A stretch of DNA of 64,000 nucleotides from Leeuwenhoekiella aestuarii. GTDB taxonomy: Bacteria > Bacteroidota > Bacteroidia > Flavobacteriales > Flavobacteriaceae. The notes below the pieces were generated by a model. It saw nothing but the letters and a program-made list of their open reading frames with translations. It made no database searches and was not told the origin of the DNA. Shown one piece after another: positions 1 through 64,000 of this stretch. A program made the translations under genes and the position numbers. Numbering within the stretch: the first letter of the stretch is position 1; every line of letters begins with the position of its first letter. The stretch covers positions 806,001 to 870,000 of the forward strand of contig NZ_QOVJ01000001.1 of NCBI RefSeq assembly GCF_004104055.1, written 5' to 3'.

Positions 1-1867
1 TACTACCCTGCCCGCTGATTAACCCACGACCTGCAACTGTACTAATACCTTCAATACCTGGTATGTCTTTGATGTCATTATACAGTTCGGTAAGTACTTC
101 GTTAGTTTTATCTAAAGAAGAACCCGGTGCAAGTGACATGTCAATAAATAATACTCCACGATCTTCGTTAGGTACAAAACCGGTTCGTGTCGTACTTGAA
201 GCCCAAAATATTCCCACTCCTGCAAGTATGATCATCGCAAAAGTGATCCATTTGTTTTTGTATAAAAAACCTAAAGACTTTCCGTAGTGATTAATTGTGG
301 CATTAAAACCTCTGTTGAATCTGTCATAAAAACGCTGTAAAAAACTTTTCTTTTTATGCTCGTCGTCTTCATTATGAGGCTTTAAGAATAAAGCACACAA
401 TGCCGGACTCAAAGTCAATGCGTTAACTGCTGAAATTATAATTGCAACGATGAGTGTGATACCAAACTGTTCATAGAAAACCCCTGTAGGACCTTGCACA
501 AATGTTACCGGGATAAATACCGCAGCCATAACTAAGGTGATCGAGATTATCGCGCCAGATATTTCATGCATAGCATCTAGAGTAGCACCAGATGCAGTTT
601 TAGCTCCCTCATCTAACTTGGCATGAACTGCTTCAACCACTACAATTGCATCATCTACCACAATACCTATCGCCAATACAAGTGCAAATAGCGTAAGCAG
701 GTTTATAGAGTACCCAAACAAGTTTAAGAAGAAAAAAGTACCTATAATCGAAACCGGAACCGCGATCGCCGGGATTAATGTGGATCTAAAATCTTGCAAG
801 AAAATAAATACAACGATAAAAACCAGAATAAAGGCTTCTATAAGGGTGTGAACCACTTTTTCTATGGAAGCTTCCAGAAATTCATTAGTATTATACGGGA
901 CAAAGATCTCTACACCTTCTGGCAGATCTTTTCTTATCGTTTCCAGTTCACCCTGAATGGTTTCAATAATATCTTGCGCATTAGAACCTTTAGTTTGATA
1001 GATAGCAAAACTCACACTAGGGTATCCCTTAGTTTGTGAACTTGCCGCATAAGACTGCGCATCAAGCTGAATATCTGCAACATCTTTCAGTCTTAAAAAC
1101 TGTCCGTTTTCGAGAGCTTTGATGATGATATCTTCATATTGTCCTTCTTCTTTATAACGCCCACTGTATTTAATAGTGTAAGAAAAAGTTTCTCCGTTAT
1201 TCTGTCCCAAAGTTCCTGCAGCAGCTTCTAAACTTTGCTCGTTTAATGCCGCTGTAATATCTGCAGGTACTAGGTTATACGCTTTTAAACGGTCTGGTTT
1301 TAACCAGATACGCATTGCATAATCTTGTTGTGAGAATACGTTTGCATCACCCACACCATTTACTCGCTTAAATGCCGGAATGATATTAATATTCAGGTAA
1401 TTGTTTAAGAACGTCGCATCATAGTCTGGATTCTTAGAATACATAGACATAAACATCAATGCTCCCGTTTGCCTTTTTTGGGTTACCACACCAGACTGTG
1501 TAACTTCTTGTGGGAGTAATGGGCTCGCAAGAGCTACCCGGTTTTGTACGTTTACCGCATCAATATCAGGGTCTGTATCCTGATCAAAATATACCGTGAT
1601 CTCAGCAGTACCATTATTGGTTGCTGTAGAGGTGATATAGCTCATTCCTTCAACACCGTTAATCTGTTCCTCAATAGGAATGATCACACTTTCCAGAATG
1701 GTCTCAGCACTGGCACCGGTGTAATTTGCAGTTACCTGAACTGTTGGTGGTGCAATATCAGGATATTGCTCAACAGATAAGGTTGTAAGTCCAAGTACCC
1801 CAAGAATAACTATGATAATAGATATTACAGTAGAAAGTACCGGTCTTTCTATAAATGTTTTTAACAT
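1..1867 (-). CDS. RND efflux transporter, inner-membrane subunit (HAE1/AcrB family), C-terminus cut by window edge
   Basis: Proton-driven drug/solute exporter of the tripartite RND class. The start ATG is at 1867 and 622 codons are visible without a stop, so roughly the C-terminal 40% is outside the window. Residues 1-30 are the typical MLKTFIERPVLSTVISI membrane anchor. The porter domain follows, then TM segments from about residue 335. The TM4 signature GIVVDDAIVVVEA (about residue 400) carries the Asp-Asp pair used for proton relay in AcrB. The adaptor gene lies 15 bp upstream on the same strand and a GbsR/MarR-like regulator precedes it, so the three form one operon. An outer-membrane TolC partner, if encoded here, would lie to the left. 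Substrate cannot be read from sequence. Family assignment is secure. Confidence 0.95.
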   Translation of the reverse strand, partial: MLKTFIERPVLSTVISIIIVILGVLGLTTLSVEQYPDIAPPTVQVTANYTGASAETILESVIIPIEEQINGVEGMSYITSTATNNGTAEITVYFDQDTDPDIDAVNVQNRVALASPLLPQEVTQSGVVTQKRQTGALMFMSMYSKNPDYDATFLNNYLNINIIPAFKRVNGVGDANVFSQQDYAMRIWLKPDRLKAYNLVPADITAALNEQSLEAAAGTLGQNNGETFSYTIKYSGRYKEEGQYEDIIIKALENGQFLRLKDVADIQLDAQSYAASSQTKGYPSVSFAIYQTKGSNAQDIIETIQGELETIRKDLPEGVEIFVPYNTNEFLEASIEKVVHTLIEAFILVFIVVFIFLQDFRSTLIPAIAVPVSIIGTFFFLNLFGYSINLLTLFALVLAIGIVVDDAIVVVEAVHAKLDEGAKTASGATLDAMHEISGAIISITLVMAAVFIPVTFVQGPTGVFYEQFGITLIVAIIISAVNALTLSPALCALFLKPHNEDDEHKKKSFLQRFYDRFNRGFNATINHYGKSLGFLYKNKWITFAMIILAGVGIFWASSTTRTGFVPNEDRGVLFIDMSLAPGSSLDKTNEVLTELYNDIKDIPGIEGISTVAGRGLISGQGS

Positions 1868-1882
1868 GATTTGCTGCTTAGA

Positions 1883-3016
1883 TTATTGGAATAGTTGTTT
1901 AACAGGTTTTGCAATACTGTCAAAAGGAACTTCTCGAGGCTGTATGGTCATCCCGGCACGTACCTTATTGGCTCCTTTTGCAATGATTCTATCACCGGCT
2001 TGTAAACCAGAATCTACGATGTATAAGTTGCCTACAACAGCTTTTGTGGTGATCTCAGAAGTCACTGTTTTGTTCTCGCTGCTTACTTTGTAAGTAATGA
2101 TCTTTCCCTGTTGTTCAAAAGTTGAATTTTGAGGCACTACTGCAACATCACTATAAACAATAGGAATTTTAAGAGTACCACTATTACCATTTGTGATCAG
2201 CTGATTTGGGTTGTCAAAAATTGCTCTGAAACTTACCGTACCGGTAGTAGGATCTACCTGGCCGGTTACCGTTTGTATCTTTCCTTTTTGATCATATTCT
2301 TTTCCGTTTGCCAGTTCAAGAGTTACTTGGGGGAAGTTATCTACCTTTTCCTGAAGCGATGCTCCTTCAGTATTCTGAATAAAGTCAAGATATTCAGATT
2401 CGTTCATAGAGAAAAATGCATACACTTTTTCTATGTCTGAAACCGTTGTTAACGGGGTAGAATCACTAGGGCCTACAAGAGTTCCTTCTCGGTATGGTAT
2501 AGCACCTACATAACCATCTACAGGACTTCTTACAGTGCCGTAACCTATATTTGCTGCAATACTTTCATAAGCACTTTGTGCCTGTTGTAATTGAGCTTTT
2601 GCCGTCTCTAACTGTACATTACTAATGATTTTTTTCTCAACCAGGGGTCTTAGTTTATCAACTTCAACCTGAGCAGCATTTACATTAGCTTTTGCAGCGT
2701 TAGCATCTTGAGAAAGAGACTGAGTTTCTAGTTTGAAAAGAACCTGGCCTTTTCTTACTTTTTCCCCCTCATCTACCAGTACATTAGAAATGTACCCTTG
2801 TATTTTAGCACGTACGCCACTGTTTACAATACCCTCTATGCTTGCAGGATAAGAACTGTAACCCGTCACAGTTTGTTGTGGTATAGTAATTACCGGCAGC
2901 GTTTGAGGCTGTTGTTCCTGTCCTTTCTGAGCTTGTTTAGAATCACCGCAAGATGTTGTGGTTATAAAAACTCCTACCAAAGCAGGAATTAAATAAGTTA
3001 AAACTCTTTTTTTCAT
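1883..3016 (-). CDS. RND efflux periplasmic adaptor lipoprotein (membrane fusion protein)
   Basis: Links the inner-membrane RND pump to the outer-membrane channel. I chose the ATG at 3016 (MKKRVLTYLIPALVGVF), which gives a compact signal peptide ending in the lipobox TTSC. An alternative ATG at 3034 overlaps the upstream stop codon and adds six residues. The order is that of HlyD/AcrA-type adaptors: biotinyl-lipoyl half-motif (VRAKIQGYISNVLVDEGEKV), an Ala/Gln-rich alpha-helical hairpin (about 95-150), the second lipoyl half (GTVRSPVDGYVG), then beta-barrel and membrane-proximal domains. Length (377 aa) is normal. Regulator, adaptor and pump are co-directional with 10-15 bp gaps. Confidence 0.93.
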   Translation of the reverse strand: MKKRVLTYLIPALVGVFITTTSCGDSKQAQKGQEQQPQTLPVITIPQQTVTGYSSYPASIEGIVNSGVRAKIQGYISNVLVDEGEKVRKGQVLFKLETQSLSQDANAAKANVNAAQVEVDKLRPLVEKKIISNVQLETAKAQLQQAQSAYESIAANIGYGTVRSPVDGYVGAIPYREGTLVGPSDSTPLTTVSDIEKVYAFFSMNESEYLDFIQNTEGASLQEKVDNFPQVTLELANGKEYDQKGKIQTVTGQVDPTTGTVSFRAIFDNPNQLITNGNSGTLKIPIVYSDVAVVPQNSTFEQQGKIITYKVSSENKTVTSEITTKAVVGNLYIVDSGLQAGDRIIAKGANKVRAGMTIQPREVPFDSIAKPVKQLFQ

Positions 3017-3026
3017 TATTGAGGGT

Positions 3027-3542
3027 TTATTCATTGTTAGTTTTTGCTGAAAGTTTTTCTCGAATCTTTTTTAGTGATTCACTGGCTTGCTCCAGATATT
3101 GTAGGTATTCTAAATGAAATTCCAGATCAAAGTGCAAGTCTTCGTTTTCGGGGTTGTTGTGATTTATTTGCTCCTTATATTTCATTATAGCGACATGAAG
3201 TTGCTTTTCTTTTTCCCAAGTATCAAGGGTTTCACCCATGTGAATAAGGATGTGATTTGGATTCATCACAAAGTATTTTTTGCGATCCCCACAAACGGTA
3301 TAATAGGTTATGGTCTTCTGATGTTGAAGATTATTTAAATGAGTAGAAATGGTACTTTTACTGGCTTGCAAATTGGCTACAAACTCATCAAATGTGTACC
3401 CCTTTTTACCCGTTAAAATTAAGGTTGAGACAATGCGCGCTGCAAGAGGAGGAATATTGTCTTTCTTCTCAATATGCACTCCTAAGCGTTCAATTAATTG
3501 TTGCTTTTCGGCATTTAGCTCTTCCGACTCCATTTTTATCAT
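3027..3542 (-). CDS. GbsR/MarR-family transcriptional regulator of the efflux operon
   Basis: 171-aa protein with a winged-helix N-terminal half. Residues about 25-95 include the recognition stretch TFDEFVANLQASKSTISTHL and a wing ending in KKYFVMNP. A helical C-terminal half with coiled-coil character (EFHLEYLQYLEQASESLKKI) probably dimerises. This layout is that of GbsR-type MarR relatives, often found before RND pumps in Bacteroidota. It is first in the operon, and its promoter contains a perfect palindrome (3566-3587), so autorepression together with pump control is likely. That role is inferred from context. A second ATG three codons in is possible. Confidence 0.85.
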   Translation of the reverse strand: MIKMESEELNAEKQQLIERLGVHIEKKDNIPPLAARIVSTLILTGKKGYTFDEFVANLQASKSTISTHLNNLQHQKTITYYTVCGDRKKYFVMNPNHILIHMGETLDTWEKEKQLHVAIMKYKEQINHNNPENEDLHFDLEFHLEYLQYLEQASESLKKIREKLSAKTNNE

Positions 3543-3553
3543 ATTTGAAATCG

Positions 3554-3593
3554 CAAAATTACGAGTGGTTCGGTTTTTACCGAACCAACAAAA
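3554..3593 (-). promoter_or_regulatory. Promoter of the efflux operon, Bacteroidota type
   Basis: Read on the minus strand, TAATTTTG (3554-3561) matches the Bacteroidota -7 consensus TAnnTTTG. TTG/TTTG triplets at 3586-3593 could serve as the -33 element, with a spacer slightly longer than usual. The start codon of the regulator is 12 bp downstream of the -7 box. Confidence 0.6.
3566..3587. promoter_or_regulatory. Perfect 9-bp inverted repeat, probable operator
   Basis: TGGTTCGGT, a 4-nt T spacer, then ACCGAACCA form a perfect palindrome. It fills the space between the putative -33 and -7 boxes of the regulator-adaptor-pump operon. A dimeric winged-helix protein bound here would block RNA polymerase. 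The palindrome is seen directly; the binding protein (most likely the adjacent GbsR/MarR regulator) is inferred. Confidence 0.7.
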
Positions 3594-3662
3594 CTTAAAA
3601 CTGTGTTAAATGTAAGATATCGTTATCGTAGAACTGGTAAGGGCTAACAAGGAGAAGGTTTT

Positions 3663-6029
3663 TTAAGAAGCTTTATCTATAACTACCTGTTGTTCAATGC
3701 TATTTCCCTCACTGTCTGTAACAAGGAGTTTGTAAATTCCAGAAGAAAGCTCTAAAGAGAGTTCATGAAAGTTGGTCGTGGTGCTTATATATACTCCGTC
3801 AAGATACCAGTAAATTTTAGTATCGGGGTTTCGGTGTGCAACTCTTAAAACCACTTCTTGTTCGCCATCAAAATCTTTAGGTAATAGAATTGTTTCACCA
3901 CGTTTAGGATAAATAAATTCCATTAACTTTTCACTTTCGCGGAAACAACCCGGAGCAAACTCTGGTAGTGGTTTGTACTCAGGATGCAAAGGCGCATAAT
4001 AATATTCCCATACCGGCGGAAGACTAAACCAGGATTTTGAAAGCATTTTTCCTAGCGGATAGCATGAAGCTGTTACACGCTGATCACCTTCTTGATTAAG
4101 AAATACCTGCTGATGAAATTTACATGCTTCAGTACGTGTTCCTTTTTTTGGGATCCATTCTTGTATTGAAACTGGACAAAAAAGTCCTGCAAGATTTCCG
4201 CTTTGTGGACAAATTTCGGCCTCAACAAGTTCGTCATAGGGCATCTCAAACCAGTCTGAATCCGGAAGCACATCAAGCACTTCAAAAAGTATGGGCGCAG
4301 CAGCTTGAATCCCTGTAATACCCGGGCGACCTTCACCGTCTGCATTTCCTACCCAAACACCTATTGCATAGTCGCCGGTAACTCCTACTGCCCAAGCGTC
4401 TTTAAAGCCATAACTGGTTCCGGTTTTCCAGGCGAGGGGCTGCGCATCGCTAAAAAACTCCCAGTTTTCTGAACCTTCCGGCCGGTTTACCTCGCGCAAG
4501 GTTTTTAAGGTTTGATAAATGGCTCCTGCATCAAAAAGCTCTGGATTCTGATTTTTTGAAGTTACACGATTTGTTTCCTTTTTTAAATAAACCGGTTCAT
4601 CAAAAGCGTGATCAGGGTATTCACTAGAAGTACTGTTAAAGAAATTGAGCGTAGCAGCCATACCTGCATATGCATTGGTTAATTGCCACAAGTTGCTCTC
4701 TGCGCCACCTAAAATGAGGGATAAGCCGTAATAATCTGCAGATTTATCAATGCTTTTAAAGTTGAGTTGGTACAGATTATTATAAAAGCGTTTCAGTCCA
4801 TATTCACGTAAGAGGTTCACAGCCGGTACATTTAAGGATTGGGCCAAAGCTTCAGAAGCGGGGACCGCACCGTGATAACTTCTGTCAAAATTTTGCGGAT
4901 TATAACCATTAATACTAGTAGGAACATCGGCTACCAAGCTGTTAGGTAGCAACTCACCTGCACTTAATAGCGAAGCAAAAAGAAATGGTTTTAAAGTGCT
5001 TCCAGTACTGCGTTGCCGGGTTATAATATCTACATAATTGGCGTGTTGTGCGGTTGTAGGAGCATTGCCCACATAACTCAATACTTCACGAGAATTGACA
5101 TCCAGAATTAAAACAGCAAGGTTGTGTATTTGATTCTGATCCAATCGGTAATAAGCTTCAGAAGTAATATGATTAATACGCCTTTGTAAATTGAACTGAA
5201 TCGTGCTGTTGACATAGTTGCCAGATTGTTCCCGCGCCATGCGTTCGGTAAAATGGGGAGTATGATCCGGTAACTCTCTAGGTTTCCCGGGAAGATCTTC
5301 AGCAACAGCGAGCTCATAAGTCGTCTCATCTATATAATTCTCCTCTTTTAATTTTTGAAGTAAGCGATCTCTTTTTGCTTTAAAAATGCTTTCATTTTTC
5401 CCCGGAAATACAAGTGACGGTGCATTAGGCAAAACAGCTAAAGCTGCAGCTTGCCCCCAACTCAATTCACTGGAAGGAATTCCAAAATAACGCCAGCAGG
5501 CACTCTCCAGCCCAACTACATTACCGCCAAAGGGTGCATTAGAAGCATAAAAATTCAGTATTTCTGCTTTTGAGTAACCGGCTTCAACACGAGTAGCCAT
5601 AAAAGTTTCGATAATTTTCTCTAAATAGGTGCGCTTTTGGTTTTTGCGAGAAAGCCTCACCACTTGTTGTGTTAGCGTGCTTCCGCCATGGCGATTATTT
5701 GTTGTAAGGTTGCTCCATAAAGCTTTGGACATCGCTACGGGGTTAAACCCGGGATGACTATAGAAATACGCATCTTCAAACTCCAGAATACAGCTTTTAA
5801 AACGATACGGAACGCTATCAACTGCGGGAAATCGCCACTGGCCATCACTTGCAATGCGAGCCCCAAGAAGTTTACCTTCTTGGCTTACAACCACAGTAGC
5901 TGTGGGATCTTTAAAAAGTGGTTTATGCAAGCAAAGCAACCAAAATACAACCAATATCAAGAATCCGCTTACTATAAATTTATAGCGCTTTACAAAGTGG
6001 AATATGCGATAGCTGAGTTTAGTTTTCAA
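3663..6029 (-). CDS. pbpC: Penicillin-binding protein 1C (bifunctional glycosyltransferase/transpeptidase)
   Basis: Class A PBP of the 1C type, 788 aa. An N-terminal membrane anchor (about 15-35) is followed by a GT51 domain with EDAYFYSHPGF and GGSTLTQQVVRL. A transpeptidase domain has the SxxK box STLK and the KTGTS box. The C-terminal Ig-like domain (BiPBP_C, last ~90 residues) is typical of PBP1C. The start is a TTG at 6029; an in-frame TAA lies two codons upstream, so no longer reading is possible. The alpha-2-macroglobulin gene lies 86 bp upstream on the same strand. In enterobacteria pbpC and the A2M gene yfhM are also neighbours, a known functional pairing at the cell wall. Confidence 0.95.
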   Translation of the reverse strand: MKTKLSYRIFHFVKRYKFIVSGFLILVVFWLLCLHKPLFKDPTATVVVSQEGKLLGARIASDGQWRFPAVDSVPYRFKSCILEFEDAYFYSHPGFNPVAMSKALWSNLTTNNRHGGSTLTQQVVRLSRKNQKRTYLEKIIETFMATRVEAGYSKAEILNFYASNAPFGGNVVGLESACWRYFGIPSSELSWGQAAALAVLPNAPSLVFPGKNESIFKAKRDRLLQKLKEENYIDETTYELAVAEDLPGKPRELPDHTPHFTERMAREQSGNYVNSTIQFNLQRRINHITSEAYYRLDQNQIHNLAVLILDVNSREVLSYVGNAPTTAQHANYVDIITRQRSTGSTLKPFLFASLLSAGELLPNSLVADVPTSINGYNPQNFDRSYHGAVPASEALAQSLNVPAVNLLREYGLKRFYNNLYQLNFKSIDKSADYYGLSLILGGAESNLWQLTNAYAGMAATLNFFNSTSSEYPDHAFDEPVYLKKETNRVTSKNQNPELFDAGAIYQTLKTLREVNRPEGSENWEFFSDAQPLAWKTGTSYGFKDAWAVGVTGDYAIGVWVGNADGEGRPGITGIQAAAPILFEVLDVLPDSDWFEMPYDELVEAEICPQSGNLAGLFCPVSIQEWIPKKGTRTEACKFHQQVFLNQEGDQRVTASCYPLGKMLSKSWFSLPPVWEYYYAPLHPEYKPLPEFAPGCFRESEKLMEFIYPKRGETILLPKDFDGEQEVVLRVAHRNPDTKIYWYLDGVYISTTTNFHELSLELSSGIYKLLVTDSEGNSIEQQVVIDKAS

Positions 6030-6115
6030 AATTTACTCAATAATCCAGATTCAAATGCTTCAAGACGATCCCCGAAGTCAAAACTGGTTCTATTTAAAGC
6101 TTTCTGGGAATTAAC

Positions 6116-9100
6116 TTATTGCTGTACCTTGATCCATTTACCCTTTGTACGCGCAAAATAATCATGATCATACATCGCCTCAACCTGTGTGCCTGGTAAA
6201 TAATACGACCCTAGATACGATGCGTTGAGGTCCACTTTAAAGGTTCGGGTTGTTTTGGGTTTGAGGTCAAAGTAAAAATAAACGCGATCATCTCTAATAT
6301 CTTTATATCGCGCCTTCCCAGTTGTACCGCCTCCGAGACTGGTAAAGCTCGTATTTACAATTTCCCATCCACTCGGGAATATTTGAGATAAGGCTACATT
6401 ATCTACAGCATTTGAGGTTGGATTAGTAATCGTAATACGCGCTTTTATTGCTGTTGCTTGACGGAGTTGATCAACCGCTATCTTTTTGTTGTTTCCGTCT
6501 AAAAATTCAGTAGCAATCGTAAGATTATTTTGCTCGGTTAACTCTTCTCCTAAAGGCAATTTACCTTGCTGAATGATGCTCACATAAACAGTATTGTCAT
6601 TCGTATTTTTAAGTTCGATTGTATTCTTATTTTCAGAAACTTTTAAAGGCATTTTTATGAAGCCTTTTTCGGTTTTTAAAGAAGTGGTGTTAGCCGTAAC
6701 AGCAATTGCTTTTCCGCCATTGGCGATAAGCATTTTTGCCAGACTTAATAATGCATAAGATGTAGTTTGTGTACTGTACCAGCTTGATGCGGTAAGATCT
6801 TTTGCAATTGATTTAGCTAAGTCTTGCTGGCGTTTGTCTTCTAATAAAACCAGTGTTTCTAATGCCATTGCTTTGTTGCGTAATACAGAGCCGTAAGTAT
6901 ATTGTAACTCACGATCTGTATCAAAATTAAAATTAGCCATTGCAGCAAGGTCTATTGCTACTTGCTTTTTACCGGCAAGCGCATAAGCCGCTGCCAGTCG
7001 CCACCTAGAATCGTTATTAAGATATCCAGATTCGCGCAGGCGATTCATCGCTGCAAGTTCAGGCTGACCGGCCAGAGCCAGTGTGTATAAGCGGTAAGCT
7101 TGAGTGAGACTACTGTTGTATGAGGTCGCACCATTACGCCACTGTTTTGCCGCGTTTTTTTGATAAGTAAGCCAGTTAGATAAAAAGGTTAGCGGCGGCG
7201 TGTAGCCCTGTTTCTGAGCTTCGAGCATAAAGTGCCCCGCATATGATGTCGCCCATGCATCAGAATCACGTTCTCCCGGCCAGTAGCTTATACCGCCCGA
7301 TGGGTTTTGCAACATTCCCAGTCGTGCTATAGTTGCCTTAATATTCTCTTGTGCTTCTTTTTGCTGATTGTTATCCAGATCAAAAAGAGAATCTAAAAAC
7401 AATTGAGGGAAACCACTAGATGTGGTTTGTTCTGCGCATCCATATGGATAACTGATAAGGTATTGCAAGCGCTTTGTAAAATCAATTTGTGGTAAGGTAG
7501 ATAGTTCTAGTGTTGCAGAATTGCTTCCGGCAATACCAAAATTCTCATAATCAATGGTGAAAGATTCATTAGGGTCAAGGGTATAATAAGTTGCTTTTTG
7601 CGAAATTGGATTCGGATTTTCAACGTCAATTTCTACAGAATAAGACGCAGTCTCACCACCTCCTGAAGCAGTGATCTCAAACTTTTGTGGCACTTCAGCA
7701 GCAGTTACTTCAAATTCAAAATTTACAATTTGTTCGCCTGGCTGATTGAAGTTTATAGTTTTAGAACTTCCGTTTAGGGCTTTTAGTGAATTGCTTGTTT
7801 TTACTCGAACAGAAACTTGTTTCACTTTTTTATCCATCGCAAATACCGTTACCGGAAGCGTTAATTTTTCCTGAGGAGCTAATTTTCGCGGAAGCGATGC
7901 CAATACCATTAATGGTTTTTCTACAGCTGTGGTTTGGTCTACACTGCCGTATGCACCCGTTTCATTATTACCGGCCACAATCATAGTTCTTACTGAACCG
8001 ATATAATTAGGCATATGCAATTTATGAGTAGCGGTTTTACCTGCTTCTAAATGAAATGGTCCTAGAAACTTGACCACCGGTTTGAAGCGATCGGCTTTTC
8101 GGTTTTTTGCACCAGCGGCGATATCACCACCACCTATGGCATAGATATTATCTACACTGCCAGAATAGGCACCTATTACATAATCATAGATATCAAAAGT
8201 TTTGACACCCAGCGCCTGTGGTGCGTAAAAAGATTTATGAATTTCCGGAGTGTTGAAACGGGTCAGATCTAATAAGCCTTCATCTACAACAGCCACAGTA
8301 TAGGTCATTGCTTTTTGAGAAGCTTCACTAACTTTTATGGTAAAATCCTGTTCGGGTTTGAGTGCTTCAGGCATTTTGAGTTGTGGTTCTAACAGGGTCG
8401 AAGGATCTTCAACAAGCAACGGAATTACTCCGTATAATCGGATAGGTCTGTCGTTTAAGGTTTGGGCGTGGGGTTGCAATAAAGTGATATGCGCATAAAC
8501 ATTAGGCGCCATTTCCTTAGTAATAGGAATACGCACAGTTGTCTCTTTAGCTTTAGTTTTTACCCATTGTTTAGAAAGCACTTGGGTGCCGTTTTCAATA
8601 CTCAAGAGAGCATTGCCTGAGGCTTCAGATGGAAAAGTGATTGTTGCTTCATCACCAACTTTATAATGCTCTTTATCTGCTTTAAATATCAGCATTTTTG
8701 CACTCTCAGAACTTCCTGCCGGTGCATTGCCCCAGTTTCGGTAAAAATAAGTAGTGAGTCCGGTTGCGTGACCAGAGGCTTTGTCTATGATGCGCACGAG
8801 ATAACGACCACCTTCTTTCTCCGGAATATTTACAGTTGCCTGAGCTTTACCGTTATTATTGGTTTTTACTTCAAAATCCTGCACGGGCTTATAAACCGAA
8901 CTGTTCTCGTAACGCGATAAATTATCACCGCCACGGCTGTACCACCAGCGCCATTCAATTTTAAAGATCTCAACGTTGAGTGTTCTGTTTGCACTGGGTT
9001 TGCCTTCTGCATTTACGCTAACCAGATCAAAGGTCACATCCTCATCTGTATAATACGAGTCATATTCGTGAGCTTCTGGAGCCTTAATACCCGTAAAATA

Positions 9101-11692
9101 GGTAAAAGGGGCAAGATTTTTAGAAAATACATCAACCGAAAAATCACCGCCGCCTTCAAATACTTTTGTGAGAAAAGTAGCTTTTAACATTCCCGGTGCT
9201 TTTTTACTCAGGTCTATTTTCTCCGAAAACTTTATAAGTCCGGAGTTATCTAATGTTTTTTGATTGAGAATGGGTATTTCTACTTCATTAAAGCGTCTAA
9301 CCGGATCTGTAAATTGATAATTTTTAAAGTCTTTGAATGATGCCGTTGTGCTGCTCAACGTAGCAGTCATATCAATTTTGAGATTACGAGCAGGTGCTCC
9401 ATGAAGCCAAGTCGCTTGTGCTGTACCATTTATAGGAGTGTTAGCGCTTAAAAGATCCTGATTAAAATCAAGTTTTATCTTAAGTCGGTTAGGTTTAACC
9501 GTTGCAACCCGCAGCGTCTTACTAAATTTTACACCGCCTACAGTAATGGTCGCATTCCAGTTTCCGGTAGGATCTGTAGTGTTTGTAGAAATTGGAAAAT
9601 AGTAAAATCCGTTACTGCTCCCGCCGGTAACATTTTGATTGGTGAGTGTAGAGCTTAATAGACTGCGTTGTACGAGCTTTCCGCGGGCATCTGTAACTTC
9701 AAGTTTTACAGGATGTTCTTTAGGTAGAGGATTTGCTAAGTCATTAAGAACAAAACTGAGGTGTATAGTATCGCCTGGGCGATGGACGCCTCGCTCTGTA
9801 TAAATAAATCCTTTTAATCCTTTTTGCAGTTTGGCTCCACTGATATCAAAGTTACTTAACGATAATGCGTTACCGTCATCAAGCTTAGCATATGCAAAAT
9901 CGTTGCGTTGCTGGGCAATTGCAAAAGCTATGTTTTTAGAGCTTTTACAAGAAGCAAGACCGTTAAGGTCTGTTTTGATGCTTTTAATGAGTTGTTGCTG
10001 GTAATTGTAGAGTTTGATGTCTACACCCATTTCGGGCTTTGCGTTTAGTAAGTTTGTAGTGACAAAATCATAGGTGCCATTTTCACTTTTTTTAACGATG
10101 AGTCCCAGATCAGATCCTATAAGATTAGTCTGGGCAAAACGATCTTCGTTGTAATAAGCCGGATGGCACGGGTTGTCTTCTTCTTCCCAGTTGTAAACTC
10201 TATTTCTCCAAGAATACAATTCGTTATCCCAATAGCGTTCTTCACGCTGGTCTTGATCACTATCTGTACCGGTGTGGTAATACTCTTCATAAGATTCTTC
10301 AAGATAAGCCTCTTCTTTTGAGAGAGAAGTCTCTTCATTTTCATTAATGCAGGGGTAAAGACTGTAGTTTTGATCAAAGCTGAACTCAACACGGTACAAA
10401 GCTCCCGGATCAGCCTTAAACAATTCTGATAGATCAACGGCGTACGCTTTCCACAAGCCAGATTGCCCAACACTATTTTTGATAAGTGGTATGGTTTTTT
10501 TAGCAACTCTTCTTCCTACCCGTTTTAGATCATAGGTATCTGTACTGTTGAGATTGGCACTTTGCAGGTATTGAAGTATATTGTTTTGATACACTTTAAT
10601 AACACGGAGATCTACCGCAGAAAGGTTTACCGCTTCAAAGTAAATAGGTGTTTTCATAGAAGCCGGTAGGATATTTCCTTTAGAAATAAGGCGTACTTGG
10701 GGTTTAAGTTGTTGAAAAGATATGCTTTGTGTATAGGTTTGTTGTAAGCTGTATCCCGAAGCATTCTTGATTCCTTTATTTAAGGTTAAATCAATTTCGC
10801 CAGAAAGCGGCTGTCTTGGGTAAACGTTTAAGACATTCCCCTGCACTTCATAGCGTAAACCCGTTAAGCTATCCAGCTGTACCAGTCCATCAAAATTTTG
10901 AGACATTTCTAAAGGATCAGAAAAATTGATACTAATGGCAGTTTCGGGGCTCAAAGCACTTACGACATCAACTACAGTAAAATTAGATTGGCCGGGTATA
11001 TTGAGTGTACTTTGACCTTGTGTTCTACTTGCAATAGGTTCTCCGTCCCACGATATGCGTATCTGAGAATTTTCTTCTTTACGGTGAATACTGTCAACGG
11101 TAAAATTGAAGTAAGTTCCTTTTAATTCTTCTGTAGGCCAGTCTATATGAAGCTTATTGCCTTCCTGTTCTGCTTCTACCAACTGTTTTACCTGCTGTGC
11201 GGGAACCCAATCTGCTGTTTCTATTGAGCCGGTGAGATATTGCCATTCTTTATTATAAGACTGCAGATTACCCAGAGTAATTTTGAAATTAGGCGTAATG
11301 GTCTTAAACACGAAGGTGTAATTTTTATAATCGGGATCAACGTCTTCAAAAAATCTACTCAACTTCAGCGTTACGCTGTATTCCGTATCCGGGCGTAAAT
11401 TCTTTTCAGGTCTAAAGGTCAGCGTGGTACCATTTTCGATAAGAAGCGTTCCTTCGGTTTTTGGATTAATAATTAAATACTCTGAAGGAATTTCTTGTGA
11501 CAATTCAAACTGTGTGGTTTGTTGTGCAAGTTCCACACGTATAGGTTCTGTGATTGAAATATTACCAAAAGTGTTGAAAGAAATATACTCTTTAAACTTA
11601 AAAATATTGTCAGCATCAGGGTGTTTCCTGGTATTACAAGATTGAATAACCAGCAAAAAACACAGACTAAGAAGTACTTCAAATCTTCTCAT
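6116..11692 (-). CDS. Bacterial alpha-2-macroglobulin lipoprotein with intact thioester
   Basis: Giant periplasmic protease-trap family protein, about 1858 aa. The ATG at 11692 (MRRFEVLLSLCFLLVIQSC) gives a clean lipoprotein signal with Cys in the lipobox; a GTG eight codons upstream is the alternative. Many MG-type beta-sandwich domains fill the first ~1200 residues. The thioester motif YGCAEQ is present with Cys near residue 1419, followed by an alpha-helical toroid domain (about 1400-1650) with repeated Trp/Gly/Ala helices and a C-terminal receptor-like domain. Known family role: covalent trapping of attacking proteases, working with PBP1C. The acidic Glu/Tyr-rich insert around residues 460-520 is unusual but stays in frame. 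Probably co-transcribed with pbpC. Confidence 0.93.
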   Translation of the reverse strand: MRRFEVLLSLCFLLVIQSCNTRKHPDADNIFKFKEYISFNTFGNISITEPIRVELAQQTTQFELSQEIPSEYLIINPKTEGTLLIENGTTLTFRPEKNLRPDTEYSVTLKLSRFFEDVDPDYKNYTFVFKTITPNFKITLGNLQSYNKEWQYLTGSIETADWVPAQQVKQLVEAEQEGNKLHIDWPTEELKGTYFNFTVDSIHRKEENSQIRISWDGEPIASRTQGQSTLNIPGQSNFTVVDVVSALSPETAISINFSDPLEMSQNFDGLVQLDSLTGLRYEVQGNVLNVYPRQPLSGEIDLTLNKGIKNASGYSLQQTYTQSISFQQLKPQVRLISKGNILPASMKTPIYFEAVNLSAVDLRVIKVYQNNILQYLQSANLNSTDTYDLKRVGRRVAKKTIPLIKNSVGQSGLWKAYAVDLSELFKADPGALYRVEFSFDQNYSLYPCINENEETSLSKEEAYLEESYEEYYHTGTDSDQDQREERYWDNELYSWRNRVYNWEEEDNPCHPAYYNEDRFAQTNLIGSDLGLIVKKSENGTYDFVTTNLLNAKPEMGVDIKLYNYQQQLIKSIKTDLNGLASCKSSKNIAFAIAQQRNDFAYAKLDDGNALSLSNFDISGAKLQKGLKGFIYTERGVHRPGDTIHLSFVLNDLANPLPKEHPVKLEVTDARGKLVQRSLLSSTLTNQNVTGGSSNGFYYFPISTNTTDPTGNWNATITVGGVKFSKTLRVATVKPNRLKIKLDFNQDLLSANTPINGTAQATWLHGAPARNLKIDMTATLSSTTASFKDFKNYQFTDPVRRFNEVEIPILNQKTLDNSGLIKFSEKIDLSKKAPGMLKATFLTKVFEGGGDFSVDVFSKNLAPFTYFTGIKAPEAHEYDSYYTDEDVTFDLVSVNAEGKPSANRTLNVEIFKIEWRWWYSRGGDNLSRYENSSVYKPVQDFEVKTNNNGKAQATVNIPEKEGGRYLVRIIDKASGHATGLTTYFYRNWGNAPAGSSESAKMLIFKADKEHYKVGDEATITFPSEASGNALLSIENGTQVLSKQWVKTKAKETTVRIPITKEMAPNVYAHITLLQPHAQTLNDRPIRLYGVIPLLVEDPSTLLEPQLKMPEALKPEQDFTIKVSEASQKAMTYTVAVVDEGLLDLTRFNTPEIHKSFYAPQALGVKTFDIYDYVIGAYSGSVDNIYAIGGGDIAAGAKNRKADRFKPVVKFLGPFHLEAGKTATHKLHMPNYIGSVRTMIVAGNNETGAYGSVDQTTAVEKPLMVLASLPRKLAPQEKLTLPVTVFAMDKKVKQVSVRVKTSNSLKALNGSSKTINFNQPGEQIVNFEFEVTAAEVPQKFEITASGGGETASYSVEIDVENPNPISQKATYYTLDPNESFTIDYENFGIAGSNSATLELSTLPQIDFTKRLQYLISYPYGCAEQTTSSGFPQLFLDSLFDLDNNQQKEAQENIKATIARLGMLQNPSGGISYWPGERDSDAWATSYAGHFMLEAQKQGYTPPLTFLSNWLTYQKNAAKQWRNGATSYNSSLTQAYRLYTLALAGQPELAAMNRLRESGYLNNDSRWRLAAAYALAGKKQVAIDLAAMANFNFDTDRELQYTYGSVLRNKAMALETLVLLEDKRQQDLAKSIAKDLTASSWYSTQTTSYALLSLAKMLIANGGKAIAVTANTTSLKTEKGFIKMPLKVSENKNTIELKNTNDNTVYVSIIQQGKLPLGEELTEQNNLTIATEFLDGNNKKIAVDQLRQATAIKARITITNPTSNAVDNVALSQIFPSGWEIVNTSFTSLGGGTTGKARYKDIRDDRVYFYFDLKPKTTRTFKVDLNASYLGSYYLPGTQVEAMYDHDYFARTKGKWIKVQQ

Positions 11693-12238
11693 AAACCCTA
11701 AAATTTTATGAATCACTATTAAAACGGCATGATGTCGTAAAATACTTTTTTTATCATTCCTGAACTAGAAGAGAAAGCAACATTTTAAGAACAGCATCGA
11801 TCTAACGGTTTTAAAGATTAAATAGGTATTAAAACTACCAAGATAATTTTGTTTTAAATCCTTAGAGGTAAACAAGGATTAATTGATGAAAATTGGGAAG
11901 ACCAAGCGCTTTCAATTTTTATAAAAGTACTAGTAAAATCATTTAATTCTCTTTTGTCAATTTTTTAGTCTTACAAATCGTCTTAAAATGCCGTTAAGCG
12001 GTATTAAAACCTCAAAATAATCGATGAAATACACAATTTGCTAAATTTTAAATAATTCGTCTAAATGTATTTAAACGACAAAATGCATTTTATGCTCGTT
12101 GAAATATGTTAAAATTCAATGTAATTATGTTAAAAAACTCTTCAAAATCGACGAAATACACAAAATAACAGTTTAAGTGTTGTAGGAATGAAATATCCTA
12201 CCTATGTTTGTATCAACATAACTCATAAACCCCAAATC
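11693..12238. other. Long AT-rich intergenic region between divergent genes, with a direct repeat
   Basis: 546 bp without a credible gene. It must hold the promoters of the macroglobulin operon (leftward) and the CAP-domain lipoprotein (rightward). An imperfect direct repeat is visible: TCGATGAAATACACAA (12021-12036) and TCGACGAAATACACAA (12148-12163), 15/16 identical, both preceded by CAAAA-rich sequence. Several TTTAAAC/TTAAAAC-like words lie between them. No clear TAnnTTTG box was assigned. Confidence 0.5.
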
Positions 12239-12736
12239 ATGAGAACTTTTACTACCACTTTGATGGCGTTAACTTTCGCCGTATTCTTAACTAGCTGCTC
12301 ACAAGATGAGGAGCTAATGCAAACTGAAGAAGCAACCTTAGAATTATCTGCAGACCTTACTGTTGAAGAGACTTTTGCAAAAGAAATTCTTGCAGAAGTT
12401 AATGTGTATCGTGCCAGCATAGGCCTTACAGAGCTTCGGGCGAATTCAGATTCTAAAGTTAAAGCTACTGAGCATACCAAGTATATGGCTACTAAGGGTA
12501 AAATTAGTCATGATTATTTTCTAGAAAGATCAGACTATCTTAAAGCAAAAGGCGCAGGTCGCGTTAGCGAGAATGTAGCATATGGCTATCGTAGCGCTGC
12601 AGAAGTAGTTTCTGCCTGGTTAAAGAGCGAAGGACATAAAGAAGCTATTGAAGGAAATTTCACACATAGTGGTATTTCAGTGGTAAAAGATGAACGTGGA
12701 ATTGCATTCTTTACGCAAATCTTTATTACAAAGTAA
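12239..12736 (+). CDS. CAP-domain (SCP/PR-1-like) lipoprotein
   Basis: 165-aa exported protein. I chose the ATG at 12239 (MRTFTTTLMALTFAVFLTSC), which gives a standard lipoprotein signal; an in-frame ATG 17 codons upstream adds a non-signal-like extension. The mature part is a bacterial CAP domain: EVNVYRASIGLTELRANSDS, a central H-x-x-Y-M segment, ISHDYF with a candidate metal-binding His, SENVAYGY, AWLKSEGHKEAIEGNFTHSG and a terminal FFTQIF strand. Family function in bacteria is mostly unknown; proposed roles include lipid or ligand binding at the cell surface. It stands alone on the plus strand behind a long regulatory region. Confidence 0.85.
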   Translation: MRTFTTTLMALTFAVFLTSCSQDEELMQTEEATLELSADLTVEETFAKEILAEVNVYRASIGLTELRANSDSKVKATEHTKYMATKGKISHDYFLERSDYLKAKGAGRVSENVAYGYRSAAEVVSAWLKSEGHKEAIEGNFTHSGISVVKDERGIAFFTQIFITK

Positions 12737-12898
12737 AAACCCCAAATCCTTTCTGATTTACCCCCAAAATCATAGTTGATTACAAGTTCATTTACAATTT
12801 TTTAAAATCCCTCATAACCCAGCAAGGTTACAAGCCAATTACAATATTCAACATATCACAAAATAGACAGCTTTAAGTTGGTTTTGTTATGTTAGATG

Positions 12899-13002
12899 CA
12901 GCAGGCGGGGGCCTGCTGTTTCGCTTTTACCCACAGTTTGTGGGGATCAATTTTATGAAAGTCCCTTTAAGGTCTCATGACTTTAAGGGACTTTTTCTTT
13001 TT
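12899..13002 (+). ncRNA. Three tandem hairpins ending in a T-run: candidate small RNA or structured 3' region
   Basis: Three hairpins follow each other. (1) CAGCAGGC-GGGG-GCCTGCTG at 12899-12918, an 8-bp perfect stem. (2) CCCACA-GTT-TGTGGG at 12930-12944. (3) A 12-of-13-pair stem at 12958-12970/12982-12994, followed directly by TTTTTCTTTTTT, i.e. an intrinsic terminator reading rightward. The nearest plus-strand gene ends 160 bp upstream, which is far for an ordinary terminator. The segment could be an independent small RNA or a long structured 3' UTR of the CAP gene. No strong promoter was found; a weak TATGTTAG at 12888-12895 is the only candidate. Confidence 0.4.
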
Positions 13003-13010
13003 TATGCTAA

Positions 13011-13319
13011 TCAGGATTTAGTGAAATGGTATTCACGCTCTACTTTGCAAACCCTAACGCTGTATTCAGCATACCATTGATGTTTGCCCAGATGTTGTGC
13101 TTTTAGATGCTCGAGATTGTTTTTCCAGTTGAGAAGATCTGCTTCGGTTTGCCAGTAGGAGATGGTGATACCTACTTCGCTTCGGGCGTGGTCTATACCT
13201 AAATAACCCGGTTGCAACTTGGCCAAATGCTCCATCTGTGCTGCCATCTCGCTGTAACCTGTAGTGTTTTCGTTTTGCGTAGAAGTAAAAATGACTGCGT
13301 AGTAAGGTAAAGATTTCAA
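13011..13319 (-). CDS. Antibiotic biosynthesis monooxygenase (ABM) domain protein
   Basis: 102-aa single-domain protein of the ferredoxin-like ABM fold. Typical features are the first strand YYAVIFTST, the helix GYSEMAAQMEHLAKLQPGYLG, the strand VGITISYWQTEADLLNWKNN and a C-terminal EYSVRVCKVEREY strand. Such proteins are small cofactor-free monooxygenases or haem/quinone-handling proteins; the substrate is unknown. The start appears to be TTG at 13319, since the first strand begins immediately and no upstream in-frame ATG fits. It lies 14 bp after the preceding minus-strand gene, so it may be the last gene of that short operon. Confidence 0.75.
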   Translation of the reverse strand: MKSLPYYAVIFTSTQNENTTGYSEMAAQMEHLAKLQPGYLGIDHARSEVGITISYWQTEADLLNWKNNLEHLKAQHLGKHQWYAEYSVRVCKVEREYHFTKS

Positions 13320-13333
13320 AGCTTGGTTTTTGG

Positions 13334-13801
13334 TTATATAAAAAAGTTAAATTTCTTATTTCTTGGAAATCCGTTATAATAAGTGACCTCAATCTCAAAA
13401 GCTGATGCTTCTTTTGCACGCCTAAAACTATTCCAGTTTAAAGAATCAAGTATTCGATCTGATTCTGACAATACTAATGAGTCGAGCTCTGATAAACTCT
13501 TGCGGTATTTTGATGAGTCGTTTTCTTCCTTAAAAGGACCATAATATAATGTGTAAGTCAATTCTTTATTGGCTCTTTCGCGCTTGGCAGTTTCCTTTGC
13601 ATTAATTCTATACTGGGTAGAATTATCAACGTTTACTAAAATCCTTTTTTCATTGAGATTTTTTTGCGTGTAAAATTTTACAACCCCAAAATCGGTGCGC
13701 TCTTTTAGAACTAATTCTTTGCCAGTCGAGCAAGAAATAAGAAAGAAAGCTGCTGCATAGTAAGTTAGAAAACTTCCGGAGCTAAATATATTAGTCTTCA
13801 T
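13334..13801 (-). CDS. Hypothetical lipoprotein
   Basis: I do not recognise a family. The ATG at 13801 gives MKTNIFSSGSFLTYYAAAF followed by FLISC, a lipoprotein signal, so the mature protein is probably membrane-anchored in the periplasm. The rest (about 130 residues) is charged, with Lys/Glu-rich stretches and an aromatic C-terminus ending in FNFFI. The start overlaps the 3' end of the isoaspartyl peptidase gene by 11 bp, indicating translational coupling. A slightly longer reading from 13819 is possible. Confidence 0.6.
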   Translation of the reverse strand: MKTNIFSSGSFLTYYAAAFFLISCSTGKELVLKERTDFGVVKFYTQKNLNEKRILVNVDNSTQYRINAKETAKRERANKELTYTLYYGPFKEENDSSKYRKSLSELDSLVLSESDRILDSLNWNSFRRAKEASAFEIEVTYYNGFPRNKKFNFFI

Positions 13802-14849
13802 TCTCCCCATAAATTCCAAGGGTTAACTCCCCCTGATCGTTCATATACGCGCGGTACATTCCTTCAGTATTAAATTCCATGGATGGGTTGCCATAGTGAT
13901 CTAAAGCGACGATACCACCGGTTCCGCCCAGTTTGGTCAGTTTTTCCTGAATAACATTATGCGTGGCGTCTTTCAGGCTTTTTCCGGCATATTCCATCTG
14001 AGCACTGATGTCGTAAGCAACCTGCCCGCGGATGAAATACTCCCCCCAACCGGTTGAAGAAACACCACAAGTGGCGTTATTGGCATAGGTTCCACTTCCT
14101 ATAATGGGTGAATCACCAATACGGTTATAGCGCTTGTTAGTCATTCCGCCTGTAGAAGTACCGGCAGCGAGGTTTCCGTTTTTGTCCAGAGCAACACAAC
14201 CTACCGTACCAAACTTTTCATCTTTGATAAACGGATCAATAAAGGTCGAAGCTGCAGTTATTGAGTCATTTTTCTCACGTTCCAGAATGCGTTGTAAGGC
14301 GTCATAGCGGTTTTGAGTAAAGAAATAGGAAGGATCTACCAGCTCAATTCCCTTTTCGGCAGCAAACGTTTCGGCACCCTTCCCGCTTAATAATACATGT
14401 TCTGAGTTGGTCATTACCTCGTAAGCCAGATTAATAGGGTTTTTTACATTTGTGACTCCTGCAATGGCTCCGGCATTAAGTGTAGCGCCATCCATAATAG
14501 AAGCATCGAGTTCGTTTACGCCCTCGTGATTAAAAACTGCTCCTTTTGCAGAATTGAACAATGGAGAATCTTCCATAATATTTATAGTGCGCTGTACCGC
14601 CTCCAGACTGGTCCCTCCATTTTTTAGAATCTCATATCCTGTTTTAATGGCTTCACTAAGCTTTGCTTTGTAAGCAGCTTCTAGCGAATCGGTCATATTT
14701 TCTTTTAGGATGGTTCCTGCACCGCCGTGAATAATTATAGCAAAATCCTGTTGTTCAGGTGCGTTATGTGCTGTTTTGATCTCGGTGTTTTCCTGCTTGC
14801 AGGCTACCATAAAAACGAGGAGTAGAAAAAGGAGTAAAAGATTCTTCAT
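13791..14849 (-). CDS. Isoaspartyl peptidase / L-asparaginase, Ntn-hydrolase type, exported
   Basis: Hydrolyses beta-aspartyl dipeptides and possibly asparagine. 352 aa with an N-terminal lipoprotein-type signal (MKNLLLLFLLLVFMVAC). The plant-type asparaginase fold is evident from IIHGGAGTI near the N-terminus and the autocleavage site GTVGCVALD, where the Thr becomes the N-terminal nucleophile of the beta chain. Downstream are GTSTGGMTNKRYNRIGDSP and GSGTYANN, which line the active site. Length matches periplasmic homologues. It heads a minus-strand group with the hypothetical lipoprotein and possibly the ABM protein; it is divergent from the dioxygenase gene. Confidence 0.92.
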   Translation of the reverse strand: MKNLLLLFLLLVFMVACKQENTEIKTAHNAPEQQDFAIIIHGGAGTILKENMTDSLEAAYKAKLSEAIKTGYEILKNGGTSLEAVQRTINIMEDSPLFNSAKGAVFNHEGVNELDASIMDGATLNAGAIAGVTNVKNPINLAYEVMTNSEHVLLSGKGAETFAAEKGIELVDPSYFFTQNRYDALQRILEREKNDSITAASTFIDPFIKDEKFGTVGCVALDKNGNLAAGTSTGGMTNKRYNRIGDSPIIGSGTYANNATCGVSSTGWGEYFIRGQVAYDISAQMEYAGKSLKDATHNVIQEKLTKLGGTGGIVALDHYGNPSMEFNTEGMYRAYMNDQGELTLGIYGENED

Positions 14850-14992
14850 AGTTTGATTTTTATAGCTTCTAAAATACGGAAAAAGCAGGGTTAATGCTTC
14901 TAATCGTTTTATTTCTAAAACAGCATTGCACGATAAGCCTTTATTTTTTAACCGTAATTAATATTGTAATTTTAGCTGTAAACAAAAGAAGT

Positions 14993-15526
14993 ATGTCAAT
15001 TGCAAAACCCTTTAATCTAACCCAATGGGTGGAAGAAAACCGGGAATTACTCAAGCCGCCGGTAGGAAATAAAAACCTGTACAAAGATGCCGATGATTAT
15101 ATCGTGATGGCTGTTGCCGGACCCAACGCCCGTAAAGATTATCATTATAATGAGACCGAAGAATTGTTTTACCAGCTTGAAGGTGAGATTGAAGTACACA
15201 TACAGGAAGATGGCAAAAAACGCACGATGAAATTAGGGCCGGGCGATATGTACCTGCATCCTGCAAAAGTGCCGCATTCTCCGGTGCGTAAGCCGGGCTC
15301 GATAGGTCTTGTAGTTGAGCGAAAACGCGCTGACCTGGAAGGCAAAGACGGTTTGTTATGGTTTTGCGACAACTGCAATCATAAATTATATGAAGTTTAT
15401 TTTCCTCTAAACGATATCGAAAAAGACTTCTTAAAGCATTTTAAAGAATTTTACGGAAGCAAAGAGTTGCGTACCTGCGACAATTGCGGGACGGTGATGG
15501 AAGCCGATCCGCGTTTTACGGAATAA
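14993..15526 (+). CDS. haaO: 3-hydroxyanthranilate 3,4-dioxygenase
   Basis: Cupin iron dioxygenase that opens the ring of 3-hydroxyanthranilate in the kynurenine/tryptophan route toward quinolinate. I chose the ATG at 14993 (MSIAKPFNLTQWVEEN), giving 177 aa, the family length; a longer reading from 14894 adds an unrelated hydrophobic stretch. Visible features: NARKDYHYNETEELFYQLEG with His and Glu iron ligands, HPAKVPHSP with the third His, and a C-terminal rubredoxin-like site with two CxxC pairs (CDNC and CDNC), as in bacterial enzymes. A strong terminator follows at once. No other kynurenine-pathway gene is visible in the window. Confidence 0.93.
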   Translation: MSIAKPFNLTQWVEENRELLKPPVGNKNLYKDADDYIVMAVAGPNARKDYHYNETEELFYQLEGEIEVHIQEDGKKRTMKLGPGDMYLHPAKVPHSPVRKPGSIGLVVERKRADLEGKDGLLWFCDNCNHKLYEVYFPLNDIEKDFLKHFKEFYGSKELRTCDNCGTVMEADPRFTE

Positions 15527-15544
15527 GCTTTTAATTCTGAAAAG

Positions 15545-15574
15545 AAAAAGTGCGCTACACGGCGCACTTTTTTT
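15545..15574 (+). terminator. Intrinsic terminator after haaO
   Basis: Perfect 11-bp stem AAAAAGTGCGC / GCGCACTTTTT with a 6-nt loop, followed by a T-run. It lies 19 bp after the stop codon. Confidence 0.9.
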
Positions 15575-15680
15575 GGCACCGCCAAACGGGTTTAATACTC
15601 CCGAGGCTTGCATCGAAATTAAAATTGTTTCTAACGCATGCCTTGTGTGCTTACCTCAAGGTATTTTATTGCGAATATGC
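15573..15680 (+). repeat. Dispersed ~105-bp repeat, copy A
   Basis: Starts with TTGGCACCGCCAAA and ends near GGTATTTTATTGCGAATATGC. It aligns over its whole length, with small gaps, to 43581-43687. Shared words include GGTTTAATAC, GTTTCTAAC and GTATTTTATT. Like copy B it begins at the last T of an intrinsic terminator and is in the same orientation relative to the upstream gene. It contains no open reading frame. Confidence 0.75.
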
Positions 15681-15759
15681 TAAATAACGCTTTAAAACCC
15701 TTTTTGAATTTATTAACTTCGGAAGGTTTAAAATATAATTCTAAGAAAAATACAATATA

Positions 15760-17313
15760 ATGGCAAATACCCTCAATAATACCGCGATTGCTGAAGCCTT
15801 AAAAGCGCTAGAGATTACTTCTGAAAATGCCGGAACTTCTACCGGTAAAAAAACGATGAATGCCGGTGCGTCGATCCATTCGGTGTCACCGGTTGATGGC
15901 GAAGTAATTGCAAGCGTTACGCAAACAACGCCAGAAGAGTATGAGCAGGTGGTGCAAACTGCACAGGAAGCGTTTAAAACCTGGCGGGTTATGCCGGCTC
16001 CCCAACGTGGTGAGGTTGTGCGCCAGTTTAATGCAGAACTGCGTCGCTTAAAGGAACCTTTGGGCAAGTTGGTTTCGTATGAAATGGGAAAAAGCTATCA
16101 GGAAGGTCTGGGTGAAGTACAGGAAATGATCGATATCTGTGACTTTGCGGTTGGACTTTCGCGTCAATTGCACGGTTTAACTATGCACAGTGAGCGTCCC
16201 GGGCATCGCATGTATGAGCAATACCATCCGCTTGGGATTGTAGGGATTATTTCGGCATTTAATTTTCCGGTTGCTGTGTGGTCATGGAATACGGCATTGG
16301 CCTGGGTTTGTGGTGATGTGTGTATCTGGAAACCTTCAGAAAAAACACCTTTAACCGGTGTTGCCTGCCAGAAAATAGCTGCGCGTGTGTTTGCAAAAAA
16401 TAACCTACCGGAAGGTATTTCGTGCCTTATTAATGGTGATTATAAAGTAGGCGAACTGATGACTCAAGACGAGCGCGTGCCGCTTATCTCGGCCACAGGC
16501 TCTACCCGAATGGGAAAACAGGTTGCACAGGCTGTAGGTTCAAGATTGGGTAAGTCGCTTTTAGAATTAGGCGGAAACAATGCGATTATTGTGACACCGG
16601 ATTCGGATTTAAAAATGACGGTAATCGGGGCGGTATTTGGTGCGGTAGGAACTGCCGGGCAACGCTGTACCTCTACCCGCAGGTTGATTATTCACGAAAG
16701 CATTTACGATAAAGTAAAAAATGCGATTGTAGATGCCTATGGTCAATTGCGTATCGGGAATCCGCTGGATGAAAACAACCACGTGGGTCCGTTAATTGAT
16801 ACCGATGCGGTAAAGAACTATCAAAATGCTTTGAAAAAAGTAGTTGAAGAAGGCGGAAAAATTATTGTTGAAGGTGGAGTACTCGAAGGCGAAGGCTATG
16901 AAAGCGGTTGTTATGTAAAACCGGCCATCGCCGAAGCTCAAAATAATTTTGAGATTGTACAACACGAGACCTTTGCACCTGTTTTGTATTTAATGAAATA
17001 CAGTGGAAGCGTAGAAAATGCCATCGAACTGCAAAACGGTGTACGACAAGGACTATCGTCTGCGATTATGACCAACAATCTACGTGAAGCTGAGCGCTTT
17101 TTAAGTGTTGCCGGTAGCGATTGTGGAATTGCAAACGTGAACATTGGTACCAGTGGTGCTGAAATTGGTGGAGCATTTGGAGGCGAAAAGGAAACCGGTG
17201 GCGGTCGTGAGAGCGGCAGCGATGCCTGGAAAGTATATATGCGTCGCCAGACCAATACGATTAATTACACAACCGAGCTTCCACTGGCGCAGGGAATTAA
17301 GTTTGATTTGTAA
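15760..17313 (+). CDS. Aldehyde dehydrogenase of the ALDH7 (antiquitin) type, probable alpha-aminoadipic semialdehyde dehydrogenase
   Basis: NAD(P)-dependent aldehyde dehydrogenase, 517 aa. ALDH hallmarks are the LLELGGNNAII motif with the general-base Glu and the catalytic Cys in GTAGQRCTSTRR. The C-terminal segment GTSGAEIGGAFGGEKETGGG followed by RESGSDAWK and LPLAQGIKF is characteristic of ALDH7A1-like enzymes, which oxidise alpha-aminoadipic semialdehyde (piperideine-6-carboxylate) in lysine catabolism. No lysine-catabolic neighbour is visible, so the pathway is inferred from family alone. It is separate from haaO (a terminator intervenes), so an aminomuconate semialdehyde role suggested by adjacency is less likely. 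Confidence 0.9.
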   Translation: MANTLNNTAIAEALKALEITSENAGTSTGKKTMNAGASIHSVSPVDGEVIASVTQTTPEEYEQVVQTAQEAFKTWRVMPAPQRGEVVRQFNAELRRLKEPLGKLVSYEMGKSYQEGLGEVQEMIDICDFAVGLSRQLHGLTMHSERPGHRMYEQYHPLGIVGIISAFNFPVAVWSWNTALAWVCGDVCIWKPSEKTPLTGVACQKIAARVFAKNNLPEGISCLINGDYKVGELMTQDERVPLISATGSTRMGKQVAQAVGSRLGKSLLELGGNNAIIVTPDSDLKMTVIGAVFGAVGTAGQRCTSTRRLIIHESIYDKVKNAIVDAYGQLRIGNPLDENNHVGPLIDTDAVKNYQNALKKVVEEGGKIIVEGGVLEGEGYESGCYVKPAIAEAQNNFEIVQHETFAPVLYLMKYSGSVENAIELQNGVRQGLSSAIMTNNLREAERFLSVAGSDCGIANVNIGTSGAEIGGAFGGEKETGGGRESGSDAWKVYMRRQTNTINYTTELPLAQGIKFDL

Positions 17314-17416
17314 TTGACTTTATAATTAGGTTTTTTGAGGGTTTAGTTTTATTAAAACTTAACTTTTAACGCAACCTTTTTTAGTTATGGGTATCTATTT
17401 AATAAGCAACCATTAA

Positions 17417-17896
17417 ATGAATTTTATGAGAAGAATTATTTTTATGCTTACAGCTTTAGCTACCCTTAGTTGTTCTAATGATGACGATGGGATTAATAGT
17501 GTAGAAGCTAATTCAGTGATTTTTGGCGAAGTATATGGCCAATGTGCAGGAGACTGTAGGTCGCTTTTTCTTATTAATGACACTGGGGTTTTTGCAGATT
17601 CTGATAGTGATACAGATTTTGGAAATTGGGATAATACTAATTTTGAAGAAGAAGCATTATCAGATGCTAAATTTCAATACTCTAAAGGTGTTATTGAAGT
17701 TCCCGAAAGTCTACAGAGCTTTGAAGGAGAGCTTGGAAGTCAAACCATTGCAGATTTTGATTATTTCATTAGTATTGACATTGGTGAAGAAAGAAAATCA
17801 TGGACCTTTGATGAAATAAAAGATGATTTACCGTCAGACATTAAAAGTTACTTGGAGAACGTTATTCTGGTCATTTCAGAGTTAAGAGAAGAATAA
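17417..17896 (+). CDS. Hypothetical acidic lipoprotein
   Basis: No family recognised. 159 aa with a lipoprotein signal (MNFMRRIIFMLTALATLSC) and then a strongly acidic mature part rich in Asp/Glu with SNDDDG immediately after the lipid-anchored Cys. Two further Cys are close together (GQCAGDC). The ATG at 17426 is an alternative start. It is monocistronic, between the aldehyde dehydrogenase and a terminator shared with the convergent zinc-ribbon gene. Confidence 0.6.
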   Translation: MNFMRRIIFMLTALATLSCSNDDDGINSVEANSVIFGEVYGQCAGDCRSLFLINDTGVFADSDSDTDFGNWDNTNFEEEALSDAKFQYSKGVIEVPESLQSFEGELGSQTIADFDYFISIDIGEERKSWTFDEIKDDLPSDIKSYLENVILVISELREE

Positions 17897-17908
17897 GATA
17901 ATTAAGAA

Positions 17909-17934
17909 GGCCGCTGTTTAAGCGGCTTTTTTAT
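17909..17934. terminator. Terminator between convergent genes
   Basis: GCCGCT / AGCGGC stem with a GTTTA loop followed by TTTTTTATTT. The T-run serves the plus-strand lipoprotein gene and reaches the 3' end of the convergent minus-strand gene. Confidence 0.75.
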
Positions 17935-19022
17935 TTGCTAAATAAATAAACCAACCCGAAAACAAATAAACCGGCAAGTATAGTCAGAAATATTTTCCAG
18001 AACGAATAAGGTCGTTTTCCGGAAATGCTTCCATTTTCTCCGTTTACAAAAAAGCTGTACTCTTTATTCTTATAGCGGTACGCACTTATGTAAACTGGAA
18101 GTAAAATGTGTTTAAACGTTTCTTCTTCCAGCTGCATATTGAGGTGCGATACGCGTTGTTCATCACCGCCAATATCCCGGCGTGCCCAGGTTTTAGCGAT
18201 TTCACGCATTTCATCCTGAGATTCAAGGTGCCCGTCTTTCAGAGGGATGGTATATTTTTCGGTAACAAAACCGGCAAGAAAACCGCTTTCAAAAGGCTGT
18301 AACTTTTTCAAATCCCAAAGTGCAATTCCTCGGGGTACTTTCCCGGTATGTTGCTTTGAAGCATTGATGAGGGTATCGTCTACAAACCCCTGAACATTAC
18401 CACTCACGGGAATCCATCGTGTTTTGCGAACACGGCGGGTTTGCCTGCGGCCATTGCTGTCCCGATAGCTTTGCGTTTCATAGTAATAATCGCCCCGCTG
18501 GCCGCTGTATTGGCCGTAAAGCTGTGCATCAAAAGTCCAATAGGGTAAATACAGGCCTTTAGTAGATTGCGGGTCTAGTGTAGCTTTCTGCAAATCGTTA
18601 GGCGCCCACCAAAGTCCTTTGACCCATTTTTTAAATCGAATGATAGCTTCCTGTTGGGTAAGCTGAAACGGCAAGACGGCTCCGGGTAAAATCCATTGCT
18701 CTGTTTTTGCATCTTCGCGAATGAGCGGTGTGCCGCAATACACGCAGTGCAGGGATTTGTAATTTTCTTCTACGTGCTGATTTGCGCCGCAGTTTTTGCA
18801 ATGCAGAATGCTTATTTCTTCACTGTTTGCCTGGCTTCCCTGACTTTCGAGATATACACGTAGTGGTAATTCTTTGATAGGATCGGTATCCAGATTGATG
18901 TGGTCTTCGTGACCACAGTACTCGCAAATAATGCTCGTAGTGCCGGGCTTGTATTTTAGCTCCGCACCACAGTTTTTACAGGCTTTTTTAAGTTCCGATT
19001 TTTGAATTACAGGTTCAGGCAC
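17931..19022 (-). CDS. Zinc-ribbon membrane protein, resembling B. subtilis YdjG
   Basis: 363 aa, beginning at a GTG (19022). Two zinc ribbons occupy the first ~105 residues: CKNCGAELKYKPGTTSIICE with the YCG following, and CKNCGANQHVEENYKSLHC with VYCG. The middle of the protein is rich in Trp/Tyr and Arg (YDYYYETQSYR-like strand, RRQTRRVRKTRW). A single C-terminal TM segment (about 338-358) anchors it. In B. subtilis a comparable zinc-ribbon membrane protein (YdjG) acts with the SPFH protein YdjI to place PspA at the membrane. Here the SPFH-GYF gene lies 173 bp upstream on the same strand, which supports a similar pair. Homology to YdjG is judged by architecture only. Confidence 0.7.
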   Translation of the reverse strand: MPEPVIQKSELKKACKNCGAELKYKPGTTSIICEYCGHEDHINLDTDPIKELPLRVYLESQGSQANSEEISILHCKNCGANQHVEENYKSLHCVYCGTPLIREDAKTEQWILPGAVLPFQLTQQEAIIRFKKWVKGLWWAPNDLQKATLDPQSTKGLYLPYWTFDAQLYGQYSGQRGDYYYETQSYRDSNGRRQTRRVRKTRWIPVSGNVQGFVDDTLINASKQHTGKVPRGIALWDLKKLQPFESGFLAGFVTEKYTIPLKDGHLESQDEMREIAKTWARRDIGGDEQRVSHLNMQLEEETFKHILLPVYISAYRYKNKEYSFFVNGENGSISGKRPYSFWKIFLTILAGLFVFGLVYLFSK

Positions 19023-19150
19023 TGATTTGGAGGTTTGGTTTGATGCTTTTAAAAAGATTAATACGTATCAACGAAACATTGAAAATCGTCAGTCAAAACC
19101 CCTGATTCTTCAGTAATTTTGAAGCTTACTTAGCTTTTGATTAAATACTA

Positions 19151-19186
19151 GTGAGAACCTGAAACAAGTTCAGGTTGACGAAAATG
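19151..19186. repeat. REP-like palindrome (AACCTGAA..TTCAGGTT)
   Basis: AACCTGAA-ACAAG-TTCAGGTT (19156-19176) is a perfect 8-bp hairpin flanked by GTGAG and GACG. It resembles the palindromic words around CCTGAAACAAGTTCAGG that occur repeatedly in intergenic regions of Flavobacteriaceae genomes (from general knowledge). It lies 10 bp past the SPFH stop codon and could also act as its transcript end. Confidence 0.55.
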
Positions 19187-19195
19187 ACTAGCTAT

Positions 19196-20326
19196 CTATT
19201 GCCCTGGTAAAGGTGGTGGTGTGTTTCCGCCTAAAAAGGGCTTAAGCTCTTCGATTTCCTGCAGCGCTTTCCATTCAGTCATTCCTTGTTTCCAGATCAA
19301 AGAATTCCTATTGATGGTGCGTGAAGCAAAAAGTGCCTGTAATTGTTCAAAACTTACCGGTCCCTGTTGCTGACTGTTATGTGCGTAAAAATACTGGGTT
19401 TCTGCTGGCATAGGCGGTGGAGTTGCCGCGGGCTGTGCAGGTCGTGGTGCTTGTGTACCGCCGCCTAGCATTGCGCCGCCCATTTGTTGTGCGAGGGCAA
19501 AGCCCATTCCCATTCCCATTCCGGCGCCGGCAGTGCCACCTTCATTATTGGCAGCCGCTTCAATAGCTTTTGCGGTTTTAAACTTGGTCAACTTATCAAG
19601 ATCCAGCTTGTCGATACGGCTGTACTCAAAGATTTCCTTCTTAAGCTCTTCGGGCATCGAGACGTTTTCGATAAAGAATTTTTCAAGTGAAATACCCACC
19701 GAAGCGAACTCGGGTTGCATCACTTCTTTACAGGTTTCTGAAAGCTCAGTAGTATTTGCCGCGTACAATTCTATAGGTAATTTGGCTTCACCAACCGTAT
19801 CTGTAAAACGGGTAGCGATGAGGCTTTTAAGATGCTCGTTAATTTCAAAGTTGGTAAAATTAGCATCAGTACCTACGATGTCTTTGATAAATTTACCGGC
19901 ATCGTTGATGCGATACGCATAGGTGCCAAAAGCTCTGATTTCTACCAGACCAAAACGCTCATCACTTAACGTAATAGGATTTTTAGTTCCCCACTTTTCG
20001 TCTGTAAATAAATGCGTGTTTACAAAATAAACTTCGGCTTTAAACGGACTGTCAAAACCGTATTTCCAACCCTTCAACGTGGTAAGTATCGGCAGGTTCT
20101 GGGTATTTAGCGTATAGGTTCCGGGACCAAAAACGTCTGCCAACTGACCTTCGTTCACAAAAACAGCAGTCTGGCCTTCACGTACGATGAGTTTTGCATT
20201 ATTTTTTATCTCGTTTTGATAGCGCTCAAAGCGGTGCGCGATGGTGTCATCTGTATAATCAAGCCACTCGATAATATCTATAAATTCGTGGCTGAGTTTT
20301 TCTTTTATTTTGTCAAATAGTCCCAT
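19196..20326 (-). CDS. SPFH/band-7 domain protein with C-terminal GYF_2 domain (YdjI-like)
   Basis: 376 aa. The N-terminal ~300 residues form an SPFH domain of the 'virion core protein-like' type: GLFDKIKEKLSHEFIDIIEW, then NEIKNNAKLIVREGQTAVFV, then ARFTDTVGEA and ISLEKFFIENVSMPEE. A Gly/Met/Ala-rich linker with AGMGMGMG follows. The last ~65 residues are a GYF_2 domain (YFYAHNSQQQGPVSFEQL ... SLIWKQGMTEW), which binds proline-rich peptides. The tail PPPLPGQ is itself proline-rich, so self-association through the GYF domain is possible. B. subtilis YdjI has a similar SPFH layout and helps membrane stress responses. Co-directional with the zinc-ribbon gene. Confidence 0.85.
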   Translation of the reverse strand: MGLFDKIKEKLSHEFIDIIEWLDYTDDTIAHRFERYQNEIKNNAKLIVREGQTAVFVNEGQLADVFGPGTYTLNTQNLPILTTLKGWKYGFDSPFKAEVYFVNTHLFTDEKWGTKNPITLSDERFGLVEIRAFGTYAYRINDAGKFIKDIVGTDANFTNFEINEHLKSLIATRFTDTVGEAKLPIELYAANTTELSETCKEVMQPEFASVGISLEKFFIENVSMPEELKKEIFEYSRIDKLDLDKLTKFKTAKAIEAAANNEGGTAGAGMGMGMGFALAQQMGGAMLGGGTQAPRPAQPAATPPPMPAETQYFYAHNSQQQGPVSFEQLQALFASRTINRNSLIWKQGMTEWKALQEIEELKPFLGGNTPPPLPGQ

Positions 20327-20689
20327 AGTCGGTTGTTTTACAGGTTGAAGATATTCATTTAGTTAGTAGTGTTCTTATCAAATTTGTTTCAAACTAATCA
20401 ATATTTCTTAGAGTTTAATCAAAATTGTGTTCTCCACACTATTTTAAACTAAAGCAGGAAGCTTTGTTTTTAAGACTTAAGGGCAGATCTAAATACCTCT
20501 TCTACCTATGCCAAAGACCGTATTCTAACTGTAGTGCTTTAAAGTTATGTTGAGGCTTGTAGCAACCTGTTATCATAAAATTAACTGATTATGAGGGGAT
20601 TAATTTGACTTATGTTTAACCTACTGTACTGAAATTTTAAGAGAATATGCAGGTAGCTTTGAAGTTATAAACTAACAAAGTAATGAATT
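20327..20689. other. Intergenic region between divergent genes
   Basis: 363 bp between the SPFH gene (leftward) and the HHH-like gene (rightward). No open reading frame, strong hairpin or clear TAnnTTTG element was found. It presumably holds both promoters. Confidence 0.4.
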
Positions 20690-21301
20690 ATGGAAATAGA
20701 TTGGATAATTGTAGGGCCTGTTGTAGCAGGAATTTTGGGAATTATTATTGGCTACTTTATAGGGTATGCTTCAAAAAAGGTTCCCAATAATAAACAGGAA
20801 ATAGAAGCCTGGGAGAATAAATATGAGTCTAAAAGCAGAGAGCTTAATGCTTCTATTGAGAAACGTAAAACTCTTGAAAATGATATTACTAACCTTCAAA
20901 CACGGTTGAGTAATGTGGAGTCTGAGCTTGCAAGCTCAAAATCTAAATTAAACGCCGTTCAAAATATTGCCGGAAGTGTTACAAATACTCCTAATTCTAA
21001 TCAGAACTTCGAGTCAACAACTGTAGCGCATGCTTATGGAAAACGAGTCATTGAGAATGACCTGACTATTATTGAAGGGATTAATGTTGAAATCGCAGCT
21101 TTACTCAAAGATCACGGGATTATTACCTGGAAAGAACTAGCCAATACCTCTGGTGAACGTTGCAGAACAATTTTAACTGATAGTGGTAGACATTACGAAA
21201 GCTATCAACCTGCAACCTGGCCAGATCAGGCAAGACTGGCGTATGAAGGAAAGTGGGACGAACTTAGAAGATGGCAGGCTGACCATCATCACTCGATTTA
21301 A
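20690..21301 (+). CDS. Membrane-anchored coiled-coil protein with helix-hairpin-helix-like C-terminal domain
   Basis: 203 aa. One N-terminal TM helix (IVGPVVAGILGIIIGYFIGY, residues ~7-26) is followed by a coiled coil (about 35-92, with heptads around RKTLENDITNLQTRLSNVE). A Ser/Asn linker leads to a C-terminal domain of about 75 residues: NDLTIIEGINVEIAALLKDH, then GIITWKELANTSGERC and PATWPDQARLAYEGKWDEL. This domain matches the HHH-like module seen at the ends of many Bacteroidota membrane and OmpA/LysM proteins; its ligand is unknown to me. It is followed by a terminator and stands alone. Confidence 0.75.
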   Translation: MEIDWIIVGPVVAGILGIIIGYFIGYASKKVPNNKQEIEAWENKYESKSRELNASIEKRKTLENDITNLQTRLSNVESELASSKSKLNAVQNIAGSVTNTPNSNQNFESTTVAHAYGKRVIENDLTIIEGINVEIAALLKDHGIITWKELANTSGERCRTILTDSGRHYESYQPATWPDQARLAYEGKWDELRRWQADHHHSI

Positions 21302-21308
21302 GTAAAAG

Positions 21309-21338
21309 AAAAACCGGATATAAAATCCGGTTTTTTTT
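21309..21338. terminator. Bidirectional terminator
   Basis: AAACCGGAT / ATCCGGTTT stem (21311-21319, 21325-21333) followed by eight T. It separates the convergent HHH-like and phosphatase genes. Confidence 0.88.
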
Positions 21339-22068
21339 ATGCGTTACGACCATCTTCTTCGGGGTATAATTTATAAACCGGATCACTTTGCCAGAATTCT
21401 TTAGTATCCACATCAATTACTGAAAGCTTTCCGTAGAAAGCGGCTCCTGTATCTACATTCCATACATTAGCCATTTGTGTAGGAACATCACGATTGATGC
21501 GAGTCACGGGAGTGTGACCAATATAAATCTCTTTGTGATGTGTAAGCCGTTTGGGATACGCGACATCTTCCGGTTTTATGGTTTTGTCTAATGCGACTGC
21601 CATTTCCCAAAAAGTGCGGTCCCAGTAAAAAGCAGTGCTGTGGTGTTCGTATTCAGGGCCATTGTGATTCTGAAAACCGGCGTGTACAAACATCCGGTTT
21701 TGGTCATCAATATGATAATCCAGCAAATCTTCATAAAATGTTACGTGTGCTTTGCGATCGTCTTCAGTAAGCTTGTTGTAAGACTCAATAGTACCTCTAC
21801 CGCCATGATTGAGCCAGACTTCATTGAGGTCGTTCTCTTTAAGCCAATTGTGTGTAAGCTCATCATGATTACCTTTTATAAAAATGCAGTTTTGTTTTTG
21901 AGCCAGATTTATTAAAAAAGAGACTGTTTCAGCGCTTTCACTCCACCCGTCTACATAATCTCCTAAAAATATAAGGATGTCTTCAGCTGTGACATTTGCA
22001 CGCTTTAGAACTTGTTTTAAGCCTTTTAATCCTCCATGAATATCTCCAATCGCCAGTGTGCGTGCCAT
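21337..22068 (-). CDS. Metallophosphoesterase, PPP serine/threonine phosphatase-like
   Basis: 243 aa calcineurin-like phosphoesterase. The metal-binding motifs are in order: GDIHG (residues 8-12), GDYVDG (about 36-41) and GNHDE (about 67-71), with later His residues in GHTPVTR. These are the PPP-type signatures of bacterial protein phosphatases and of ApaH-like enzymes; the substrate could be phosphoprotein or dinucleotide. Its ATG overlaps the stop codon of the upstream AlbA_2 gene by one base (TAATG), so the two are translationally coupled. Confidence 0.9.
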   Translation of the reverse strand: MARTLAIGDIHGGLKGLKQVLKRANVTAEDILIFLGDYVDGWSESAETVSFLINLAQKQNCIFIKGNHDELTHNWLKENDLNEVWLNHGGRGTIESYNKLTEDDRKAHVTFYEDLLDYHIDDQNRMFVHAGFQNHNGPEYEHHSTAFYWDRTFWEMAVALDKTIKPEDVAYPKRLTHHKEIYIGHTPVTRINRDVPTQMANVWNVDTGAAFYGKLSVIDVDTKEFWQSDPVYKLYPEEDGRNA

Positions 22069-23204
22069 TAATTGTATTTTACTTTACGCAGGATGCGTAT
22101 GTTTTCTTTATAGGATTGATATAATTTACTGTCAAACTTACGTAGAAAAGGTCTGATGCTTTCCAGTTTTTCCAAGGCAGATTCAAAACCATTGAGGTAG
22201 CAAATGAGATACGTAGCCGGCAGATTGTATAAATCTTCTGTTTCTCCTTTATTCAGCGTATCGCCCGAAAGCACTTTGTGTTGGATAGCATTGTTGTTGT
22301 TGTAAATGTGATGCAGTACTTTTTTATCATACTTCGGGGGCTCGAAGACCAGATCACTATCTATATAATAAGAGCCGTTTTCATTAAAATGTAGCGTGAG
22401 CTCTTCAAGCGGATAATATTTGTTGTTGCCCTGAAGACCGAGCAAAACATACTCTAAGATGGTAAAAGAATCCTGGGTCATGCTGATCGATACTTCATCT
22501 AAAGCCGAATAAAAAATACGCACCTGCTCATTGATCAATTCAATATCTACCCGGCTAAAATAGGTTTCACCCTTGACTTCTTTTTTATTGCCAGCCCAGC
22601 AAACCACAAACTGTTCTTTAAAAACTTTATACTGGGTATGCAAATCGGCATGTCGCACATTTATGAAGTCGATTACACCGTCAAGCGTGTGCTCAATGCT
22701 GTTGTGCGAATGTTTCTCAATAGTAGCGACCAGTTCGCTGTTAACGTCCAGGATTTCGCTTTTAAACGACTTGGGCATCGAGATGCTACCGTCCCGGTAA
22801 AAGACAGTACCGCCCCAATATTTCCAGATGTTTTTTTTGAGCGCGGTAAGTTTATTTAAAGGTCTTATGGTCACCAGACCCACTACAATATCTGCCGGAA
22901 GGTGTGGAAACGGTATGTTTTCGTAAGAAACAATAGGCGGATTATCCAGATACGCGTTGATCAGATTTTGAATCTTGCTGTCGTCAAAAAACGGCACCCC
23001 GACAATCTCATTGCTTTCGTCTTCGACACCAATAACGATATAACTGTTGTTCTTGGGATTGGAGTTTGAAAGTGCGCAGATGTGTTTTAAAAATTTGGCC
23101 TTGCCCTCCTTATTGCTGATATCCACTTTACGCTTTTTGTCATAAAAACTGTTCTCGTCATTATGCGCGAGGAGGTTTTTAATGAGAAGGCGTTTGTTGA
23201 TCAT
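22068..23204 (-). CDS. AlbA_2 (Schlafen-like) domain ATP-/nucleic-acid-binding protein
   Basis: 378 aa. The N-terminal ~130 residues are an AlbA_2 domain (Pfam 'putative DNA-binding', AAA_4): AKFLKHICALSNSNPKNNSY, IVIGVEDESNEIVGVPFFDD, then a conserved PxIxxE-like tail. The rest has no domain I recognise; it contains many aromatic residues and an NNN run. AlbA_2 domains occur in transcriptional regulators, Schlafen-family nucleases and defence proteins. Shares a TAATG overlap with the phosphatase gene. Before the cassette insertion at 23216-23681 it seems to have followed the SDR gene by 4 bp. Function unknown. Confidence 0.8.
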   Translation of the reverse strand: MINKRLLIKNLLAHNDENSFYDKKRKVDISNKEGKAKFLKHICALSNSNPKNNSYIVIGVEDESNEIVGVPFFDDSKIQNLINAYLDNPPIVSYENIPFPHLPADIVVGLVTIRPLNKLTALKKNIWKYWGGTVFYRDGSISMPKSFKSEILDVNSELVATIEKHSHNSIEHTLDGVIDFINVRHADLHTQYKVFKEQFVVCWAGNKKEVKGETYFSRVDIELINEQVRIFYSALDEVSISMTQDSFTILEYVLLGLQGNNKYYPLEELTLHFNENGSYYIDSDLVFEPPKYDKKVLHHIYNNNNAIQHKVLSGDTLNKGETEDLYNLPATYLICYLNGFESALEKLESIRPFLRKFDSKLYQSYKENIRILRKVKYN

Positions 23205-23215
23205 TGTGTTATTGC

Positions 23216-23237
23216 AATTATTATTTTTATTGCTATT
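23216..23237 (+). repeat. Left terminal inverted repeat of the mini-cassette
   Basis: 22 bp abutting the left GTTATTGC repeat. Positions 23221-23237 are the perfect inverse of 23660-23676; two mismatches occur in the outer five bases. Confidence 0.75.
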
Positions 23238-23240
23238 CTG

Positions 23241-23629
23241 TTAATCAAATTTACTTCCTCGTTTTTCTGATTTTTTCAAATAGTTTGAGAATTTACCGAT
23301 TTGATCTATTAATTCTTGAGCTTCAGTATTAAGTTTTTGAAATGAATCTTTATCTAAGTAGTTTCGATCTAAACATCTTATTAATTGCGATTTTGTTTCA
23401 CAGCACGAACCTTTGGAAAACCTAAAAAGTTGATAAACTCCTTGTTACCTCCTCTTCCAAATCCCTCTGCAATATTATCCATTATAGATCCAGAAGAGGT
23501 ATTTATTTGATTCCTTAGTTCAAAATCCTGTTTCAATTCTGTAGTTTGAATAATTTCCCAAACATTTTGAGAGAGCAAACGAGCTTTCTTAAAAACCTCA
23601 AGGTCTTCAAACGAGTTGTAATGTGCCAT
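23241..23629 (-). pseudogene. Four-helix-bundle protein (S23/IVS/Avd-like), frameshifted
   Basis: Starts at 23629 with MAHYNSFEDLEVFKKARLLS and reads through the family core (NQINTSSGSIMDNIAEGFGR, GGNKEFINFLGF). It then leaves frame and stops after 82 residues. The other frame continues with KGSCCETKSQLIRCLDRNYL, then KLNTEAQELIDQIGKFSNYL, ending KRGSKFD at 23241. That is the normal family C-terminus at normal length (about 128 aa). Restoring one T to the T4 run (A4 at 23417-23420 on the plus strand) gives GFSKGSCC and joins both parts. So either the gene lost one base in a homopolymer or the assembly has an error there. The family is found in 23S rRNA intervening sequences and as accessory Avd proteins of diversity-generating retroelements; function here is unknown. 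Confidence 0.88.
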
Positions 23630-23659
23630 TATTCAATATTTTAATAAAAAGTAAATAAT

Positions 23660-23681
23660 AATAGCAATAAAAATAAGAATA
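23660..23681 (-). repeat. Right terminal inverted repeat of the mini-cassette
   Basis: Inverse partner of 23216-23237 (20/22 matches). It abuts the right GTTATTGC copy at 23682-23689. Confidence 0.75.
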
Positions 23682-23682
23682 G

Positions 23683-24438
23683 TTATTGCTTATTCACCAC
23701 CGTGCTCGAAGCCTGGTCCACACTCATAACCACGAGATCGGCAATATTTACATGGTAAGGTCTGGTAACCACAAAATGAATGATGTCTGCAATATCTTCT
23801 GCTTGTAAAGGTTTGAAGCCCTGGTAGACTTTATCTGCTTTTTCCGAATCTCCTTTAAAGCGTACTTCGCTGAATTCGGTTTCTACCATTCCCGGGTTTA
23901 CCGCACCTACGCGTATGTTGTAACCGTTGAGGTCTATACGCATTCCCTGATTAATGGCGTCTACAGCATGTTTGCTTGCGCAATACACATTGCCTTTAGG
24001 GTAAACTTCTTTACCTGCGGTAGAACCAATATTGATGATGTGACCACTGTTTTGAGCAATCATTTTTGGAATGATCATATCGCTTACATACAGCAATCCC
24101 TTTACATTGATGTCAAACATCGCATCCCAATCCTCTGAGTTTCCGTCTTGAATAGGATCGAGACCGTGAGCGTTTCCGGCATTGTTGATGAGAATATCTA
24201 TTTTCTGAAAGTTTTCAGGCAAGTTTTCGATCGCTTCTTTAACTGCTGATTTATCACGTATATCGAAGCTTAAGGTATGAACATTTACATGATTTTTTAA
24301 TTCTTCCTTTAAAGCAGTAAGTCGCTCCTGACGTCTTCCGCAGAGAATTAAATGGATTCCGTTTTTCGCAAAATATTTTGCCGTTGCAGCGCCTATACCA
24401 CTAGTAGCACCTGTAATTAAAGCTGTTTTAGCAGACAT
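23683..24438 (-). CDS. Short-chain dehydrogenase/reductase (YdfG-like)
   Basis: 251-aa classical SDR. The NADP-binding motif is GATSGIGAATA at the N-terminus with CGRRQER placing an Arg for NADP preference. NNAG, the catalytic Ser in INIGSTAG and YCASK (Tyr-x-x-x-Lys) are all present. The overall pattern, including VNPGMVETEF and FKPLQAEDIAD, matches the E. coli YdfG group, which reduces 3-hydroxy/3-keto acids and malonic semialdehyde. The real substrate is open. Its stop codon lies in the right direct repeat of the mini-cassette; it probably once led directly into the AlbA_2 gene. Confidence 0.9.
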   Translation of the reverse strand: MSAKTALITGATSGIGAATAKYFAKNGIHLILCGRRQERLTALKEELKNHVNVHTLSFDIRDKSAVKEAIENLPENFQKIDILINNAGNAHGLDPIQDGNSEDWDAMFDINVKGLLYVSDMIIPKMIAQNSGHIINIGSTAGKEVYPKGNVYCASKHAVDAINQGMRIDLNGYNIRVGAVNPGMVETEFSEVRFKGDSEKADKVYQGFKPLQAEDIADIIHFVVTRPYHVNIADLVVMSVDQASSTVVNKQ

Positions 24439-24594
24439 GATTTTTGATTTTTTTTGAGTAAGTATAAAGTTGGTGATTCACTTTTTAGAGTTTATTAAAG
24501 GAATATTAAACTTCGTTAATTGCCGTTAAAGATTTTTTTGACAGTAAGAAATCACCTCATTTTTGAAAATGTATTTAAAAACAAATAGAATATT

Positions 24595-25428
24595 ATGAAA
24601 AATACTTTGAAATATGGGCTGTTATTAGCCGGAATACTGGGATTAAGTTCGTGTAGTGATGATGATAATAATTCAAGCTCAGAGCGCGGAACTGCTAAGA
24701 TGGCTGTTCGTCTTGTAGATGCGCCTGGAGATTATGACAATGTCTTTGTAGATGTAGAGGTTGTTGTTGTGAAATATAGTGATGATTTCATCGACGATGA
24801 GTTTGACGATGATGATGACTTTATACTTGTTGATGGTGAATTAGAGCTTGATACTGATGATGAGGTTTACGATCTTCTTGAGCTTACCGGTGGAGCTTAT
24901 GCAATACTGGCAGATGAAGATATTCCTGCGGGTTCAATTAGCCAGGTGAGACTTATTCTTGGAGATGACAATACGGTTGTAGTAGATGGAGAAACATTTC
25001 CCTTACAAACTCCAAGTGCGCAACAATCTGGACTTAAAGTTCAGTTTAACCAAACGCTAGAAGCTGGTGTGGTCTACACTGTAGTTCTTGACTTTAATGT
25101 AGAAGAGTCTATCGTAGAGCAGGGTAATGGCGGTTATTTATTAAAGCCTGTTATTCGTGCAAGTGCTATTGAAGCAACTGGCATGATTTCTGGTTCTTTA
25201 TTGCCGCTTAATGTGCCTGCAACAATAACTGCAGCAGGAGAAGGTATCGTAGTAAGTACTAATGTAACTAGTGATGGAGACTTTGTTTTAAATGGCCTCC
25301 CTGAAGGAGTTTATGATTTAACCATAGAAGCAGAACTTGTAGCAGATGTTATTACCAGTATCACGGTTGAAGATGTGGCTGTTGTAAATGGAGAAACTAC
25401 CGCTCTAAGAAGTATTACAATTGAATAA
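24595..25428 (+). CDS. DUF4382 lipoprotein
   Basis: 277 aa with a lipoprotein signal (MKNTLKYGLLLAGILGLSSC) and an acidic SDDDNN linker. Residues ~35-190 are the DUF4382 domain: KMAVRLVDAPGDYDNVFVDV, AGSISQVRLILG and VVLDFNVEESIV. A C-terminal ~75-residue carboxypeptidase-regulatory-like beta-sandwich follows (GDFVLNGLPEGVYDLTIEAE). This layout is common among Bacteroidota surface lipoproteins; the ligand is unknown. Long runs of Asp (FDDDDDF) suggest divalent-cation contact, but that is inference. Monocistronic, with its own terminator. Confidence 0.88.
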   Translation: MKNTLKYGLLLAGILGLSSCSDDDNNSSSERGTAKMAVRLVDAPGDYDNVFVDVEVVVVKYSDDFIDDEFDDDDDFILVDGELELDTDDEVYDLLELTGGAYAILADEDIPAGSISQVRLILGDDNTVVVDGETFPLQTPSAQQSGLKVQFNQTLEAGVVYTVVLDFNVEESIVEQGNGGYLLKPVIRASAIEATGMISGSLLPLNVPATITAAGEGIVVSTNVTSDGDFVLNGLPEGVYDLTIEAELVADVITSITVEDVAVVNGETTALRSITIE

Positions 25429-25451
25429 AATTTAAATATCACGTATATTTG

Positions 25452-25483
25452 AAAAGCAATCTGAAAAAGATTGCTTTTTTTTT
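25452..25483 (+). terminator. Intrinsic terminator after DUF4382 gene
   Basis: AAAAGCAATCT / AGATTGCTTTT, an 11-bp perfect stem with a GAAAA loop, followed by a nine-T run. Confidence 0.92.
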
Positions 25484-25640
25484 GCAACAATTATTTTTAA
25501 AAACCGTCTTTAAAAGCACCCCTTATGCTGCTTCCTGAAGCCTTTAAAATATGGGGTTTTTAACGATTGATTAACAATATCATTAGTAATAAAATTTAAC
25601 CTTGTAGACCTCAGAGTCATATTTTAAACAGCATAAACAT

Positions 25641-26645
25641 ATGGAAGATACAGGCGCATCTGTAGATATAGGAGCAATCAACGAAAAGATTGAAAGAGAG
25701 AGTGCATTTGTAAAGGTTCTTACGATGGAGATGAATAAAGTCATCGTAGGACAAAAGCACATGGTAGAACGTTTGTTAATAGGTCTGCTGGGACGAGGCC
25801 ATATTTTACTTGAAGGTGTTCCCGGACTTGCGAAAACCTTAGCAATTAACACACTTTCTCAAGCAGTACAAGGTAGTTTTAGTCGTATTCAGTTTACACC
25901 AGATTTACTTCCTGCCGATGTTGTGGGAACGCTAATCTACAATATGAAGCTCAATGATTTTAGTATTAAAAAAGGTCCCATTTTTGCAAATTTCGTGTTA
26001 GCAGATGAGATCAACCGTGCTCCTGCAAAAGTACAGAGTGCGCTACTTGAAGCGATGCAAGAAAAGCAAGTTACCATTGGTGACGAGACGTTTGTATTAG
26101 ATAAGCCGTTTTTAGTAATGGCAACTCAAAACCCGGTAGAGCAAGAAGGTACATATCCACTCCCTGAGGCTCAGGTTGACCGTTTTATGTTGAAGACTGT
26201 AATTGACTACCCTAAACTAGCCGACGAGCAACTTATCGTGAGACAAAATTTGAAAGGGTCTTATGAGAAAGTAAATCCGGTTGTTTCTGTTGAGCAAATT
26301 TTACGTGCTCAGGAAGTAGTTAAAGAAGTGTATATGGATGAGAAAATTGAGAAATATATCCTCGATATCATCTTTGCAACCCGTTATCCTGAGAATTATA
26401 AACTGGCAGATTTAAAGCCGTTAATCAGCTTTGGCTCTTCTCCTCGTGGTAGTATTAACCTTGCAACAGCTTCTAAGTGTTTTGCATTTATAAGAGGTCG
26501 TGGTTATGTAATTCCAGAAGATGTGCGTGCGGTAGTACACGATGTATTGCGTCACCGTATTGGAATTACCTATGAGGCAGAAGCCGAAAATGTAACTACA
26601 GAAGAAATAATAAACAAGATCGTAAACGAGATCGAAGTACCATAA
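25641..26645 (+). CDS. MoxR-family AAA+ ATPase
   Basis: First gene of the Bat operon. 334 aa with Walker A GVPGLAKT (residues ~55-62), Walker B FVLADEINRAP and sensor 1 VMATQNPVEQEGTYPLPEAQ, followed by a C-terminal lid domain. MoxR proteins act as chaperones that mature partners containing von Willebrand A domains, here probably BatA, BatB and the DUF58 protein. Promoter not assigned with certainty; TAACCTTG at 25598-25605 is one base off the -7 consensus. Gene order MoxR, DUF58, BatD-like, BatA, BatB, BatC, BatD, BatE is the classic Bacteroidota arrangement. Confidence 0.95.
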   Translation: MEDTGASVDIGAINEKIERESAFVKVLTMEMNKVIVGQKHMVERLLIGLLGRGHILLEGVPGLAKTLAINTLSQAVQGSFSRIQFTPDLLPADVVGTLIYNMKLNDFSIKKGPIFANFVLADEINRAPAKVQSALLEAMQEKQVTIGDETFVLDKPFLVMATQNPVEQEGTYPLPEAQVDRFMLKTVIDYPKLADEQLIVRQNLKGSYEKVNPVVSVEQILRAQEVVKEVYMDEKIEKYILDIIFATRYPENYKLADLKPLISFGSSPRGSINLATASKCFAFIRGRGYVIPEDVRAVVHDVLRHRIGITYEAEAENVTTEEIINKIVNEIEVP

Positions 26646-26729
26646 ACTAGATATAGAATCAGCTTGCAGCTATTGCCTGAAAAATGGTGAGTGCTGCTCG
26701 CTGATTTCTTTGCTGATTCTCTATAATTC

Positions 26730-27596
26730 ATGGACACTAAAGAACTTTTAAAAAAAGTACGCAAGATTGAGATCAAAACCAGAAGGTTGTCTGATCACAT
26801 TTTTGGTGGAGAATACCATTCTACCTTTAAAGGAAGAGGGATGACCTTTAGTGAAGTACGTCAGTATCAGTTTGGCGATGATGTGCGTAATATAGATTGG
26901 AATGTTACGGCACGCTATAATGAGCCCTTTGTAAAAGTTTTTGAAGAAGAGCGCGAACTCACTATGATGCTTGTAGCTGATGTGAGTGGTTCAGAATTCT
27001 TTGGCACAGATCAGCAGTTTAAGTCTGAAGTTGTTACCGAAGTTGCTGCAACCCTTGCTTTTTCAGCATTACAGAATAATGATAAAATAGGTCTCATCTT
27101 ATTTTCTGATGAGATAGAACTTTATATTCCGCCAAAAAAGGGGAAATCTCACGTATTACGTATCATACGAGAATTACTCGAGTTTAAACCAAAAAGCAAA
27201 AAGACTGATGTTTCTCAAGCTTTGAAGTTTTTATCTGGAGTGATGAAGAAGAAGGCTATTGTTTTTGTATTGTCAGATTTTATTGCAGAAGGCTATCGCG
27301 ATACGATGAAAATTGCAGCGAAGCGACACGACATTACCGGGATTCGCATTTATGATAAACGGGAAGAAGAGATCCCTAGCCTCGGAGTTGTTCAGATGGA
27401 GGATGAAGAGACTGGTGAATTACTTCTGGTAAACACGACTTCAAAAAAGGTACGCAGTAATTATTCAAAATATTATCAGGACCGCGTTAATTATTACAAA
27501 GAGAGCTTTACCCGTAGTGGTGCCGGTGTGATCGATGTGCGTACTGATGAAAGTTATGTAAAAAAACTATTAGGTTATTTTAAACGAAGAGGATAA
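26730..27596 (+). CDS. DUF58 domain protein (Bat operon)
   Basis: 288 aa. The N-terminal half carries the DUF58 signature (FSEVRQYQFGDDVRNIDWNV) and the C-terminal half is a VWA-like domain with DVSGS as the metal-ion-dependent adhesion motif. No signal peptide or TM segment, so it acts in the cytoplasm, as in MoxR-DUF58 pairs elsewhere. It lies 84 bp after moxR and 7 bp before the next gene. Confidence 0.92.
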   Translation: MDTKELLKKVRKIEIKTRRLSDHIFGGEYHSTFKGRGMTFSEVRQYQFGDDVRNIDWNVTARYNEPFVKVFEEERELTMMLVADVSGSEFFGTDQQFKSEVVTEVAATLAFSALQNNDKIGLILFSDEIELYIPPKKGKSHVLRIIRELLEFKPKSKKTDVSQALKFLSGVMKKKAIVFVLSDFIAEGYRDTMKIAAKRHDITGIRIYDKREEEIPSLGVVQMEDEETGELLLVNTTSKKVRSNYSKYYQDRVNYYKESFTRSGAGVIDVRTDESYVKKLLGYFKRRG

Positions 27597-27603
27597 AAAT
27601 AAA

Positions 27604-29289
27604 ATGAATAGTAACCCTAATACACTTCAAAGTACAACCTGCTTCTTAAAATACAAATCTATATTTTTAGGTTTTGTACTTTCAGTTTTTGCATTGACTC
27701 AGGTAGAGGCGCAGCAGGTTATAGGAGCTATCGATACGACTTCAATCCGTATTGGAGAACAAATCACCTATGAAGTTTCGGTAGAAGCTGATTCTACAGA
27801 TCTTGTATTATTTCCAGAAGGGCAAACCTTTCAGCCTTTAGAGATGATAGAGGCTTATAAAATAGATACTTCTTTCGCCGGTGCAAAAATGAATTTGATA
27901 AAACGTTACGGCTTAACTCAGTTTGATAGCGGATCGTATACTATTCCACGCCAGTTGGTTTCCATTAATCAGAAACCTTTCTATACAGATTCTATTGCAA
28001 TTGAAGTGAACAATGTAGTCGTTGACACAACCAAGCAAGGTTTATACGACATTAAAGATATTGTTTCAGTAGAACGTACAACCAGTAAATTCTGGACGTA
28101 TTTACTGTATTTTCTAATTCTTGCCGCTTTAATAGGTGCTTTTTTATATTTCATAATCCGTAGAAGTCGTAAAAAGGCTGAAGCCGAAAAGAAATTACCT
28201 CCCTTTGAACAGGCAATTTTTTCGCTTAAACAATTAGACGAGGAATATAAAAAACCTGCTCGGGGTGTTGATGAGCGTGATGTTACTAAGGCTTACTACT
28301 CAAAACTTACAGACATTGTAAGACGTTATCTTGATGAAGAAGTCTATGATCGCTCTATGGAAAGCACTTCTTCTGAGTTGATAGATCGCTTGATGCAGGA
28401 AAAACAAGAAGGCAAGATTGATTTGAGTAAAGAAACAATTCTCAAACTGGATCAAATCTTAAGACGTGCCGACCTTACTAAGTTTGCCCGTACATCTCCG
28501 GGAACCGGTCAAGCTGAGGCAGATCGACTTGTAGCCGAAGAAATTGTAAAAGAAACTAAAGAAGCTATCCCAGAGCCTACTGAGGAAGAGTTGATGCGGG
28601 ATGCAGCTTATAGGGAGGCATTGGCAAAACGTCGTAAGAGAAAGCTCATTTTAACTTCGGTAATTGGAGTGTTTGGAATTTTAGTTATTGCAACTGGTAT
28701 TTTGGTTGCAACTAAAGGTTTTGATTATGTAAAAGATAATTTTATAGGTCACCCGTCTAAAGATTTATTAGAAGGTGATTGGGTACGTAGTGAGTACGGT
28801 TATCCACCTGTGATTGTGAGTACACCGCGCGTATTAGAACGCAATGAGATTGCGCTGCCGGATTCTTTAAAAACTCAGATGGATATGAGCACTTTTACGT
28901 ACGGAAGCCTCATAGATGAGTTTTATGTTGTGGTAAATAATACCCGTTTTGGTGGTAAAAATGAAGCTGATTTAGAAGCTGCGTCACAAGGATTTATAAG
29001 TACACTAGAAGCGAGTGGGGCCAAGAATCTGATTGTAAAATCTGAAAAGTACACAACACCAGAGGGCACTGAAGGTTTACGCGTTTACGGTACAGGTGAA
29101 TTTCCAAACAGTATTAATGCACAGAAATTTAGTCCTGGGGCATACGAGATGTTGCTATTTACAGCTCCGGGAGTTTTGCAGCAGGTACTAGTAGCGCATC
29201 GTGAAGATGATCAATATGCAAAAGAAATGGCCGCCCGAATCATAAATTCAGTAGAACTTCAAAAAACAGTACCTACCGATGTTAAGTAA
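27604..29289 (+). CDS. Bat operon membrane protein, BatD/DUF4381-like with extra C-terminal domain
   Basis: 561 aa. A signal segment (about 18-38) ends in VEAQQ and is followed by an extracytoplasmic beta domain with BatD-like FDSGSYTIPR. Then come TM1 (about 160-185), a cytoplasmic helical domain (KKLPPFEQAIFSLKQLDEEY and YYSKLTDIVRRYLDE) and TM2 (about 345-368). A periplasmic C-terminal domain of ~190 residues follows, which is absent from ordinary DUF4381 proteins. The cytoplasmic YYxKLTDIVRRYL segment is typical of the protein encoded between DUF58 and BatA. The stop overlaps the batA start by 11 bp. Confidence 0.82.
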   Translation: MNSNPNTLQSTTCFLKYKSIFLGFVLSVFALTQVEAQQVIGAIDTTSIRIGEQITYEVSVEADSTDLVLFPEGQTFQPLEMIEAYKIDTSFAGAKMNLIKRYGLTQFDSGSYTIPRQLVSINQKPFYTDSIAIEVNNVVVDTTKQGLYDIKDIVSVERTTSKFWTYLLYFLILAALIGAFLYFIIRRSRKKAEAEKKLPPFEQAIFSLKQLDEEYKKPARGVDERDVTKAYYSKLTDIVRRYLDEEVYDRSMESTSSELIDRLMQEKQEGKIDLSKETILKLDQILRRADLTKFARTSPGTGQAEADRLVAEEIVKETKEAIPEPTEEELMRDAAYREALAKRRKRKLILTSVIGVFGILVIATGILVATKGFDYVKDNFIGHPSKDLLEGDWVRSEYGYPPVIVSTPRVLERNEIALPDSLKTQMDMSTFTYGSLIDEFYVVVNNTRFGGKNEADLEAASQGFISTLEASGAKNLIVKSEKYTTPEGTEGLRVYGTGEFPNSINAQKFSPGAYEMLLFTAPGVLQQVLVAHREDDQYAKEMAARIINSVELQKTVPTDVK

Positions 29290-30283
29290 TTTTGAATTTC
29301 AAAATCCTGAGTTTTTCTGGTTGTTTTTAATACTACCGGTAGTTGTGGTTTGGTATTTTTTTAAAAGAAATAAACTTACTGCACAGGTTAAAATTTCCAG
29401 TTTAAAAGGTTTTAAAACGGGTAGTGGTTTACTGGCAAAGTTTAGACCTATACTTTTTGTGTTGCGCTTGCTGGCTTTGGCTTTTTTAATTACTGCTTTA
29501 GCAAGACCGCGTACGGTTGATGTTTCAACTAGAACAAATACCACGAGAGGAATTGATATTGTGATTGCGATAGATGTTTCGGCGAGTATGCTTGCAAAAG
29601 ATTTAAAGCCTAACCGTTTAGAGGCCCTTAAGAATGTTGCGGCACAATTTATTGCAGATCGTCCCAATGACCGTATTGGGCTAGTAGAATATGCCGGCGA
29701 AAGCTATACACGTACTCCAATAACCAGCGATAAAGGCATTGTGTTGAGTTCGTTAAATGATATTCAGTATAACAATATTATTGAAGGCGGAACGGCAATA
29801 GGAATGGGGCTTGCTACTTCGGTAAACCGATTAAAAGACAGTAAAGCAAAAAGTAAGGTGATCATTTTGATGACTGATGGGGTGAACAATGCTGGATTTA
29901 TTGAACCGACCACAGCGAGTGAGTTGGCACAAGAATTTGGGATTAAAGTGTACACCATAGGTTTGGGAACTAATGGCACAGCACTTACTCCTATTGCATT
30001 GCGAGGTGATGGAGGATTTCAATACGGAAATGTTCCTGTAGAAATCAATGAAGAACTATTAAAGGAAATCGCAGATAAAACGGGTGGATTATACTTTAGA
30101 GCGACAGATAACCAGTCGCTTGAAGAGATTTACGACGAGATTAATAAATTGGAGAAAACAGACGTTGAAGAGTTTAAGTATACCAATTATGAGGAGAAAT
30201 ACAGACCGCTAGTTTTATTGGCTGGTTTGCTGCTTATGTTTGAGCTGTTGCTGAGGTATACCGTTTTCAAGAGTTTCGTTTAA
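29279..30283 (+). CDS. batA: Aerotolerance protein BatA, VWA domain membrane protein
   Basis: 334 aa. N-terminal membrane segments (about 10-25 and 58-78) are followed by a VWA domain with the MIDAS residues DVSAS, the Thr in GGTAIGMG and the Asp in LMTDGVNNAG. A C-terminal TM helix follows (LLLAGLLLMFELLLRYT). Bat proteins were named for aerotolerance in Bacteroides fragilis; the precise mechanism is unsettled. It overlaps the preceding gene by 11 bp. Confidence 0.93.
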   Translation: MLSNFEFQNPEFFWLFLILPVVVVWYFFKRNKLTAQVKISSLKGFKTGSGLLAKFRPILFVLRLLALAFLITALARPRTVDVSTRTNTTRGIDIVIAIDVSASMLAKDLKPNRLEALKNVAAQFIADRPNDRIGLVEYAGESYTRTPITSDKGIVLSSLNDIQYNNIIEGGTAIGMGLATSVNRLKDSKAKSKVIILMTDGVNNAGFIEPTTASELAQEFGIKVYTIGLGTNGTALTPIALRGDGGFQYGNVPVEINEELLKEIADKTGGLYFRATDNQSLEEIYDEINKLEKTDVEEFKYTNYEEKYRPLVLLAGLLLMFELLLRYTVFKSFV

Positions 30284-30314
30284 AAAAATAGTAATAACAG
30301 TAATATTTTAATTT

Positions 30315-31364
30315 GTGTATTTACTAGAAGAAAAAATATGGTTTTGGGCATTGTTAGCTATTCCAGTAGTGGTTCTGCTTTATTTTGCAGTTACACTTTG
30401 GAAAAGAACTGCACAAAAACGCTTTGTAGTAAACCGCGAATTGCTGGAGAAATTAACGCCGCAACGATCGGTTTTTAAACCTGTATTGAAGCTTATTGTG
30501 TTTTGTCTTGCACTTGCTTGTATGACTGTAGCTCTGGTAAATCCTAAGATAGGTACCAAATTAGAAACGGTTAAACGTGAAGGTGTAGATGTGGTTTTTG
30601 CGGTAGATGTTTCAAAAAGTATGGATGCAGAAGATATTGCACCCAGCCGAATTGATAAAGCAAAACAGCTGGTAACTCAGATCATTAATAATCTGGGTAG
30701 TGACCGTGTAGGTATTATTGCTTACGCAGGTAGTGCATATCCACAATTGCCTATAACTACAGATTACAGCAGTGCAAAGATGTTTCTCAACTCGATGAAT
30801 ACAGACATGCTGTCAAGCCAGGGAACTGCAATAAAAGATGCTATAGAACTTGCGAAGACTTATTATAATGATGAAGAGCAGACAAATCGAGTTTTGGTTA
30901 TCATTTCAGACGGGGAAGATCACGAGGGAGATGCCGCTTCAATTGCTGAATCTGCACAAGAGCAAGGCATTCGTATTTTTACGGTAGGAGTAGGTTCTGA
31001 AGCGGGTGATCGTATTCCTATTAAGCGAAACGGAGTGGTACAGTCTTATAAAAAAGACCAGAACGGTGAGACCGTGATTACAAAATTAGACGCTGAAACC
31101 CTTAAGCAAATTGCAGCAGAAGCCAACGGAGAATACATTGATGGTAACAGTACACAAAAGGTTGTAGATAAGATGAAAACTGCTCTCAGCCAGATGGATA
31201 AGAAAGAGTTTGAGGCCAAGCAATTTGCAGATTTTAAAGATCAGTTTCAGTGGTTTGTCGCTGCGGCATTATTCTTGTTATTTATAGATGTGTTCTTGCT
31301 TGAGCGCAAAACAGCTTGGGTTAGAAAACTGAATCTGTTTAATGAAAATAAGACTAAATCTTAA
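30315..31364 (+). CDS. batB: Aerotolerance protein BatB, VWA domain membrane protein
   Basis: 349 aa with the same plan as BatA: two N-terminal TM helices, a VWA domain (DVSKS MIDAS, QGTAIKDA, ISDGEDHEG) and a C-terminal TM helix (FVAAALFLLFIDVFLLE). The start is GTG at 30315, placed so that the membrane segment WFWALLAIPVVVLLY begins at residue 8; no ATG fits. BatA and BatB probably arose by duplication and may pair in the membrane. Confidence 0.92.
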   Translation: MYLLEEKIWFWALLAIPVVVLLYFAVTLWKRTAQKRFVVNRELLEKLTPQRSVFKPVLKLIVFCLALACMTVALVNPKIGTKLETVKREGVDVVFAVDVSKSMDAEDIAPSRIDKAKQLVTQIINNLGSDRVGIIAYAGSAYPQLPITTDYSSAKMFLNSMNTDMLSSQGTAIKDAIELAKTYYNDEEQTNRVLVIISDGEDHEGDAASIAESAQEQGIRIFTVGVGSEAGDRIPIKRNGVVQSYKKDQNGETVITKLDAETLKQIAAEANGEYIDGNSTQKVVDKMKTALSQMDKKEFEAKQFADFKDQFQWFVAAALFLLFIDVFLLERKTAWVRKLNLFNENKTKS

Positions 31365-31375
31365 TCTGATTGAAG

Positions 31376-32239
31376 ATGAAGTATTTTAAAAATATAAATA
31401 CGCTACTAGCCATATTCTTTATGTTTTTTGTGGGTGTTGTTTTCGCGCAAAGTGAAAAGCCAGATCCCGCGATTATAGAGGCGCAAGATTATGTAGCTGA
31501 GGCAAATGATGCCTTTGTTTCTAATGAATTTGCTGCTGCAGAATCTAGTTACAGAAAAGCTGTTGCTAAAGACCCTGCAAATGCGACCGCAAAATACAAT
31601 ATGGGTAATAACTATTACCGAAACAAAAAATATGGTGAGGGTATGAACAGATATCTTCAGGCTGCTGAAGTAGCACAAACGAAGACTGAAAAGCATAAGG
31701 CATTTCACAATTTGGGCAATGCTTTCTATCAGCAAAAAGATTACAAGAAAGCCGTAGAAGCATACAAAAATGCGCTGCGTAATGATCCTACAGATGAAGA
31801 AACCCGTTATAATTTAGCTCTAGCTAAAAAAGAAGAAGAAAAGAACGGTGGTGGCGGTGGTGACGACGATAAAGACGATCAAAACCAGGATCAGAACGAA
31901 GATAAAAAAGATCAGGAAGGCGACGGTGATGATAAAGAAAGTGATGATGGCAAGCCAAAAGATTCTGATGATCAGGGAGATGAGAAGAAAGATCAGGGCG
32001 ACGATAAAAAAGACGATGAAGGAAAGCCTGAGGATAAAGATGGTGATCAGAAAGATAAGGGTAAAGATGGCGATAAAGAAAAAGAACAGCCTCAGCCACA
32101 ACCGGGTCAGGGGCAGTTATCTCCTCAGCAAGTTAAAAGTTTGCTAGAGGCTATGAAAAACGAGGAAAATAAAGTACAGGATAAAATGAATGCTCAGAAA
32201 GTTAAAGGTGCTAAAGTTAAAACAGATAAAGACTGGTAA
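31376..32239 (+). CDS. batC: Aerotolerance protein BatC, TPR protein with charged low-complexity tail
   Basis: 287 aa from the ATG at 31376 (MKYFKNINTLLAIFFMFFVG), with a signal peptide ending at VFAQ. Residues ~30-150 are three TPR units (AESSYRKAVAKDPANATAKY, KAFHNLGNAFYQQKDYKKAV). Residues ~155-245 are an almost pure Asp/Lys/Glu/Gly/Gln stretch, then a helix LSPQQVKSLLEAMKNEENK. The charged tail resembles a flexible spacer in the periplasm. Reading frames on the opposite strand here are artefacts of base composition. Confidence 0.9.
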   Translation: MKYFKNINTLLAIFFMFFVGVVFAQSEKPDPAIIEAQDYVAEANDAFVSNEFAAAESSYRKAVAKDPANATAKYNMGNNYYRNKKYGEGMNRYLQAAEVAQTKTEKHKAFHNLGNAFYQQKDYKKAVEAYKNALRNDPTDEETRYNLALAKKEEEKNGGGGGDDDKDDQNQDQNEDKKDQEGDGDDKESDDGKPKDSDDQGDEKKDQGDDKKDDEGKPEDKDGDQKDKGKDGDKEKEQPQPQPGQGQLSPQQVKSLLEAMKNEENKVQDKMNAQKVKGAKVKTDKDW

Positions 32240-32270
32240 GCTACAGCTGAGCGATAAAGCAGCAATTACG

Positions 32271-34016
32271 ATGAAGATGAAGTTAAAATTTTTGCTGATT
32301 GTCTTTTTTGCAGGCTTCTCTGCATACTCACAGGTAGAGTTTGATGCCGTGGTGAGTAAAGAAACATTGGGTGTTAATGAGCGCCTGCGTGTAGACTTTG
32401 AGATGAATAAAGATGGGGATAATTTTAGACCTCCCAGCTTTCAGGGATTTACAGTGGTAGGTGGTCCTAATCAGTCAATCAGCAAGCAATGGATTAATGG
32501 GAAAGCAAGTTTTTCAAAAACATTCTCCTATTTTTTACAACCCAAAGCCACCGGAAAATTAAAAATAGGTCAGGCAGAGATAGAAATAGAAGGTACGGTT
32601 TACAAAACCATACCCATAGAGATCAATGTTACGGGTGCTGTAGATTTGCAGAAAGATCCTAACGATCCTCAAGTTGCCGCAACTGAAAATGTGCATTTGG
32701 TTGCTGAGGTTTCCAAATCTGATCCTTATTTGAACGAAGCTTTTACAGTGGTCTATAAGCTCTATGTTTCTCGTGAAACAGCTGTAAACGGCTGGAATGA
32801 GCTTGACGCACCTAAGTTTGCAGACTTTTGGAGTCAGAGTATAGATGAGAAACAATTTAAGGTTTATGATGGTTCGTTTAATGGGAAACCCTATCGCTAT
32901 GTGATCCTGAGAAGAACGTTGCTCTATCCACAGAAAACAGGAGAATTAACTATTGAACCGCTCGCTTTAAATATTAATGTGGAAGCACCAACTAATCGTA
33001 GAGATATCTTTGGGATGCGCATTACCAGACCGGCAAAAATTACTGTAACTGCTCCTACTCGCAAAGTCAATGTAAAAAGCCTGCCCGAAGATGGTAAACC
33101 TGAAAGTTTTACAGGTGCTGTAGGTAGTTTTGATTTTGATGTAACTGCCAGCAAAACTAAACTGGATGCACAAGAAGCGCTTGATTTAACTTTAACAGCT
33201 AAAGGAAACGGGAATCTTAAGTTGTTCACCTTACCAAAACCAAAATTACCAAGTTCACTAGAAGTTTATGAGCCTGAGAATGATCAGGATGTTCGGGTTT
33301 CTCTGAATGGTATGGCAGGTTCAAATTCTGCACGATACACCATTGTTCCGCAACAAAAAGGAAATTATCCTATTCCGCCGATACGTTTTTCTTATTTTGA
33401 TCCTTCTACAGAGCAATACAAGACATTGAGCAGTGATGAAATTATAATTGATGTAGAGAACGGCCCTGAAGTTTTAGCTTCAAACGATGATAACAAAGTA
33501 CCTGTTAAAGCTGTAAATCAATTCAATTATATAAAGTCTGATGCTAATCTGGTTGCTCAGAATAAGGATTCTTTTTTTGCGAGTACAACATTCTGGGGTA
33601 TGCTGGCAACACCAGTTATTTTAATTCCGTTAGCGATTTTATTTGGAAATAAACGCAGAGCATATCAAAATGATGTAAAAGGGAACAGACTGCGTAAGGC
33701 AGATAAACTGGCTCGTAAATATCTGGGAGATGCCAAGAAAAGTCTGGGAGATCAGACCGCTTTCTATCTCGCCCTTGAAAAGTGTCTGCATAATTTCTTA
33801 AAAGCTCGTCTCAATATACAGACTAGTGATATGAGTAAAGAGCGTATAAGTAAGTTGCTTCAAGAACGTGGTGCTACGGTTGAAACTACTGCAGATTTCC
33901 TGAAGCTTTTAGAAAGCTGCGAGTTTGCACGATATACACCATCAAGCAGTGATGCGATGCAACACGATTATGAGCAGGCTTCCCGTGTAATTTCTGAAAT
34001 AGATAAACAGTTATGA
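32271..34016 (+). CDS. batD: Aerotolerance protein BatD (oxygen tolerance family)
   Basis: 581 aa from the ATG at 32271 (MKMKLKFLLIVFFAGFSAYS), which gives a clean signal peptide; a longer reading back into batC is unlikely. The extracytoplasmic part consists of repeated Ig-like domains with the BatD signatures RPPSFQGFTVVGGPNQS, VILRRTLLYPQKTGELTIEP and YTIVPQQKGNYPIPPI. One TM helix (FWGMLATPVILIPLAILFG) is followed by a cytoplasmic helical tail ending SRVISEIDKQL. The stop codon overlaps the batE start (ATGA). Confidence 0.92.
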   Translation: MKMKLKFLLIVFFAGFSAYSQVEFDAVVSKETLGVNERLRVDFEMNKDGDNFRPPSFQGFTVVGGPNQSISKQWINGKASFSKTFSYFLQPKATGKLKIGQAEIEIEGTVYKTIPIEINVTGAVDLQKDPNDPQVAATENVHLVAEVSKSDPYLNEAFTVVYKLYVSRETAVNGWNELDAPKFADFWSQSIDEKQFKVYDGSFNGKPYRYVILRRTLLYPQKTGELTIEPLALNINVEAPTNRRDIFGMRITRPAKITVTAPTRKVNVKSLPEDGKPESFTGAVGSFDFDVTASKTKLDAQEALDLTLTAKGNGNLKLFTLPKPKLPSSLEVYEPENDQDVRVSLNGMAGSNSARYTIVPQQKGNYPIPPIRFSYFDPSTEQYKTLSSDEIIIDVENGPEVLASNDDNKVPVKAVNQFNYIKSDANLVAQNKDSFFASTTFWGMLATPVILIPLAILFGNKRRAYQNDVKGNRLRKADKLARKYLGDAKKSLGDQTAFYLALEKCLHNFLKARLNIQTSDMSKERISKLLQERGATVETTADFLKLLESCEFARYTPSSSDAMQHDYEQASRVISEIDKQL

Positions 34017-34795
34017 AAACACAGGGTTTAATGTCGAGATATAGCAATATTTTAGTTGCGCTTGTTGTAGTGCTATGTGTTTTTTCAGCAAGTGCTCAGA
34101 CTGCGCAACAATTGTTTGAGACTGGTAATTCACAATATGCGCAGAATAATTATGAAGAGGCAATTAAGAATTATGAGCAGGTTTTAGATGCCGGTTATGA
34201 GTCTGCAGAAGTGTATTATAATCTGGCAAATGCCAATTATAAGCTCAATAGGATTGCACCTAGCGTTTATAATTATGAAAAAGCATTAGCACTAAAGCCT
34301 AACGATAAAGAGATTAAAAACAATCTTCAATTCGCTCAGAATATGACGGTTGATGCAATAACACCTTTACCTGAAAACACGTTTAAAAAATGGTGGAATC
34401 AACTCTTAAATTTGTTTACACTTGACGGTTGGGCACTTGTTACAGTAGTTTTAATTGTGTTGTTTACTCTTAGTTTTCTTGTGTATTACTTTGGAAGCAA
34501 AACAGTTTTAAAACGCTCTTTTTTTACCATTGCTTTCGTTTCTTTAGGTTTAGGATTACTCAGTCTGACTTTAGCATTTCAGGCACGATCTAATGAAAAA
34601 AACAAGCGCTTTGCTGTCGTTTTTTCACCAGAAGCAGAAATAAAAAATGCGCCTAATATGGGTAGTGAAGAAGTGTTTGTTTTGCATGAAGGCACTAAGG
34701 TGCGTGTTATTGAAGAACAAGGAGACTGGCAATTAATACGTCTTGCAGATGGTCAAGAAGGTTGGATACCTAAAACTTATATAAAGCTGCTGTAA
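34013..34795 (+). CDS. batE: Aerotolerance protein BatE, TPR plus SH3 domain
   Basis: 260 aa. A signal peptide (ending SASAQ) is followed by TPR repeats (AQQLFETGNSQYAQNNYEEA, AEVYYNLANANYKLNRIAPS) and two TM helices (about 142-163 and 170-192). A C-terminal bacterial SH3 domain (EVFVLHEGTKVRVIEEQGDW, then GWIPKTYIKLL) completes the protein. Last gene of the Bat operon; the ATG overlaps the batD stop by 4 bp. No clear terminator follows. Confidence 0.9.
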   Translation: MKTQGLMSRYSNILVALVVVLCVFSASAQTAQQLFETGNSQYAQNNYEEAIKNYEQVLDAGYESAEVYYNLANANYKLNRIAPSVYNYEKALALKPNDKEIKNNLQFAQNMTVDAITPLPENTFKKWWNQLLNLFTLDGWALVTVVLIVLFTLSFLVYYFGSKTVLKRSFFTIAFVSLGLGLLSLTLAFQARSNEKNKRFAVVFSPEAEIKNAPNMGSEEVFVLHEGTKVRVIEEQGDWQLIRLADGQEGWIPKTYIKLL

Positions 34796-34994
34796 ATAAT
34801 CTAGGTAAACACAGTATCTTGGCTTTAGTCAAATGTTTTACTCTATAGTGGAGATGTAAATGCCCAAGATTGTTTCTAAGTCAAAAGTTATATCCTTTTC
34901 AGGTCTTGTTGACTCGAGCTAATTATTTTTTTAAATTAAGGTTTTTTTAACTTTTCTTTTATAGATTTACGAATAACAAGCTATAATTCAGGTT

Positions 34995-35285
34995 TTGATT
35001 AGTAAATCGTATTTTTTTATAATAATATTTGTGTCTTTTTTAGTCACGCCTTTTGTTGTATCTATTTTGCAACAGGATGACTATGACTACGCGCTTACAA
35101 TTTCAGAAGAAGAAAAAAGCGCAGACGGAACCTATGATTTTGAAAAAGATCTAAAGGTAAAACAAGACTTTGTAGTTTACTACTATGAGCAATCTGAGCG
35201 ATTTTTGCAACCCACTTTCTATCAAGGATTTTTATTAAGCAGCGGTTATCTTGACCCTGTCTTCCCTCCTCCTAAAAGTATTTAA
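34995..35285 (+). CDS. Small exported/membrane protein of unknown function
   Basis: 96 aa if it starts at TTG 34995; no ATG is available. The N-terminus is a hydrophobic segment (YFFIIIFVSFLVTPFVVSIL) that could be a signal peptide or anchor. It is followed by an acidic segment and an aromatic end (RFLQPTFYQGFLLSSGYLD). It stands alone between batE and the carbonic anhydrase. The hydrophobic start argues for a real gene; the TTG start and short length lower confidence. Confidence 0.5.
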   Translation: MISKSYFFIIIFVSFLVTPFVVSILQQDDYDYALTISEEEKSADGTYDFEKDLKVKQDFVVYYYEQSERFLQPTFYQGFLLSSGYLDPVFPPPKSI

Positions 35286-35398
35286 TTTTTATTTTAGCGA
35301 CTTATTAATAGATTGTCATTGAAGTTATTCATAGTTTCAATAGCTAAAGCGCATATCAGCGTTTTATAATTCTTATTTATAACCAAAAAACAAATAGC

Positions 35399-36028
35399 AT
35401 GGATATTAAGAAAATATTCGAGAACAACAAGGAGTGGGTTCAGGAACGTTTAGATATTGAGCCTGAATATTTTAAAAAATTATCTCAGGGGCAATCTCCT
35501 GAGATCCTTTATATAGGGTGTAGCGATAGCCGCGTTTCTTCTGAAGAGTTAATGGGCGTAGGTCCCGGAGATGTTTTTGTACATAGAAATATTGCTAATA
35601 TGGTACCTAACACAGATCTAAACTCGATGTCTGTAATCAATTATGCTGTAGAGCATCTAGAGGTTAAACACGTGGTGGTTTGTGGTCATTATTACTGTGG
35701 AGGTGTAAAAGCAGCTATGCAGTCTGCTGATCTCGGGCTTTTAAACCCGTGGTTAAGAAATATCAGAGATGTTTACCGTATTCACAAAGATGAATTGAGC
35801 CTTATTGAAGATGAAGAAGAGCGCTATAAAAAATTTGTAGAGCTTAATGTGCAGGAGCAGTGTGTAAATGTGATTAAAACTGCCGATGTACAAAAGGCGA
35901 TTCGCAATAGAAACCTTACGGTTCACGGATGGGTATTTGACATCCACTCTGGGAAATTGATCGACCTTAAAATTGACTTTGATGCAATTCTCGAGAACAT
36001 CATGGAAATTTATCGATTAGACGAATAA
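35399..36028 (+). CDS. Beta-class carbonic anhydrase
   Basis: 209 aa. Zinc ligands are seen in CSDSRVSSEE (Cys plus the Asp-Arg dyad) and in HYYCGG (His and Cys), with VHRNIANMV between them. This is the beta class; it interconverts CO2 and bicarbonate in the cytoplasm. The SulP transporter gene starts 150 bp downstream on the same strand with a probable terminator between, so the two are adjacent but perhaps separately transcribed. A bicarbonate-supply role for the pair is inferred. Confidence 0.95.
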   Translation: MDIKKIFENNKEWVQERLDIEPEYFKKLSQGQSPEILYIGCSDSRVSSEELMGVGPGDVFVHRNIANMVPNTDLNSMSVINYAVEHLEVKHVVVCGHYYCGGVKAAMQSADLGLLNPWLRNIRDVYRIHKDELSLIEDEEERYKKFVELNVQEQCVNVIKTADVQKAIRNRNLTVHGWVFDIHSGKLIDLKIDFDAILENIMEIYRLDE

Positions 36029-36040
36029 AGAAACGTATTG

Positions 36041-36077
36041 ATCCAGAGTAGTAGTTAGCTGCTCTGGATTCTTTATT
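36041..36077 (+). terminator. Probable terminator after carbonic anhydrase
   Basis: ATCCAGAG (36041-36048) pairs with CTCTGGAT (36062-36069), followed by TCTTTATTT. The loop is 13 nt and partly self-complementary. Confidence 0.6.
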
Positions 36078-36178
36078 TAAAAGTTGGATATACTTGACAG
36101 AATTGTACTCTTCATAAGTTGTAATGATCTTAATATTTACAGTATTGAAAAAAAACTAACAAATTAAAAATTAAAACT

Positions 36179-37777
36179 ATGTTTAAACATTTAAAGAGCG
36201 ACTTGCCATCTAGTATTGTTGTATTTTTCGTAGCACTACCGCTGTGTTTAGGTATAGCACTTGCAAGTGGAGCACCATTATTTTCAGGTCTTATTGCAGG
36301 TATTGTAGGTGGTATCGTAGTAGGAGCTTTAAGTGGATCTAGTTTAGGAGTAAGTGGACCTGCTGCGGGTCTTTCCGCAATCGTTTTAGTGGCGATTTCA
36401 AGTCTGGGAGGTTATGAGAATCTTTTAGTAGCTGTTGTTTTAGGTGGAGTAATTCAGTTGCTATTTGGAGTTCTTAAAGCAGGGATTATTGGATATTATT
36501 TTCCTTCTTCAGTAATTAAAGGAATGCTTACTGGTATAGGTATCATTATTATTTTAAAGCAAATCCCTCACTTTTTTGGGTATGATGCAGACCCTGTGGG
36601 TGATTTAGCATTTGCTCAGGTTGATGGTAGGAATACATTTACTGAAATAGCCAGAGTCTTTGATGGTATCAGTCTTGGGGCAACTTTAATTGCAATTATA
36701 GGAATGGCAATTCTGGTTCTATGGGAAGCAGTTTTAGGTAATAAAGGGAAGGTTTTTAAGTTAGTGCAGGGACCTTTAGTCGCTGTCGTTCTGGGTATAT
36801 TATATTTTGTCTTTACTCAGGATTCTGAAACTTGGGGTATTTCAAAAGAACATCTCGTTAAAGTGCCTGTTCCAGATGACTTTAATTCATTTATAGGTCA
36901 ATTTACATTTCCTAATTTTAAAGTTATAGGGGAGCCACAAATCTGGATAACAGCTTTTACAATTGCATTAGTTGCGAGCTTAGAAACACTTCTATGTGTT
37001 GAAGCAACAGATAAGTTAGACCCTAAGAAGCGAACAACACCTACCAATCGCGAACTTTTTGCACAGGGAGCTGGTAATATTATTTCAGGAATGATAGGAG
37101 GTTTACCGGTTACTCAGGTAATTGTGCGCAGTTCGGCTAATATTCAGTCAGGAGGACAAACCAAAATGTCTGCGATCATTCACGGCTTTTTATTGCTCAT
37201 ATCTGTGATTCTTATTCCCAATGTTTTAAACCTGATCCCCTTGTCTGTATTGGCAGCTGTGCTCTTACTTGTAGGGTATAAGTTGGCAAAACCAGCAACA
37301 TTTAAACGCATGTGGGATTTAGGGTGGAAACAATTTTTACCTTTTATAATTACAATAGTGGGGATTGTTTTTACCGATTTACTTATAGGAATCAGTCTGG
37401 GGCTTGCAGTAGGGATTGTTGTGATACTTATAAAGAATTATCAGAATTCTCATTTTTTACATATTAGAAAAGAGGAAAAAACAGGTCAAGAAGTAGTAAA
37501 AATGACTTTAGCAGAAGAGGTAAGCTTTATTAATAAAGGTGCTATTTTAAAAGAATTAAATAAGTTGGGTGATGACTCATTCCTTGAAATAGATGTGCGT
37601 AAAACGCGCTATTTAGATCATGATATTATTGAAATTCTTGATGACTTTGGGTATAAAGCAAACGATAAAAATATTGATGTGAAAATAATTTCAGAACGTG
37701 GAATTATTGAAAACCCTAAAGATTATGAGATGTTTTTCAATCAAGAAAAAAAAGAGAATTTAAAAGTTACTAGATAA
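36179..37777 (+). CDS. SulP-family inorganic anion transporter (probable bicarbonate importer)
   Basis: 532-aa membrane protein with about 11-12 TM segments, starting LPSSIVVFFVALPLCLGIAL and with the SulP core GSSLGVSGPAAGLSAIVL. Also visible are VASLETLLCVEATDKLDPKK and GGLPVTQVIVRSSANI. A C-terminal STAS-like domain (about 450-520: GDDSFLEIDVRKTRYLDHDI) is present. SulP transporters move sulfate, bicarbonate or other anions. The neighbouring carbonic anhydrase points to bicarbonate, as proposed for marine Flavobacteria, but substrate is not proved by sequence. Confidence 0.92.
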   Translation: MFKHLKSDLPSSIVVFFVALPLCLGIALASGAPLFSGLIAGIVGGIVVGALSGSSLGVSGPAAGLSAIVLVAISSLGGYENLLVAVVLGGVIQLLFGVLKAGIIGYYFPSSVIKGMLTGIGIIIILKQIPHFFGYDADPVGDLAFAQVDGRNTFTEIARVFDGISLGATLIAIIGMAILVLWEAVLGNKGKVFKLVQGPLVAVVLGILYFVFTQDSETWGISKEHLVKVPVPDDFNSFIGQFTFPNFKVIGEPQIWITAFTIALVASLETLLCVEATDKLDPKKRTTPTNRELFAQGAGNIISGMIGGLPVTQVIVRSSANIQSGGQTKMSAIIHGFLLLISVILIPNVLNLIPLSVLAAVLLLVGYKLAKPATFKRMWDLGWKQFLPFIITIVGIVFTDLLIGISLGLAVGIVVILIKNYQNSHFLHIRKEEKTGQEVVKMTLAEEVSFINKGAILKELNKLGDDSFLEIDVRKTRYLDHDIIEILDDFGYKANDKNIDVKIISERGIIENPKDYEMFFNQEKKENLKVTR

Positions 37778-37787
37778 AACCTATATT

Positions 37788-37822
37788 AAAAATCCCTGAA
37801 CAATTCTTTTTGGGGTTTTTAG
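37788..37822. terminator. Possible bidirectional terminator
   Basis: AAAAATCCC and GGGGTTTTT flank a 15-nt loop, with one T-G wobble. It lies between the convergent SulP and CvpA genes. Weak. Confidence 0.45.
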
Positions 37823-37824
37823 TT

Positions 37825-38370
37825 TTAGGCAGATTGAAGCTCTAAGGAATTATTTTCATCTTGATCATTCCTGTCTCTAAACTCATCGACTTCCTTTAAA
37901 ATACTGGGAAGAAATAAAGGGCCTAAGGGTTCTATGGTTTTATAGAGAACAGATTGTTCTCTTGTCTCTTTATCTATAATATTTAAAGTGTTTGTCATTG
38001 CAGCAAGAAACATAAGGATCACACTAAGAATAAAGGCCGTTTTAAGAAGTCCAAAGACTGCGCCCAGAATTTTATTTACGATACCCAGCATAGCAAATGA
38101 AGCCACTTGCGTAAGCACTTTCCCAGCTAAAGTGATCACAAAAACAATAATGATAAATGTTATGGCAAAGGCAGCGAGATTTATGGTTTGTTCACCCCAG
38201 CTTACTTTTTCATTTAAAAATTCTACAGCATAATATGAGAAATGAATAGCACCATACACTCCTAAAATTAAGGCAATAAGTGAAGCTACTTCAATTAGCA
38301 ATCCATTTTTTAGACCTTTAAAGAGCCCAAAAATCAGTAAAATTCCGATTACGATATCTAGATAATTCAT
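37825..38370 (-). CDS. CvpA family membrane protein
   Basis: 181 aa with four TM helices (about 5-25, 28-47, 65-88, 100-125). The start MNYLDIVIGILLIFGLFKGL is the typical CvpA family beginning. E. coli CvpA is linked to colicin V production and envelope stress; in Bacteroidota the function is unknown. The C-terminal tail is charged and soluble (VDEFRDRNDQDENNS). Monocistronic. Confidence 0.88.
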   Translation of the reverse strand: MNYLDIVIGILLIFGLFKGLKNGLLIEVASLIALILGVYGAIHFSYYAVEFLNEKVSWGEQTINLAAFAITFIIIVFVITLAGKVLTQVASFAMLGIVNKILGAVFGLLKTAFILSVILMFLAAMTNTLNIIDKETREQSVLYKTIEPLGPLFLPSILKEVDEFRDRNDQDENNSLELQSA

Positions 38371-38507
38371 AGGTTAAAGATACTATTTTGCCCAATATAC
38401 CCTCTTGTTGTGCTGAGATCAAAAGGAGTATGCTTAATCATTAGTTAAATTATAAAGGTTTATTGATTAGTAAACTTACGTGTGGTATTAGATTGTAGCT
38501 TCTTACC

Positions 38508-38515
38508 TATATTTG
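38508..38515 (+). promoter_or_regulatory. -7 promoter element immediately before the 118-aa gene
   Basis: TATATTTG matches TAnnTTTG exactly and ends 4 bp before the ATG at 38520. The transcript would begin at or near the start codon (leaderless). No convincing -33 TTG at normal spacing. Confidence 0.5.
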
Positions 38516-38519
38516 CGGC

Positions 38520-38876
38520 ATGGCAAGAGATGAACAATTAAAAGAGCGGTGGGACCAGATCGTGAGTAAACTTTCTGACCGTTTTGCAGATGGAGAACAA
38601 TTAGATCTGGATGCTATTATTTACTTAATTGGTGTTCAGGAGTTGGGTAAACCGGGAATGCGCTTTAAAAAAGACGATAAACTCAATCTGATGCATATAG
38701 CAATATGCAGATTATTAGAGCCTTTTGGGTTTTATAAGTTTGATTTTCAAGATGAAGATGGATGGCCTCATTATGAAATGCTAGAAGCTTTACCGCCTTT
38801 AAAGGCCGGTGAACAGACTTTGTTGATGAAAGAAGCAATAGTTCAATATTTTGTTGAAAAAGAACTCGTGCATTAA
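38520..38876 (+). CDS. Conserved hypothetical soluble protein
   Basis: 118 aa, no signal or TM segment. It begins MARDEQLKERWDQIVSKLSD and has a central DLDAIIYLIGVQELGKPG, then MHIAICRLLEPFGFYKFDF and ends KEAIVQYFVEKELVH. I recall similar short proteins in other Flavobacteriaceae but no assigned function. It lies 31 bp before a membrane-protein gene and could form a small operon with it and pheS. Confidence 0.7.
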   Translation: MARDEQLKERWDQIVSKLSDRFADGEQLDLDAIIYLIGVQELGKPGMRFKKDDKLNLMHIAICRLLEPFGFYKFDFQDEDGWPHYEMLEALPPLKAGEQTLLMKEAIVQYFVEKELVH

Positions 38877-38907
38877 AAGAATTGAATAAAATGAGTTTGT
38901 CTAAACC

Positions 38908-39603
38908 ATGCTACTAGCCCTGCTACAGGAAGTTTTTCCTAACGATACCGGCCCTATTTACAAAGAGACAATTACTGGCAGATTTCCTGTTGAACCGTTC
39001 AACACGTATAGTAATCTTATTTTTTTGTTTATTGTAATTTACTTTGTTATAAAAATTTACAAAAAGCCAAGAAATCAGTGGTTTTTAATGATTGCTTTGC
39101 CTTTTATATTTATAGGCTATGTGGGCGGAACTTTGTATCATGGTTTGCGCAATGAAGAAGCCTGGTTGCTTTTAGACTGGGTGCCCATTCGCGGACTCAG
39201 TTTTGCAGCAGTGCTGTATTTTATTTTTAAATGGAAAAAAACCTGGGGAAAACGCCTCATTTTTATTAGTACAATTGGTGCTGCATTCATCGGTTTGCGG
39301 TATTTACCGCTTCCAGTTAAATTAGAGCACAACATAGGTTATCTCATAAGCGCGTTAAGCATTTTGATTCCTGTCATTGGATATTTAATAAAAACAAATG
39401 GACGACACCTTAGGCCGGTGGTAACAGCATTTGTGATTTTTGGTCTAGCAGTTTTATTTCGTTTTTTAGATAAACGGCTGGATTTTGAATTTTTCTGGAT
39501 GGGAACCCACTGGCTTTGGCATCTACTAGGTGGTACGGCAGTATTCTTTATCCTGCAATATATTTACCGGGACAATAAAGCCGAAGCCGTTGATATTTCC
39601 TAA
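38908..39603 (+). CDS. Seven-TM membrane protein, CREST/ceramidase-like
   Basis: 231 aa with about seven TM helices. The polar residues inside the helices form the pattern of the CREST hydrolase superfamily (alkaline ceramidases, Per1, PAQR): EPFNTYSNLIFL with a Ser, GGTLYHG with a His, LLLDWVP with an Asp, and HWLWHLLGG with a pair of His three apart. In that superfamily Ser, Asp and three His bind zinc and hydrolyse lipid amides. This identification rests on motif pattern only. Bacteroidota make sphingolipids, so a lipid amidase is plausible, but the substrate is unknown. Confidence 0.7.
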   Translation: MLLALLQEVFPNDTGPIYKETITGRFPVEPFNTYSNLIFLFIVIYFVIKIYKKPRNQWFLMIALPFIFIGYVGGTLYHGLRNEEAWLLLDWVPIRGLSFAAVLYFIFKWKKTWGKRLIFISTIGAAFIGLRYLPLPVKLEHNIGYLISALSILIPVIGYLIKTNGRHLRPVVTAFVIFGLAVLFRFLDKRLDFEFFWMGTHWLWHLLGGTAVFFILQYIYRDNKAEAVDIS

Positions 39604-39706
39604 ATTTGTGACTTCTAAAATTGCGTAAAGAACACTTTTGTAGAAGCTGTTTATAATGCAAAAATTATCGCAGATTAAAACCCAAAAATGGGATTGAAGA
39701 AGAATT

Positions 39707-40723
39707 ATGTTAGATAAAATAAAAGAATTAATTGCCGAAGCAGAGGCTTTTACTACAACCTCACTTGAAGAAGCGGAAGCTTTTAGAATTAAATTTTTAG
39801 GAAAAAAAGGACTGTTTAATCAGTATTTTTCAGAATTCAAAAACATCCCTAACGAGCAGAAGAAAGAGTTTGGGCAAACAATGAACACCCTTAAAACTGT
39901 GGTTCAAGATAAAGTAGATGCGCTTAAGGCAAGTCTAGAATCAGCAGAAGAAAAAGGTACTTATGGTGATTTGACCAGACCCGGTGATGCAATCACTTTA
40001 GGTTCTCGCCATCCTATCTCAATTGTAAAAAATCAGATTATTGATATCTTTTCAAGAATAGGTTTTAATGTTTCTGAAGGTCCGGAGATTGAAGATGACT
40101 GGCATAATTTTACCGCGTTGAATCTACCGGAATACCATCCGGCTCGTGATATGCAGGACACGTTTTTCATTCAGACAGATCCAGACGTTCTGTTGCGTAC
40201 ACATACCTCATCGGTACAAGTGCGGTATATGGAAGGAAACAAACCACCTATACGTACAATTTCTCCTGGTAGAGTTTTTCGTAACGAAGCTATTTCAGCG
40301 CGTTCACACTGCTTTTTTCATCAGGTAGAAGGTTTGTATATAGATAAAGATGTTTCATTTGCAGACCTTAAGCAAACACTTCAGCACTTTACTACAGAGA
40401 TGTTTGGTAAGAGTAAGATTCGCTTAAGACCTTCTTACTTTCCATTTACAGAACCTAGTGCAGAAGTTGATGTGTATTGGGGTCTGGAGACAGAAACCGA
40501 TTACCGAATGACAAAAGGAACCGGTTGGTTAGAAATTATGGGTTGTGGTATGGTAGATCCTAATGTATTAGAAAATTGTGGTATAGACTCTAAAGAATAC
40601 AGTGGCTTTGCATTTGGTATGGGGATAGATCGTATCGCTTTATTATTGCACCAAATATCAGATATACGCTTATTAAGCGAGAATGATTTGCGTTTCTTGA
40701 ACCAGTTTAAGAGTGCATTGTAA
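39707..40723 (+). CDS. pheS: Phenylalanine--tRNA ligase alpha subunit
   Basis: 338 aa. It has an N-terminal coiled coil ([20 protein letters not shown]) and class II synthetase motifs. These are [20 protein letters not shown] (motif 1 region), [24 protein letters not shown], motif 2 around [20 protein letters not shown] and motif 3 [15 protein letters not shown]. Length is normal. The beta subunit gene (pheT) is not in the window, so the two are split, as is common in Bacteroidota. A TAAATTTG -7 box overlaps the stop codon of the preceding gene (39601-39608). Confidence 0.97.
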
Positions 40724-40759
40724 TATCTGATTCAATTCAGAAAGAAATAACTATTTGCT

Positions 40760-40927
40760 ATGAAAAAGTATATTGTAATTGCGATACTTCTTATCGCATT
40801 AGCTGGTGTTGCCTATTTGACTTTTGTCATAGCAGCAATTAAGATTGTTATAGGAAGCATTTTTTTGGGTATAATGGCGCTCGCGCTATTAGCCTTATGG
40901 ATTATGTGGAAGGTTAACGACGACTAA
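40760..40927 (+). CDS. Short two-TM membrane protein
   Basis: 55 aa, ATG at 40760 and stop at 40925-40927. It has two hydrophobic helices (KYIVIAILLIALAGVAYLTF and IFLGIMALALLALWIMW) with a charged end KVNDD. It sits 36 bp after pheS and 2 bp before the next gene, so it probably forms an operon with them. No homologue known to me. The absence of polar breaks and the tight spacing support it as real. Confidence 0.6.
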   Translation: MKKYIVIAILLIALAGVAYLTFVIAAIKIVIGSIFLGIMALALLALWIMWKVNDD

Positions 40928-40929
40928 CT

Positions 40930-41325
40930 ATGCGAAAAGACATCAACATTCCTGAGGTTAAAGACGTTTATGTTGCGGCAGTTAAAGAGTTTAATGAGAC
41001 GCATCGTACAGATGATTGGAATGCTTATATTATAAATGATTTAGAGCAGCCATTAGAACTTGTTCTTATCGTTTCTAATGGTTATAATGAGAAGAAGACA
41101 ACCAGCCAGATGCGACATAAATTGCAAGTTCTGCCTGCAAAGTCTTTTGCTAAAATTGAATTTATAGAAGATAGTGTTTTAGAGCTCACTAATGAATTTG
41201 CAGTCACCTATTTTCTAGACGGAAAAATGTTTGAAAAGAAATTCATTTTTCCTGGCGGAAGCATCAATGATAAAAACAAAGGTCCGGTGCCTTCTATGTT
41301 AAAAGAAGGAGTTTTAGCGAACTAA
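40930..41325 (+). CDS. Conserved hypothetical soluble protein
   Basis: 131 aa, no signal or TM segment. Features are the N-terminal MRKDINIPEVKDVYVAAVKE, the middle LEQPLELVLIVSNGYNEKKT and the end FIFPGGSINDKNKGPVPSML. The pattern suggests a small alpha/beta protein; I recognise no family. It lies directly behind the two-TM protein. Its 3' end overlaps the convergent gpsA gene by 4 bp. Confidence 0.7.
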   Translation: MRKDINIPEVKDVYVAAVKEFNETHRTDDWNAYIINDLEQPLELVLIVSNGYNEKKTTSQMRHKLQVLPAKSFAKIEFIEDSVLELTNEFAVTYFLDGKMFEKKFIFPGGSINDKNKGPVPSMLKEGVLAN

Positions 41326-42311
41326 TCTATTTTATCCGTTAACTTTTTGAAGGTTTGTTTAGGATCTTTTCCTTTGTATAAAACTTGATAAACCGCATCT
41401 ATTATGGGTGTTTTTGCGCCCAATTCCTGATTGATTTTATAGGCACTTTCTGCTGCGTAATAGCCTTCAGCAATCATACTCATTTCCATTTGAGCGCTTT
41501 TTACAGTGTATCCTTTTCCTATCATATTACCAAACATTCTGTTACGGCTAAATACAGAATATCCCGTTACCAATAAGTCTCCCAAGTAGGCCGAATCGTT
41601 GATGTTACGCTTCATTTTATGAACCTTCTTTATAAATTTTTTCATCTCTCTGATCGCATTGCTCATCAACACACTCTGAAAGTTATCGCCATAACCTAAA
41701 CCATGTGCGATTCCGGCAGCAATTGCATAGATATTTTTAAGCATTGCAGCATATTCTGTACCTATGGTATCATCACTAATTGTCGTTTTGATGTACCAGC
41801 TTTTAAGGTGGTCTGCAACCACTTGAGCATGTTCTTCATCTGCGCAAGCGATGGTTAAATAAGAAAGACGTTCAAGCGCTACTTCTTCTGCATGACAAGG
41901 GCCTGTTATTACACCAATATTTTCAAAAGAAATGTCATATTCTTTGTGAAAATGAGCACCAACGATTTGCCCAGTTTCTGGTACAATCCCTTTAATCGCC
42001 GAAAAAATAATCTTGTCTTTAAAGCTAGCGGTAACCTTTTCCAATTCTTTACCCACAAAAGCAGATGGCACTGCGAAAATGAGGTAATCTGCATATGCTA
42101 TGACCTCATTAATATCGTTACTCAGTTTCAATCGGGTGGTATCAAACTCTACAGCGCTCAGGTAATTAGGATTATGTTTTTCTTTTTTTAGATGCTCAAG
42201 AGCATAAACGCTGCGCATGTACCAGCCCACTTCTTCTACATTTTCTGAAAGCATTTTTACAATTGCTGTTGCCCAGCTTCCACCTCCTATAACACCAAAT
42301 TTTAAGGCCAT
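41322..42311 (-). CDS. gpsA: Glycerol-3-phosphate dehydrogenase [NAD(P)+]
   Basis: 329 aa from the ATG at 42311 (MALKFGVIGGGSWATAIVKM), so the GxGxxA dinucleotide site falls at the N-terminus; an ATG six codons upstream is the alternative. Typical segments include FAVPSAFVGKEL, SAIKGIVPETG, GVITGPCHAEEVAL, the catalytic Lys in AAMLKNIYAIAAGIAHGL and NDSAYLGDLLVTGYS. Makes sn-glycerol-3-phosphate for phospholipids in the cytoplasm. Confidence 0.95.
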   Translation of the reverse strand: MALKFGVIGGGSWATAIVKMLSENVEEVGWYMRSVYALEHLKKEKHNPNYLSAVEFDTTRLKLSNDINEVIAYADYLIFAVPSAFVGKELEKVTASFKDKIIFSAIKGIVPETGQIVGAHFHKEYDISFENIGVITGPCHAEEVALERLSYLTIACADEEHAQVVADHLKSWYIKTTISDDTIGTEYAAMLKNIYAIAAGIAHGLGYGDNFQSVLMSNAIREMKKFIKKVHKMKRNINDSAYLGDLLVTGYSVFSRNRMFGNMIGKGYTVKSAQMEMSMIAEGYYAAESAYKINQELGAKTPIIDAVYQVLYKGKDPKQTFKKLTDKID

Positions 42312-42480
42312 AATTTTTAATTTTTCCACATTGTGGAATTAAAATATATCGTGATCTATATCACTTATAAACCCAGTTATCACAAGGCTTTAACTGAATT
42401 TTGTTTTTTCAAAATCGAATACCTAAAGGTACAGATTTTAGACCGCACCTAAAATCTTGAAAACCACTTTAATAATTTTT

Positions 42481-42496
42481 TGGCACGCGGTTTGAA
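42481..42496 (+). promoter_or_regulatory. Sigma-54 (RpoN)-like -24/-12 promoter
   Basis: TTGGCACGCGGTTTGAA (from 42480): TGGCACG at 42481-42487 matches the -24 element exactly and TTGAA at 42492-42496 matches the -12 element TTGCW except for one base. GG to the -12 G spacing is the required 11 bp. The lipoprotein ATG is 96 bp downstream, so a ~85-nt leader is expected. An activator with an enhancer site would be required. Confidence 0.65.
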
Positions 42497-42591
42497 TATG
42501 TTAAAACACAATTCGGAGCATGACGTCAACGCTAAGGATCTAATTGCAGCTTTTGTAATCGCAAGAGTAACAAACTTAAAAACTAACAATT

Positions 42592-43512
42592 ATGAGAACA
42601 TTAAAACTACTTAGCGGATTTTTATTAATACTTATTGGATTTACATCGTGTTATACAGATGTATATGTAGATGATGAAGTTTTAGAGCCGGTTGTGCCTC
42701 TTTCTAGGGTGCTTGCCGATTATGAGCTTTGGTATGTAGATATCAATCAGACTCAAGGTAATGGCAACATCCCTTTTATGGAAAAAGCTTTTACACTGTC
42801 TTTTTTAAACGGAACTGTAATGGCAAATAATAACCTAGCAGGAATAGGTGACCAGGGTAGCGGTTATGGTATAGAGGTAGGTTACTATGATATCTTTGAT
42901 TACGATTTAGACATCAGTCACGATATAGATGGTTTTTATTCTTTTGAAATAAGTGTATTGAACACTAATACGCTTGAGTTGTATAATAGCTTTTCAAATA
43001 CCTCATATATATTAAAGGGGTACCAGCGTAATACGTTTGATTATGACCGGTTGTTTTATGACAACATTCATTTTTTTCTACAGGAATACGCTGCCTGGGA
43101 AAAAATATATACCAGTGCTTCAGGGTCAATAAATGAATTTGATGCCGAGAATTTCTTGCAGTTTTTACCGGCAAATTCCGGAGGAAATTTTCAGAGTTCA
43201 CAAGATGTATCTGGTACTTCTGCAAATAACTTGTATTGGGATTACACCGGTATTTATGAAGTACAGGATGTACAGAATAATGCGTTGTTAAAAACCTTGA
43301 CATTAGACTATGATTATTTTGCAAATGAATTCTTTGAACTTACAATCGTAGATGACGCAACCATTGCTTTATATCACCCTTCTTCAGGAACAGAATATCG
43401 TTTTAGGGGTAAAGGCTATATTCAGTATAAAACACCTTCAGAAGGTAAGAGTCGTTTAAAGCAAAGCGAAATAGAACAAAATATTAAGATGATAAAAGCG
43501 TTAGCTAAATAA
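42592..43512 (+). CDS. Flavobacterial lipoprotein of unknown function behind a sigma-54-like promoter
   Basis: 306 aa with lipoprotein signal MRTLKLLSGFLLILIGFTSC. The mature part is beta-rich and full of Tyr/Phe/Asp: DYELWYVDINQTQGNG, FLNGTVMANNNLAGIG, YILKGYQRNTFDYDRLFYDN and YWDYTGIYEVQDVQNN. I recall relatives in many Flavobacteriaceae, sometimes mislabelled as nicotinic acid mononucleotide adenylyltransferase. It has no nucleotidyltransferase motif, and the real nadD lies 800 bp downstream. Function unknown. It is followed by a strong terminator. Confidence 0.8.
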   Translation: MRTLKLLSGFLLILIGFTSCYTDVYVDDEVLEPVVPLSRVLADYELWYVDINQTQGNGNIPFMEKAFTLSFLNGTVMANNNLAGIGDQGSGYGIEVGYYDIFDYDLDISHDIDGFYSFEISVLNTNTLELYNSFSNTSYILKGYQRNTFDYDRLFYDNIHFFLQEYAAWEKIYTSASGSINEFDAENFLQFLPANSGGNFQSSQDVSGTSANNLYWDYTGIYEVQDVQNNALLKTLTLDYDYFANEFFELTIVDDATIALYHPSSGTEYRFRGKGYIQYKTPSEGKSRLKQSEIEQNIKMIKALAK

Positions 43513-43545
43513 GCAATAGAAGATTTTTTTGGTTGGTTAGTTGAG

Positions 43546-43580
43546 ATCGCCCTGTTGAGTTATTCGCAGGGCGATTTTTA
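43546..43580 (+). terminator. Intrinsic terminator
   Basis: ATCGCCCTG (43546-43554) / CAGGGCGAT (43567-43575), a 9-bp stem with a 12-nt loop and a TTTTT tail. A dispersed repeat begins right behind it. Confidence 0.9.
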
Positions 43581-43687
43581 TTGGCAACGCCAAAAGGTTT
43601 AATACCCTAAGGCTTACCTCAAAATTGAAAATTTGTTTCTAACTAATATTTTGTAGGCCTGCCTGAAGTATTTTATTTAGAATCAGC
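43581..43687 (+). repeat. Dispersed ~105-bp repeat, copy B
   Basis: Begins TTGGCAACGCCAAA directly behind the terminator of the lipoprotein gene and runs to AGAATCAGC. It aligns with 15573-15680 throughout, with short gaps. No coding capacity. Confidence 0.75.
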
Positions 43688-43787
43688 CGCAAACATTCAC
43701 ATACATTTAAGTAGACATTATTAACGGCTTAAGACGGTATTTTGTAAATTGAATGTTTATAACAGAAACTAATTAAAGAACACAAAA

Positions 43788-44282
43788 ATGGGATTATTTT
43801 CATTCATTAAAAATGCGGGTGCAAAAATAGGTATTGGTAAAAGCACAGCTGAAGAAGCTGCAGAAAAAAAGGCTGAAGCAGCCGCAGCCGCAGCTGCCGC
43901 AAATAAAAAAGCAGAAGCTTCTTTAAAAGAAACGATAGGCGATTTGGGTCTTGAGGTTGAAAACCTTGATATTTCTATTGATGGTGAGAAGGCAACAGTT
44001 ACCGGTAAAGCAAAAGATCAAACTACAAAAGAAAAAGTAGTACTTGTTGTAGGTAATGTAGAAGGTATTGCTCAGGTAGATGATCAAATGGATGTTGAGC
44101 ATAAAGAACCAGAAGCACAGTTTCACACAGTAGAATCAGGTGATACGTTAAGTAAAATTGCTAAGAAATTTTATGGCAATGCAATGAAATATCCTGTGAT
44201 ATTTGAAGCAAATAAACCAATGCTTAAAGATCCAGACAAAATATATCCGGGACAAATGCTACGAATTCCAAATTTAGATTAG
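43788..44282 (+). CDS. BON and LysM domain protein, Kbp/YgaU-like
   Basis: 164 aa, no signal peptide. An Ala/Lys/Glu helix (about 18-50) is followed by a BON domain (about 50-108: LEVENLDISIDGEKATVTGK, VLVVGNVEGIAQVDDQMDVE) and a LysM domain (FHTVESGDTLSKIAKKFYG ... IYPGQMLRIP). This is the layout of E. coli Kbp (YgaU), a potassium-binding cytoplasmic protein. The same fold elsewhere binds peptidoglycan, so location and ligand are not certain. Monocistronic. Confidence 0.88.
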   Translation: MGLFSFIKNAGAKIGIGKSTAEEAAEKKAEAAAAAAAANKKAEASLKETIGDLGLEVENLDISIDGEKATVTGKAKDQTTKEKVVLVVGNVEGIAQVDDQMDVEHKEPEAQFHTVESGDTLSKIAKKFYGNAMKYPVIFEANKPMLKDPDKIYPGQMLRIPNLD

Positions 44283-44296
44283 ATTTAAAATCATAA

Positions 44297-44328
44297 TAAA
44301 AAAGCTCTTTACTGAAGCTTTTTTATTT
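44297..44328. terminator. Bidirectional terminator between LysM gene and nadD
   Basis: TAAAAAAGCT (44297-44306) / AGCTTTTTTA (44316-44325) with a 9-nt loop. It overlaps the 3' end of the convergent nadD gene. Confidence 0.75.
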
Positions 44329-44907
44329 GTAGAAATTCATTTCGTCAATATACCGCCATACAGATTGCGGTAATAAAGGCCGGCAGTTTTTGCCGGCCTT
44401 TATTGCTTTACGAATAGCGGTAGACGAGATTTCAACAACCGGTGCTTCAATAATATGAATACGCTCGTTATTTAATAATTCGTGTTGCGTTTGATCTTCA
44501 CTGTCTGCAATACGCGGATATACATAGATATCGTGATGCTTTAAAATCACTTCATAATTCTTCCATTTATGAAGGGTGCGCAAATTATCTTCGCCCATAA
44601 TCAGGCAAAACTCGTGTTGAGGATATTTCTCTTTTAAATGCGCTAGCGTATTACTTGTGTAATTGGGTTGCGGCAAATTAAATTCAATAGTACTGGCTTC
44701 AATAGCAGGATATTCTTCAACAGCTTCAAGCACTAGCTGGTAGCGGTGATGGTTATCCAGAAGTGTTTTTTTCTTTTTAAATGGATTATGAGGGGTAATT
44801 ACCATCCAGATTTTGTCGAGGTCGCTGTATTCTGCAAAGTGATTTGCAATGATTAAATGCCCTACGTGCACTGGATTAAATGTCCCAAAATAAAGTCCAA
44901 TTTTCAT
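44323..44907 (-). CDS. nadD: Nicotinate-nucleotide adenylyltransferase
   Basis: 194 aa, the normal size. Nucleotidyltransferase motifs: GLYFGTFNPVHVGHLIIANH (with the GTFNPVHxGH core) near the N-terminus and EISSTAIRKAIKAGK near the C-terminus. Forms NaAD in NAD synthesis. It is last in the yicC-gmk-nadD operon; gaps are 1-2 bp. This order is widely conserved in Bacteroidota. Confidence 0.96.
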   Translation of the reverse strand: MKIGLYFGTFNPVHVGHLIIANHFAEYSDLDKIWMVITPHNPFKKKKTLLDNHHRYQLVLEAVEEYPAIEASTIEFNLPQPNYTSNTLAHLKEKYPQHEFCLIMGEDNLRTLHKWKNYEVILKHHDIYVYPRIADSEDQTQHELLNNERIHIIEAPVVEISSTAIRKAIKAGKNCRPLLPQSVWRYIDEMNFYK

Positions 44908-44909
44908 AC

Positions 44910-45485
44910 CTACTTCTTGACGTGCTTTTTGACTAGTTCATAAGCTTCTGCAAGTGCTGTGTCTAGATCATTGTTCTCTATGATGTAGTCAAATTGTGGA
45001 GCTGTAGCAAGTTCTATGCTGGCTTTTGCAACACGCATATTAATGCGGTCTTCACTCTCGGTCTTACGTTTTTTGAGTCTTATCTTAAGCTCTTCAATAC
45101 TTGGTGGCTTAACAAAAACAGCCAGAGTACGCTCGGGATATAACTTTTTAATATCTAAACCGCCTACCACGTCAATATCAAAAATCACATGTTTGCCAAG
45201 CTTCCATATGCGTTCTACTTCACTTTTTAAAGTTCCGTAGAAATTATCGCGATATACTTCTTCCCACTCTAAAAACTCATCATCTTTAATGCGTCTTTTA
45301 AATTCTTTGAGCGAGAGAAAATAATAATCTACTCCGTGCTTTTCATTAGGTCTTGCTTCGCGTGAAGCTGCAGAAATACTGAATTCCAGATTTAATTCTT
45401 TTTTTTCAAGAAGCCATCTTACGATGGTGGTTTTACCACTTCCGCTAGGTGCAGAAAAAACGATAAGTTTTCCTGTATCAGCCAT
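44910..45485 (-). CDS. gmk: Guanylate kinase
   Basis: 191 aa. P-loop SAPSGSGKTTIVRWLL, GMP-binding SRxxRxxEKHGVDYYF-type segment (AASREARPNEKHGVDYYF) and lid RLKKRKTESEDRINMR. Phosphorylates GMP to GDP. It lies between yicC and nadD, with a 1-bp gap to yicC. Confidence 0.97.
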   Translation of the reverse strand: MADTGKLIVFSAPSGSGKTTIVRWLLEKKELNLEFSISAASREARPNEKHGVDYYFLSLKEFKRRIKDDEFLEWEEVYRDNFYGTLKSEVERIWKLGKHVIFDIDVVGGLDIKKLYPERTLAVFVKPPSIEELKIRLKKRKTESEDRINMRVAKASIELATAPQFDYIIENNDLDTALAEAYELVKKHVKK

Positions 45486-45486
45486 T

Positions 45487-46347
45487 TTAAAGTACGTTTA
45501 GAAGTTGCTCTTTAATTTTCTCTAGTTCATCTTTCATGCGCACAACGATCTGTTGCATAGGAGCGTAATTTGACTTAGAACCTATTGTATTGATTTCCCG
45601 ACCCATTTCCTGGCTTATAAAAGCAAGCTTTTTACCATTAGAATCTTCAGAATTTAGGGAGCTTATAAAATATTCCAGATGGTTGTTTAAGCGAACCTTT
45701 TCTTCGGTGATATCGTATTTTTCTAAATAGTAAGTGAGTTCTTGCTCAAAGCGGTTTTCATCAACTTCAGCTTTAAGATCGCTAACAGCTTTTGTAAGAC
45801 GCTCACGAACTCCTTGCATACGCTCAGGATCAATAGTTATAACTTCTTCAAGATTAGAAGAGATGTTCTTAATGCGAAGTTCAAAGTCTTCTTTAAGTAC
45901 CTTTCCCTCATCGGCACGGTATGTTTCTATTGCATTTAGAGCTTCATTAAGCCCTCCTAAAATAGTCTGGTATTCTTCTTCGTCAATCTCATCACGCTCT
46001 GTTTTTAAAGCGTCTGGTAAACGTGTTGCTATCTTAAGAAGTTCGATAGGTGCAGCGTCTGGAGTAACAGCTTGTAACTGCTTCATGTATTGTTTAACAA
46101 CATCAGTATTGATAGAGCTGCTGGTTTCTTCGCCATTCAATTCAACATAGAGACTAAAATCTATTTTACCACGCTGTAATTTTTGAGCAACCAGATTTCT
46201 TAGTTCTAGCTCTTTCTCTCTGTAGAAAGAAGGTATTCTTGCATTGAGATCTTGGTTTTTACTATTTAGAGATTTGATTTCAATAGTAATTTTTTTAGTG
46301 GGAAGCTGGCTAACAGATTTTCCAAAACCGGTCATAGATTTAATCAT
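45487..46347 (-). CDS. yicC: YicC family endoribonuclease / RNase adaptor
   Basis: 286 aa. It starts MIKSMTGFGKSVSQLPTKKI, the standard YicC_N beginning, and contains EIKSLNSKNQDLNARIPSFY. It ends with the DUF1732 C-terminal domain (LEYFISSLNSEDSNGKKLAF, ISQEMGREINTIGSKSN). YicC proteins influence small-RNA turnover in E. coli. It heads the operon with gmk and nadD. Confidence 0.95.
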   Translation of the reverse strand: MIKSMTGFGKSVSQLPTKKITIEIKSLNSKNQDLNARIPSFYREKELELRNLVAQKLQRGKIDFSLYVELNGEETSSSINTDVVKQYMKQLQAVTPDAAPIELLKIATRLPDALKTERDEIDEEEYQTILGGLNEALNAIETYRADEGKVLKEDFELRIKNISSNLEEVITIDPERMQGVRERLTKAVSDLKAEVDENRFEQELTYYLEKYDITEEKVRLNNHLEYFISSLNSEDSNGKKLAFISQEMGREINTIGSKSNYAPMQQIVVRMKDELEKIKEQLLNVL

Positions 46348-46421
46348 GCGAAATATTTAAACGGTAAAGATAGCAAAACCTATCGGCTTGTTACCATGCT
46401 TACTATTTATCGTATAAATTA

Positions 46422-46452
46422 ATAATCCCGTATACTTTATATACGGGATTAT
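46422..46452 (-). terminator. Terminator at the end of the DUF1080 operon
   Basis: 13-bp perfect stem ATAATCCCGTATA (46422-46434) / TATACGGGATTAT (46440-46452) with a 5-nt loop. Read leftward the tail is TAATTTATA, so the T-run is weak. Confidence 0.65.
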
Positions 46453-46478
46453 CTAGCTTTTATTAATGAAATAGACTA

Positions 46479-47285
46479 CTATAATTTACGTACCCAGATA
46501 TTTCTAAAACTTACAGGATTACCATGATCTTGTAATTTAATAGGGCCTTCACCGTGTGCAGGATTTTTAGGCTTTCCTATATACTCTGTGGTTCCTTTTA
46601 TCTCGGTGTTATCTTGTACTAAAACACCATTATGCAAAACCGTTACTGTAGCAGATTTAGCCTTAGTTCCGTCAGCATCAAACTCCGGTTGATGATAAAT
46701 AATATCATAAGTCTGCCATTGCTCTGTAGGTTTTGTAGCATTCACTAGCGGAATACTTTGCTTATATATAGCAGTTGCTTGTCCGTTAGAGTAGGTTCTG
46801 TTTTCATAGCTGTTAAGCACTTGAACTTCATATAATCCCTGTAAAAAAATACCGCTGTTTCCACGACCTTGACCTTCTCCCTCAATAACTTGAGGAGCTT
46901 GCCATTCTATGTGCAATTGCATATCTCCAAAACTCTCTTTGGTCTGAATATCTCCGGTACCACCTACAACTGTCATTGAACCATCTTGATTGATTTGCCA
47001 AGGCGCATTTACAACAGACTCTTTAGTGCTTTCCCATGCATCTAAATTTTTGCCGTCAAAAAGAACGATTGCATCAGAAGGAACCTCTTTATCGTTAAAA
47101 GAAACTACAGCAGGTTCTGGCTCCCACACTTCTGTAGCTTCAGGGTCTGTGATGGGAGCTTCTTCTGCTACTTTGGTGGTGTCTTCAGCAGTAGTGGTTG
47201 TCTCATCACTCTTTTTTTCTGCAGATTCATTACATGAAAAAAGCATACCTGCAACAAGAAATGGAAGGATTAGATTTCTATTCAT
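46479..47285 (-). CDS. DUF1080 lipoprotein (3-keto-glycoside hydrolase/lyase family), second copy
   Basis: 268 aa with a lipoprotein signal (PFLVAGMLFSC) and a Glu/Thr-rich linker (about 20-60). The DUF1080 concanavalin-like beta-sandwich follows: AIVLFDGKNLDAWESTKE, GDIQTKESFGDMQLHIEWQA, GNSGIFLQGLYEVQVLNSYE and GPIKLQDHGNPVSFRNIWVR. Family members from Bacteroides act as lyases or hydratases on 3-keto-glycosides. It lies 3 bp after the sister gene and probably works in the periplasm beside it. Exact reaction not readable from sequence. Confidence 0.9.
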   Translation of the reverse strand: MNRNLILPFLVAGMLFSCNESAEKKSDETTTTAEDTTKVAEEAPITDPEATEVWEPEPAVVSFNDKEVPSDAIVLFDGKNLDAWESTKESVVNAPWQINQDGSMTVVGGTGDIQTKESFGDMQLHIEWQAPQVIEGEGQGRGNSGIFLQGLYEVQVLNSYENRTYSNGQATAIYKQSIPLVNATKPTEQWQTYDIIYHQPEFDADGTKAKSATVTVLHNGVLVQDNTEIKGTTEYIGKPKNPAHGEGPIKLQDHGNPVSFRNIWVRKL

Positions 47286-47288
47286 AAC

Positions 47289-48035
47289 TTAAAGTTTTTT
47301 AATTTTTATGTTTTTAAAAGAAACCTGATGCCCATGATCTTGTAAAGCAATAAGGCCAGTTTCGGCTTTGCCAAAAGCCTCCCAGTCTGCAAATTTAGAG
47401 TCAGCTACCAGTGCTTTCCATTCTTCGCCTTTTACCGGAAAAGTCACGACCTCTTCACCGTTCATTACAACAATACCTTTATTGTTATTGTAATCAATTG
47501 TGATCTCATAACTGTTCCATTCTCCGGCCGGGTTTACCACACCTTCAGGTGCAGCAATCATATCGTATAAAGCTCCTGAGCGGTGCGTGGTCCCTGCTTT
47601 TGAATCAGGGTGGCGCTCATCATCAAGAATCTGAATTTCAGGGCCTGTATAATACGGTTCATGATATTCAGGTTTTTCTTCAACAGACCACATGATACCA
47701 CTGTTTCCACCTTCAGAGATCATCCAATCAAGAGATAAAACAAAGCTCGTATACTTTTCATTTGTTACCAGATTTTCGGTTCCTTCTCTGTTTTCTGCAG
47801 GTGTAAAAACTAAGGCGTCATCTACGATTGCCCATTGTGTTGGAGCTTCGCCATTATAAGCATGCCATTTGTCTAAATTACTTCCGTCAAATAAAACTTC
47901 CCAGTCGTTATCTTCAGGTTGTGTTTCTTCGGTAGTTGTTACTGCGACATCTTCAGTTTTAGATTCTTCTGCCTTTTCTTTACAAGAAGTAAAAAGAGCC
48001 ATTGCAAGACCAACTGATAAAATTAGTTTTTTCAT
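47289..48035 (-). CDS. DUF1080 lipoprotein (3-keto-glycoside hydrolase/lyase family), first copy
   Basis: 248 aa with lipoprotein signal MKKLILSVGLAMALFTSC. DUF1080 motifs: WEVLFDGSNLDKWHAYNGEA, SLDWMISEGGNSGIMWSVEE, PEIQILDDERHPDSKAGTTH and IALQDHGHQVSFKNIKIKKL. It differs from the second copy in the middle segment: a THRSGALYDMIAAPEGV loop replaces the NGQATAIYKQS loop there. The two copies probably handle successive steps or different anomers. Member of the minus-strand operon 52535 to 46479. Confidence 0.9.
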   Translation of the reverse strand: MKKLILSVGLAMALFTSCKEKAEESKTEDVAVTTTEETQPEDNDWEVLFDGSNLDKWHAYNGEAPTQWAIVDDALVFTPAENREGTENLVTNEKYTSFVLSLDWMISEGGNSGIMWSVEEKPEYHEPYYTGPEIQILDDERHPDSKAGTTHRSGALYDMIAAPEGVVNPAGEWNSYEITIDYNNNKGIVVMNGEEVVTFPVKGEEWKALVADSKFADWEAFGKAETGLIALQDHGHQVSFKNIKIKKL

Positions 48036-48043
48036 GATTTGTT

Positions 48044-49099
48044 TTAATTAATTCCTAAAATACGTTTCAATTTAGCTTCGTCAGTTTCTGCTCCTGCAAA
48101 ATCATCAAAGGCTTTTTCTGTTGCTTCAATAATATGACTGGCGATAAACGGAGCGCCCTCTCGAGCTCCTTGCTCTGGGGATTTTATGCAGCATTCCCAC
48201 TCCATAACGGCCCAAACGTCACAATTATATTCTGTTAATTTGGTAAAAATGGTTTTAAAATCTATCTGCCCATCACCCGGAGAGCGGTAACGACCAGCAC
48301 GGTCTATCCAATCTCCGTAACCACCAAAAGCTCCTTTCTTTCCAGTAGAATTGAATTCTGAATCTTTTACATGAAACATTTTAATATGCTCGTGGTAAAA
48401 ATCTATGTATTGAATGTAATCCAATTGCTGAAGCACAAAGTGACTGGGATCGTATAATATACTTACACGTTTGTGGTTTCCGGTAGCTTCTAAAAAGCGC
48501 TCAAATGTTACCCCATCGTGAATATCTTCTCCCGGGTGTACTTCATAACACACATCTACGCCTTGCTCGTCAAAGGCGTTCAGTATAGGCATCCAGCGAT
48601 TTGCCAGCTCTTTAAAACCTAACTCTACCAATCCCGGTGGGCGCTGTGGCCACGGATGAAAGGTATGCCAAAGCAAAGCTCCACTAAAGGTGCCGTGAAC
48701 ATCTATATCTAGATTTCTACTGGCTTTAGCAGCACACATCAATTGATCTACAGCCCATTCTTGTCTTTTCTTTGGATTGTTTTTATAGCCATCTGGCGCA
48801 AAGTTGTCAAACATCTCATCATAAGCAGGGTGTACAGCAACAAGTTGCCCTTGAAGGTGCGTGCAGAGTTCTGTTATTTCTAGTCCGTAGCTATTTACTT
48901 TGCCTTTAAGTTCATCGCAATAGGTTTTACTTTCTGCAGCTTTTTTAAGGTCTATTAAGCGAGTTTCCCACGTAGGTATTTGAATTCCTTTATAGCCTAA
49001 TTCGCTCGCCCATTTACACAAACCGTCTAAAGTATTAAACGGTTCTTTAGTATCCATAAACTGAGCAAGAAAGACAGCAGGGCCTTTAATGGTTTTCAT
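48044..49099 (-). CDS. Sugar phosphate isomerase/epimerase (TIM barrel, AP_endonuc_2)
   Basis: 351 aa, no signal peptide, so cytoplasmic. TIM-barrel features with metal-binding acidic/His residues: DIDVHGTFSGALLW, VDVCYEVHPGEDIHDGVTFE, ILYDPSHFVLQQLDYIQYID, HIKMFHVKDSEF and VWAVMEWECC. Members of this superfamily isomerise or epimerise keto-sugars; in this island the likely substrate is a product of 3-keto-sugar cleavage. It lies 8 bp before the first DUF1080 gene. Confidence 0.88.
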   Translation of the reverse strand: MKTIKGPAVFLAQFMDTKEPFNTLDGLCKWASELGYKGIQIPTWETRLIDLKKAAESKTYCDELKGKVNSYGLEITELCTHLQGQLVAVHPAYDEMFDNFAPDGYKNNPKKRQEWAVDQLMCAAKASRNLDIDVHGTFSGALLWHTFHPWPQRPPGLVELGFKELANRWMPILNAFDEQGVDVCYEVHPGEDIHDGVTFERFLEATGNHKRVSILYDPSHFVLQQLDYIQYIDFYHEHIKMFHVKDSEFNSTGKKGAFGGYGDWIDRAGRYRSPGDGQIDFKTIFTKLTEYNCDVWAVMEWECCIKSPEQGAREGAPFIASHIIEATEKAFDDFAGAETDEAKLKRILGIN

Positions 49100-49119
49100 A
49101 GTTGTTTGTATTTATAAAT

Positions 49120-49148
49120 AAGCAAGCGCCTCATGGAGACGCTTGCTT
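49120..49148 (-). terminator. Hairpin between the Gfo/Idh and isomerase genes (partial terminator?)
   Basis: AAGCAAGCG (49120-49128) / CGCTTGCTT (49140-49148), an 11-nt loop, and a leftward tail TATTTATAA. Inside the operon it could act as an attenuator or 3'-end stabiliser, lowering expression of the distal genes. Confidence 0.6.
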
Positions 49149-49157
49149 TGAGTTTTG

Positions 49158-50309
49158 TTATTCTGTTAAGCTTACCCAAGCAGCATTCTTGTCATTAGAA
49201 GCAACAGCAGCATAAATAAACTGCATACCTCTTAGACCGTCATCAATGGTTGGAAAATCTGGTCGCTCACTAAAAGTTGCACCATCTTTTACTGCAAGTA
49301 CCTCTTTAGCAAAGCTTCTGTAAATGGTAGCAAAACCTTCCAAGTATCCTTCAGGATGCCCAGGAGGAACCCGAGTGTATTCTGTAGATTCTGGGTAAGT
49401 ACCGTTTCCTCCAGGCGTAAATATTTGCTTTGGCTTATCTAACCAGTAGGCTGTTAATTCATTGGGATTTTCCTGACACCAAGCCACACTACCTTTAGTA
49501 CCGTAAACGCGAATGGCAAGATTGTTTTCTTCACCGGTTGCGATTTGAGAAATACTTAAAGTTCCTTTTGCGTTATCTTCTAAACGCAACAAAATATTAC
49601 CATCATCATCCAGCACACGGCCGGCACCAAAACTGGTAAGATCTGCTGCAAGTTCCAGGATTTTCTTTCCGGTAATGTATTCGGTTAGATTTTCGGCGTG
49701 AGTACCAATGTCTCCAAGTGCACCGCCAATTCCAGATTTTTTAGGATCTACACGCCAAGAAGCTTGTTTATTTTCGGTTTCTTCTACAGCTGTAGACATC
49801 CACCCTTGCAGATATTGCACTACGACTTTACGAATATCACCCAGCTCTCCGTTAGCAACCATCAAGCGAGCTTGTTTCACCATTGGATAACCGGTGTAAT
49901 TGTGAGTTAGAGCAAAAACTTTTCCGCTCTTTTTTACCGCTTTTTGAAGCTCAAAAGCTTCTTCCAAACTTAAGGTAACGGGCTTATCACAAATCACATG
50001 AAAACCTTTTTCTAGCGCTAATTTTGCGGGAGGAAAATGCATATGGTTTGGGGTCACAATAGACACAAAATCCATACGGTCTGATTCAGGAAGTATGGCT
50101 TCTTTTTCAATCATTTCCTCAAAGCTTTTATAAGCACGCTCTGGAGCAACACCTAAAGCTTCGGCAGATTTTATACTGCGTTCCGGGTTGCTGCTAAAAG
50201 CTCCACAAACCAGATCAATCATTCCGTCAATTCGAGATGCACGTCTGTGTACATCGCCTATAAAAGAGCCCTGGCCGCCACCGACCATTCCCATTTTTAA
50301 TTTTTTCAT
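49158..50309 (-). CDS. Gfo/Idh/MocA family oxidoreductase
   Basis: 383 aa. N-terminal Rossmann site GMVGGGQGSFIGDVHRRASR, then FVSIVTPNHMHFPPAKLALE and ICDKPVTLSLEEAF, where the Lys acts in catalysis. The C-terminal beta-sheet domain has DIGTHAENLTEYITGKKI with the conserved Asp-x-x-x-His pair. NAD(P)-dependent oxidation or reduction of sugars; ThuB, a trehalose-linked 3-keto enzyme of rhizobia, belongs to the same family. Here it may reduce the released keto-sugar inside the cell. It lies 2 bp behind the permease gene. Confidence 0.9.
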   Translation of the reverse strand: MKKLKMGMVGGGQGSFIGDVHRRASRIDGMIDLVCGAFSSNPERSIKSAEALGVAPERAYKSFEEMIEKEAILPESDRMDFVSIVTPNHMHFPPAKLALEKGFHVICDKPVTLSLEEAFELQKAVKKSGKVFALTHNYTGYPMVKQARLMVANGELGDIRKVVVQYLQGWMSTAVEETENKQASWRVDPKKSGIGGALGDIGTHAENLTEYITGKKILELAADLTSFGAGRVLDDDGNILLRLEDNAKGTLSISQIATGEENNLAIRVYGTKGSVAWCQENPNELTAYWLDKPKQIFTPGGNGTYPESTEYTRVPPGHPEGYLEGFATIYRSFAKEVLAVKDGATFSERPDFPTIDDGLRGMQFIYAAVASNDKNAAWVSLTE

Positions 50310-50311
50310 CG

Positions 50312-51541
50312 TTATACTTTTTCGCCTTTATATTCTATTTTTTCATTTTTAAATGCGATCAGGAAGAACACAAATACTAGCGCAGCAAAGCCCGCAGGAT
50401 ATAACCAAATTGTCTTCCAATCGTGTATTTCTCCCACAAGATAATTATCTGTGATCTGGCCTGCAACCCAAAACCCTATTAACATTCCTACTCCATAAGT
50501 GGCTAGTGTTATAAGTCCCTGAGCAGCACTCTTGTTGCTCGATCCTGCTTTAGAATCTGTATAAATTTGTCCTGAAACAAAGAAAAAGTCATAGCAAACT
50601 CCGTGTAAAGCAATCCCAATTAAGAGCATAAACGAAAGTTCATCTGCGTTACCAAAAGCAAATAATACATATCTAATAACCCAAGCCAACATCCCGAAGA
50701 GTAAGGTTTTTTTGATGCCAAAGCGTAATAGGAAAACAGGGATTAGAAGCATAAACAATACTTCAGAAATTTGTCCTATAGATTGTTTAAGCGTTGGATT
50801 TTCCATTTGCAGTTCGGTTAGGAACGGATTAGTATTTTGATAGTAAAAGGCTAATGGAATACAGATTAAGATTGATGAAACAAAGAAAATTAAAAAGTTC
50901 TTATTCTTAAGCATGGTGATAGAGCTCAATCCTGTTTTTTCTAAAATAGATTGATTTTCATCGGATTTAATAGGTGGTGTTTTAGGTAATAAAAAGCTGA
51001 AAACTCCTAAAAATGCTGAAGCAATGGCAGTCATCGTAAATGTATTGCTTAATAGTCCGTCTTGAATTCCGCTTTGTGAATCCCAGCCCAAAAGACTAAT
51101 TATAAAACCTGCCACAATCCAGCCTACGGTCCCAAAAACACGAATCCATCCAAAATCTTTTGATGGGTTGTTCATTTGCCTAAAGGCGACAGAATTTACT
51201 AAAGCCAAAGTAGGCATATAAGCAATCATATAACCTAAAACGTAAGGATAGAACACAGCAAAATCTGTGGCCTGGCTCATTTGATACATTAAGTAAGCAC
51301 CAACTAAATGTAAAACGCCTAAAATACGTTCTGCATTAAAAAATTTATCAGCAATAAGCCCTATAATAAAAGGAGCAATGATTGCCCCCCAAGACTGTGT
51401 AGAGAATGCCATTGCACTTTGTGCTCCGGAAGCCTCTAAATTGTTTCCTAAAAATGTTCCTAAGGTTACAAACCAGCCTCCCCAAATAAAAAATTCGAGG
51501 AACATCATTAGTGATAATTGAAATCGAACAAGTGGTTTCAT
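50312..51541 (-). CDS. MFS permease of the nucleoside:H+ symporter type
   Basis: 409 aa with about 12 TM helices. It begins MKPLVRFQLSLMMFLEFFIW with GGWFVTLGTFLG, the signature of the Nuc_H_symport (NupG-like) group; also GVCYDFFFVSGQIYTD. Many Bacteroidota members of this group sit in sugar-acid or keto-sugar operons and probably carry sugars rather than nucleosides. Between the isomerase lipoprotein gene and the Gfo/Idh gene, it most likely imports the product of the periplasmic steps. Confidence 0.88.
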   Translation of the reverse strand: MKPLVRFQLSLMMFLEFFIWGGWFVTLGTFLGNNLEASGAQSAMAFSTQSWGAIIAPFIIGLIADKFFNAERILGVLHLVGAYLMYQMSQATDFAVFYPYVLGYMIAYMPTLALVNSVAFRQMNNPSKDFGWIRVFGTVGWIVAGFIISLLGWDSQSGIQDGLLSNTFTMTAIASAFLGVFSFLLPKTPPIKSDENQSILEKTGLSSITMLKNKNFLIFFVSSILICIPLAFYYQNTNPFLTELQMENPTLKQSIGQISEVLFMLLIPVFLLRFGIKKTLLFGMLAWVIRYVLFAFGNADELSFMLLIGIALHGVCYDFFFVSGQIYTDSKAGSSNKSAAQGLITLATYGVGMLIGFWVAGQITDNYLVGEIHDWKTIWLYPAGFAALVFVFFLIAFKNEKIEYKGEKV

Positions 51542-51557
51542 GTATTTATTTTAGTGA

Positions 51558-52535
51558 TTATTTTAAGTTTTGAGCAGTCTTGATTAAAAGCTCTTTAGTA
51601 AGCAGTATTCCTTCTTCTGGAGTATGATTTTCTCCTTCATATTCTACACCTATAAAACCGGTGTAGCCGGCATCTTTTACGATTTGTAGAATTTTTGTAA
51701 AATCCATTGATGTTTCTTCACCAGCCTCATTGAAGTCATAGGTTTTAGCACTTACAGCAAGAGCTTTAGGCATCATTTCTTCTATTCCCTTGTATTTATC
51801 GTATTCTTTTACACAAGGAGCATCCCACATTTCACCATTTTTCCGTTCTATACAGAAGTTTCCAAAGTCTGGTAACGTACCGCAGTTTTCTTTATCAATG
51901 GTATTGATGACTTCCATAAGTAGTGCTGCATTTGACGAATACCCGCCGTGATTTTCTACGGTGACCTCAATGTTTTGAGTTGCGCCGTAATCTGCGAGCT
52001 TACCCAGACCATCAATAGCACTAGTTTTCCAGATTTCTTTATCTGCAGCACCGATGAGATTTACGCGAATGGCATGACAGCCTAAATATTTTGCGGCATC
52101 TACCCATTTCTTATGATCTTCTACTGCCTGATTACGCTCAGATTCTGACGCTGCTGCCAGATTACCTTCACCATCAACCATAATGAGTACATTTTTTACC
52201 TCAAATTCTTCACTTTTAGCTTTCATTTTAGGAAGAATAGAATCAAGTGCAACCTGATCGTTTTTGTAAGTTTCCATCAAAGGAGTATACAGTTGACTTA
52301 CATATTCAATACCTTCAAAACCCATTTCGTGAGCCTTTTCTGCGAAATCTAAGGGGTCCATTTCTCCGCTTCTTATGGCTTCATTAAGCGACCATTGGGC
52401 CAGAGAAATTTTGAAAAAAGGTTGTTTTTCGGCTACTACAACGCTTTCATTTGTATTTTTTTCAGTTTTTTTTTCGCTTTTACACGATAAAACAGCTACC
52501 GAAATTAGAGCCGCCAATACGAGTTTAATGTTCAT
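51558..52535 (-). CDS. Exported sugar isomerase/epimerase (TIM barrel) lipoprotein
   Basis: 325 aa with a lipoprotein signal (KLVLAALISVAVLSC) and a Lys/Glu/Asn linker. TIM-barrel motifs: AHEMGFEGIEYVSQLYTPLM, KNVLIMVDGEGNLA, AIRVNLIGAAD, IEVTVENHGGYSSNAALLME and GTLPDFGNFCIER. An exported AP_endonuc_2-type isomerase is unusual and matches a periplasmic pathway. First gene of the leftward operon; divergent from the GMC operon with a 166-bp promoter region between. Confidence 0.88.
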   Translation of the reverse strand: MNIKLVLAALISVAVLSCKSEKKTEKNTNESVVVAEKQPFFKISLAQWSLNEAIRSGEMDPLDFAEKAHEMGFEGIEYVSQLYTPLMETYKNDQVALDSILPKMKAKSEEFEVKNVLIMVDGEGNLAAASESERNQAVEDHKKWVDAAKYLGCHAIRVNLIGAADKEIWKTSAIDGLGKLADYGATQNIEVTVENHGGYSSNAALLMEVINTIDKENCGTLPDFGNFCIERKNGEMWDAPCVKEYDKYKGIEEMMPKALAVSAKTYDFNEAGEETSMDFTKILQIVKDAGYTGFIGVEYEGENHTPEEGILLTKELLIKTAQNLK

Positions 52536-52653
52536 TAAATTAGCAATTTAGGTTGTTTGCGAGGGATTGCTGAAACGTGCGAACCCCCTATAAATATATA
52601 AGTTCTCTAAATTATACTTTTTTTGGTTTACCTAAAAAATAACTTAAAATTTA

Positions 52654-52661
52654 TATATTTG
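52654..52661 (+). promoter_or_regulatory. -7 element for the GMC dehydrogenase operon
   Basis: TATATTTG, an exact TAnnTTTG match, 40 bp before the GTG start. A clear -33 TTG at normal distance was not found; the nearest T-run ends in TTGG at 52626. Confidence 0.5.
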
Positions 52662-52701
52662 ATAGCATAGGCTAGATTATTTTATTAAAAACTAAATAAA
52701 A

Positions 52702-54411
52702 GTGAGTAGTATTAAACCTGAAGAAATGTACGATGCCATTGTGGTGGGTACAGGAATTAGTGGTGGCTGGGCTGCCAAAGAATTGTGTGAAAACGGACTA
52801 AAGACTTTAGTTCTTGAGCGGGGGCGTATGGTAAAACATATTGAAGATTACCCGACTATGAATATGGATCCCTGGGATTTTAAATTTAAGGGGCAACCTA
52901 CTAAAGAGGAAGAGGCTAAACAATTTAAGCAAGCCCGTACCGGCTATACTACAAACAAGGCTCACAGCCATTTCTTTGTAAATGACTTAGAACATCCTTA
53001 TAACGAAACTAAGCGTTTTGACTGGATGCGTGGTTACCACGTAGGGGGTCGCTCTATTATGTGGGGACGTCAGAGTTATCGCTTGAGCGATATAGATTTT
53101 GAAGCAAACAAAAAAGAGGGTGTAGCTGTTGACTGGCCCGTGCGTTATAAAGATATCTCCCCTTGGTATGATAAAGTTGAAGAATACATTGGGGTAAGTG
53201 GTGAAAACTTAGGTCTGCCACAGTTGCCTGATGGTAATTTTGGCCCGCCAATGGAGCTTAACTGTGTTGAAGAACACCTTAAGAAGAACATGGCGCAGAA
53301 TTATAAGGATCGCTTGCTTACAATAGGACGTACAGCGCATATAACATATACAGATAAAACATTTGAAGGGCGTTCTGCTTGTCAATACAGAAATCGCTGT
53401 ATGCGTGGGTGTCCTTTCGGGGCTTATTTTAGCTCTAACTCATCTACCCTACCAGCTGCAGAACGTACCGGTAATATGACGTTAAGACCATTTAGTATTG
53501 TAAGTGAAGTTATCTATGATGATAATACAAAGCTTGCAACGGGAGTTAAGGTTATTGATGCTGAGACTAAAGAAGAGATGATTTTTAATTCAAAAATTGT
53601 TTTCTTGTGTGCCTCAGCAATAGCTTCAGCATCTATTTTAATGCAATCTAAGTCAGATCGTTTTCCTGAAGGATTGGGTAATGATAGTGGAGAGTTAGGA
53701 CATAATATTATGGATCATCATTTCAATGTAGGAGCATCTGCAAAATTTGATGGCTTTGAAGATAAGTATTATAAAGGTCGCCGTGCTAACGGACTTTACA
53801 TCCCTAGATTTAGAAATGTAGGTGGAGATTCTGATCAACCTAACTTTAAGCGAGGTTATGGATATCAAGGTGGAGCAAGTCGAGGAGACTGGACTGAGGC
53901 GATCTCAGAAATGAAATATGGAGAGGATCTTAAGAAAGCTATTTCAGAACCGGGAGGTTGGACTATAGGTATCAATGCTTTTGGTGAATGTTTGCCTTAC
54001 CATGAGAATAAAATGACGCTAGATTATGATAAAGTAGATAAGTGGGGGTTACCAACTATTACTTTTGACGCTGAATGGAAAGAGAATGAGTGGGAGATGC
54101 GTAAAGATATGAAGCAGCAGGCAGCAGATATGTTGACTAAAGCAGGCTTTAAAGATGTGCAGACTTATGATAATCCGGGTGCACCTGGTTTAGGTATTCA
54201 CGAGATGGGAACTGCTCGTATGGGTAGAGACCCAAAAACTTCTGTGCTTAATGGAAATAATCAACTGCACGCTGTACCTAATGTTTATGTTACAGATGGT
54301 TCTTTTATGACTTCAGCAAGTTGTGTGAATCCGTCATTAACTTATATGGCATTTACAGCAAGAGCAGCTAATCATGCGGCAGAACAATTTAAAAACGGAA
54401 AATTCGCTTAA
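52702..54411 (+). CDS. GMC-family FAD dehydrogenase (glucoside 3-dehydrogenase / gluconate 2-dehydrogenase large-subunit type)
   Basis: 569 aa. FAD-binding DAIVVGTGISGGWAAKELCE and LVLERGRMVKHIEDYP at the N-terminus. A Cys-rich motif RNRCMRGCPFGAYFSSNSS resembles the iron-sulfur or disulfide site of fructose/gluconate dehydrogenases. The active-site segment GIHEMGTARMG and the end SCVNPSLTYMAFTARAANHA complete the GMC pattern. The start is GTG 52702; the ATG at codon 9 is an alternative. It has no signal peptide, but the adjacent small subunit carries a twin-arginine-like signal, so co-export is expected from the family. Oxidises a sugar hydroxyl, probably C3. Confidence 0.9.
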   Translation: MSSIKPEEMYDAIVVGTGISGGWAAKELCENGLKTLVLERGRMVKHIEDYPTMNMDPWDFKFKGQPTKEEEAKQFKQARTGYTTNKAHSHFFVNDLEHPYNETKRFDWMRGYHVGGRSIMWGRQSYRLSDIDFEANKKEGVAVDWPVRYKDISPWYDKVEEYIGVSGENLGLPQLPDGNFGPPMELNCVEEHLKKNMAQNYKDRLLTIGRTAHITYTDKTFEGRSACQYRNRCMRGCPFGAYFSSNSSTLPAAERTGNMTLRPFSIVSEVIYDDNTKLATGVKVIDAETKEEMIFNSKIVFLCASAIASASILMQSKSDRFPEGLGNDSGELGHNIMDHHFNVGASAKFDGFEDKYYKGRRANGLYIPRFRNVGGDSDQPNFKRGYGYQGGASRGDWTEAISEMKYGEDLKKAISEPGGWTIGINAFGECLPYHENKMTLDYDKVDKWGLPTITFDAEWKENEWEMRKDMKQQAADMLTKAGFKDVQTYDNPGAPGLGIHEMGTARMGRDPKTSVLNGNNQLHAVPNVYVTDGSFMTSASCVNPSLTYMAFTARAANHAAEQFKNGKFA

Positions 54412-54413
54412 TT

Positions 54414-55052
54414 ATGAAAAGAAGACAAGTATTAAAAAATATAGGTCTGGGCGCTGGTTATGTAGCCGTTGCTCCAGCAGTTTTTAACTTATTACAAAGT
54501 TGTAAGAGCGAACCAAAAAATGAATGGCAACCTGTTTTCTTAAATGTTGCTAACGGTTTTGCATTGACTCAGGTTTTAGATGTAATTCTACCAAAGAGTG
54601 ATACTCCCGGAGCATCAGAATTAAATATAGCTCAGTTTATAGACAGTTATATGGATGAGGTTGCTGGAGATAAGCAAAAAGAAGAATTTAAGTCTGGAGC
54701 TAACGCGTTTGCATTAAGCTTTAAAGAAAATTTTGATAAAGAATTAAGCGACGGAGAAGCTGAAGATTTTGAAAAAGCTGTCGCTAAATATTTAGGCGCA
54801 GATAAAGAAACTCGAGATGCTTATGTAAAGCGAATTTCAGAAACTCAGGATCCTGATGCTCCTAAAGCAGATTTTGATGCACACGCCGGTTCTTTTGCAT
54901 ATCTTAACGCTGTAAGAGACTTGGGTATTTGGGCTTGGAAAAACAGCGAGGCTGTGGGTGAGAATGTACTCTGGTATGACCCGATTCCGGGAGCTTATAT
55001 AGGCTGTTTACCAGAATCTGAAGCTGGTGGTGGTAAAGTAATGTCTTTATAA
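54414..55052 (+). CDS. Gluconate 2-dehydrogenase subunit 3 family protein
   Basis: 212 aa. N-terminal twin-arginine-like signal MKRRQVLKNIGLGAGYVAVA followed by LLQSCKSE. The helical body (TQVLDVILPKSDTPGASELN, FIDSYMDEVAGDKQKEEF) is the small-subunit family that escorts GMC dehydrogenases across the membrane. It lies 2 bp after the GMC gene and its stop overlaps the next start by one base (TAATG). No cytochrome c subunit follows, unlike in three-subunit enzymes. Confidence 0.9.
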   Translation: MKRRQVLKNIGLGAGYVAVAPAVFNLLQSCKSEPKNEWQPVFLNVANGFALTQVLDVILPKSDTPGASELNIAQFIDSYMDEVAGDKQKEEFKSGANAFALSFKENFDKELSDGEAEDFEKAVAKYLGADKETRDAYVKRISETQDPDAPKADFDAHAGSFAYLNAVRDLGIWAWKNSEAVGENVLWYDPIPGAYIGCLPESEAGGGKVMSL

Positions 55053-55978
55053 TGAAACGCAGAAATTTTATACAGAAAGGAGCCTTAAGTGGTTCCTTTT
55101 TGGCTTTAAATGGGCCCAAGCTTTTTGCGATGCAAGAAGGTTTAGGTGCTGATCCTTATCATCAATTCAATTTAAATTATGCTCCCCATTTAGGGATGTT
55201 TAAAAATCTGGCAGGCGATGACCCTATAGATCAGTTAAATTTTATGGCAGATCAGGGCTTTACTGCTTTTGAAGATAATACTATGCGTGATCGCTCTGTG
55301 GCTTTGCAACAACAAATGGCAGATGTGATGCAAAAACGTAGCTTACAAATGGGTGTTTTTGTAGCACACAAGATATATTGGACAGAGCCTAACCTTACAA
55401 GTGGAAAAAAGGACAAACGCGAGGAGTTTCTAGCAGACATTAAAGCTTCTATAGAGGTTGCTAAACGTGTAAATGCAAAGTGGGTTACCGTTGTGCCAGG
55501 TTATGTAGATATGACGCAGGATATCAATTATCAGACGGCTCACGTAGTAGAGAGCCTAAAGCAAGCTGCTGCTTTATTAGAGCCTCACGGAATCATAATG
55601 GTTTTAGAGCCTCTTAACTTTTACAATCACCCCGGATTATTTTTAAAAGAAAGTCCACAAGCATATCAAATTTGTAAAGCGGTTGATAGCCCTTCGTGTA
55701 AGATACTTTTTGATGTGTATCACCAACAGATTCAGGAAGGAAACTTAATTCCTAACATTGATGATGCCTGGGATGAGATCGCATATTTTCAAATGGGAGA
55801 TAATCCCGGAAGAAAAGAGCCTACTACCGGTGAGATCAATTATAAAAATATTTTTAAGCATATTTATGAAAAAGGATTCACCGGAGTTCTGGGTATGGAA
55901 CACGGTAACTCTATGCCCGGAGCAGCAGGAGAACAGGCTGTCATAGATGCTTATGTAAGCTGCGATAATTTTCTATGA
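55052..55978 (+). CDS. Hydroxypyruvate-isomerase-like TIM barrel protein, exported
   Basis: 308 aa with a Tat-type signal (MKRRNFIQKGALSGSFLALN). TIM barrel of the hydroxypyruvate isomerase group: DQLNFMADQGFTAFEDNTMR, KWVTVVPGYVDMTQDI, IIMVLEPLNFYNHPGLFL, CKILFDVYHQQIQEGNLIPN, AYFQMGDNPGRKEPTTGEIN and GVLGMEHGNSMPG. Metal-binding Glu/Asp/His positions are intact. Third gene of the GMC operon, coupled by a TAATG overlap. Confidence 0.88.
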   Translation: MKRRNFIQKGALSGSFLALNGPKLFAMQEGLGADPYHQFNLNYAPHLGMFKNLAGDDPIDQLNFMADQGFTAFEDNTMRDRSVALQQQMADVMQKRSLQMGVFVAHKIYWTEPNLTSGKKDKREEFLADIKASIEVAKRVNAKWVTVVPGYVDMTQDINYQTAHVVESLKQAAALLEPHGIIMVLEPLNFYNHPGLFLKESPQAYQICKAVDSPSCKILFDVYHQQIQEGNLIPNIDDAWDEIAYFQMGDNPGRKEPTTGEINYKNIFKHIYEKGFTGVLGMEHGNSMPGAAGEQAVIDAYVSCDNFL

Positions 55979-55988
55979 AAAGAACTTC

Positions 55989-56030
55989 CTAACCAAAAAG
56001 AGACTTCATTTGAAGTCTCTTTTTGGTTAG
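55989..56030. terminator. Bidirectional terminator, perfect 20-bp inverted repeat
   Basis: 55989-56008 and 56011-56030 are perfectly inverse, separated by only TT. The A- and T-runs within the stem make it work in both directions between the convergent TIM-barrel and trehalase genes. Confidence 0.92.
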
Positions 56031-56042
56031 GCCTATTACGTT

Positions 56043-57644
56043 CTAATCTTTCTTCAGGTCTAAATAGACTCCATTAGTCCACCCAAAGCCATCCTGTGTG
56101 GGGTATTCGCCGCCACCGGCGACGAGGGTAGTGTCTATAACATTGTATTTTTCGAGCATTTTACCGGTGCGTTTATAAACCCGGTCATTAAGGTGTAACC
56201 ACCTCGTGCTTATTTCTTCAGCTAAATTATTAAACCCATATGTTTGAAGTCCGCGTACCGCCAGCCATTGATGCGGAGGCCACCCGTTAGGACTGTCCCA
56301 TTGTTGCTTGTTGTCCACCAAAGACGTTACGAGTCCGCCCGGCTTTAAAAATTGAGCTTCTAAAGTTTTGCTCACGGCTTCCGCTTGTCGAGGAGATGCA
56401 ACTTTAAAATAAAGTGGATAAACCATCGCTAGTGAAAGAGTAGGTGAAACCGTTTCTGAAGCTAAATTATAATCTACATAAGTGTTTTTTGAGGCATCCC
56501 ATAAATAAGCGTCAATCGCATCTTTACGATCAGAAGCAGCCTTTACCATTTGCTCTGCACCTTCAGTATTATCATTAAATCTACGAGCTTTAGCAAGAGT
56601 TTCCTCAAGGTTATACAGTAGTGCATTTAAATCTACCGGAATGATATCTGTAGTTTGAATGGTGGCAATATCATCAGGGTCTGCAAACCATCTGCTGCTA
56701 AAATCCCAACCGCTCTCACACGCCGCCGAAATATTTAAATATACTTCTGAAGCTTTACGGCCTGACTCTTCAGCTGTAGTAATATCTTCAAGATAGCTCT
56801 CTGCTCTTGGCGTTTGTGTATTGCTAAAATACCTATTGAGAATATGGTCGTCAGCTAATTTTACAACACGACCTGTAGCTCCTTTTTCGGTTAACGCATT
56901 GGCACCTTTCATCCAGAATTCATATTCTTTTTCTAAAGCATCTTGATATTTTAGATAAACGGTTTTCTCATCTTTAATACCGGCAAGAAGATTTACCATT
57001 TCGGCAAAAAATGGTGGTTGAGATCTACCTAAATAATAGGTTCGGTTTCCGTTAGGAATAAAACCAATAGTATTTATTTGATATGCAAAGTTATCAAGTA
57101 TATTCTCTATCAATTCGATTTCACCAGCTTCTTTCAGCCCTAAAAGAATAAAATAACTATCCCAATAATATACTTCTTGAAAGCGACCTCCCGGAACAAT
57201 ATAAGCATTGGGTAAGGCAATTCTCGAACCATTTTCTACGGCATCGGCATCTCGTTTTAAATACGACCAGAGTGCATTAATGTGTTCGGTAGTAGAACGT
57301 GTAGTGTCTGACTCAAAATTTGAAGTGGGTGTTCCAGGCAACGTGAAATATTCTAAAACAAAAGATTTAAGGTCAAACCCTTCCTCATCTTTATGGGAAT
57401 TATATTCTTTTAGAATCTCTTCTGATGGAATTTTAGGTTCGCAGTCTACAAAAGTCTTTCCGTCAGGAAAAATACGACTGGTCTGCACAGCCACAAGTAA
57501 ATCTCCGTACCGGTCTATAGGGTTGAGATCTTTATCAGGAAAATTTACAACCCGATCTGAAGCATCAGTTTGTGATTCATTTTTACAAGAGGAAGCAATA
57601 AGTACCAATAATAGGGCGAGTATTTTAAAATAATTAGTGACCAT
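56043..57644 (-). CDS. treA: Trehalase, GH37 family, lipoprotein
   Basis: 533 aa with lipoprotein signal (ILALLLVLIASSC), so likely periplasmic. Both trehalase signatures are present: PGGRFQEVYYWDSYF (about residue 150) and QQWDSPNGWPPHQW (about 445). Also visible are SRWFADPDDIATIQTTDIIP and GEYPTQDGFGWTNGV, and active-site Asp and Glu regions in the (alpha/alpha)6 barrel. Splits trehalose into two glucose. It faces the GMC operon tail to tail, which suggests trehalose or its products feed the neighbouring sugar-oxidation enzymes. Confidence 0.95.
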   Translation of the reverse strand: MVTNYFKILALLLVLIASSCKNESQTDASDRVVNFPDKDLNPIDRYGDLLVAVQTSRIFPDGKTFVDCEPKIPSEEILKEYNSHKDEEGFDLKSFVLEYFTLPGTPTSNFESDTTRSTTEHINALWSYLKRDADAVENGSRIALPNAYIVPGGRFQEVYYWDSYFILLGLKEAGEIELIENILDNFAYQINTIGFIPNGNRTYYLGRSQPPFFAEMVNLLAGIKDEKTVYLKYQDALEKEYEFWMKGANALTEKGATGRVVKLADDHILNRYFSNTQTPRAESYLEDITTAEESGRKASEVYLNISAACESGWDFSSRWFADPDDIATIQTTDIIPVDLNALLYNLEETLAKARRFNDNTEGAEQMVKAASDRKDAIDAYLWDASKNTYVDYNLASETVSPTLSLAMVYPLYFKVASPRQAEAVSKTLEAQFLKPGGLVTSLVDNKQQWDSPNGWPPHQWLAVRGLQTYGFNNLAEEISTRWLHLNDRVYKRTGKMLEKYNVIDTTLVAGGGEYPTQDGFGWTNGVYLDLKKD

Positions 57645-57667
57645 GATTTTTACTTTTTTAAGCTGAA

Positions 57668-57708
57668 AACGCCCAAAAATTAATCACTTCAGATAACTTT
57701 TGGGCGTT
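57668..57708. terminator. Terminator after azurin gene
   Basis: AACGCCCAAAA (57668-57678) / TTTTGGGCGTT (57698-57708), an 11-bp perfect stem with a 19-nt loop. The leftward tail is TTTTCAGC. Confidence 0.8.
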
Positions 57709-57731
57709 AAATTATATTTGAAAAAAAGTGT

Positions 57732-58250
57732 TTACTCTACGATAAACTTTCCTTTCATCACACTATAGTGACCAGGGAAACTACAGATAAAATCATAAGT
57801 ACCGGGCTCTGGAGCGTCAAATTCTATTGTGTCAGATTGACCACCACCTAGCATTTTTGTGTGTACAATTACAGCATCTGTACCTTCAGGGATATAACCA
57901 TTATCACGTGCAGCAGAAGCTTTAGCTCCAAAAGCAGGAATCTCAGTCCCCATAGTTAAAAGCACAAAGTTGTGTCCCATAACTTCTACTGGTTGTTTGC
58001 CGGTGTGACGTAAGGTAAGTTTTACTTTTTTACCTGCAGGAACGCGTATTTCATTTTTATCAAATTGCATCATATCTGTCGCAAGAAGAACAACCTCAGT
58101 CACATTCTCGTCAGATTTTTTTGCACTTGAAGACGAAGAAGAACTTGCTCCAATTTTTACAGATTCTTTTTCTTCTTTCTTTTTGTCATTGCCGCAATTC
58201 ACTAAAATTAAGGAAAGCGCAAAAAGAAGGGTGATTTTTAAAGTTTTCAT
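57732..58250 (-). CDS. Azurin-like blue copper lipoprotein
   Basis: 172 aa with a lipoprotein signal (LLFALSLILVNC) and a Ser/Lys linker. The cupredoxin domain has all type-1 copper ligands: His in EVMGHNFVLL, Cys in FICSFPGHYSVMKG, and the following His and Met. Also GTEIPAFGAKASAARDNG, typical of azurin. One-electron carrier in the periplasm. Its closeness to a GMC dehydrogenase operon without cytochrome subunit makes it a candidate electron acceptor, which is inference. Confidence 0.93.
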   Translation of the reverse strand: MKTLKITLLFALSLILVNCGNDKKKEEKESVKIGASSSSSSSAKKSDENVTEVVLLATDMMQFDKNEIRVPAGKKVKLTLRHTGKQPVEVMGHNFVLLTMGTEIPAFGAKASAARDNGYIPEGTDAVIVHTKMLGGGQSDTIEFDAPEPGTYDFICSFPGHYSVMKGKFIVE

Positions 58251-58305
58251 TAGTATTTATTTAGGTAATTGCTAATATACACAAGATATAAGCGCACTGC
58301 AAGAC

Positions 58306-59292
58306 TTATCTGAGGCTCTTTTCTTTTTTGTGTGAATTAAAAAAATATAAGGTTCTTTTTTCATTATAACTAACTTCATTTGAGGTCATAAACCCTACGT
58401 GACCTCCAAAAGCAGGCATTTCTAAATAAAGGTTTTTATTCTGTTCTGCTTCTTTTTTAGGGTAACATTTCTCCTTTAAAAATGAATCGTCAAGGGCATT
58501 AATGATAAGCGTAGGGATGTTTATATTCCCTAAAAACTGCTTACTGCTGCTTTTTTTATAATAGTCTAGCGCATTCTCAAAACCATTGGCAGGTGCTGTG
58601 TACAGTTCATCAAAAAGCAAAAGGGACTTTATTTTACTTTTGTTTTCTTTGCTCAATTCGTTAGGAAATACTTTTAACTTTGCATTGTATTTCTTCTTGA
58701 GATCTTTAAGAAAGGACCACCGATAAACCCAGTTAGTTCGCTGTTGTAATGCTCCTAAAGAATCATAAAGATCAACAGGTGTAGAAACAGCAACGGCTGC
58801 TTGTAATAGGTCAGGTCGTTCTCGGTTTTCACCTAAATATTTTAAAATGATATTGCCGCCTAGGCTAAATCCGCACAAGTAGATTGCTTTGTATTTATTT
58901 TTTGAGACAATATAATTAACGACATCCGCAAGATCCTCAGAAGCACCGGAGTGATACGAGCGAACTTTTGTATTGTCTTCTCCACTGCAACCCCTAAGAT
59001 TAATAGAAGCACAGTCATAGCCATTCTGATTTAAAATGCGTGCTGTACCCTGCATATAAGGTCTTCTGGCGTGTCCTTCAAGACCGTGAACGATTATGGT
59101 AATTTGAGAGCTTTTTTTCTCGTTTTGCGAAAAACTAAAGTCTACATCTAGAAAATCCCCATCACTTAGGGTGATGCGCTCCCTGTTGTAAGTAACACCT
59201 TTTATACGTCGTATTTTTGCCGCATAAATGGTATTAAAGTGACCGTTTGTAAACGGAGTTTTAGGTTTGTATGTAGATGAGACAAGGGGCAT
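58306..59292 (-). CDS. Alpha/beta hydrolase, YheT family
   Basis: 328 aa. It starts with KTPFTNGHFNTIYAAKIRRI (the YheT N-terminal pattern), then VHGLEGHARRPYMQGTARIL. The nucleophile elbow is LCGFSLGGNIILKYLGE with Ser, and the charge-relay residues are in IINALDDSFL (Asp) and AFGGHVGFM (His). Cytoplasmic hydrolase or esterase, substrate unknown. Starts at ATG 59292, which is also the last base of the bestrophin gene, so the two are coupled. Confidence 0.9.
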   Translation of the reverse strand: MPLVSSTYKPKTPFTNGHFNTIYAAKIRRIKGVTYNRERITLSDGDFLDVDFSFSQNEKKSSQITIIVHGLEGHARRPYMQGTARILNQNGYDCASINLRGCSGEDNTKVRSYHSGASEDLADVVNYIVSKNKYKAIYLCGFSLGGNIILKYLGENRERPDLLQAAVAVSTPVDLYDSLGALQQRTNWVYRWSFLKDLKKKYNAKLKVFPNELSKENKSKIKSLLLFDELYTAPANGFENALDYYKKSSSKQFLGNINIPTLIINALDDSFLKEKCYPKKEAEQNKNLYLEMPAFGGHVGFMTSNEVSYNEKRTLYFFNSHKKEKSLR

Positions 59293-60314
59293 TAATACAA
59301 TATTTCTCCTTTTGGTTTTATTGATTTTGGTAAATCTTTCTCATTGAGCATATCGCGTAGATCTATCTCTATGGTGCGGCACAGTGCAGTCATAGGTACG
59401 TCATTTGCCTTGCCCTCAAAAGGATCTTCACTGTTGTCGCCTATATATTCCATTGTAGTGAAGATCCACATTATAAGAATAGTGAACGGAATCATTTGCA
59501 GGAATAAAATTGAAATTTGCTGTGAAGGATGTACTGAATCTGTTACATGAATTTCAAAAATATTGAGTAAACCTAGCGGAAGTAAAAGCGCAAAAATCCA
59601 TGTAAATAGTTTAGAGAAGTAACCGTATTGTCTGGGGAACGGCGTGTTTTTAATACGCTCGCACATTCCCTGAAAATCATAAAACTTAGCCAGAGCCTCT
59701 TGAAGTTGCATTTCTTGAAAACCATCTATCACCTTGTCTTTTCTGAGACGCTGAATGATTAAACTTTGATTTTTTATAAGATGCGTTGCCGGGTTTTCTC
59801 GTTTTTTAATTTCTTCATATTCATCCTGTCCTACAAATTGATAGGCTTGGTTACTTTCAATATTCCGCTCTGCATGACGATCAAACAGTCGCTCTACTAA
59901 TGCACCTTCTTGTAGTGTCCAGGAGCGTGGCTGACGGAGTTGTACACGTAACGCATTGAGCCAGGCGATATGTCGGTAAATCAAATCTCTTTTAATTTCT
60001 TTTTCAGCCTCTTTATCTTCAAAATCGATAAGACTCAATACCCGTATTCCCCAAGTACGACTCCAGTTTACAATCATTCCCCAGATCTTTCTTCCTTCCC
60101 AAAAACGATCATAACTTTGACTGTTTTTAAAACCTAGATAAAAAGATACCGCAATACCAATTACGGTTAATGGTTCAAAAGGAATATCTATAAATTCCCA
60201 ACCCAGATCGTGATACAGGTAAAATATGACAAGTGAATAAATAAGGAAAAATACGAGGTTTTTCCAGGTATAGCGTAGAATAAGCTTCCAGCTAATATTT
60301 CTTTTGATGAGCAT
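59292..60314 (-). CDS. Bestrophin family anion channel
   Basis: 340 aa. Family features: RYTWKNLVFFLIYSLVIFYL (TM1), FYLGFKNSQSYDRFWEGRKI (pore region), RSWTLQEGALVERLFDR-like cytoplasmic helices, PLGLLNIFEIHVTDSVHPSQ and FTILIMWIFTTMEYIGDNSE. The end has GKANDVPMTALCRTIEIDLR. Bacterial bestrophins form pentameric ion channels. The start at 60314 gives the expected N-terminus. Operon with the YheT-like hydrolase. Confidence 0.92.
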   Translation of the reverse strand: MLIKRNISWKLILRYTWKNLVFFLIYSLVIFYLYHDLGWEFIDIPFEPLTVIGIAVSFYLGFKNSQSYDRFWEGRKIWGMIVNWSRTWGIRVLSLIDFEDKEAEKEIKRDLIYRHIAWLNALRVQLRQPRSWTLQEGALVERLFDRHAERNIESNQAYQFVGQDEYEEIKKRENPATHLIKNQSLIIQRLRKDKVIDGFQEMQLQEALAKFYDFQGMCERIKNTPFPRQYGYFSKLFTWIFALLLPLGLLNIFEIHVTDSVHPSQQISILFLQMIPFTILIMWIFTTMEYIGDNSEDPFEGKANDVPMTALCRTIEIDLRDMLNEKDLPKSIKPKGEILY

Positions 60315-60409
60315 TGGTGTTCTTTTGTTTTTAAAGATACTTTGAATGTACAGAATAGCAGAACTATTAAGGTAATTTTAAAATAGTATGCACGCACAGT
60401 ACTTTTAGG

Positions 60410-60417
60410 TATCTTTG
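60410..60417 (+). promoter_or_regulatory. -7 promoter element of the thioesterase gene
   Basis: TATCTTTG, an exact match to TAnnTTTG, 18 bp before the ATG at 60436. Confidence 0.6.
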
Positions 60418-60435
60418 TTTTCTAATTGAGAAACT

Positions 60436-60912
60436 ATGTATACTAAAGAATTTGAGATACGCTGGAGTGATATAGATGCTAATAGACACCTTGCCAATAG
60501 CGCTTATATCAATTTTATGAGTCATACCCGAATGGCTTTTTTGATGGAAAACGGTTTTGGACAGCAACAAATGGCAAAACACAGTATAGGTCCGGTGGTT
60601 TTTTATGAGCATATGTATTATTTTAAAGAAGTATTTGCCGGGAAGCCGGTGCGTGTTACACTTCAGTTAAAGGGTATTTCAGATGACGGAATGTATTTTG
60701 AATTTGTACATAACTTCTACGATTACAAAGGCCGAAATTTTGCTAGTTGTGAAATGATGGGAGCCTGGATTGATTTAAAAGAGCGTAAGCTCATCGCTTT
60801 ACCAGAAGAACTCTATAAAAACCTCTCATCTCTAGATCATACTGATGATTTTAAAATCATTACTAAGGAGGATACGCGTAAATTTGGTAAAAAGCCGAAA
60901 GATCTAGACTAA
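60436..60912 (+). CDS. Acyl-CoA thioesterase, hot-dog fold (4HBT)
   Basis: 158 aa. FEIRWSDIDANRHLANSAYI carries the Asp at the 4HBT active site, followed by the long helix INFMSHTRMAFLMENGFG, then strands VRVTLQLKGISDDGMYFEFV and ASCEMMGAWIDLKERKLIAL. Hydrolyses acyl-CoA thioesters; acyl length is unknown. Single gene with its own promoter. Confidence 0.9.
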   Translation: MYTKEFEIRWSDIDANRHLANSAYINFMSHTRMAFLMENGFGQQQMAKHSIGPVVFYEHMYYFKEVFAGKPVRVTLQLKGISDDGMYFEFVHNFYDYKGRNFASCEMMGAWIDLKERKLIALPEELYKNLSSLDHTDDFKIITKEDTRKFGKKPKDLD

Positions 60913-60980
60913 GTTATTTTTACTAGATAATTGAGATCTAAATTTTCTGAGACTGGCCCGAAGTCAAAAGTTGTCTTCTT

Positions 60981-61889
60981 TTAATGACTTTTGGGCTTTT
61001 CAAAAGTTGTCTTGTTTCGGGTAGAAAGGTAAACTCCGGCAAAAATTAAAAGAGCTGCTCCCGCTCGTACTGGTGTTATTTTATCTGCGCCTACCAGCAT
61101 AGCAAAGATCACGGCAATTACCGGTTGTAAGTAAATAAATGCTCCTACGGTAGACGCTTTGAGCGTTTTTAATGCATATAAGTTGAGTAAATAGGTAGAA
61201 AAGGTTGTCCCCACAACTACAAAGATCATAATCCCTATTGCGCGAGGCGGAAGCTCTAACCAGTCTACATCTGTAAATTCTGATAATGTGAATGGAAGGT
61301 TTAAGACTACACCGGTTAGAAAGAACCATTTCATCAAAGTAATGGTTGAATATTTTGAGGTAATGGGCTTTACGAGTATGAGATAGACGGCATAGGTGCC
61401 CGCATTTACAAAAAACAGTAAATTCCCTAGCGGAATATTAGGAGCATTAGGTTGTTCTGAAGCTCCAAATAACACCAGAATCAATGCGCCAAGCATTCCG
61501 GTAAAAATACCAACTGTCTTTACCCAGGTTATTTTTTCTTTTAAAAAAAGGGCTGATAGAATCAAAAGAATAACCGGACTCAGCGTGATAATAACTGAAC
61601 TGTTTATAGGAGTTGACAGGCTCAATCCTTTAAAAAAAGCAAGCATATTTACAAACATCCCAAAGACAGCACATCCCAGAAATCGCCAGTAATCAGCGCG
61701 ATCTACTTTTTCTGATTTTGTAAAAATACTTATCGACCAGAAGAGAACAGAGGCACCCAGTACGCGTAATAGAATAAAACCATAAGCGCCTATATAGTCA
61801 GGCATAACACCTTTAGCAAGTGTATGATTAATACCGTAAATAGTACTGGCTCCTGTTGCTGCAGCAAGTGCAAGCATGCGCTTGTTCAT
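60981..61889 (-). CDS. EamA/DMT family transporter
   Basis: 302 aa with ten TM helices in two EamA repeats. First repeat: ASTIYGINHTLAKGVMPDYI and FKGLSLSTPINSSVIITLSP. Second repeat: FFVNAGTYAVYLILVKPITS and LKASTVGAFIYLQPVIAVIF. Exports metabolites such as amino acids or purines in known cases; substrate unknown. It follows the ArsC-like gene by 8 bp. Confidence 0.9.
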   Translation of the reverse strand: MNKRMLALAAATGASTIYGINHTLAKGVMPDYIGAYGFILLRVLGASVLFWSISIFTKSEKVDRADYWRFLGCAVFGMFVNMLAFFKGLSLSTPINSSVIITLSPVILLILSALFLKEKITWVKTVGIFTGMLGALILVLFGASEQPNAPNIPLGNLLFFVNAGTYAVYLILVKPITSKYSTITLMKWFFLTGVVLNLPFTLSEFTDVDWLELPPRAIGIMIFVVVGTTFSTYLLNLYALKTLKASTVGAFIYLQPVIAVIFAMLVGADKITPVRAGAALLIFAGVYLSTRNKTTFEKPKSH

Positions 61890-61897
61890 AAATCTGT

Positions 61898-62251
61898 TTA
61901 AGAATGTATAGCCTCTTTTGCCGCTGCAACCGTCTTTTTGCTGTTGCCTATAAAGATCTGATCATTATTTACGATCACTGGTCTTTTTAAAAACGTGTAT
62001 TGCTCCAGAATAAGTTCTGCAAAATCATCTTCACTGAGATTCTCATTATTCAGATCTCGTTCTCTATATAGACGAGCACGTTTATTAAATAAAGCTTCGT
62101 AGCTATTGCTTAAATTATAGAGTTGGTCAAGTTGCTCTTCAGTAATAGGGTCTGTTTTAATATCCTGTTTGATAAACGCAGAAGGTAATTCGATCTCATC
62201 CATAATTCGTTTACAGGTATCGCAAGTCGACAGGTAATATATTTTCTTCAA
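61898..62251 (-). CDS. ArsC/Spx-family thioredoxin-fold protein
   Basis: 117 aa. N-terminal KIYYLSTCDTCKRIMDEI with a CxxC, then FIKQDIKTDPITEEQLDQLY, and FLKRPVIVNNDQIFIGNSKK with the family cis-Pro. Members include arsenate reductase, Spx and YffB; the CxxC fits the non-ArsC branch. The start is TTG at 62251, since the first strand begins right there. No arsenic genes nearby, so an arsenate role is unsupported. Confidence 0.8.
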   Translation of the reverse strand: MKKIYYLSTCDTCKRIMDEIELPSAFIKQDIKTDPITEEQLDQLYNLSNSYEALFNKRARLYRERDLNNENLSEDDFAELILEQYTFLKRPVIVNNDQIFIGNSKKTVAAAKEAIHS

Positions 62252-62358
62252 AACAACAGATTTTAAAATTTATAATTACTTAAAAAATTCAAGCTGTGTT
62301 TTGCTTTTTAGAAACACAGTTTACGGCTGCAAAGTAATTGCTTTTCGTTGTAAAAAGG

Positions 62359-62366
62359 TATTTTTG
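62359..62366 (+). promoter_or_regulatory. -7 promoter element of the DinB gene
   Basis: TATTTTTG fits TAnnTTTG; TTG at 62338-62340 lies 18 bp upstream as a possible -33 element. The ATG used (62382) is 15 bp downstream, which supports that start. Confidence 0.6.
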
Positions 62367-62381
62367 ACTAAAATTAAACAG

Positions 62382-62858
62382 ATGGCATTCACTTTTGACT
62401 ACGCTTTAAAAATCACTTATAAAACTCGGGTAATCTTAAAAAACTACCTCGAGACAATTTCTCTCGAAGATTTAAACAAAATACCACAGGGCTATAACAA
62501 CACTATTTTTTGGAATATAGCACACCTTGTGGCTACACAGCAAATACTGGTTTATAAGTTCTCAAATGTGCCGGTATTAGTTTCTGAAGAGATTATTAAT
62601 AAATACAGAAAAGGCACAAAGCCTGAAGCAGATGCTTCTCAGGCAGAAGTAGATGAGATAAAAGAATTGTTATTCACTACGCTAGATCAAACTGCAAAAG
62701 ATTATGAGGCCGGTGTCTTTAAAACCTACAATACCATTACCACATCAATGGATAGTACGTTGAGTAATGTTGAGGAGGCAATCTCGTATAACAATTTCCA
62801 CGAGGGGATTCACTTAGGTTCTGTCTTAGCTTTACGTCACGCTATAGGTTTGGTCTAA
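62382..62858 (+). CDS. DinB family protein
   Basis: 158 aa from the ATG at 62382 (MAFTFDYALKITYKTRVILK); a promoter box lies between this and an earlier in-frame ATG, so the longer form is unlikely. Four-helix DinB fold with metal-binding His residues in FWNIAHLVATQQ and in NNFHEGIHLGSVLALRH. DinB proteins are putative metal-dependent enzymes, such as thiol-dependent transferases. The 3' end overlaps the convergent DUF3298 gene by 17 bp. Confidence 0.85.
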   Translation: MAFTFDYALKITYKTRVILKNYLETISLEDLNKIPQGYNNTIFWNIAHLVATQQILVYKFSNVPVLVSEEIINKYRKGTKPEADASQAEVDEIKELLFTTLDQTAKDYEAGVFKTYNTITTSMDSTLSNVEEAISYNNFHEGIHLGSVLALRHAIGLV

Positions 62859-63603
62859 GGTATTTTTGAACTTCTGTAATAGGGAATTCTAAAATAATCT
62901 GACCATCTGCATAGGAGGCAATTTCGTAAGGATTGTAAATAAGTATGATCTTATCGTCTTTAAACCCTATGTTTTCAGGTAAAGAAAAAGTGTCATTTTC
63001 AAAAAAGTAACCGCTGCTGTTGATATTTTCACCTTCAGAAATACCTTTTTGATTTCTAAATTGACCTTCGGTAAATTTTAAAAAACCGCCTTTATCGGAG
63101 AATAAAGCTTCTTTAGAAAGTTGCTCGTGGGTTTCTTTATCAAAATTGATGTAGGTGGTGCTGCCATAACCGTGTGCTCCACCCCAATAGGAATAGTTGT
63201 CAAAAATGATACTCAATACATTTTCACTCTCATAGCTAATTTGAGACTTACTGTTTATTTCATATTCAATAGCAGCTTCGGGAAAATCATTGCGGTAAGC
63301 ACGATAGCTGGTGATGAAGTTTGCTAACGCCTGATCTAATGTTTTGATATTTTGGCTGTCATCTGGTGAAATAGTAAGTGTATTCACAAGCACCTGTTCA
63401 ATGGCTTTATTAATCGTATCAGAAAAATTATCATTACCGGAGGCAGTGAGTTTTTCGATTTTGATCACAGGACACATTCCTTTGTCGCAAGCGTCTAAAT
63501 TTTCAGGATTATAGGTTTTAGTATCAAATACTAACGGAGTTTCTTTTTTTTCACAACTGATAAGTACAACAATAATGGTCAGTATTGAAATGATTTTCTT
63601 CAA
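62842..63603 (-). CDS. DUF3298/DUF4163 domain lipoprotein
   Basis: About 253 aa. I chose TTG 63603 (LKKIISILTIIVVLISC), which gives a normal lipoprotein signal. An earlier in-frame TTG at 63645 overlaps the likely promoter sequence. DUF4163 lies in the first half (CPVIKIEKLTASGNDNFSDT) and DUF3298 in the second (SYWGGAHGYGSTTYINFDKE, LPENIGFKDDKIILIYNPYE). Family members occur in the envelope of many bacteria; B. subtilis RsiV, an anti-sigma factor that binds lysozyme, has the same domain. Function here unknown. Confidence 0.8.
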   Translation of the reverse strand: MKKIISILTIIVVLISCEKKETPLVFDTKTYNPENLDACDKGMCPVIKIEKLTASGNDNFSDTINKAIEQVLVNTLTISPDDSQNIKTLDQALANFITSYRAYRNDFPEAAIEYEINSKSQISYESENVLSIIFDNYSYWGGAHGYGSTTYINFDKETHEQLSKEALFSDKGGFLKFTEGQFRNQKGISEGENINSSGYFFENDTFSLPENIGFKDDKIILIYNPYEIASYADGQIILEFPITEVQKYLRPNL

Positions 63604-63711
63604 GGCAAATATGGTTTTGGTGTTAAACAAAGAATAAAGGTACAAGCAATTTTGGGAATAGGTTTCTTGCTTCCTACATTTACGAATAGATTTAATGAAA
63701 GATTAAGAATT

Positions 63712-64000
63712 ATGAAATTCAATACCAAAACTATTCACGGTGGTCAACACAATACAGACCCTGCATACGGAAGCGTGATGCCTCCTATTTATCAAACGTC
63801 AACTTATGCGCAGTCTACTCCGGGTGGTCATAAAGGTTTTGAATATTCGCGAAGCGGAAATCCTACTCGTAAAGCTCTAGAAGATGCTTTAGCCAGTTTA
63901 GAGCATGGAGCGTTTGGGCTAGCTTTTGGCTCTGGTCTTGCTGCAATTGATGCGGTTTTGAAGATGTTTAAACCAGGAGATGAGATCATATCTACTAATG
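63712..64000 (+). CDS. Cys/Met-metabolism PLP-dependent enzyme (cystathionine gamma-synthase/lyase type), C-terminus outside window
   Basis: 96 residues visible from the ATG at 63712: MKFNTKTIHGGQHNTDPAYG, then VMPPIYQTSTYAQSTPGG, FEYSRSGNPTRKALEDALAS and AFGSGLAAIDAVLKMFKPGD. The YSRSGNPTR motif binds PLP phosphate across the dimer. Works in transsulfuration; synthase and lyase cannot be separated from this part. The PLP Lys lies beyond the window. Confidence 0.92.
   Translation, partial: MKFNTKTIHGGQHNTDPAYGSVMPPIYQTSTYAQSTPGGHKGFEYSRSGNPTRKALEDALASLEHGAFGLAFGSGLAAIDAVLKMFKPGDEIISTN

Follow-up and report, generated by a model that had tools for sequence, protein, structure and literature searches.

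S23 genes between inverted arrays of roughly seven-nucleotide repeats in bacterial operons: possible relatives of 23S rRNA intervening sequences

What lies between two neighbouring genes of a Leeuwenhoekiella aestuarii operon, and is it mobile? In the 64,000-nucleotide stretch of DNA analysed here (the window), 478 nt separate a gene encoding a short-chain dehydrogenase (SDR; 24438-23683) from a gene encoding an AlbA_2/DUF5929 protein (23204-22068), both read on the minus strand. An earlier note, made from the letters alone, had described the insert as a miniature transposable cassette in which a small S23/IVS/Avd-like gene is enclosed by 22-bp inverted ends and an 8-bp target-site duplication. 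The features recognised in our analysis are listed below, in positions of the window.

22068-23204, minus strand: downstream operon neighbour, SLFN AlbA_2 plus DUF5929 protein (ORF list and profile search)
23208-23215, no strand: distal copy of the 8-bp direct repeat GTTATTGC, a candidate target-site duplication at most
23217-23237, no strand: distal (3') inverted arm made of AT-rich TATT-type repeats, 21 nt with 95% complementarity to the proximal arm (shuffle test)
23298-23432, minus strand: 3' part of the S23 gene, out of frame with the 5' part and covering profile positions 60-104 (profile match of 32.4 bits)
23381-23629, minus strand: 5' part of the frameshifted S23 (four-helix-bundle, PF05635) gene, an 82-codon ORF (profile match of 62.5 bits)
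23660-23680, no strand: proximal (5') inverted arm
23682-23689, no strand: proximal copy of the direct repeat GTTATTGC, overlapping the end of the SDR gene
23683-24438, minus strand: upstream operon neighbour, short-chain dehydrogenase SDR (PF00106; ORF list and profile search)

The inverted ends are genuine, with an extent of 21 nt instead of 22: their inverted-repeat score of 37 was equalled in 0 of 5000 dinucleotide shuffles, and the two arms are predicted to pair in the RNA as a terminal stem some 17 bp long. The direct repeat is also present at both positions, but a common stretch of at least 8 nt between the flanks was found in 151 of 5000 shuffles, which makes it a weak signal. A DNA search of the genome with the cassette returned a single match, the cassette itself, so that by this search it is single-copy. 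An Rfam search of positions 22000-25200 gave no hit with an E-value of 0.1 or below, and a scan of the whole window for period-7 arrays gave none with a score of 14.

The enclosed gene does belong to the family proposed (PF05635, S23, 23S_rRNA_IVP) and lies on the minus strand, but it is frameshifted and not intact. Its orthologues at the same joint are open frames in four related genomes (G002, G004, G009 and G011; G-numbers denote genomes, G000 being that of the window, and L-numbers denote loci), and TIGR02436 was assigned through an intact orthologue. Among pairs with measurable dS, the dN/dS of intact S23 genes ranged from 0.02 to 0.23 and was mostly below 0.2, values that point to purifying selection. 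The AlphaFold model of the orthologue (pLDDT 92.8) aligned with the chains of XCC0516 with TM scores of 0.77-0.82. It also aligned with Avd (4dwl, TM up to 0.73) and with a diversity-generating retroelement (DGR) ribonucleoprotein (8ub7, TM 0.66-0.67), both with E-values above 0.01. Both solved S23 relatives have five chains per entry. S23 proteins are common and are annotated as 'four helix bundle protein' or 'S23 ribosomal protein'. According to PMC4990558, the Xanthomonas S23 protein is a toroidal homopentamer and S23 proteins have no known function.

The AlbA_2 neighbour was encoded in 42 of the 80 relatives searched, and 30 loci of the SDR-AlbA_2 joint were fetched, the window's own included. 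An S23 gene, whole or broken, was found in the joint at 11 of these loci and an S23 remnant at one; at 16 the SDR gene was present without S23 in between, and at two the SDR gene was absent. The empty joints that the earlier note had proposed to look for therefore exist, and the tight operon joint it had deduced by removing the insert was confirmed by gaps of 6 bp (L015) and 1 bp (L033) and by 4-bp overlaps at three loci (L029, L030 and L034). Arms of the TATT type occupy the joint in G000, G002, G004, G005, G009, G011, G012 and G024, and GTTGCAGG-like arms occupy it in G003, G007 and G039. The AlbA_2 protein of G003 is as close to that of G000 (95%) as the G004 protein is, and the S23 lineage and arms of G003 differ from those of G002 and G004. 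These differences between filled joints indicated that the joint has been filled more than once, or that its content has been replaced. The AlbA_2 (Schlafen-like) protein with its C-terminal DUF5929 (22068-23204) adjoins the SDR gene in 28 of the 30 loci.

Of the description as a miniature transposable cassette, the self-contained unit with inverted ends, present or absent by species, is thus supported; its assignment to the MITE-like transposons is not. Such an element would be non-autonomous: a transposase acting in trans would mobilise it, terminal inverted repeats and an 8-bp target duplication would mark its ends, and S23 would be its cargo. The cassette shares with MITEs its short length, its inverted ends and its lack of a transposase, and a direct repeat of 7-8 nt was also seen in three Leeuwenhoekiella-type orthologues (L008, L012 and L013), which is what shared ancestry would give either way. 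However, cassettes have no general target duplication. In 26 elements located at the same kind of joint, the left and right flanks of an element shared 4.88 nt on average, compared with 4.79 nt for swapped flanks, and at least 7 nt were shared in 3 of 26 elements against 10.8% of swapped pairs. Across 89 elements the values were 4.15 and 4.29, with arm boundaries that are approximate, so that a short duplication could be missed. Since neither these two sets nor the 5000 shuffles of the window provided support, we rejected the target-site duplication.

A transposase in trans was considered through a survey of Y1 (IS200/REP-type) enzymes. Across the 80 genomes, S23 matches were more numerous where a Y1 transposase was present (mean 4.60 versus 2.10, p=0.0013), but the link was not significant among family-level genomes of at least 3 Mb (4.95 versus 3.24, p=0.19). 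Furthermore, neither a Y1 transposase nor a reverse transcriptase was found in 8 of the 23 genomes with at least 5 S23 matches. The Y1 transposase in trans was accordingly rejected as a requirement. The cassette also differs from MITEs in not being repeated within its genome, and we consider a MITE-like origin unlikely.

The genome of the window contains three further S23 genes, all intact and all located between codirectional genes: at a thiolase/acyl-CoA dehydrogenase site (L002), at sufC-sufD (L003) and at ffh-folD (L004). The suggestion that other four-helix-bundle genes might have the same ends was not borne out, as the arms of these three differ in sequence from those of the window. An ungapped scan for inverted arms gave nothing above threshold at the three loci; gapped inverted scores were 27, 22 and 21 (rank 2, 16 and 9 of 142 partners), and period-7 arrays were found only at L002 and L003. 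At least one S23 match was present in 53 of the 80 relatives, with a maximum of 16; matches count pieces, and G000 has 5 matches for 4 genes.

The structural resemblance to Avd and the DGR ribonucleoprotein, together with the sense orientation in operons, would fit a retro-mobile element that depends on a reverse transcriptase in trans, with S23 in the role of Avd. S23 and Avd have the four-helix-bundle fold in common but differ in their partner: no reverse transcriptase was found in G000 or in 58 of 80 relatives. A PF00078 reverse transcriptase is encoded in 22 of the 80 genomes, and the number of S23 matches was unlinked to its presence (2.82 versus 3.12, p=0.85). The reverse transcriptase in trans was rejected on this lack of association, and a retro-mobile origin appears highly improbable.

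To describe the element type more generally, S23 cassettes were collected from Bacteroidota genomes. The sample is one of convenience, made of the window genome and AlbA_2 loci, 30 loci from the S23 search of the 80 relatives, the 80 best among 415 confirmed hits and 40 places chosen from the S23 search of the relatives; elements were chosen by protein match alone, and frameshifted copies such as that of the window were left out. Of 186 loci, 166 contained S23 frames, 180 in total. The 149 full-length frames that were kept were reduced to 143 after removal of identical ones and to 142 after dropping one with N; both neighbours were identified with an in-house ORF finder for 139 elements. Stop-to-start distances had a median of 475 bp (128 elements). 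Both neighbours ran in the direction of S23 in 133 of 139 elements. Where both gaps were under 250 bp, this applied to 124 of 128 elements, compared with 72 of 115 for the remaining gene triples of these loci under the same gap limit.

The flanks of these genes are periodic. In the 60-nt flanks of the 143 non-redundant elements, identity at lag 7 was 0.436 upstream and 0.452 downstream, and identity at lag 14 was 0.397 and 0.422, against about 0.31 in shuffles and 0.244 and 0.262 in DNA located 700 bp away. Period 7 exceeded the 99% level of base shuffles in 153 of 286 flanks; periods 5, 6, 8 and 9 did so in 6, 23, 20 and 18. Period-7 arrays were present on at least one side in 110 of 143 elements (both flanks in 61, one flank in 49) and on neither side in 33. 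A period score of 9 was reached by 50.4% and 53.2% of S23 flanks (n=139); for control flanks taken from neighbour genes, the proportions were 10.4% (n=115) and 8.5% (n=118). Within the units of 165 arrays, three positions were nearly constant and four varied, a contrast inflated by choosing the best three.

The two arms of an element matched each other as inverted repeats, with a median score of 28 compared with 16 for swapped arms and 16 for direct matches (143 elements). The own partner was the best of 143 in 29 elements and within the top 5% in 76, and the number of predicted RNA pairs between arms had a median of 25, against 7 after swapping (n=142). Mismatches in 72 elements comprised 55 of wobble type and 60 of anti-wobble type. 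The wobble asymmetry by which selection at the RNA level would be recognised was thus not seen, in a test open to confounding by a mutation bias between strands. Long arrays also flank S23 at L142 and L189, where they read as direct rather than inverted. The arms of the window's own Leeuwenhoekiella clade are only loosely heptameric, with period-7 scores of 2-6 at L008, L010, L012, L013 and L014, so it is through protein kinship, and through members of the clade such as L078, that the window cassette is linked to the heptad class.

The type of repeat followed the lineage of the protein. For pairs at different gene contexts, the similarity of heptad profiles rose from 0.405 at protein identities under 25% to 0.683 at identities of 70% or more. 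The correlation over 89 elements with both arms scored (Spearman 0.479) was reached in 0 of 500 permutations, relatedness being uncorrected. S23 proteins that are 81-88% identical were found at three different joints (L135; L101 and L096; L095), all with GTTGCGA- or GTTCCGA-like arms, and the DNA identity among these loci was high within the gene and dropped at the arms. Like proteins sharing a heptad type at unrelated joints indicated that the gene and its arms belong together as a unit, a linkage that does not by itself imply binding. The survey therefore supports, as the feature that generalises, an S23 gene read in the direction of its operon and flanked by inverted arrays, with units of roughly 7 nt whose type follows the protein lineage.

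Gain and loss within the genus were also apparent at other joints. Among 13 genomes, hisH and hisA overlap by 4 bp in G000, G009 and G010 and are separated by 9 bp in G007 and 8 bp in G012. PF05635 cassettes occupy this joint in 4 of the 13: the main subfamily is found in G001 and G004, and a second subfamily with its own inverted ends (ends identified by eye) in G002 and G003. By eye, G005 and G008 contain decayed inserts, and G006 a piece of 96 bp that resembles a hairpin. The second subfamily (L223 in G003 and L224 in G002) is distant, matching with 49.6 bits. In G011, the same joint holds a second kind of cassette, a GIY-YIG gene (PF01541) with CTGAAAC-type inverted ends recognised by eye (L229). 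At sufC-sufD (13 genomes), S23 or its decayed remains were found in G000, G002, G003, G005 and G011 and not in the other 8; at the obgE joint (12 genomes), S23 was present or decayed in G003, G004, G005, G006 and G011 and not found in 7. On sequence grounds, the following can be regarded as shown: the architecture with its orientation bias, the period of the repeats and the link of their type to the protein lineage, the presence or absence at joints, and the purifying selection on intact genes.

Purifying selection would be expected if S23 were a host-serving regulator of its operon, inherited vertically and frequently lost, with the arms as autoregulatory binding sites. Placement does recur, with context clusters of 35 and 21 among 142 elements. 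Against this, the distribution is patchy between sister species, several copies are decayed and a single joint can hold different S23 lineages and arms, as in G003 compared with G002 and G004. In addition, the joints belong to genes of unrelated function (suf, his, obgE, ffh-folD, thiolase, tsaB and cas, the cas names being taken from plasmid annotation). We find a host regulator quite improbable.

Heptad arrays also occur without S23. In G011, a scan of 40 stretches (0.8 of 4.24 Mb) found 16 period-7 arrays with a score of at least 12, 3 of which were runs of N; periods 6, 9 and 12 gave 13, 12 and 23 arrays. Since no S23 gene was found in this 0.8-Mb sample, S23 is not the only setting of such arrays, and the sample gives no figure for the share linked to S23. 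At L274 (15800-18950, G011), tandem units of about 320 bp contain GTTTNNN-type heptad arrays and no S23 gene. These arrays would suit an order of events in which independent, STRR-like intergenic hairpins came first and S23 inserted into their loops, as rRNA intervening sequences (IVS) do in helices 9, 25 and 45 (PMC4990558). A short heptad-like hairpin without S23 was seen by eye at sufC-sufD of G004 (L235, 71 bp), where G003 and close relatives hold the cassette; it is either a remnant or a bare target. However, S23-less hairpins may equally be remnants, some empty joints have no hairpin at all, such as the hisH-hisA overlaps of G000, G009 and G010, and the heptad type tracks the S23 lineage across unrelated joints. 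Hairpins preceding S23 are, in our view, rather unlikely.

The closest likeness by anatomy is to the rRNA IVS, found in a different place. As described in PMC4990558, the IVS of one bacterium measures 428-444 nt, has a 28-bp terminal stem that is cut by RNase III in vitro and carries its S23 ORF in sense, with tandem GACAGAT heptamers in variable number preceding the S23 start; older ideas on the origin of IVS invoked transposition remnants or a mobile element. The cassettes have in common with IVS a sense ORF of the S23 family, a total length of about 430-480 nt, complementary ends predicted to form a stem, a patchy distribution and an ORF that is decayed in some copies. Heptamers before the S23 start were seen in many related cassettes and are weak in the window's own orthologues; tandem 7-nt units, present in many S23 cassettes, are likewise not clear in the window's own arms, judged by orthologue scores. 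Unlike IVS, the cassettes lie between protein genes of an operon, and 61 of 143 have repeat-array arms on both sides. Because the cassette fits neither the location of IVS nor the duplication and copy number of MITEs, we place it in neither class.

We favour, with moderate confidence, the hypothesis that the window cassette is a decaying copy of an intercistronic relative of the 23S rRNA IVS, with arms acting as an RNA stem and heptads recognised by S23. The unit, of about 475 bp, would place S23 in the sense of the host operon between one stop codon and the next start codon, with inverted arrays of repeats of roughly 7 nt on either side. In the operon transcript, the arms would pair into a stem closing a loop that contains S23. 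This stem could be a substrate of RNase III, by analogy with the cleavage reported for an rRNA IVS, and its cleavage would allow the insert to be tolerated. A pentameric S23 ring may recognise its own heptads, of which 96 of 170 scored arms have 4 or 5 units, and this recognition may contribute to the persistence and spread of the unit. Several results count against this explanation: the missing wobble asymmetry, the loose heptads of the window clade, the 33 of 143 elements lacking a period-7 array, the direct-reading arms of L142 and L189, the heptad arrays without S23 and the location of the window cassette, whose neighbours are protein genes and not a 23S rRNA helix.

This explanation brings together two puzzles, common S23 proteins without known function and heptanucleotide repeats without an agreed origin, and it would connect rRNA intervening sequences to a form that lives in protein operons. 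Cyanobacterial STRR were reportedly the subject of work in 1990. Heptanucleotide STRR resemble the cassette arms in having a period of 7, in being mostly intergenic and in forming inverted pairs in Xanthomonas; they differ in that many arrays have no gene between them. Published studies describe heptanucleotide repeats in Beggiatoaceae (TAACTGA), cyanobacteria and Bacteroidetes (PMC4679880), in Xanthomonas (GGGAATC, with 70 inverted pairs in one genome) and Nostoc (GGGGATT; PMC4692102) and in Geobacter (PMC2700814), and report no agreed origin (PMC4679880, PMC4692102). A text search of these three papers returned no mention of S23. Likewise, no literature linking S23 genes outside rRNA to heptad arrays was found in a search mostly confined to journals outside subscription.

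S23 is a candidate for the protein that binds the heptads, and its binding is directly testable. It would fit the idea of MacGregor, given in PMC4679880, that a repeat-binding protein might itself be a mobile element. A wider reading, which we put forward tentatively and hold to be doubtful, is that S23 genes form one selfish superfamily of operons and rRNA, with lineage-specific heptad ends read one unit per subunit by the pentamer, and that scattered heptanucleotide repeats are largely their debris or short forms moved in trans. If true, the debris reading would cover repeats of cyanobacteria, Beggiatoaceae, Xanthomonas, Geobacter and Bacteroidota.

S23 genes were also sought on phages and plasmids. 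None of 178 pattern stretches from IMG/VR was confirmed as an S23 relative (query A1), and 50,697 phage records searched with one cyanobacterial query contained no relative; phage carriage was rejected on these searches, with one query each. In contrast, tblastn with a first S23 protein against 72,556 plasmid records matched 16 records (12 cyanobacterial and 4 Riemerella), and a second S23 protein matched 37 (31 cyanobacterial, 4 Riemerella, one Gemmatirosa and one Azospirillum). With 12 further loci fetched from the 37-record set, 22 plasmid loci were available, 20 cyanobacterial, 1 from Gemmatirosa and 1 from Azospirillum. Scores over 9 were obtained for period 7 in 22 of 44 flanks and for period 8 in 16 of 44, and a flank may count twice. 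Arrays on both sides had period 7 in 9 loci and period 8 in 5, and several loci had neither. A period-7 array was present on at least one side in 13 of the 22 loci, 11 of them cyanobacterial or from Azospirillum. The units GGGAACA (L191), GGGAAAA (L192), GGTGACA (L190) and GGGTGTA (L196) read in sense upstream and inverted downstream. At cas6-cas4 joints, S23 was accompanied by different heptads in L189, where the arrays are the direct ones, and in L190; in L193 the S23 gene is located in a cmr operon. On the cyanobacterial plasmids of L196, L203 and L207, S23 adjoins integrase or tyrosine recombinase genes, and the arms of L203 and L207 are made of 8-nt rather than 7-nt units.
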